Shown piece by piece: positions 1 through 22,021 of a stretch of 22,021 nt of DNA; position 1 is the first letter of the stretch, and each line of letters opens with the position of its first letter. The translations under genes and the position numbers were made by a program. Under the pieces are notes generated by a model. That model was not told the DNA's origin, did no database searches, and saw nothing but the letters and a program-made list of their open reading frames with translations. This stretch comes from a virus: positions 2,249 to 24,269 of IMG/VR virus record IMGVR_UViG_3300030118_000967. One strand, given 5' to 3'.

Positions 1-138
1 CAAAAAAACACTCTTAAAAAACATCAGCAAACGCATGGTCATACAAAGGCCCATATGGAATATATGAAACGTAAGATGAGAGAAGGAATGTCATTTACAG
101 AGGCGCATAGATTAGCAATGAGAAAGAAAGGAAAATGA
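1..138 (+). CDS. C-terminal end of an unidentified small phage protein (5' truncated)
   Basis: Frame 1 is open from the window edge to a TGA at 136-138, giving 45 C-terminal residues. The visible part is basic and His/Met-rich, with a helical pattern of the kind H-x3-H-M-x2-M-x3-M-x2-G-x-S-F-x2-A-H-x2-A, ending RKKGK. I have an impression of similar short helical C-termini in other phage and cyanophage head-region proteins but cannot name the family. The stop codon overlaps the next start (ATGA, 135-138), so the two genes are translationally coupled. Since the scaffold and capsid genes follow, it lies where the portal or maturation protease end would be expected, but nothing in the visible residues shows either function. 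Confidence 0.6.
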   Translation, partial: QKNTLKKHQQTHGHTKAHMEYMKRKMREGMSFTEAHRLAMRKKGK

Positions 139-416
139 GTGATCCCAGACTTAAAAGATTTGGATTATCTGGTTTTAATAAACCTAAAAGAACTCCTTCA
201 CATCCAACAAAATCACATGTTGTCTTAGCCAAAGTAGGCGATAAGGTCAAACTAATTCGCTTTGGTATGCAAGGTGCAAAGAATAAACCACCAAGAAAAG
301 GAGAATCTGATGCAGATAAAGCAAAACGCAAAAGTTTTAAGGCTAGACACGCTAAAAATATTAAAAAGGGCAAAATGTCAGCAGCATATTGGGCTAATGT
401 AGAGAAATGGAGCTAA
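135..416 (+). CDS. DUF6321-like small basic protein
   Basis: A 93-residue, strongly basic protein of unknown function. The pattern RLKRFGLSGFNKPKRTPSHP near the N-terminus, then a K-x-G-D-x-V-K-x-I-R-F-G-x-Q-G core and a C-terminal segment with SFKARH and KGKMSAAYWAN, matches what I remember as DUF6321, a small family frequent in cyanophages. The start overlaps the preceding stop by four bases and has a purine-rich AAAGGA just upstream. Placement between a head-region gene and the scaffold fits a late-expressed virion or packaging-associated protein. The high Lys/Arg content suggests nucleic-acid contact, but that is inference. I am confident it is a real gene and fairly confident of the family; no molecular function is known to me. 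Confidence 0.8.
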   Translation: MSDPRLKRFGLSGFNKPKRTPSHPTKSHVVLAKVGDKVKLIRFGMQGAKNKPPRKGESDADKAKRKSFKARHAKNIKKGKMSAAYWANVEKWS

Positions 417-442
417 CATTGTGAATAATTGTTAATTAAATT

Positions 443-1117
443 ATGGCAGAAGAACCAATCAAACCAAATCCCTCACCTCAAGAAGTCGAAGCTTTAAAAG
501 AAAGCGTTAGAAAGTTGGAAGCTAATAACAAAGCATTGATGGAGCAATATGGAAAAGCAATGGATAAAGCAAAAGCAATTCCTGATGATGTAGATGTTAA
601 TGCTCTAATTGCATTTAAACAACAGAAAGAACAAGAAGAGCTTGAAGCTAAAGGAAGATACGAAGAAGCTATTGCAAAACAAGCGCAGCAATTCCGAGAG
701 GCAGAAGCAATGCAAAAGCAACAAATTGAAAAATTAATGGCAGAGAAAAGACAATTAGAAATTGAAGCTCCAGCTGTAACAGCTTTGGCTGATGTGGTAC
801 ATGATCCTAAATATGCTCTTAGTCAAATAAAAAGAGAACAATTAGAAAGAGAGGCTGATGGAACAGTTGTAGTTGTAGATGGATATAATAGAACTCCTGT
901 TAAGGAGTGGGCATTGTCTAATATTCCTACATGGGCGCAAAAATACCCAAGACCTCAAGGCAGTGGAGCTACTACTTCAAGAGTGCAAACAGAATATCTT
1001 AAGGCTGGTGAAAAGAATCCTTTTGCTCAAGAAAGTTTTAACCTTACTGAGCAAGGCAGACTGGCAAAATATAATGTAGAAAAATTTAATATGCTCAAAA
1101 ATGCAGTTAAGGGTTAA
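443..1117 (+). CDS. Probable capsid scaffolding protein
   Basis: A 224-residue hydrophilic protein directly before the major capsid gene. Residues about 12-110 are almost continuous charged heptad-like helix rich in E, K, Q and A (coiled coil). The second half has an ordered-looking segment (VVVVDGYNRTPVKEWAL around 140-157) followed by a Q/G/S-rich stretch and a basic helical tail ending NMLKNAVKG. Length, composition and position fit phage scaffolds that guide capsid-shell assembly and are then expelled, with the basic C-terminal helix contacting the coat protein. There is no protease motif, so a separate protease upstream or a protease-free maturation is possible. It has no obvious Shine-Dalgarno sequence; the leader is AT-rich. 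Sequence alone does not prove scaffolding; position and coiled coil carry the call. Confidence 0.75.
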   Translation: MAEEPIKPNPSPQEVEALKESVRKLEANNKALMEQYGKAMDKAKAIPDDVDVNALIAFKQQKEQEELEAKGRYEEAIAKQAQQFREAEAMQKQQIEKLMAEKRQLEIEAPAVTALADVVHDPKYALSQIKREQLEREADGTVVVVDGYNRTPVKEWALSNIPTWAQKYPRPQGSGATTSRVQTEYLKAGEKNPFAQESFNLTEQGRLAKYNVEKFNMLKNAVKG

Positions 1118-1128
1118 TATAGAAACAT

Positions 1129-1156
1129 CTACTGTGCGGTAGTAGGGTGTGCGCCC
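1129..1156 (+). promoter_or_regulatory. Tandem hairpins with identical hexaloops in the capsid leader
   Basis: In the 66-base gap before the capsid gene lie two adjacent inverted repeats: CTAC (1129-1132) with GTAG (1139-1142), and GGG (1145-1147) with CCC (1154-1156). Both enclose exactly the same six bases, TGTGCG (1133-1138 and 1148-1153). They are followed by an A-rich stretch and a small AAAAAA/TTTTTT inverted repeat before the ATG at 1184. An RNA leader controlling stability or translation of the capsid message is the natural reading; the stems alone are short. Confidence 0.5.
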
Positions 1157-1183
1157 GAAAGAAAAAAATAATTTTTTAAATAA

Positions 1184-2221
1184 ATGGCTACAGTCCGTAG
1201 TGATTTAATTGTTCCAGAAGTTTTCTCGCCCTACTTAGTAGAGGCCACTACTCAAACAGATTCTTTTCTGCAAAGTGGTGTTGTGCAACCTTTGGCTGAA
1301 TTAAATCTATCTGCTGATAGAGGGGGCGATTTTGTTCGCATACCTTTTTATAAGGCAAATTTATCTGGAGACTTTGAAGTTCTTACAGATTCAACTTCAT
1401 TAACACCTTCAAAAATTTCAGCTGATAATCAAATAGCAGCTGTTCTTCATAGAGGTAGAGCTTTCAGTTCGCGTGATTTAGCTGCATTAGCAGTTGGTAA
1501 CAGTACTGATCCAATGGCTGCTATTGCTCAAAAGACGGCAGCATACATTAATAATCAAAAACAAAAGGATTTGTATGCCTGCTTGACTGGTGCTTTTGGT
1601 TCATTAAATAACAACGATAGTAATTCAGCATTGTTTGAATTAACTATTGATAGTGAAAATGGTGATACACCTACTGCATTAGCTCCTAGACACGTTGCAA
1701 AGGCTCAGTCTTTATTAGGTGATCAAGGTTCTAAGCTTACATCAATCGCAATGCACAGTAAGTGCTACTACGATTTGGTAGAAAGAAATGCAGTTGATTT
1801 TGTTGCTGCTACTGATATTAATGGCGGTGGTGCTACTGCTTCAGGTGGAACAATCCAAGGGGCCTTTGAAAATCCAAATTTTGGTCAATTCATGGGACTT
1901 AATGTAATAGTTTCAGATGATATTCCAACTGCAGGAACTGGAGCTTCCACTGAGTACAGCGTTTTCATGTTTTCTCAAGGATCTGTCGTAACTGGCGAAC
2001 AGGCTCCAATAAGGACACAAACTGATAGAGATATTCTTGCTTTAGAAGAAGCAATGGCAATTGATTTGCATTATATTTATCACCCTGTAGGGCTTAAATA
2101 TAACGTAACTACAGTTAATCCAACAAGATCAGTTCTTGAAACAGTAGGCTCTTGGTCGAAAGTTTACGAAACAAAAAATATAGGGATTGTACGCGCTACC
2201 GTTGTTTCAAACAACGATTAA
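1184..2221 (+). CDS. Major capsid protein (Gp13-like, HK97 fold)
   Basis: A 345-residue protein forming the icosahedral shell. The N-terminal pattern is typical of the Gp13-like major capsid family (PF20036): LIVPEVFSPYLVEATTQTD, then SGVV near 31-34, GGDFVRIPFYKANLSGD (47-63), and RGRAFSSRDLA (90-100) followed by DPMAAIAQKTAAY, where the family has an invariant R-G, an S/x-D-L helix and a D-P-M turn. No N-terminal delta/protease domain is present, consistent with a separate scaffold. It is preceded by the twin-hairpin leader and its last codons form a perfect palindrome, so this message may be unusually stable, as suits the most abundant virion protein. The start is the first in-frame ATG after the scaffold stop; no Shine-Dalgarno is evident. 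Confidence 0.93.
   Translation: MATVRSDLIVPEVFSPYLVEATTQTDSFLQSGVVQPLAELNLSADRGGDFVRIPFYKANLSGDFEVLTDSTSLTPSKISADNQIAAVLHRGRAFSSRDLAALAVGNSTDPMAAIAQKTAAYINNQKQKDLYACLTGAFGSLNNNDSNSALFELTIDSENGDTPTALAPRHVAKAQSLLGDQGSKLTSIAMHSKCYYDLVERNAVDFVAATDINGGGATASGGTIQGAFENPNFGQFMGLNVIVSDDIPTAGTGASTEYSVFMFSQGSVVTGEQAPIRTQTDRDILALEEAMAIDLHYIYHPVGLKYNVTTVNPTRSVLETVGSWSKVYETKNIGIVRATVVSNND
2200..2216 (+). repeat. Perfect 17-bp palindrome at the 3' end of the capsid gene
   Basis: CGTTGTTT (2200-2207), a central C, and AAACAACG (2209-2216) are exact inverted repeats, ending three bases before the capsid TAA. As RNA this gives a 7-bp stem with a three-base loop. It is not followed by a U-run, so it is not a classical intrinsic terminator; a 3'-end stabiliser or processing site is more likely. 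It also encodes the last residues, so codon choice alone could create it by chance. Confidence 0.45.
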
Positions 2222-2256
2222 CCGAAAACCCTTGCTATAACTAGGATTTTTAAATC

Positions 2257-2634
2257 ATGGCTACTCTTTTTGAGTTACAGAATCCAGCTTTCGGTCAATT
2301 AACTAAAACTAAAGTTATTAAGACTGAAAATGGAGCGCACACATTAACAACTGCTGAAATGATTGAAGGCATTGTTGATGGAACTCCAACAGGAAACAGA
2401 GCAGTAACAACACCTACCGCAGCAGCTATAATATCTGCTTTAGGCACTCAAGGTGGGGTCGGTCAAACTTTTGAATTAACGATTGTCAACAAGGCAACCT
2501 CAACTCATAAGTTTACTTTGACTGCTGGTTCTGGAGTCACTATTGTTGGTGATGCTGATGTTGCAGCTGCTAGTTCTGGTACTTTCTTAGTGAGAGTAAC
2601 AAGTTCTACTGCTGTAAGTGCATTTAGAAAATAA
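2257..2634 (+). CDS. Probable capsid decoration or head structural protein
   Basis: A 125-residue protein, Thr/Ala/Gly/Val-rich and predicted mainly beta. The N-terminal third (to about 55) includes ENGAHTLTTAEMIEGIV and a TPTAAAI segment; the second half (70-125) reads as regular beta strands, LTIVNKATSTHKFTLTAG-type, ending in a strand and a basic terminus. The slot immediately after the major capsid gene is the usual place for a small head-decoration protein that binds the mature capsid surface, and compact beta domains of this size fit. I do not recognise a named family, so the function rests on position and composition. It lies 35 bases after the capsid stop, with a GATTTTTAAATC leader and no clear Shine-Dalgarno. 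Confidence 0.6.
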   Translation: MATLFELQNPAFGQLTKTKVIKTENGAHTLTTAEMIEGIVDGTPTGNRAVTTPTAAAIISALGTQGGVGQTFELTIVNKATSTHKFTLTAGSGVTIVGDADVAAASSGTFLVRVTSSTAVSAFRK

Positions 2635-2778
2635 ATGAGCATCGCAACTTTTAGGCGATTAAGAGAACGTGAGGCTGCTAAAAAAGTGGCCTCTATTTCT
2701 AATGTAAAAAAAACACCGTCAAAAAATAAAAAATCTGTTCATTCAGCAATGAAACAGCAAGCTAAAAAATTAAAGTAA
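2635..2778 (+). CDS. 47-residue Lys-rich small protein
   Basis: An ATG directly abutting the previous TAA opens a 47-codon frame ending in TAA at 2776-2778, whose last A is the first base of the next start (TAATG). The product begins MSIATFRRLREREAAKK and ends QQAKKLK; it is highly basic and helical with no hydrophobic segment. Exact abutment upstream and one-base overlap downstream argue for a real gene filling the gap. Function unknown; the neck position suggests a small connector accessory or DNA-contacting peptide (inference). Confidence 0.6.
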   Translation: MSIATFRRLREREAAKKVASISNVKKTPSKNKKSVHSAMKQQAKKLK

Positions 2779-3338
2779 TGGCAATTTCCATAGTGGCTAC
2801 AGTAGGGAGTGCTTCAGCTAACAGCTATGTCACATTAGACCAAGCACAAGCCTTTATTGATGGGCTAACTGAATCTGATGATGTTGTAGCGTGGGGGACA
2901 AGTACTACGGACCAAAAAAACAGAGCTTTATTTACAAGCACTCAGAGAATTGATCGTGAAAACTTTCAAGGGTCTAGGGTAAATAAAACACAAGCTTTAC
3001 AGTGGCCCAGAAGCGGGGTTCGTGTACCTGATCAGCACAATCATTTATATTCAATAAGTTTTCCCTATAGAATTATTGATGATTATTATACAGATACTGA
3101 GATTCCAGAAAGAGTAAAGCATGCTCAGATTCATCTTGCAGTTTATTTAAATAACAACAAAGACGGTTTAGGATTAAGTGGTTTAGAAGATTTTCAATCG
3201 TTAAGTCTTGGTGATATAAATATAACTCCTAACTTTTATGGCAGAACTGGTGTTGATCGTATTCCTCCGATTGTGGATCAATATCTAAATGGTATTAGAA
3301 TAGGGGGGTCAGCAAATTTACCAATTAAGAGGTCTTAA
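2778..3338 (+). CDS. Head-tail adaptor (DnaT-like family)
   Basis: A 186-residue protein of the type often labelled putative DnaT-like ssDNA-binding protein in siphophages, which in this genomic slot is the connector adaptor docking under the portal. Diagnostic features: NSYVTLDQAQAFIDGL near residues 15-30, W39 of the AW motif, the segment NRALFTSTQRIDRENFQGSR (48-67), and QALQWPRSGV (72-81), the family's Q-A-L-x-W-P-R signature. The second half has an IPERVKHAQIHLAVYL helix and a DRIPPIVDQYL terminus usual in these adaptors. The DnaT name is historical and does not imply replication. It overlaps the upstream ORF by one base. Confidence 0.75.
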   Translation: MAISIVATVGSASANSYVTLDQAQAFIDGLTESDDVVAWGTSTTDQKNRALFTSTQRIDRENFQGSRVNKTQALQWPRSGVRVPDQHNHLYSISFPYRIIDDYYTDTEIPERVKHAQIHLAVYLNNNKDGLGLSGLEDFQSLSLGDINITPNFYGRTGVDRIPPIVDQYLNGIRIGGSANLPIKRS

Positions 3339-3339
3339 A

Positions 3340-3564
3340 ATGGCATATGAATATCCAGCAGCTACTATCATCAATGACACAAGCACTGTTTCAGGTAGAT
3401 TCGGAAAAATTGTAGCATTAAATGATACTGTAATAGCAACACTTGTCGCTGAAAATATAGATGGAGATTTAACGGCTTTAAATCTTAATGCAACAGGTGA
3501 AATATGCGGGATTATTACTAGTATTACTTTAACTAGCGGAACTGTTATTGCTTATAGATTATGA
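3340..3564 (+). CDS. Small beta-rich structural protein of the neck region
   Basis: A 74-residue protein predicted to be entirely beta, with FGKIVALNDTVIATLVAE and a C-terminus LTSGTVIAYRL. The pattern (a phi-x-G-x-phi-T-x-I-x-LTSGTVIAYR ending) recurs in small proteins of marine phage head-tail modules as far as I recall, but I know no experimentally assigned function. It begins two bases after the adaptor stop with an AAGAGG Shine-Dalgarno-like stretch about eight bases upstream, and its stop overlaps the next start by four bases (ATGA). A small virion spike, decoration or assembly factor is possible; I leave the role open. Confidence 0.6.
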   Translation: MAYEYPAATIINDTSTVSGRFGKIVALNDTVIATLVAENIDGDLTALNLNATGEICGIITSITLTSGTVIAYRL

Positions 3565-3914
3565 GCATAGCAAAAGGAGCCATAAGAGGTATTTCTGCTG
3601 CAATGAAAGCAGCGGGTGGGGCTATCATTTACCGAAGAGTAACTACAGGCATATATAATTCTGTTAACGGAAGTGTTAGTGAAGTAAAGACAGATATTTC
3701 TTTAAAAGGAATTGTTAGTAATGTATCAAGATCAGAAGTAAGTGATTTAATATCTGCACAAGACAAAAGAGTAAGGATATCTGCTGGTGATATAGATTTT
3801 ACTCCTACAACTTTTGATAGGGTAGTTATTAATAATATTGAATATAAGATTATTCAAATTAATACCACTGAGCAAGACAATACAAATATAGCTTTTAATC
3901 TTTTTCTTAGGTAA
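3561..3914 (+). CDS. Head closure / head-tail joining protein
   Basis: A 117-residue protein with the layout of phage stopper proteins (SPP1 gp16/Hc1-like; functional counterpart of lambda gpFII). After an amphipathic N-terminal helix comes a strand set with KGIVSNVSRSEVSDLI, then DKRVRISAGDIDFTPTTFD (69-87), VVINNIEYKIIQI (88-100) and a final FNLFLR strand. The D-x-R-x-x-I-x-A-G-D-phi-x-F-x-P core followed by V-x-I-x-x-x-x-Y-x-V is typical of these small beta barrels that plug the portal channel after packaging. Start overlaps the preceding stop by four bases. The family is very divergent, so the call combines motif pattern and gene order. Confidence 0.68.
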   Translation: MSIAKGAIRGISAAMKAAGGAIIYRRVTTGIYNSVNGSVSEVKTDISLKGIVSNVSRSEVSDLISAQDKRVRISAGDIDFTPTTFDRVVINNIEYKIIQINTTEQDNTNIAFNLFLR

Positions 3915-3916
3915 TT

Positions 3917-4294
3917 ATGACTAGACAAATAAAAATTACTGAGATCCCTAATGTTATGGAAGATGCTGTTACATTTCTTGTCGCAGCTACTACGGCTGAA
4001 TGGACTGCAAGAGTAAAAAAGGCTACACCAGTAAGAGTTGTTTATAAAGGCGAACCAAAAGGAGGAAGCGATTTAAGAAGAGCATGGCAAACAGATATCA
4101 AACCAACAAAAGGATTAATTAGCAATAATTTACCTTATGCAGAGCCTGTATGTTATGGAACTAACTTACCACCATCATGGAACAACCAATATAGAACGAG
4201 GCAAAATACTGTTGCTGGATTTCCTGAATTAATAGGAAAAGAATTACAGCAATGGGCTTTAGATGAGTATGAGAAAATAAAAAGAAAATTGTAA
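3917..4294 (+). CDS. HK97 gp10-like neck / tail completion protein
   Basis: A 125-residue protein matching the HK97-gp10-like family. The N-terminal helix (about 11-35) leads into TPVRVVYKGEPKGGSDLRRAW (37-57), the family's T-P-V-x-T-G-x-L-R-x-x-W pattern, then SNNLPYAEPVCYGTNLPPSW (69-88), the N-N-x-P-Y-A-x-x-V-x-x-G-T signature. A C-terminal helix, LIGKELQQWALDEYEKIK, closes it. Members sit in the neck between the head-closure protein and the tail terminator and complete the tail for joining. It starts two bases after the previous stop; the next gene begins one base after its stop, as expected for a co-translated connector block. Confidence 0.82.
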   Translation: MTRQIKITEIPNVMEDAVTFLVAATTAEWTARVKKATPVRVVYKGEPKGGSDLRRAWQTDIKPTKGLISNNLPYAEPVCYGTNLPPSWNNQYRTRQNTVAGFPELIGKELQQWALDEYEKIKRKL

Positions 4295-4295
4295 A

Positions 4296-4718
4296 ATGAC
4301 TGCTATCAATCTAAATACAGTTAGAGGAACTATTGAAAAACGTCTTGTTGATGAATTTCGTAATGGGCCTGTCATCCCTTTAGTTTTTAACAACGTGCCA
4401 TTTGATGATTCAATAAATGACGAATATATTCAATGTGTTACTAACTTTGGAACAAATGAATATTTAACTCAGCAAACCACAGGAAGCGCAACAAATTTAA
4501 TTGTAGGTCTTATAACACTTGATATCTTTACAAATCAGGGTATAGGAGCAGGATCGAATTTTGTAATTGCAAATAGAATTAGAAATTTATTCAACAGAAT
4601 TACAGTTAAAGGTGTTCGCTTTGATCCTCCTATAGGGCCAGAAATATTTCAATCAGGAATTGAAGGTAAATTTCAAACTCAAATGAGAGTATCATTTGAA
4701 ATATATGAAACGATTTAA
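4296..4718 (+). CDS. Tail terminator protein (DUF4128 / gpU-type)
   Basis: A 140-residue protein. Helix 1 (NLNTVRGTIEKRLVDEF) is followed by PLVFNNVPFDDS, YIQCVTNFG, then long strands (SATNLIVGLITLDIFT), a helix (NFVIANRIRNLFN), and the final strands VKGVRFDPP and TQMRVSFEIYE. This alternation fits the DUF4128/gpU fold, which forms a hexameric ring capping the tail tube and stopping its growth at the tape measure's length. Position between the gp10-like neck protein and the tail tube gene is as expected. The family was assigned from architecture and pattern and not from a single invariant motif. Confidence 0.75.
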   Translation: MTAINLNTVRGTIEKRLVDEFRNGPVIPLVFNNVPFDDSINDEYIQCVTNFGTNEYLTQQTTGSATNLIVGLITLDIFTNQGIGAGSNFVIANRIRNLFNRITVKGVRFDPPIGPEIFQSGIEGKFQTQMRVSFEIYETI

Positions 4719-4722
4719 TTAA

Positions 4723-4866
4723 ATGGAATTTACAGAAGAAATGTTAGATGCAATCGAAGCTGTAAAAGGTTCTAGAGATCCAGTTAAGTGGGATCCTAGA
4801 TGCAGAGCATATATGCGTGAACAGCAAAAAATTAAAAAAGATGTAAAAACTACCGAAAAAGGTTAA
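4723..4866 (+). CDS. 47-residue acidic/basic small protein
   Basis: ATG at 4723, four bases after the terminator stop, opens 47 codons to TAA at 4864-4866. The product starts MEFTEEMLDAIEAVKG and continues with DPVKWDPRCRAYMREQQKIK before a Lys-rich end. It is charged and helical with no membrane segment. The tight position between two structural genes and the lack of any other frame in the gap favour a real gene. I do not recognise it; no function can be read from it. Confidence 0.55.
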   Translation: MEFTEEMLDAIEAVKGSRDPVKWDPRCRAYMREQQKIKKDVKTTEKG

Positions 4867-4880
4867 TATAAACGTAGATA

Positions 4881-4890
4881 TTTTTTTTTT
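4881..4890 (+). other. T10 homopolymer immediately before the tail tube start
   Basis: Ten consecutive T residues end three bases before the ATG at 4894. There is no Shine-Dalgarno in this leader. A U-rich leader next to an abundant structural gene could serve as a ribosomal-protein-S1 binding enhancer, or simply be a hypervariable homopolymer tract. Confidence 0.4.
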
Positions 4891-4893
4891 GAT

Positions 4894-5310
4894 ATGGCTG
4901 CTCTTAAAGGTGATGACGGAAAAGTGCAATTTGAGAAAGATGGCGGTACTCTTGCGTTAATAACTGGTACTAAATCATGGTCATTATCAATTGCTAAGGA
5001 CACTATTGAAACTACAGTTCAAGGTAATGCTTCAAAAAGTTTTGTTGGTGGTTTAATTTCTGGTGAAGGTTCGGCTACTTTGATTTATGACAATGCGGGG
5101 AACACTGCTTACTTATCTTTTATTGAGGATGTTTTAACTTCAGATGATAATGCTAATGCAAAATTTGAACTTTATCCTGATAAAGATGCAGCGAAAAAGT
5201 TAGAATTTACTGGAATTATTACAGGCGGTGAATTTGGAGCAGAATTAGGATCACTTCAAGAAGTAACTATAAACTTTATTACATCTGGAAATATAGTATC
5301 AACCCTCTAA
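4894..5310 (+). CDS. Major tail tube protein
   Basis: A 138-residue, all-beta protein in the canonical tail-tube slot. It begins AALKGDDGKVQFEKDGGTLA and shows the strand pattern of siphophage tube subunits: GTKSWSLSIAKDTIETTV (25-42, the inner sheet with the W-S-x-S-x-x-x-D-x-x-E-T-T-V pattern), SFVGGLISGEGSATLIYD (49-66), then a helix TAYLSFIEDVL and closing strands LEFTGIITGGEF and LQEVTINFITSG. Hexameric rings of this protein stack to form the tube through which DNA leaves the head. A T10 tract directly precedes the start, and the chaperone pair and tape measure follow. Confidence 0.85.
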   Translation: MAALKGDDGKVQFEKDGGTLALITGTKSWSLSIAKDTIETTVQGNASKSFVGGLISGEGSATLIYDNAGNTAYLSFIEDVLTSDDNANAKFELYPDKDAAKKLEFTGIITGGEFGAELGSLQEVTINFITSGNIVSTL

Positions 5311-5335
5311 AGTAAAAATATATCTTATATAACCT

Positions 5336-5689
5336 ATGGCAGGACAAAGAACTCTAGACATTCTTAAGAACTCTTTTGATCTTAGTAAAAGAAGAAAATT
5401 TGACGTAAAAGACAATGATGGAAATGTTGTTGTTAGCTTATACTTTAAGGCCATAACAAGGGCAGATAGAGCCAGAGCAACACAAAGGGCGGGCAGTGAT
5501 GATCCATTGCTGGTTTCTACCCACATGCTTTGTCAATTAGCAGAAAATGAAGATGGGACGAAAGCTTTTGACCCAGCAGAGGTGGTAAATTTACAAAACG
5601 ATTTACCAGAAAATGTTCTTAATGAAATAGAGCTTTTCTTGTTTGGTTTAAACAAAGATGCAACAATTGAAAACGCAAAGGAATCTTAA
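5336..5689 (+). CDS. Tail assembly chaperone, short form (gpG-like)
   Basis: A 117-residue protein lying between the tail tube and tape measure genes. It begins AGQRTLDILKNSFDLSKRRK and has a VSLYFKAITRADRARA strand-helix portion, an acidic centre (LAENEDGTKAFDPAEVVNLQ) and a C-terminal helix LPENVLNEIELFLFGLN. This is the size and layout of lambda gpG-type chaperones, which keep tail tube and tape measure proteins soluble before assembly and are absent from the finished virion. Its stop at 5687-5689 is overlapped by a -1-frame continuation, so a fraction of product is expected as a longer fusion. Confidence 0.72.
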   Translation: MAGQRTLDILKNSFDLSKRRKFDVKDNDGNVVVSLYFKAITRADRARATQRAGSDDPLLVSTHMLCQLAENEDGTKAFDPAEVVNLQNDLPENVLNEIELFLFGLNKDATIENAKES

Positions 5690-5871
5690 AGGGGGATAAC
5701 TGGCTAAACTTTGAGTTTTTCCTAGCAACAGAATTAAGTAAGACAGTAAGTGAGTTAAGACAACAATTAACTGAAGAAGAGATGATTTTTTTTGCTGGAT
5801 ATTATGAGTTAAAATATGATAGAGAAAAGAAACAGGCAGATGCTATTAGAAGAAAATCAAAGTATAGTTAA
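5671..5871 (+). CDS. Tail assembly chaperone C-terminal extension (gpT-like, -1 frame)
   Basis: The -1 frame is open from just after a TGA at 5668-5670 to TAA at 5869-5871 and has no usable start codon before its conserved part. From 5695 it encodes 58 residues beginning DNWLNFEFFLATELSKTV, with LTEEEMIFFAGYYELKYD and a basic end. A W-x-x-F-x-x-x-L-A-x-E-L start and an E-x-x-x-F-x-A-Y-Y-x-L helix are typical of gpT-type extensions, which recruit tube protein in lambda. With a slip at Lys115 of the short form the fusion would be 178 residues. The frame and protein character are clear; the exact slip codon is inferred. Confidence 0.72.
   Translation, partial: KRKGILKGDNWLNFEFFLATELSKTVSELRQQLTEEEMIFFAGYYELKYDREKKQADAIRRKSKYS
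5674..5680 (+). other. Candidate -1 frameshift site with downstream stem
   Basis: Between the -1-frame TGA (5668-5670) and the 0-frame TAA (5687-5689), the best slip site is C-GCA-AAG, where the tRNA on AAG (5678-5680) can re-pair with AAA one base back (an A-AAG tetramer). The P-site codon re-pairs poorly, so the site is not a classical X-XXY-YYZ heptamer. Four bases downstream CTTAAAG (5685-5691) can pair with CTTTGAG (5709-5715), 7 bp with one G-U, and the 17-base loop might pair further with 5718-5726. Confidence 0.5.
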
Positions 5872-5889
5872 AGGAGTTGTTGTTTAATC

Positions 5890-8193
5890 GTGGCAGTTTC
5901 AAATGTAGAGTTAAGAGTTGGAGCCACTCAAGCAATCACAGCATTAAAGAATGTAAATACTCAGGCGCAAAAATTTAACCAGACTGTAAACGGAACAAAT
6001 AGCAAATTAAAAGATGCTAATAAGACTTTACCAATAGTTTCCAAAAACTTTTTCGGTAGTGGCGCAGCAGCAAAAGGGGCAGCAATAAGTTTTAGAAGTG
6101 CTGGGACTGCATTAGCTACAGCTTTAGGGCCACTTACTGCTGGACTTACTGTAGTTGCTGCACTTACAAAAACATTTCAAAGCTTATCCGCCCAAGACTT
6201 TGCCATTGCAAGAGTAAGGACTCTTGGAGTAAATGTTGAAACTCTTAGACCACAACTTGCAAGCTTATCAAATGAGCTTAGTGGTCAAGTATCACAGCTT
6301 TCATTATTAGAGGCATCTTATGATCTAGCATCTGCTGGTTTTGCTGAAACTGCTGAGATTACAAATATTTTAAAAGCAGCCCAGTTAGGTGCTACTGGTG
6401 GATTTTCTGATTTGCAAACTGTTACTGATGCAACAACATCTGTTTTAAATGCTTATGGCTTAGAGGCTGATAAAGCTGCAAAAATAGTTGACGGATTCGC
6501 ACAGACGCAAGCTGATGGTAAAATTGTTGTAGATCAATATGCAAAGCAGATAGGTCGTATTGCGCCAATAGCTGCTGGTGCTGGTGTAAGTATAGATGAA
6601 TTAAATGCTGCGATTTCTGCTGTCACTGCAACTGGTGTTCCTGTTGAATCAACCTTTGCTGGACTCAGACAAGTTCTTGCTTCAATACAGAAGCCCACTA
6701 GTGAAGCGTCTAAAGTAGCAGAAAAACTTGGTATTGATTTTAGTGCTGCTGCATTAAAGTCAAAAGGATTCAGCGGAGTTTTAGAGGATATTGTTGCAAA
6801 TGGTGGAGCGAGTGCAGACAACTTATCTAAATTATTTGGAAGTGTAGAGGCTCTTACAGCAATACAGCCTCTATTAAATGATGAATTAGTCAAGTTTAAT
6901 CAGGCTCTAGAAAATCAAGCTAATGCACAGGGTAGGGCTGCCCAAGACGCTTTTACAGCAACTAATACAATTCAGGGTCAACTGACAAGATTAAGCTCTG
7001 CATTTACAAATATAACGACAGAAGGTTCTGAATTTGGAATAGTTATAAGAGAAGTTTTAAAAGTAACTGCTGTTACTGTTGAAGCTTTAGGAGTTGCTAT
7101 CAAGGCTCTTTTTACACCTACTAGACAGCTTTTTGCTTTAATTGGTCAGATAGGAAAAGTAATAGCTGATGCAATAGGAATTGATGCAACAAAAACTTTA
7201 TTTAATTTAGAGCAAGGGTGGATACGAATAAAAGAAGCGGTTTCAGAAAGTTCAGAACAAGCTATCTTTTTTGCTCAGGTTGTTGGTGGTGTAATAGGTA
7301 AAATAGTTGTTGCAATTGCTAAAACTGCAACTGGGATAAGGGATACAATCACTGGTCTAGTAGATGGTGTCGTTACTTTTATTAGAGACAAAATAAACCA
7401 GCTAATTGAAAATATTCCAGAACCCATAAAAAAATTATTAGGAGGGCTTGAAATACCAAAACTTGATTTAGATGTAAAAATACCAAAATTGCAAAATGCT
7501 TTTAAAGGTTTAAAAGAAAAAGTTGATGAATTAAAAAATGGAATTATTGAATTTAGTGGAGTTGAAAAGCAAATAACTGAAGAAAATAATAAACAACTTG
7601 ATGCAAAAAATAAAATTGTAGAAACTAATGGAAAAATAAAAACTACTGTTGATGAGATTACAGACGCAGAAAAAAAAGCTAAAGAAGAAGCAGATAAATT
7701 AAAAGCTAAATTTACGAAAATAGGTGAGGATATTGAAAAGGGTATTGTTCAGAATCTTACAGACGCGGTAGATGGTACAAAAACACTTGCAGATGCAGCA
7801 ATAAGCACACTGAATAAGTTAAAACGAAAGTTGATTGAAGTAGCTATTGAAAAGGCAGTAGCTGGTATTGGAGGTCCGATTGGTAGCTTTTTGGGTAAAG
7901 TTTTTGGCGGTTTCAGAGCGTCAGGAGGTCCAGTAGCAGCTAATAAATCTTTTATCGTGGGCGAAAAAGGACCAGAGATTTTGACAATGGGTTCTAGAGG
8001 TGGATTTATTACACCAAATAACAAAATTGGTGGAGCAGGAACGACTAATAATATTGTGGTAAACGTAGACGCTGGCGGGACCTCAGTACAAGGTGACGGA
8101 TCTAGCGCAGATGCACTTGGACAACTTATTGGAGCCATAGTCCAAAGAACATTAATAGAAGAATCACGAAGTGGAGGTCTTTTAAATAGATAA
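5890..8193 (+). CDS. Tail tape measure protein (TP901 family)
   Basis: A 767-residue protein that fixes tail length and is thought to act in DNA ejection. Residues about 100-330 match the TP901 core: ASLSNELSGQVSQLSLLEAS, ASAGFAETAEITNILKAAQL, then a TDATTSVLNAYGL segment and IAPIAAGAGVSIDELNAAIS. Hydrophobic stretches at about 72-93 and 400-495 may enter the host membrane; a Lys/Glu-rich coiled coil covers roughly 535-640. The Gly-rich end with GGPVAANKSFIVGEKGPE (about 678-696) is the usual C-terminal motif of these proteins. Start is GTG at 5890 with AGGAG at 5872-5876, a rather long 13-base spacing. At 1.5 A per residue the tail would be near 115 nm. The length is modest for the family. 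Confidence 0.93.
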   Translation: MAVSNVELRVGATQAITALKNVNTQAQKFNQTVNGTNSKLKDANKTLPIVSKNFFGSGAAAKGAAISFRSAGTALATALGPLTAGLTVVAALTKTFQSLSAQDFAIARVRTLGVNVETLRPQLASLSNELSGQVSQLSLLEASYDLASAGFAETAEITNILKAAQLGATGGFSDLQTVTDATTSVLNAYGLEADKAAKIVDGFAQTQADGKIVVDQYAKQIGRIAPIAAGAGVSIDELNAAISAVTATGVPVESTFAGLRQVLASIQKPTSEASKVAEKLGIDFSAAALKSKGFSGVLEDIVANGGASADNLSKLFGSVEALTAIQPLLNDELVKFNQALENQANAQGRAAQDAFTATNTIQGQLTRLSSAFTNITTEGSEFGIVIREVLKVTAVTVEALGVAIKALFTPTRQLFALIGQIGKVIADAIGIDATKTLFNLEQGWIRIKEAVSESSEQAIFFAQVVGGVIGKIVVAIAKTATGIRDTITGLVDGVVTFIRDKINQLIENIPEPIKKLLGGLEIPKLDLDVKIPKLQNAFKGLKEKVDELKNGIIEFSGVEKQITEENNKQLDAKNKIVETNGKIKTTVDEITDAEKKAKEEADKLKAKFTKIGEDIEKGIVQNLTDAVDGTKTLADAAISTLNKLKRKLIEVAIEKAVAGIGGPIGSFLGKVFGGFRASGGPVAANKSFIVGEKGPEILTMGSRGGFITPNNKIGGAGTTNNIVVNVDAGGTSVQGDGSSADALGQLIGAIVQRTLIEESRSGGLLNR

Positions 8194-8786
8194 TGGCAAC
8201 ATTTCCTTTAATCCAGCCAACATACGGCACAAGAAAAAACAGTACTCCTAATGTAAGAGTTACGAGACTGGGTGATGGATACGAGTTCCGCGCTCTATTC
8301 GGCTTGCCACAAAATCAAGATCCCAAAATATACGATTTAACTTTTAATGTCACAGAGGTCGAAGCAGACGTAATAGAAGCCTTTCTAAGGAGCCGTGTAG
8401 CAGATCAGGCTAGTTTTACATTTACACCACCAGCTGAGGGATTCAGCAACAAAGGAGGAACATTTATTCAATCAAATGGGGCTGGTGCTACAGGTAAAAT
8501 TGTTACCGTATCTTGTACAAACCATGGAGTAGCGATTGGCGATACAATTTCTGTTACTGCAAACAGTGGAGGTTTAGCTAACGGTGATTATGTTGTAAGT
8601 GCTGCTGCGAATCAAAATACATTTACTATAAATTCTGCTGCAAACGCACATGTCACAAGCCAAACTTCTATAACATTTGATTTATCTGGAGCTGGCAAAT
8701 TTGTGTGTGAACAGTGGTCAAAATCTATTCCATTTAGGAACAGAGCTGTAATTAACTGTAGTTTTAGGGAAGTTTTTGAACCATGA
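8193..8786 (+). CDS. Tail tip protein, lambda gpM-like, with inserted beta module
   Basis: A 197-residue minor tail protein. The N-terminal part (FPLIQPTYGTRKNSTPNVRV, then LGDGYEFRALFGLP and a LTFNVTEVEADVIEAFL helix, to about residue 82) and the C-terminal part (KFVCEQWSKSIPFRNRAVIN, to FREVFEP) together form a Phage_min_tail (gpM) domain. Lambda gpM is 109 residues; the excess is an insertion at about 99-162 with the pattern IVTVSCTNHGVAIGDTISV ... GDYVVS ... NTFTI, related to segments in the following tail-tip proteins. gpM-type proteins join the distal tube ring to the tip. Start overlaps the tape measure stop (TAATG). Confidence 0.82.
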   Translation: MATFPLIQPTYGTRKNSTPNVRVTRLGDGYEFRALFGLPQNQDPKIYDLTFNVTEVEADVIEAFLRSRVADQASFTFTPPAEGFSNKGGTFIQSNGAGATGKIVTVSCTNHGVAIGDTISVTANSGGLANGDYVVSAAANQNTFTINSAANAHVTSQTSITFDLSGAGKFVCEQWSKSIPFRNRAVINCSFREVFEP

Positions 8787-9637
8787 CTACAAATCCTATA
8801 TCTGATTTACAAAAACTAACTAACAAATCAATCATAGAACTTTTTTCTATTGAGTTAAAGCCTGATATTCATTACACAAAAAAATCATTTGATACAACTT
8901 ACCAGCAATCAGCAGAAACAATTACTGTAGCTTTAGCGACTGCATTTCTTGAGTTTTCTGTGGGGGATCTGATTAATCTAGAATTTTCTGTAGCACCAGA
9001 AGCTCCTACAGTTCCTGTTGCAATTAGCGGTATATATACCGTAGATACAGTTACATCAAGTAATTTCACTGTCAAAGCATTGAACACTCTAGCTACTGCG
9101 GGTCGTGTTAAAGGAATCGCTAACGCGAAAATAATTAACTCACAAAGACAACCAACAATTTTTTTATTTCACAGCGGTGTAAATATCAAGAATAAATCAG
9201 ACATAATCTGGCAAAATAATAAATATACTAAAATGCCGTGTGAAGCGAGTGGTTTTAAATATTCTGGTAAAGGGACACTGCCTAGACCTACGATTACATT
9301 TTCTAATCTTCTAGGTAGTATTAGTTCAATAATTGCAGATACAAATTTAATTACACCTTTCATTGATATGCAAACTGCAAAAGTAACTAGAATTAGAACT
9401 TTAGCAAAATTTCTTGATGCAGAAAATTTTCCTTCAAATATAAATCCTTTCGGGACACCTGACCCACTTACAGAGATGCCAAGAGAGGTATATTTCATTG
9501 ACAAAAAAAGCTTAGAGAATAGAGATGTTGTACAGTTTGAATTAGTTAGCAGTTTTGATTTAAGTGGTGTTGGCGCACCTAAAAAACTGGTATCCCGCGC
9601 AGACTTCATAGGTGTTGGAACTTTTGTAAATTTTTAG
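8783..9637 (+). CDS. Tail tip protein, lambda gpL-like, lacking the Fe-S domain
   Basis: A 284-residue homologue of lambda gpL (Phage_tail_L). Recognisable segments are SIIELFSIEL (16-25), IFLFHSGVNIKNKSDIIWQN (126-145), the YTKMPCEASGFKYSGKGTLP stretch (148-167) and PRPTITFSN, then PREVYFIDKKSLENRDVVQF and ELVSSFDLSG. A beta module is inserted at about 44-112 (SVGDLINLEFS ... GIYTVDTVTSSNFTVKAL). The protein stops soon after APKKLVSRADFIG, where lambda gpL continues into a C-terminal Cys-rich [4Fe-4S] domain. Only one cysteine (Cys153) is present, so no cluster is possible. The next gene starts one base after the stop, so this is not a sequencing truncation. Start overlaps the gpM stop (ATGA). 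Confidence 0.85.
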   Translation: MTTNPISDLQKLTNKSIIELFSIELKPDIHYTKKSFDTTYQQSAETITVALATAFLEFSVGDLINLEFSVAPEAPTVPVAISGIYTVDTVTSSNFTVKALNTLATAGRVKGIANAKIINSQRQPTIFLFHSGVNIKNKSDIIWQNNKYTKMPCEASGFKYSGKGTLPRPTITFSNLLGSISSIIADTNLITPFIDMQTAKVTRIRTLAKFLDAENFPSNINPFGTPDPLTEMPREVYFIDKKSLENRDVVQFELVSSFDLSGVGAPKKLVSRADFIGVGTFVNF

Positions 9638-9638
9638 T

Positions 9639-9995
9639 ATGACTTGGAAAGAATCTTTTAAAATTTATGCAAAACAAGAGGCACCCTTTGAGGCTTGCGG
9701 TCTGGTAGCTGTTATTAAAGGTGAGGAAAAATTTTGGCCTTGTAAAAATTTAGCTAAAGAAAAAAAAGATTTTTTTATACTAGACCCTGACGACTGGGTA
9801 GAGTGTGAAGATTTAGCAGATGAGATAGTCGGTGTAGTGCATAGTCATCCAGAAATACCAGCAGAACCATCAAGGGCAGATATAGCATCATGTGAGCATA
9901 TTGGTTTTCCATATTTTATTTATAGTATTGTTCAAGATAGTTGGATTTCAGTGGAACCAGAAAATTGGAAAAATTTACAAGCAGGGAGAGCATGA
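9639..9995 (+). CDS. Tail tip JAMM/MPN peptidase domain protein (gpK N-domain-like)
   Basis: A 118-residue single-domain Mov34/MPN/PAD-1 (JAB1) protein. It shows the complete JAMM zinc-peptidase motif: Glu18 in PFEACGLV, HSHP with His68 and His70, then Ser78 and Asp81 in PSRAD, spaced as H-x-H-x7-S-x2-D. A DDWVECEDLADEIVGVVHSH helix-strand precedes the metal site. Lambda gpK is about 200 residues and adds an NlpC/P60 cell-wall hydrolase domain; here that second half is missing. In the tail tip the protein probably acts in tip assembly or protein processing; isopeptidase activity on the beta-grasp gpI is sometimes suggested from gene fusion but is not established. Only a one-base gap separates it from each neighbour. 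Confidence 0.88.
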   Translation: MTWKESFKIYAKQEAPFEACGLVAVIKGEEKFWPCKNLAKEKKDFFILDPDDWVECEDLADEIVGVVHSHPEIPAEPSRADIASCEHIGFPYFIYSIVQDSWISVEPENWKNLQAGRA

Positions 9996-9996
9996 A

Positions 9997-10833
9997 ATGG
10001 AATTAAGAAAAATAAAAGTTTATGGTAAGTTGAGAAAATTATTAGGGGAAAATAGTTTTGAAGCTGCTGTTAATTCACCTAAACAAGCTTTTGATTTTTT
10101 AAGAGCAAACTTTGAGGAGTTTGATCAACACATGAATCAACAACTATATCAGGTGAAAATGGGTGGACGTGTTGTAACTCAAGATGAAATATCATTTTTA
10201 GGTCAAGGGGATATACAAATAGTGCCTGTCGCTGTTGGTTCAGGTTTGTTTGATTTTATAGAAGATTTTTTTGAGTTTGTTTTTGATAACGCAATACCAT
10301 TTGTAACTGCTTTTTTCACAGGAGGTTTTAGTCTTCTTGCTACGGTGGCTGGTATAACTCTTGCAACAGATGTATTAAGTAATAATCGACCAGCAACATC
10401 TCGAAGTTCAGTCGGTGATACAGATCCAAATATAAGAGGTTCTTATGCGTTTAACGGCATACAAAATGTCAGCACTAGTGGAATACCAATACCAATAATA
10501 TATGGATATGTCTATAGCGGATCAATTCTGGTCAGCTCAGGCGTTGATTCTGCCCAGATAGTTCCAGTTTTAACTGATACAGGTACTTATGGACAATCTG
10601 GAAATATAGTTACTATATATATTGATAATCATGGTATAAAAAATGGCGAAAGTGTTCGTTTAGATTGGCTTACAGGACCTTTAGCTGGTTCAAATGTAGA
10701 TGACGGAGGAAGATTTGGAGTTCAAGATGCTACTACAGATACTTTTAAAACTTCTCTTGGTATGTGGAGTAATAAAAATTATGCAAATTCAGTAAACAAT
10801 ACTGTTAAAATTAATGCAAGACATCAAGATTAA
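9997..10833 (+). CDS. Tail assembly protein, lambda gpI-like, with C-terminal beta module
   Basis: A 278-residue protein. Residues 1-80 form a ubiquitin-like beta-grasp domain (MELRKIKVYGKLRKLLGENS ... FDFLRANFEEFDQ ... GDIQIVPVAVG), as in lambda gpI. A Gly/Phe-rich hydrophobic stretch (about 82-128) follows, then SYAFNGIQNVSTSGIPIPII (149-168), the G-x-P-I-P-x-x-Y-G motif of gpI C-termini. About 198-268 carry an added module with DNHGIKNGESVRL. I chose ATG 9997 over the upstream in-frame ATG 9892: it is two bases after the gpK stop, has AGGGAG at 9983-9988, and removes a nonconserved hydrophobic stretch lying inside gpK. gpI acts in tip assembly and is not thought to remain in the virion. 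Confidence 0.82.
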   Translation: MELRKIKVYGKLRKLLGENSFEAAVNSPKQAFDFLRANFEEFDQHMNQQLYQVKMGGRVVTQDEISFLGQGDIQIVPVAVGSGLFDFIEDFFEFVFDNAIPFVTAFFTGGFSLLATVAGITLATDVLSNNRPATSRSSVGDTDPNIRGSYAFNGIQNVSTSGIPIPIIYGYVYSGSILVSSGVDSAQIVPVLTDTGTYGQSGNIVTIYIDNHGIKNGESVRLDWLTGPLAGSNVDDGGRFGVQDATTDTFKTSLGMWSNKNYANSVNNTVKINARHQD

Positions 10834-10839
10834 TTCATT

Positions 10840-13800
10840 ATGGTTAAATTAATTGATGATGAATTATTTGGGAGAGAACCTGACAGCAGAGTATTAGATA
10901 TTCAACTAATAGAAGGTAGTTTAAGAAGTAAACAATTTGCAACAATTATAGATCTGTTAGGATATGGCGAAATTGAAGGGTTTAGAAGTCCAGAAAATAC
11001 AAACCCAGATACGACAGATTCTTTAAATATTGGAAGAGATATTTTTTTAGATAATACACCCTTGGTGAATCCGAGTGGAGATCCTAATTTTGATGATGTA
11101 GAGGTTTTCTTCAGAAATGGAACTACTGATCAAGATCCCCTTAGCACATTTGATACTTTTGGGCCTGACCGAGTAGAAAATACAATACCTGTTGGAGTTG
11201 AAGTAGAAAAAAATACATCTGTTTCAAGATCAATAACAGGTGTTCAAGATGCAAGTGGTAATGAACTAATAAAACTTATAAGAGTATCTATACAGATTCC
11301 ATCTTTGCTGAAATTTACAAATGAAGGCGATATACGCGGTACGGAAGTAAAAATATCAATACGTATTACAGAAAATAATGGAACTGTACATAACCCAGTC
11401 GTAGAAGATTCTATAAAAGGTAAAGCACAAAGTCCTTATGTAAAAGATTATGAAATCCTTTTAGAAAGTAATAATCTGGATTTTCCTTTAACAGTCACAG
11501 TTATAAGAAATACAGAGGATAGCACAGATAATAAGTTGGCAAATAAAACTATTTTTTTATCGTTAACAACAATAATTACAGAACCACAAGCATATAAAGG
11601 CTTTGCTTATGTTGCATTAAGATTTAATGCACAATCTTTCCCATCCTTCCCTAAAAGGATGTACAGGATCAAGGGAACAAGGATCAAGATACCGCATAAT
11701 GCGGAAGTAGATTTAGATAATGGAGCTATTACCTACAGTGGTACTTTTAATGGGACTTTCAAAGCTGACAAAGAATGGAGCGCAGATCCCGCATGGATTT
11801 TATATGACTTATTAACAACAGATAAAGGTTTTGGTGGTCCAGAGGGTGTTATACCTGAAGATTCATTAGATGTGTTTTCTTTTTTCCAAGCATCTAAATA
11901 TGCAAGTGAAATAATTACAGATCCGATAACAGGTATAGACGAACCAAGATTCAGTTGCAATGTAATTTTAAATACAAGGCAAGATGCGTACACTCTGATA
12001 AATGATTTGTGTAGCGTTATGAGAGCAACCGCATTTTATAGTGCTGGGTCGCTTGTTATTAATCAAGACAGGCCAACGAATACAACTACAAATACATCAA
12101 CACCAGAATATGTATTCAATAATTCTAATGTAGGAAGGGATGGTTTTACATATAAACAAGTAGGAGATAAGACAAAATTTACAGAGGTAGAAGTTTCTTA
12201 TTTTGATAATGACACTCAGACACTAGATTTTGAGTTTGTTGATACAAATAAAATACCAGCCTTATCTGGATATATTGATAAATTTGGCAGAATACGAAAG
12301 ACCATTAAAAGTTTTGCATGTACTTCTAGAGGTCAAGCAAATAGATTAGGTAGATGGTTCTTATATACAAACTTAAAAGAATTAGAAGTAGTTACTTTTT
12401 CAACAACTCTAGAAGCTGGTGTTGTTGTAAGACCATCTATGGTTATTGGCATAGCTGATACTTTAAAACAAGGAATTAGAATGGGAGGGCGCATTGCTGG
12501 TCTTAGTAGTTCTGCAGGCAACTCAGATATTGATGAAATAATTTCAGACGGTGATATACCAGCATTGTCATCGGGACTCAACACAATACATGTTGTAATG
12601 CCATCTGCTGCTGCTGTTTCTTCTGACTCAGAAAACAAACAAATAACACTGACACGAAATATAGTATCAATATCTGGCAGAAAAATTACATTAGATGGCA
12701 AAATCAATCCACAAGGCATTTCACCAAATATCGGCACAGTTTATTCAATAACCAGCGCAGCCGTACCAATACAGCTCTATCGCGTAGTTGGGATTGAAGA
12801 AAATAATGATTTTGAATATACTATTTCAGCTATAATTCATGATCCGCTTAAGTACGGAGAGATAGAACGACTAGACACACCCCCTGAGCCAAGAACAATA
12901 AATACTCTTATCGGTCAAGTTTCATCTCCAAAAAATGCTACCGTCACAGAGGAGATAGTTTCGTTAAGAGATCGAGCTGTATCTAGATTAACAGTAGCTT
13001 GGGAGCCAGAAATAGGAGTAAGTGAATATTTACTTGAATATCAATTTACTGATCCTAAATTAGAAATAGCAGACAATCCACAAAGTGTAAGAGTGTCAGC
13101 ACCTACTTTTGAGTTTTACGATGAACTTGCGAGACTTGGTGTATATCAATTTGTTATCAAATCATTTAACTCTTTAGGAAGAATAAGTTCAGATTCTACA
13201 AAAGTGTTTTTTGCAACTTCTGGAAAAACTGCAAATCCCGCACCAATACAGAATTTAACATTTGAACCAATTGACGAAAGAAATATAAGACTACGTTTTG
13301 ATAAGCCTACAGATCCTGACGTGGTGCATGGTGGACGAATTTTGATCAATTATTCTTTTAATCATCAAGGCAAAGGATTATTCTCACAATCAAATTTTTT
13401 ACAAGCAGTCGCTGGAAACTCAACAGAGGCAATAGTGCCACATCCGTGGCAAGGTGAATATATTTTGAAAACTGAAGATGATGGAGGAAGGCAAAGTATT
13501 GAGGAGACATCTGTCATTGTTAATCGTCCTGCGCGTTACAAACTCAAATTAATAGAAAATCAAGAACAAAATAACAATCCTAAGTTTGGCGGTGTGAAAA
13601 AAAATTGCGCTTTCAATACTACAAAAAATGGATTAGTTTCAGATGAAACTGTTACCAGTGGATTTTATGTTTTTGCCTCTGCTTTAGATGTTGGCTCAAT
13701 ACAGCCAGTGCGACTAAAAAGCATTTTGAAAACTAGTTCATATTACCCAAGTGCTATATTCAGTACTAGAACTTTAGCTATTGATAAATGGTTTGAGTTT

Positions 13801-14595
13801 GACGGGACTGACGATCAAGCCGTCAACACAAACGCAAAATTATTAGTCTCACAAACTGATCAAGACCCAAATGCTTCGACTGCTGTAACTTATGGTATGT
13901 CAACTGGCCTTACAGAAATTAATAAAACTAATCATGGTTTAAAAGTTGGTGATAATGTTTTTATTACTTTCACGAGTGGTTTTGCTCAGAATAAAAATAT
14001 TGATCATGATTTTTTAGTTCACAGTTTAGGTTTTAGAGCAAGCACTGGTAAATTTGATGATCCTGATAAATTTGTAGTAGTCACACCACAACCAGAAATC
14101 GGTAATATAATTTTTCAGTCTGGTAATGCAAATTTAAGTAACAAATTTACTCCATTCGATGAATTTATTAACGGAGACTTTACTGCAAGAGGTTTCAAAT
14201 TCAAATGTATTTTTGAAATTTCAGATCCTGCACAATCGATAATAATTGAAGAGCTTGGGTTTTTGGCTGGTTTAGACGGGAGAACAGAAACAAGTATTGA
14301 AAACACATCTTCAACGAATGGCAGATTTACTTCAAGCAGTACGACTAGCACTACTGTTACTTTTGAAGAGCCATTTTTTACTGGTGTTAATGGATTAGAT
14401 GTAGCAGCAAACAGTGCAAAGCCAGCAGTTAGTGTCTCAGTAGAAAATGCTCAGGGTGGAGACTTTGTAGAGATAACAAATATTACAAGTACAAATTTCA
14501 CAGTCAATATAAAAAACAGAGATACAAGCGGTAACGACAGTTTAGTTGTGAGAAACTTTAAATATATTGCTAGGGGTTTTGGACGTACATACTAA
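10840..14595 (+). CDS. Tail tip attachment protein, lambda gpJ-like
   Basis: A 1251-residue central tip protein. The N-terminal part has SLRSKQFATIIDLLGYGEIE and a GRDIFLDNTPL strand; KRMYRIKGTRIKIP and GTFKADKEWSADPAWILYDL (about 300-325) are hallmark gpJ hub segments. GRWFLYTNLKELEVVTFSTT and GIRMGGRIAGL (to about 555) complete the hub. Fibronectin type III-like domains are likely at about 685-790 and 798-880 (LTVAWEPEIGVSEYLLEYQF). A beta module with KTNHGLKVGDNVFITFTSG lies at about 1015-1094, and the C-terminus ends GFGRTY after a TVTFEEPFF-type strand region. The N-terminal half builds the tip trimer; the C-terminal part should contact the receptor. No obvious Shine-Dalgarno at the ATG. 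Confidence 0.9.
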   Translation: MVKLIDDELFGREPDSRVLDIQLIEGSLRSKQFATIIDLLGYGEIEGFRSPENTNPDTTDSLNIGRDIFLDNTPLVNPSGDPNFDDVEVFFRNGTTDQDPLSTFDTFGPDRVENTIPVGVEVEKNTSVSRSITGVQDASGNELIKLIRVSIQIPSLLKFTNEGDIRGTEVKISIRITENNGTVHNPVVEDSIKGKAQSPYVKDYEILLESNNLDFPLTVTVIRNTEDSTDNKLANKTIFLSLTTIITEPQAYKGFAYVALRFNAQSFPSFPKRMYRIKGTRIKIPHNAEVDLDNGAITYSGTFNGTFKADKEWSADPAWILYDLLTTDKGFGGPEGVIPEDSLDVFSFFQASKYASEIITDPITGIDEPRFSCNVILNTRQDAYTLINDLCSVMRATAFYSAGSLVINQDRPTNTTTNTSTPEYVFNNSNVGRDGFTYKQVGDKTKFTEVEVSYFDNDTQTLDFEFVDTNKIPALSGYIDKFGRIRKTIKSFACTSRGQANRLGRWFLYTNLKELEVVTFSTTLEAGVVVRPSMVIGIADTLKQGIRMGGRIAGLSSSAGNSDIDEIISDGDIPALSSGLNTIHVVMPSAAAVSSDSENKQITLTRNIVSISGRKITLDGKINPQGISPNIGTVYSITSAAVPIQLYRVVGIEENNDFEYTISAIIHDPLKYGEIERLDTPPEPRTINTLIGQVSSPKNATVTEEIVSLRDRAVSRLTVAWEPEIGVSEYLLEYQFTDPKLEIADNPQSVRVSAPTFEFYDELARLGVYQFVIKSFNSLGRISSDSTKVFFATSGKTANPAPIQNLTFEPIDERNIRLRFDKPTDPDVVHGGRILINYSFNHQGKGLFSQSNFLQAVAGNSTEAIVPHPWQGEYILKTEDDGGRQSIEETSVIVNRPARYKLKLIENQEQNNNPKFGGVKKNCAFNTTKNGLVSDETVTSGFYVFASALDVGSIQPVRLKSILKTSSYYPSAIFSTRTLAIDKWFEFDGTDDQAVNTNAKLLVSQTDQDPNASTAVTYGMSTGLTEINKTNHGLKVGDNVFITFTSGFAQNKNIDHDFLVHSLGFRASTGKFDDPDKFVVVTPQPEIGNIIFQSGNANLSNKFTPFDEFINGDFTARGFKFKCIFEISDPAQSIIIEELGFLAGLDGRTETSIENTSSTNGRFTSSSTTSTTVTFEEPFFTGVNGLDVAANSAKPAVSVSVENAQGGDFVEITNITSTNFTVNIKNRDTSGNDSLVVRNFKYIARGFGRTY

Positions 14596-14631
14596 ATTAC
14601 AAGTAATATAAGGTAAATAAAAAAAACAACT

Positions 14632-15438
14632 ATGTCTCAAGATAATACAAACAACTATGTTATTTCTGATGTTTCTGGGGCTTTAGTAAGACAAGCAATC
14701 AATACAACTCTGCAAGCTATCGCGACAAACAACTCAGGCGGTACACCCCCAGCAGCTAACGACCATCAATGGTTTGCAAATACAGCTACGAATAGATTGA
14801 CGTATAAAGATGCAACTACAGGCAACAACGCTAATACTAATTATTTCAATCTTGCAAAACTTGACGGAGGACTTTTTTTAGATAAACCCAGCACTTTTGA
14901 AACTGATGTGATTTTTCAAGGTGATAATGGTAGTTCCAGTTTTCAGATCGTTTATGATTCAAGCGCAAACAGTACCAAAGGAGCGTTGATTGTAAAAGAC
15001 GAGACAAGAATCTCAATTGGTACAGCTGAAGATTTTATAATGACTCGTGTTTTGGGTATTATATTTTTGGCAGCTAACTCAAATTCAAGAGTTAGTATTT
15101 CAGGAGGAACAACAAACGCTTCAGGAATCCCAGTATATGAAGTTCGAGCAAGACCAATAGGAGGTGGCACTCTTGAGACATGTTATGAAGCATATTTAAA
15201 CGGAGGCCAGCATTTGTTTTTTGATGCTGCTGAAAAATTAAAAACTACAGCCAATGGGATTACGGTTACTGGTTCAGTTACAACACAAGACATAAACATG
15301 TCGAATCTTGATGGAAGTCCGAATGAAGTTGATAATACGAAAGGAAGTTGGTCAATACAAGAAGGAGAAGACGATCTATTTTTAATTAACAAACTTAACG
15401 GTAAAAAATATAAATTTAATGTAACCGAAGTAACTTAA
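14632..15438 (+). CDS. Tail fiber or spike structural protein
   Basis: A 268-residue protein following gpJ. The N-terminus (VISDVSGALVRQAINTTLQA, then IATNNSG, PPAANDHQWFANTATNRLTY) is a pattern I know from cyanophage tail-fiber N-terminal domains, where the Q-W-x-A-x-T segment is followed by a short beta repeat. The middle is Ser/Asn/Gly-rich beta (FQGDNGSSSFQIVYDSSANS), consistent with a trimeric beta-helix or beta-prism. The end (SWSIQEGEDDLFLINKLNGK ... KYKFNV) is the common fiber tip motif in which a name-tag-like GEDDLFLIN strand precedes the terminus. It has its own 36-base leader with an ATTAC-AA-GTAAT inverted repeat and a purine-poor start. Receptor specificity cannot be read. Confidence 0.75.
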   Translation: MSQDNTNNYVISDVSGALVRQAINTTLQAIATNNSGGTPPAANDHQWFANTATNRLTYKDATTGNNANTNYFNLAKLDGGLFLDKPSTFETDVIFQGDNGSSSFQIVYDSSANSTKGALIVKDETRISIGTAEDFIMTRVLGIIFLAANSNSRVSISGGTTNASGIPVYEVRARPIGGGTLETCYEAYLNGGQHLFFDAAEKLKTTANGITVTGSVTTQDINMSNLDGSPNEVDNTKGSWSIQEGEDDLFLINKLNGKKYKFNVTEVT

Positions 15439-15466
15439 GCTATTCTGTATATAAATTAGTTTTTTT

Positions 15467-15802
15467 ATGTCAATTACAATAACTTGGGAAATAAATAAAG
15501 AATGGTGCGTAAGAGATGAGTCAGATGGTTTTTTTCGGGAAGTTGTTTACAGAGTAAAAGGTTTGGACGACAACGAAGAAAAAACTAGACGTACAGGAAA
15601 GATTGACTTTGATAAGCCAGAATCTTTACCTTCTGAGTTCATACCATATAACGAAGGCAGCGGAAGTCCAAATCAAGCGACTATGATTAGTTGGGTCAAA
15701 AATTATATTGGAGCAGATATGGTAAAACAGATTGAAACTAATATAACTAATGAAATAAATTTAAAAAAAGAACCAAAACAAGTTCAAGGAACCGCTTTCT
15801 AG
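15467..15802 (+). CDS. Small conserved phage protein, DUF7936-like
   Basis: A 111-residue protein starting MSITITWEINKEWCVRDESD, then VVYRVKGLDDNEEKTRRTG, a PSEFIPYNEGS loop and an amphipathic helix NQATMISWVKNYIGADMVKQ with a polar end. W-x-I/V-x-x-x-x-V-x-D near the start, then V-V-Y-R-V-x-G-x-D and a C-terminal helix W-V-K-x-x-I/V-G resemble what I remember as DUF7936, a small family in tail modules of cyanophages and other phages. Its place right after a fiber gene suggests a tail-fiber-associated structural or assembly protein. The family link is from memory and only moderately sure. Confidence 0.6.
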   Translation: MSITITWEINKEWCVRDESDGFFREVVYRVKGLDDNEEKTRRTGKIDFDKPESLPSEFIPYNEGSGSPNQATMISWVKNYIGADMVKQIETNITNEINLKKEPKQVQGTAF

Positions 15803-15807
15803 TAATT

Positions 15808-16008
15808 ATGGCTAATTCAGATTCAAGATTTGTCTACACAAATGACGAAGGTATTTTGGTAATTGTGATTCCCTCTGATAATTCAAAATATACCTTAGAA
15901 GAAATTAAAGAAAAAGATTGTCCGAAAGATCGCCCAGTATATACTGTAAATAAAAGCAGTATTCCAACTGATAGAAGTTTTAGAAATGCTTGGACTTATA
16001 CGGAGTAA
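15808..16008 (+). CDS. Small tail-region protein of unknown function
   Basis: A 66-residue protein reading NSDSRFVYTNDEGILVIVIP, then SKYTLEEIKEKDCPKDRPVY and IPTDRSFRNAWTY. The layout (a beta pair ending in IP, an L-E-E-I-x-x-K-D-x-P helix, a strand V-x-x-S-x-I-P and the terminal D-R-x-F-R-x-A-W) is one I recognise from small phage tail-module proteins without assigned function, often encoded next to the kind of helical ORF that follows here. It sits five bases after the preceding stop, with a TAATTATG leader. Gene reality is well supported by the pattern; biochemical role is unknown. Confidence 0.6.
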   Translation: MANSDSRFVYTNDEGILVIVIPSDNSKYTLEEIKEKDCPKDRPVYTVNKSSIPTDRSFRNAWTYTE

Positions 16009-16011
16009 ATC

Positions 16012-16272
16012 ATGGGTTTTGGAATAGACATGGCAAAAGCTAAAGAAATTCATCGGGAAAATATTCGTAGAGCGCGAAAACCAAAATTAGCAGAATTAGA
16101 TATTGAATTTCAAAGAGCCATTGAAACAACTCAAGATACGTCAGCAATCATCACAAAAAAACAAGCTTTAAGAGATGCTCCAGCTGCATCAGATATTGAA
16201 TCTGCAAGCGATATTACAGCACTTAAAAATCAATGGAAAACTGATATACTTGGAACATCACCCTATAAATAA
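16012..16272 (+). CDS. Helical tail-fiber-region protein with LRDAP motif
   Basis: An 86-residue protein, mostly helical: GFGIDMAKAKEIHRENIRRA, RKPKLAELDIEFQRAIE, IITKKQALRDAPAASD and DITALKNQWKTDILG. The pair K/R-Q-x-L-R-D-x-P followed by an x-D-E/T-L-K-x-x-W-P/K segment is shared by many phage tail-fiber assembly chaperones and XkdW/DUF4376-type C-termini. With the small protein just upstream it forms a frequent pair in phage tail cassettes. A role as fiber assembly helper is the most economical reading, but only the short motif supports it. It begins three bases after the previous stop, and the next ATG directly abuts its TAA. Confidence 0.6.
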   Translation: MGFGIDMAKAKEIHRENIRRARKPKLAELDIEFQRAIETTQDTSAIITKKQALRDAPAASDIESASDITALKNQWKTDILGTSPYK

Positions 16273-16617
16273 ATGCCAAACGCTCCAGCAGTTTTTGATT
16301 TCGAGGTTAATAGGAGATCAACAGTTCCTCTTGAAATCCAATTTAAAACAGATGGGAATCCAGTTAACATATCAGGTTACACCTTTGCTGGATCCGTATT
16401 TGATAAGGAAAGAAAAACTAATTTTGCAAATTTTTCAGTGGAATATGTTAACAGAAGTATAGGAAAATTAAAATTTAAATTAACACCAACACAGACCGAA
16501 GGTTTTACATTAAACGAATTAGAGTACGACATAAAATACAAACAACCAAACAATGATGAATTTTATTTACTAGAAGGTACAATATTTGTCAGCGAAGGCT
16601 ATACGGTAATATCATGA
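16273..16617 (+). CDS. Beta-sandwich protein resembling BppU N-terminal domain
   Basis: A 114-residue protein predicted as a single beta sandwich. It contains VFDFEVNRRSTVPLEIQFKT (7-26), NPVNISGYTFAGSVFD, SIGKLKFKLTPTQTEGF and LNELEYDIKYKQ, ending in a strand YLLEGTIFVSEGYTVIS. A basic-residue start, x-D-G-x-P-V-x-I-S/T-G-Y, a G-x-L-x-x-x-L-T-x-x-x-T-x-x-L strand, and a Y-D-I then G-x-I-x-V-x-x-x-x-V-T ending is the usual course of phage baseplate-anchor domains such as the lactococcal BppU N-terminus. Such a domain could anchor a fiber or adhesin to the tail tip. The match is to fold pattern only. Confidence 0.55.
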   Translation: MPNAPAVFDFEVNRRSTVPLEIQFKTDGNPVNISGYTFAGSVFDKERKTNFANFSVEYVNRSIGKLKFKLTPTQTEGFTLNELEYDIKYKQPNNDEFYLLEGTIFVSEGYTVIS

Positions 16618-16844
16618 CTTCAGTAAATATAAGCACAACAAAAAATACTGTTGAAGTTATTGATGCGACTACAAATGTTATTGAAGTTTCTACAACTGGT
16701 CCTCAAGGTCCTGCTTTTGCTATAGATTTGAATCATGTAGACAAAGTAAATAATTCAATAATGTACTACGAAGCAACTAGTGATACACTTAAGTTAGATA
16801 ATACCGTTACTGTTGAAAAGCTTGTGGACGGTGGCAATTTTTGA
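16614..16844 (+). CDS. Small fiber-associated protein with GPQGP motif
   Basis: A 76-residue protein with a repeated N-V-I-E-V / N-T-V-E-V strand pattern (NTVEVIDATTNVIEVSTT, 11-28) followed by GPQGPAFAI, a minimal collagen-like triplet stretch (residues 29-34), then a short helical and beta end with MYYEATSDTLKLDNT. Such strand-plus-GPQGP proteins are frequent among phage tail-cassette ORFs and are likely trimeric connectors or fiber stubs. The start overlaps the previous stop (ATGA, 16614-16617), so it should be co-translated with the beta-sandwich protein and may form a complex with it. No enzymatic motif. Function inferred only from architecture. Confidence 0.6.
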   Translation: MTSVNISTTKNTVEVIDATTNVIEVSTTGPQGPAFAIDLNHVDKVNNSIMYYEATSDTLKLDNTVTVEKLVDGGNF

Positions 16845-16855
16845 TTTATTAAACT

Positions 16856-18253
16856 ATGGCTAACACAATCAGAATTAAGCGTTCAACTGGTAATGACGCA
16901 CCAACAAGTTTAGCAAATGCGGAATTAGCTTTTGCCGAAGGTAGTAAAAAACTTTTTATTGGTATTGGTACAGGTGGTGATGGTGGATCTGCTACAACGA
17001 TTGAGGCAATTGGTGGTTCTGGAGCTTTTGTAAGTTCAGTTACAGCAAGAAATACAAATTTAGTTTTTGCTGGTCCTGCTTCTGGATCTGCTGCTGCTCC
17101 TGCATTTAGGTCGCTTGCAGTTGCTGATATTCCAACGCTGACTAGTAGTATTATCTCAGATTTCAATACAACTGTTAGAAATAACAGAATAGATCAATTA
17201 GTTTCACCAATAGGAAGTTTAAATTTAAATAGTCAAAAAATAACAAGTTTAGCAACACCAACAAGCGATAATGATGCTGCAAATAAAGGTTATGTTGACT
17301 CTGTTGCTGAAGGTTTAGACGTTAAGGACAGTTGTACCGTAGCTTCAACTGCTAACGTAACAATTGCAACGGCCCTAAATAATGGTGATGTTTTTGATAG
17401 TGTCGCTCTTTCAACTGGGGATCGAGTTTTATTAAAAGATCAAACTAATGCTACAGAAAACGGAATTTATATAGTTGGAGCTTCACCAGCGAGGGCTGAT
17501 GATCTAGCTGCGGGTGCTGATGCTGCGGGTGCTTTTACTTTTATCGAGCAAGGGACAAGTGCTGATAAAGGATTTGTTTGCACAAGTAACAAAGGATCTG
17601 CTGTTGTAGGGACAAATAATTTAGCATTTTCGACATTTAGTTCTTCTGGTGATGTTTCAGCAGGAAATGGTTTATCAAAATCAGGTAATACATTATCAGC
17701 AAGTCTTGTAACTAATGGTGGTTTAATTTTTAGTGGCACTTCTATAAAAGTAGATTTAGATGCAGCATCAATAGGCGGAAAATTAGCAGTTAATAGAGGT
17801 GGTACAAATGCAACTTCAGCCTCAGGTGCCAGAACTTCGCTAGGGTTAGTAATTGGCACTGATGTCGAAGCTCATTCAGACAAGTTGACTGAGCTGGCAA
17901 CAATGAATCTAAACACAGCACAAAAATTGGCTGATTTAACTAATACTGAAGTCGGAGTCTTGGATGGCATAACTGCCACAACTGCAGAATTGAACAGGGT
18001 AGATGCGACTTCAAGTATTCAAACACAATTAGATTCTAAACAGGCTTCAGATACTCAGTTAACTGATATTGCTGCCCTTGCTGTAACTAATGGAGGCTTC
18101 ATTGTTGGCAATGGAACTACTTTTGTTCTAGAAACAGGTGCAACAGCAAGAACTAGTATGGGTTTAGGGTCAATGGCAACCCAAAATGCTAACTCTGTAA
18201 ATATAGATGGAGGAACTATAGACGGAATAACTCTAGACGGGGGTTCCTACTAA
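16856..18253 (+). CDS. Tail fiber protein 1
   Basis: A 465-residue fiber. The N-terminus MANTIRIKRSTGNDAPTSLA continues with N-A-E-L-A-F-A-E-G and KLFIGIG, the R-I-K-R-S-x(5)-P-x-x-L-x-x-x-E-L-A ... L-F/Y-I-G pattern of phage fiber head domains. Residues about 121-230 hold a common fiber module (LNSQKITSLATPTSDNDAAN, KGYVDSVAEGLDVKDS, GDRVLLKDQTNATENGIYIV). Later segments (SGDVSAGNGLSKSGNTLSAS; VEAHSDKLTELATMNLNTAQ) are typical Ala/Thr/Ser-rich trimeric shaft sequence, and it ends NIDGGTIDGITLDGGSY. Its first residues are related to those of the next gene. It follows the GPQGP gene after an 11-base gap. No chaperone or depolymerase domain is visible. Confidence 0.82.
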   Translation: MANTIRIKRSTGNDAPTSLANAELAFAEGSKKLFIGIGTGGDGGSATTIEAIGGSGAFVSSVTARNTNLVFAGPASGSAAAPAFRSLAVADIPTLTSSIISDFNTTVRNNRIDQLVSPIGSLNLNSQKITSLATPTSDNDAANKGYVDSVAEGLDVKDSCTVASTANVTIATALNNGDVFDSVALSTGDRVLLKDQTNATENGIYIVGASPARADDLAAGADAAGAFTFIEQGTSADKGFVCTSNKGSAVVGTNNLAFSTFSSSGDVSAGNGLSKSGNTLSASLVTNGGLIFSGTSIKVDLDAASIGGKLAVNRGGTNATSASGARTSLGLVIGTDVEAHSDKLTELATMNLNTAQKLADLTNTEVGVLDGITATTAELNRVDATSSIQTQLDSKQASDTQLTDIAALAVTNGGFIVGNGTTFVLETGATARTSMGLGSMATQNANSVNIDGGTIDGITLDGGSY

Positions 18254-18273
18254 ATAATTAGGAGTTAAGTAAA

Positions 18274-21069
18274 ATGGCAAATACCATTAAACAAAAACGT
18301 GGCAGTGGTAGCAATCCTTCTGCTAGTGATTTAGAAGTAGGTGAATTAGCCATAAGGACCGATAATGGTCATCTGTTTACAAAAAATGATAGCGGTACAG
18401 TAATTGAACACGCAGATATAGGGGTTTTAACTGCTAATACATTACTTGGTAGAAGAGTAAGTAATGGCACTCCTCAAGAGCTTACAGCAAGCCAAGTAAG
18501 AACAATAATAAATGTGGCTGATGGTGCTACAAACGTCACGAATAATAATCAGTTAACAAATGGTGCGGGCTACATAACATCTTCAAATAGTGCTGTTACT
18601 GGTAAATTGTCCAAAGCGGGTGGCACTATAACTGGGAACTTACAAGTAAATGGAACAACTACCTTAAATGGCAATATAGATTTGGGAGATGCTTCTGCTG
18701 AAACTGTAACTTTTACAGCAGTTGTTGACAGTGATATTTATCCAGAAATTGATAGTTCGCACGACTTAGGAAATGCTTTTCAAAAGTGGGATAATGTTTA
18801 TGCAAATACTTTTACAGGTAATGCAGCAACCGCAACAAAACTAGCTACGGCTAGAACAATTGCAGGGACAAGTTTTGACGGTTCTGCTAATATAAATATT
18901 TCTTTTAATAGTTTAACTAATAAACCAACAATACCTACAAACAATAATCAACTGACTAATGGTGCAGGCTATTTAACTTCTTCATCTAATTTAAACGCTG
19001 ATAAATTAAGTTCTGGAACAATACCAGCAGCAAGAATAGGAAGTAATGCGGTCACTTTTGCTCGTATGCAAAATATTGCTGAAGAACGATTGATAGGAAG
19101 AGTAAGTAGTGGGACAGGAGATCCCGAAGCATTGACACAAGCACAAGTAAGAACTTTCTTAGGTCTTGCAAGTTCAGCGACAACTGACACTACAAATGCG
19201 TCAAATATTTCATCTGGAACTATTCCTGCTGCACGAATCGGCAATGATGCCGTAACTTACGCAAAGATCCAGAATGTATCTGCTACAAACAGAATACTAG
19301 GAAGAGATTCAGCTGGTGCTGGAAATATTGAAGAGATAACTCCTGCAAATTTACGCACTATGCTTAATGTTGCTGACGGTGCAAATAATATTACTAACAA
19401 CAACCAACTTACAAACGGAGCTGGCTACATAACTTCTCAAAGGTCTGTTGAATCCGTACAGGATATTGTTGGGGGTATGGTGTCAGGTAACTCTGAATCT
19501 GGCATAACAGTCACTTATCAAGATTCTGATGGCACAATAGATTTTTCAGTGTCTTCGCAAACTGATAATAATTTTACTAATGCTTTAAAAACTAAACTTG
19601 ATGGTATAGCTTCAAGTGCAACAAATGTCACAAATAATAATCAACTTACCAACGGGGCTGGCTATATAACCTCTCAGAGATCTGTTGAATCAGTACAAGA
19701 TATTGTCGGAGGGATGGTTTCTGGCAACTCGGAGTCAGGTATCACAGTTACTTACCAAGATTCAGACGGTACTTTAGATTTTTCTGTTGCGTCACAAACT
19801 GATCAAAATTTTACAACAGCATTAAAAAATAAATTAGACGGTATAGCGTCTTCAGCTACAAATGTCACGAATAACAATCAACTCACAAATGGGGCAGGGT
19901 ATATAACCTCACAGAGATCAGTTGAGTCAGTGCAGGATATTGTTGGAGCTATGGTTACAGGTAATACTGAGTCAGGAATATCAGTTACATATCAAGATGC
20001 AGATGGGACTTTAGACTTCTCAGTTTCTTCTCAGACAGATAATAACTTTACAACAGCGTTGAAAAATAAATTAGACGGTATTGAGTCTGGAGCTAAGGCA
20101 GATCAAACAGGTACAGAAATAAGAGCATTATTAGCAGCTACGAGCAATACAAATATTTTAAATGATACTTTACTTTCAAAATTAAATGGTATTGCTTCTG
20201 GCGCTACTAATGTAACTAATAATAACCAAATTTCTAATGGTGCTGGTTATATAACTTCAAGTAATTCAGCAATCACTAATAAGATGCCTAAAAGTGGAGG
20301 CACATTTTCTGGAACAGTAAATTTAGGTGGAAATGACATAGATAATGTCGGCAGAATGACAGGTAACGGTTTAACTCTAGAAGATGACGGAGAAAGCTCA
20401 CCTACTTTTAAATTAGTTACAGATGATGAAGCTCCATATGCTATGCAAATCAGCAATAGTACCTATTCAACTCAGCAAGTAGGTTTACTTACTTTTGTAA
20501 AGAATAACGGTGATGCTGAACTTTTACATGCTGGAAACGGAGAGTTTAAAGACTTTTCTATTGGAACCTCATTAGGAATTGGTTTTATTACTTGTATTAA
20601 GATTGACGGATCAGAACAACAAGTCGAACTTTATAAATCGGGTTCTAAAGTATTTGAAACTGTTGGAAGTGGAGTTGAGGTCACTGGTTCCTGTCAGGCT
20701 GGCAGCTTTAAAAGTGACGATTTGCTTCCACCAGTTTTTCAGTTTACTAACGGAAACAAGGCGGGACAGTTAAGCGTAGGCAATGCAAACATAGACGGCA
20801 CAGGTACTGTAACTTTAGAATCTGATTTTAATGTTTCTTCAGTCAGTGATTCAGGAAGTGGTGTTTATGACATTTCATTTGACGAAAATTATAAAAACAG
20901 TCACTACATAGTTACGGCAGAAAGTGGTTTAATATCTTCAACTAGCAGCGCATCAACTACAGTTGATATAAGAAATATGTCTAGTTCTGGTTTTAGATTA
21001 TTAATTGAGGATGTAGATGCTGGTTTTATTGATGTTGATTATGTTATGTTTTCTATTTTTGAAAATTAA
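18274..21069 (+). CDS. Tail fiber protein 2 with repeated shaft units
   Basis: A 931-residue fiber. The head domain (MANTIKQKRGSGSNPSASDL ... VGELAIRTDNGHLFTKND) resembles fiber 1. The shaft has the motif NNNQLTNGAGYITS (or close) six times (near 90, 222, 374, 453, 532, 649), SSGTIPAARIG twice (near 246, 313), and a PEIDSSHDLGNAFQKWDNVY segment (157-176) followed by FTGNAATATKLATARTIAGT, common in cyanophage fibers. Three direct 79-residue units (372-608) each carry VESVQDIVG. The C-terminal 250 residues are unrelated beta structure, ending in YDISFDENYKNSHYIVTAES and VDYVMFSIFEN, the probable receptor-binding tip. It has one of the few good Shine-Dalgarno sequences here, AGGAG at 18260-18264 with nine-base spacing, suggesting high translation. 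Confidence 0.88.
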   Translation: MANTIKQKRGSGSNPSASDLEVGELAIRTDNGHLFTKNDSGTVIEHADIGVLTANTLLGRRVSNGTPQELTASQVRTIINVADGATNVTNNNQLTNGAGYITSSNSAVTGKLSKAGGTITGNLQVNGTTTLNGNIDLGDASAETVTFTAVVDSDIYPEIDSSHDLGNAFQKWDNVYANTFTGNAATATKLATARTIAGTSFDGSANINISFNSLTNKPTIPTNNNQLTNGAGYLTSSSNLNADKLSSGTIPAARIGSNAVTFARMQNIAEERLIGRVSSGTGDPEALTQAQVRTFLGLASSATTDTTNASNISSGTIPAARIGNDAVTYAKIQNVSATNRILGRDSAGAGNIEEITPANLRTMLNVADGANNITNNNQLTNGAGYITSQRSVESVQDIVGGMVSGNSESGITVTYQDSDGTIDFSVSSQTDNNFTNALKTKLDGIASSATNVTNNNQLTNGAGYITSQRSVESVQDIVGGMVSGNSESGITVTYQDSDGTLDFSVASQTDQNFTTALKNKLDGIASSATNVTNNNQLTNGAGYITSQRSVESVQDIVGAMVTGNTESGISVTYQDADGTLDFSVSSQTDNNFTTALKNKLDGIESGAKADQTGTEIRALLAATSNTNILNDTLLSKLNGIASGATNVTNNNQISNGAGYITSSNSAITNKMPKSGGTFSGTVNLGGNDIDNVGRMTGNGLTLEDDGESSPTFKLVTDDEAPYAMQISNSTYSTQQVGLLTFVKNNGDAELLHAGNGEFKDFSIGTSLGIGFITCIKIDGSEQQVELYKSGSKVFETVGSGVEVTGSCQAGSFKSDDLLPPVFQFTNGNKAGQLSVGNANIDGTGTVTLESDFNVSSVSDSGSGVYDISFDENYKNSHYIVTAESGLISSTSSASTTVDIRNMSSSGFRLLIEDVDAGFIDVDYVMFSIFEN
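19387..20097 (+). repeat. Three tandem 237-bp repeats in fiber 2
   Basis: Units 19387-19623, 19624-19860 and 19861-20097 each encode 79 residues built on NxTNNNQLTNGAGYITSQRS followed by VESVQDIVG, an SGxTVTYQDxDGTxDFSV-type core and LDGIxSxA. Unit 1 to unit 2: by hand I count 6 amino-acid changes but about 40 synonymous codon changes of 79, so the DNA copies are much less alike than the proteins. Partial copies of the opening motif occur elsewhere in the shaft. Confidence 0.85.
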
Positions 21070-21071
21070 GC

Positions 21072-21194
21072 TTGAGAAATTCACATATACAAGATCCTAG
21101 ATTTTCTGGTCATCCTTCGTTTATTAGTAAATCTTTAAAAAGAAAAAAGAAAAAAAAATCAAAAAATGCTATAAATATAATAAAAAAAATTTAA
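21072..21194 (+). CDS. 40-residue Lys-rich peptide, TTG start
   Basis: A TTG two bases after the fiber stop opens 40 codons to TAA at 21192-21194, whose last A begins the next ATG (TAATG). The product reads RNSHIQDPRFSGHPSFISKS, then a very basic KRKKKKK run and KNAINIIKKI. The same geometry (short Lys-rich ORF exactly bridging two genes) occurs at 2635-2778. No ATG is present in this frame before the basic run and there is no clear Shine-Dalgarno, so the start, and even the gene, are uncertain. Function unknown. Confidence 0.4.
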   Translation: MRNSHIQDPRFSGHPSFISKSLKRKKKKKSKNAINIIKKI

Positions 21195-21379
21195 TGAAAG
21201 AATTTATAGAAAGACAGATCGAAGAATGGCAAAAACAGATTATGCAGCAAAAAGAACACATTCTTAGATTAGAAGGAGCTGTATCTAGTTATGTTTTACT
21301 TCTTGAACAATTAAAGTCTGAGAATATAACTGAGCAAAAGCCAGTTAAGAAACCGAGTAACAAAACAGTCAAAGTTTAA
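21194..21379 (+). CDS. Small coiled-coil protein
   Basis: A 61-residue protein, MKEFIERQIEEWQKQIMQQK then EHILRLEGAVSSYVLLLEQL, with a charged C-terminal tail (ENITEQKPVKKPSNKTVKV). Residues 1-45 show regular heptad spacing of I/L/V residues and should form a coiled coil; there is no signal peptide or membrane segment. Similar short helical ORFs occur in cyanophage genomes beside lysis or structural genes, but I recognise no family with a known job. The position between the fibers and a secreted protein does not settle it; a fiber chaperone or a small cytoplasmic regulator are both possible. Confidence 0.55.
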   Translation: MKEFIERQIEEWQKQIMQQKEHILRLEGAVSSYVLLLEQLKSENITEQKPVKKPSNKTVKV

Positions 21380-21392
21380 AAAATCAATTAAT

Positions 21393-21409
21393 ATAAATTT
21401 TTAATTTAT
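21393..21409 (+). promoter_or_regulatory. A/T-only hairpin in the leader of the secreted protein gene
   Basis: In the 38-base gap before the ATG at 21418, ATAAATT (21393-21399) and AATTTAT (21403-21409) are exact inverted repeats around TTT. The whole leader is almost pure A/T and includes a TATAAATT. It could be a promoter element separating this gene from the structural operon, or chance in such DNA; thermodynamically the stem is weak. Confidence 0.25.
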
Positions 21410-21417
21410 TTAATTAA

Positions 21418-21774
21418 ATGCTTAAAAAACTTTTAGTCGCTGCTGCTGTAACGACTTGTTCTAGTCCTGTTTTTGCTGGATTTTATTTAAACGTGGAAAA
21501 TAACGCTACGTTTTTAAAAGATAGCGATTTCCAAGGATCTTCGACAGATTTGCACGTAGGTTATGAAAAATCTTCGGAACGCGGTTCATTTTACCTCCAA
21601 GGCGGTCCGCTCTTAAGTAATCCAGAGGGCAAAACTCAATCCACAGACGTATCAGCAAAGATTGGCGGTTCTGTAAATGCAACAGATAAGACTTCAATCT
21701 ATGGTGAGCTAAGTGGTGTTTTTGCAGATGAAAATGTTTTCGGCACCAAATTAGGGTTGAAATTTGCTTTTTGA
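21418..21774 (+). CDS. Secreted outer-membrane beta-barrel-like protein
   Basis: A 118-residue protein with a clear signal peptide: basic MLKK, hydrophobic core LLVAAAVTTCSSP and a VFA cleavage site giving a mature protein from Gly21. The mature part alternates polar and hydrophobic residues in strands (FYLNVENNATFL, DLHVGYEKSS, GSFYLQGGPL, VSAKIGGSVN, SIYGELSGVF) and ends GTKLGLKFAF with a C-terminal Phe, the signal recognised by the BAM outer-membrane insertion machinery. At about 98 mature residues it would form a small barrel or half-barrel. I recall similar short porin-like proteins in marine cyanophages. It should be made in the infected cell and placed in the host outer membrane, so altered permeability or superinfection exclusion are plausible roles; neither is shown. 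Confidence 0.7.
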   Translation: MLKKLLVAAAVTTCSSPVFAGFYLNVENNATFLKDSDFQGSSTDLHVGYEKSSERGSFYLQGGPLLSNPEGKTQSTDVSAKIGGSVNATDKTSIYGELSGVFADENVFGTKLGLKFAF

Positions 21775-21882
21775 TTTCCTGATTAAATAATCTAAAGTAA
21801 ATAGAGGTGTGCTTACACACACTGCTGTGACTATTAACATATAAATAGGCATAGCGACTGCACCTCTAACTATATTTTTCAT
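21751..21882 (-). CDS. Possible antisense small membrane peptide
   Basis: On the minus strand an ATG at 21880-21882 opens 43 codons, MKNIVRGAVAMPIYMLIVTA then VCVSTPLFTLDYLIRKSKSK, stopping inside the 3' end of the beta-barrel gene (24 bases of overlap). The frame also extends 18 residues upstream (to 21936), but that part overlaps the next gene. The product has a basic start, one hydrophobic segment of about 20 residues and a basic tail, a convincing single-pass membrane peptide filling the only sizeable noncoding gap nearby. Against it: every other gene is on the + strand and there is no Shine-Dalgarno. Its start and the forward ATG at 21881 share CATG. Confidence 0.4.
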   Translation of the reverse strand: MKNIVRGAVAMPIYMLIVTAVCVSTPLFTLDYLIRKSKSKFQP

Positions 21883-22021
21883 GGAATACCCAGAAATAGA
21901 TTTACCAGATACAAACAACATACTCATTCCACCCACAACAATTTTTTATCCGCCCCTAGCAGACGTTCCATATTTAGATCCTCTTCTACTTCCAAGTCTG
22001 GAACAAGTTCAGTCGGGTTTG
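21881..22021 (+). CDS. N-terminus of a proline-rich protein (3' truncated)
   Basis: ATG at 21881 opens a frame that stays open for 47 codons to the window edge. It begins MEYPEIDLPDTNNILIPPTT, then FYPPLADVPYLDPLLLP, an extended Pro-rich segment with aromatic and Asp residues. Pro-rich N-termini of this type are known to me from cyanophage virion-region proteins of uncertain role. The codon periodicity and lack of stops support it, but the protein cannot be assigned from 47 residues. Its start codon overlaps the start of the antisense candidate, so only one of the two may be correctly called. Confidence 0.5.
   Translation, partial: MEYPEIDLPDTNNILIPPTTIFYPPLADVPYLDPLLLPSLEQVQSGL

Follow-up and report, generated by a model that had tools for sequence, protein, structure and literature searches.

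The window, by which we mean the whole 22,021-nucleotide stretch of viral DNA analyzed here (positions 2,249 to 24,269 of IMG/VR record IMGVR_UViG_3300030118_000967), encodes a tape measure protein and, in order, proteins resembling gpM, gpL, gpK, gpI and gpJ of phage lambda. Given this gene order and the homology of the products to lambda M, L, K, I and J, the operon specifies a tail tip of the lambda type (M-L-K-I-J).

The tail-tip operon and its modules

The five genes that follow the tape measure gene are as follows.

8193..8786, + strand: gpM-like distal tail protein, 197 aa, containing module 1 (PF05939, E 2.7e-13; lambda gpM 8iyk_M, E 4e-8)
8783..9637, + strand: gpL-like hub protein, 284 aa, containing module 2 (PF05100, E 9e-29; lambda gpL 8iyk_L)
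9639..9995, + strand: gpK-like protein, 118 aa, with a JAB domain only and free of the module (PF14464)
9997..10833, + strand: gpI-like plug protein, 278 aa, with module 3 at its C terminus (PHROG_32, E 6e-24; aligns to lambda gpI 16-210)
10840..14595, + strand: gpJ-like central fibre or tip attachment protein, 1251 aa, containing module 4 (PHROG_31, E 1.5e-156)

The AF2 model of the gpM-like protein matched lambda gpM with a TMt of 0.73, and the gpJ-like protein matched lambda gpJ across residues 28-795 (E 7e-62). The C-terminal Fe-S domain of gpL, with its four cysteines, was absent from the window protein, which contains a single cysteine. Relatives of the gpK-like protein are mostly ∼235 aa long, with a second half that appears NlpC/P60-like and is missing in the window and in one related locus (L002). 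Elsewhere in the window, the large proteins encoded at 18274-21069 and 16856-18253 both match PHROG_30390, a family without assigned function, and the latter additionally matches head decoration family PHROG_2647.

The original prediction had picked out four segments, spanning 8487 to 14121, as one beta module inserted in four tail-tip proteins, and all four were found close to these positions. Here, gpM, gpL, gpI and gpJ were taken from ∼50 related viral contigs (designated by L numbers) and aligned, and the extent of each module, ∼70-90 residues, was read from occupied versus empty sites in the aligned relatives.

8433..8687, + strand: module 1, residues ∼81-165 of gpM, between strand SFTFTPP and GAGKFVC; absent from L047-L055
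8912..9154, + strand: module 2, residues ∼44-124 of gpL, in the N-terminal HDI part; absent from L042-L049 (module HMM iE 5.8e-20)
10552..10830, + strand: module 3, residues ∼186-278 of gpI, a C-terminal addition (module HMM iE 5.9e-21)
13879..14136, + strand: module 4, residues ∼1014-1099 of gpJ, in the distal part; absent from L023 and L051 (module HMM iE 1e-19)

At the empty gpM site of L047-L055, SFDWTPP runs nearly directly into GKFVCEQW; at that of gpL in L042-L049, LHG is followed by RFHSG or RFHAG; and in gpJ of L023, TTDDDPSS is followed by SFTQFN, with L051 likewise module-free. Given that gpI of most relatives ends at ∼residue 193, module 3 is a C-terminal addition and not an insertion. 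The predicted insertion thus holds for gpM, gpL and gpJ, whereas the gpI copy is appended. Absence of the module from lambda, also predicted, was borne out for gpM (lambda gpM has 109 aa, and the phmmer alignment ends at the insertion point) and was supported for gpL by comparison with lambda gpL. The suggestion that the module supplies most of the extra length of these proteins needs correcting for gpL, which lacks the C-terminal Fe-S domain and so ends up with only a small net gain over its lambda counterpart. The NHG motif of the module is lost from the window gpL copy and kept in gpL orthologs.

Homology and fold of the module

When the ortholog alignments of the four modules were compared profile against profile, all six pairs matched with probabilities of 96.2-97.9% and E values of 2e-9 to 5e-13, whereas 93 control comparisons, of the modules with 31 tiles of 80 residues from these proteins, never exceeded 4%. 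HMMs built from a single slot found other slots in the window (E 1e-5 to 7e-12), for some pairs in one direction only. A joint module HMM, searched against all window ORFs, gave one significant match in each of gpM, gpL, gpI and gpJ and none outside these proteins. With the other window copies only 17-28% identical to the gpM copy, unrelated beta-rich stretches abundant in Thr, Ser and Gly might be supposed to be alike in looks only. Such convergence is extremely improbable, given that comparison with tiles of the same beta-rich proteins separates the modules clearly, that HMMs from one slot find the others, that a single Pfam family covers the gpM, gpJ and other copies, and that gpM and gpL share one matching fold; provided that the control tiles are representative, the profile comparison refutes it. 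On the evidence of sequence, the modules of the gpM-, gpL-, gpI- and gpJ-like proteins are homologous.

The endosialidase beta-barrel family PF12195 (End_beta_barrel; curated cut-off 35 bits) was the top match for seven of the nine module sequences tested, two of the nine lying above the cut-off. Scores reached 35.5 bits for the gpM module of relatives L042/L044, 38.6 and 40.0 for L045 gpJ and 36.4 for a cyanophage major capsid protein. The window gpM copy scored 15.4 bits (E 0.019), below the cut-off, and the window gpI copy gave no match to PF12195. Searched against the PDB, an all-slot profile retrieved the solved endosialidase barrels 4hiz (3.8e-7) and 1v0e (1.7e-5), with only chance matches (antibodies) far behind. 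Judged by these profiles, the module is not an unknown domain: its known kin is PF12195. The endosialidase barrel (EndoNF 1v0e, phi92 4hiz) and the module share an HMM sequence family, an H-G-phi-x-V-G-D core and a place within a virion protein. There, however, the barrel is part of a tailspike enzyme that has a site for polysialic acid, whereas here it is carried by four structural tail-tip proteins without an enzyme domain.

In Foldseek searches, the cores of the AlphaFold models of gpM (mean pLDDT 77) and gpL (mean pLDDT 74) matched lambda gpM and gpL, respectively. Each model also independently matched E1 enzymes, with probabilities mostly >0.9 and E values of ∼0.01-0.02 for the module part, and the gpM model matched endosialidases as well. 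The E1 FCCH domain is a Pfam relative of the endosialidase beta-barrel. Given that both models match this same FCCH-type barrel, the gpM and gpL copies are predicted to have a common fold, and the gpI and gpJ copies are assigned to the same domain by sequence. The expectation of one beta domain in four tail-tip proteins was therefore upheld by four-way profile homology and, for gpM and gpL, by the fold match. The virus record from which the window is taken contains no match to PF16190 (E1_FCCH), and some phage copies (L073, L135) pass the cut-off of that family; NCBIfam held nothing relevant to the module, nor was anything relevant found in the literature on FCCH or End_beta_barrel in phages. 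Despite the structural matches of gpM and gpL, E1_FCCH differs in being a domain of a cellular enzyme (ubiquitin-activating enzyme) with no known glycan role. Since the E1 FCCH barrel is not known to bind sugar, fold alone is no predictor of function.

Distribution of the module

Among the relatives, the module was found in none of the proteins, in M+J, in M+L+J (most loci) or in M+L+I+J (10 loci, including that of the window), and gpK carried it in none of the relatives examined. In a core tree based on 1244 module-free columns, module-free phages are basal, followed by M+J forms and then by a 34-row M+L+J clade, inside which two groups hold the I module as well. The “I” labels that L021 and L046 carry in this tree are artefacts: both contigs are short, and the gpI query matched their gpM module. 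Given that L001-L038 were retrieved with a gpL query that includes the module, module frequencies cannot be read from this locus set. The gpJ slot shows a loss in L023 and a second copy in L009, L045 and, by alignment, L044.

In trees, module sequences group by gene slot, and cross-gene DNA identity within genomes was not significantly above that between genomes for any of the six gene pairs (p 0.15-0.54). No shared DNA stretch of at least 22 bases was found between slots. Recent copying between slots as an ongoing process was rejected on these two grounds. Clustering by slot, with copies within a genome no more alike than those between genomes, points to old stepwise acquisitions followed mainly by vertical descent within each slot. 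The description of the module as mobile is apt for gain and loss slot by slot over evolutionary time but not for recent transfer between slots, of which nothing was detectable. Module 4 of the window has its closest counterpart in gpJ of L033, though L033 lies elsewhere in the core tree, which would fit an exchange of the distal gpJ part. In trees, modules on gpI are M-like in the window group and L-like in L026/L033, and the slot may have been filled twice independently; the AU test did not reject a single gpI-module clade (p 0.353).

The coat protein is 81% identical to those of the Prochlorococcus MED4 siphophages P-HS2, MED4-184 and MED4-117, which places the phage in a picocyanobacterial siphovirus group; the host of this marine phage is probably Prochlorococcus. 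P-HS2 itself has the module in gpM and gpJ and lacks it in gpL. A tblastn search of 50,697 phage records with one consensus module returned 19 records, 17 of them cyanophages, a query-dependent count that involves no enrichment test. Matches in IMG/VR, which was searched by a degenerate NHG pattern, represent a lower bound.

Spread within one assembly, as originally envisaged, proved too narrow a description, since capsid, fibre and Dit proteins of cyanophages carry the module as well. In the T7-like cyanophage P-SSP2 (L059:2140-3450), the major capsid protein has a module inserted relative to P-SSP10, and this module passes the PF12195 cut-off. The T4-like phage P-HM1 has one within a large fibre protein. 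An 865-residue protein (L135:7092-9686) contains five FCCH/endosialidase-type barrels and has an SPP1-type Dit C-terminal domain at its end. Another protein of 865 aa (L098:2113-4707) has two FCCH/endosialidase-type barrels.

Candidate role of the module at the tail tip

On balance, and by analogy with known systems, we favor the reading that the barrels added to the tip proteins act as multivalent, low-affinity binders of host envelope glycans. Here, a domain of the endosialidase-barrel/E1-FCCH fold was added to M and J first, then to L and then to I, each copy staying in its own slot by mostly vertical descent, as the sequences show. The lambda tip contains gpM in six copies and gpL, gpI and gpJ in three copies each (PMC11101478, PMC10721106); at these copy numbers, and if all are present in the virion, a tip would therefore carry ∼15 barrels. 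Facing outward, these would jointly provide a low-affinity, high-avidity grip on envelope glycans and hold the phage while gpJ seeks its irreversible receptor, as do CBMs in lactococcal evolved Dits.

Host-surface binding is plausible given the homology and the insertion sites. Of the three sites for polysialic acid in the endosialidase, one lies in the barrel, and the loops of this barrel affect which K1 strains the phage infects (PMC12632334). In T5, the distal tail protein equivalent to gpM has the same ring fold and is decorated with an OB domain (PMC10038345). Lambda gpM has previously been matched to T5 pb9, and that match ends at pb9 residue 85 (PMC7291167), near the insertion site of the module in gpM. 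In 936 lactococcal phages, CBMs in virion proteins bind the host (PMC6669499), and evolved Dits promote adsorption (PMC10688798). Outward placement is supported by a gpL homolog (L071:3000-4517) in which the module lies between cysteine pairs of the Cys-rich C-terminal domain, given that the Fe-S domain of gpL lies on the outer surface of the lambda tip (PMC10721106). That lambda gpI strands traverse gaps in the gpJ hub (PMC11101478) also counts for such placement, which is not certain for the gpI module because lambda gpI is largely a luminal plug. The window gpL copy may be structural only, given loss of the conserved HG motif.

A structural role throughout is rather unlikely. Here, the barrels would stiffen the M/L/I/J tip, either through mutual packing or as substitutes for lost parts such as the gpL Fe-S domain, with no host contact. 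The four carrier proteins do form one assembly in lambda (PMC10721106), and the Fe-S cysteine set is kept in module-free L047/L048 (five Cys) and lost in the checked module carriers of the lineage. However, the Fe-S domain has also disappeared from L042-L046 and L057, in which gpL gained no module, L071 has the Cys-rich domain and the module together, L023 manages without a gpJ copy, and the module occurs in contexts as unrelated as a T7-like capsid protein and a T4-like fibre. Neutral or selfish spread of a soluble, easily folding domain, tolerated in surface loops without benefit, would accommodate the way in which copies in gpJ have been gained, lost and duplicated (L023, L009, L044, L045) and the strong sequence divergence, including the loss of HG from the window gpL copy. 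It is nevertheless improbable, given that the gpM and gpL slots are occupied throughout their own clades (in a sample biased by retrieval with these genes) and that the module has been added to several different cyanophage virion proteins, which suggests selection.

A broader proposal can be advanced tentatively: one glycan-binding barrel family, specific to this host guild, may circulate among unrelated picocyanobacterial sipho-, podo- and myo-type phages and be fitted into any virion protein that faces the cell, with capsid, hub and plug among them; the tip of the present lineage would thereby have become a many-valent, lectin-like collar.

Small binding modules that decorate virion proteins are already known. 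In the 936 and other siphophages (PMC6669499, PMC7291167), evolved Dits and CBM-bearing proteins likewise place small extra domains, thought to add weak host binding as proposed here, in several structural proteins per virion; in gpM, gpL, gpI and gpJ, too, an extra domain lies in a conserved virion protein with empty sites in relatives. Those decorations have BppA-type CBM folds and occur in Dit, MTP, neck and Tal of Gram-positive phages, whereas an endosialidase-type barrel is found here in lambda-type gpM, gpL, gpI and gpJ. Ig-like and OB decorations (T5 pb9 and others) are similarly appended surface beta domains, the T5 OB lying on the equivalent ring protein, but belong to other fold families, and no report of either in gpL or gpI was found in the literature. 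The present case is distinguished by four tail-tip proteins of one operon, by gpL and gpI as carriers and by sharing with other cyanophage virion proteins. It shows that lambda-type gpL and gpI can take up extra modules and points to one domain that unrelated cyanophages have in capsid as well as tail proteins. The first attachment of marine cyanophages to Prochlorococcus is poorly known, and the natural series of tips with 0, 2, 3 or 4 modules makes the contribution of the decoration to adsorption testable.

Inserts of other kinds were also seen in gpL homologs. The L071 protein has another large insert mid-protein, and gpL of Marine virus AG-345-A17 (L061:6342-7334) has a different insert of ∼140 aa with a cupredoxin-like look (THPLRI...YYCSTHG), which sits in another loop and has Thr-rich linkers.
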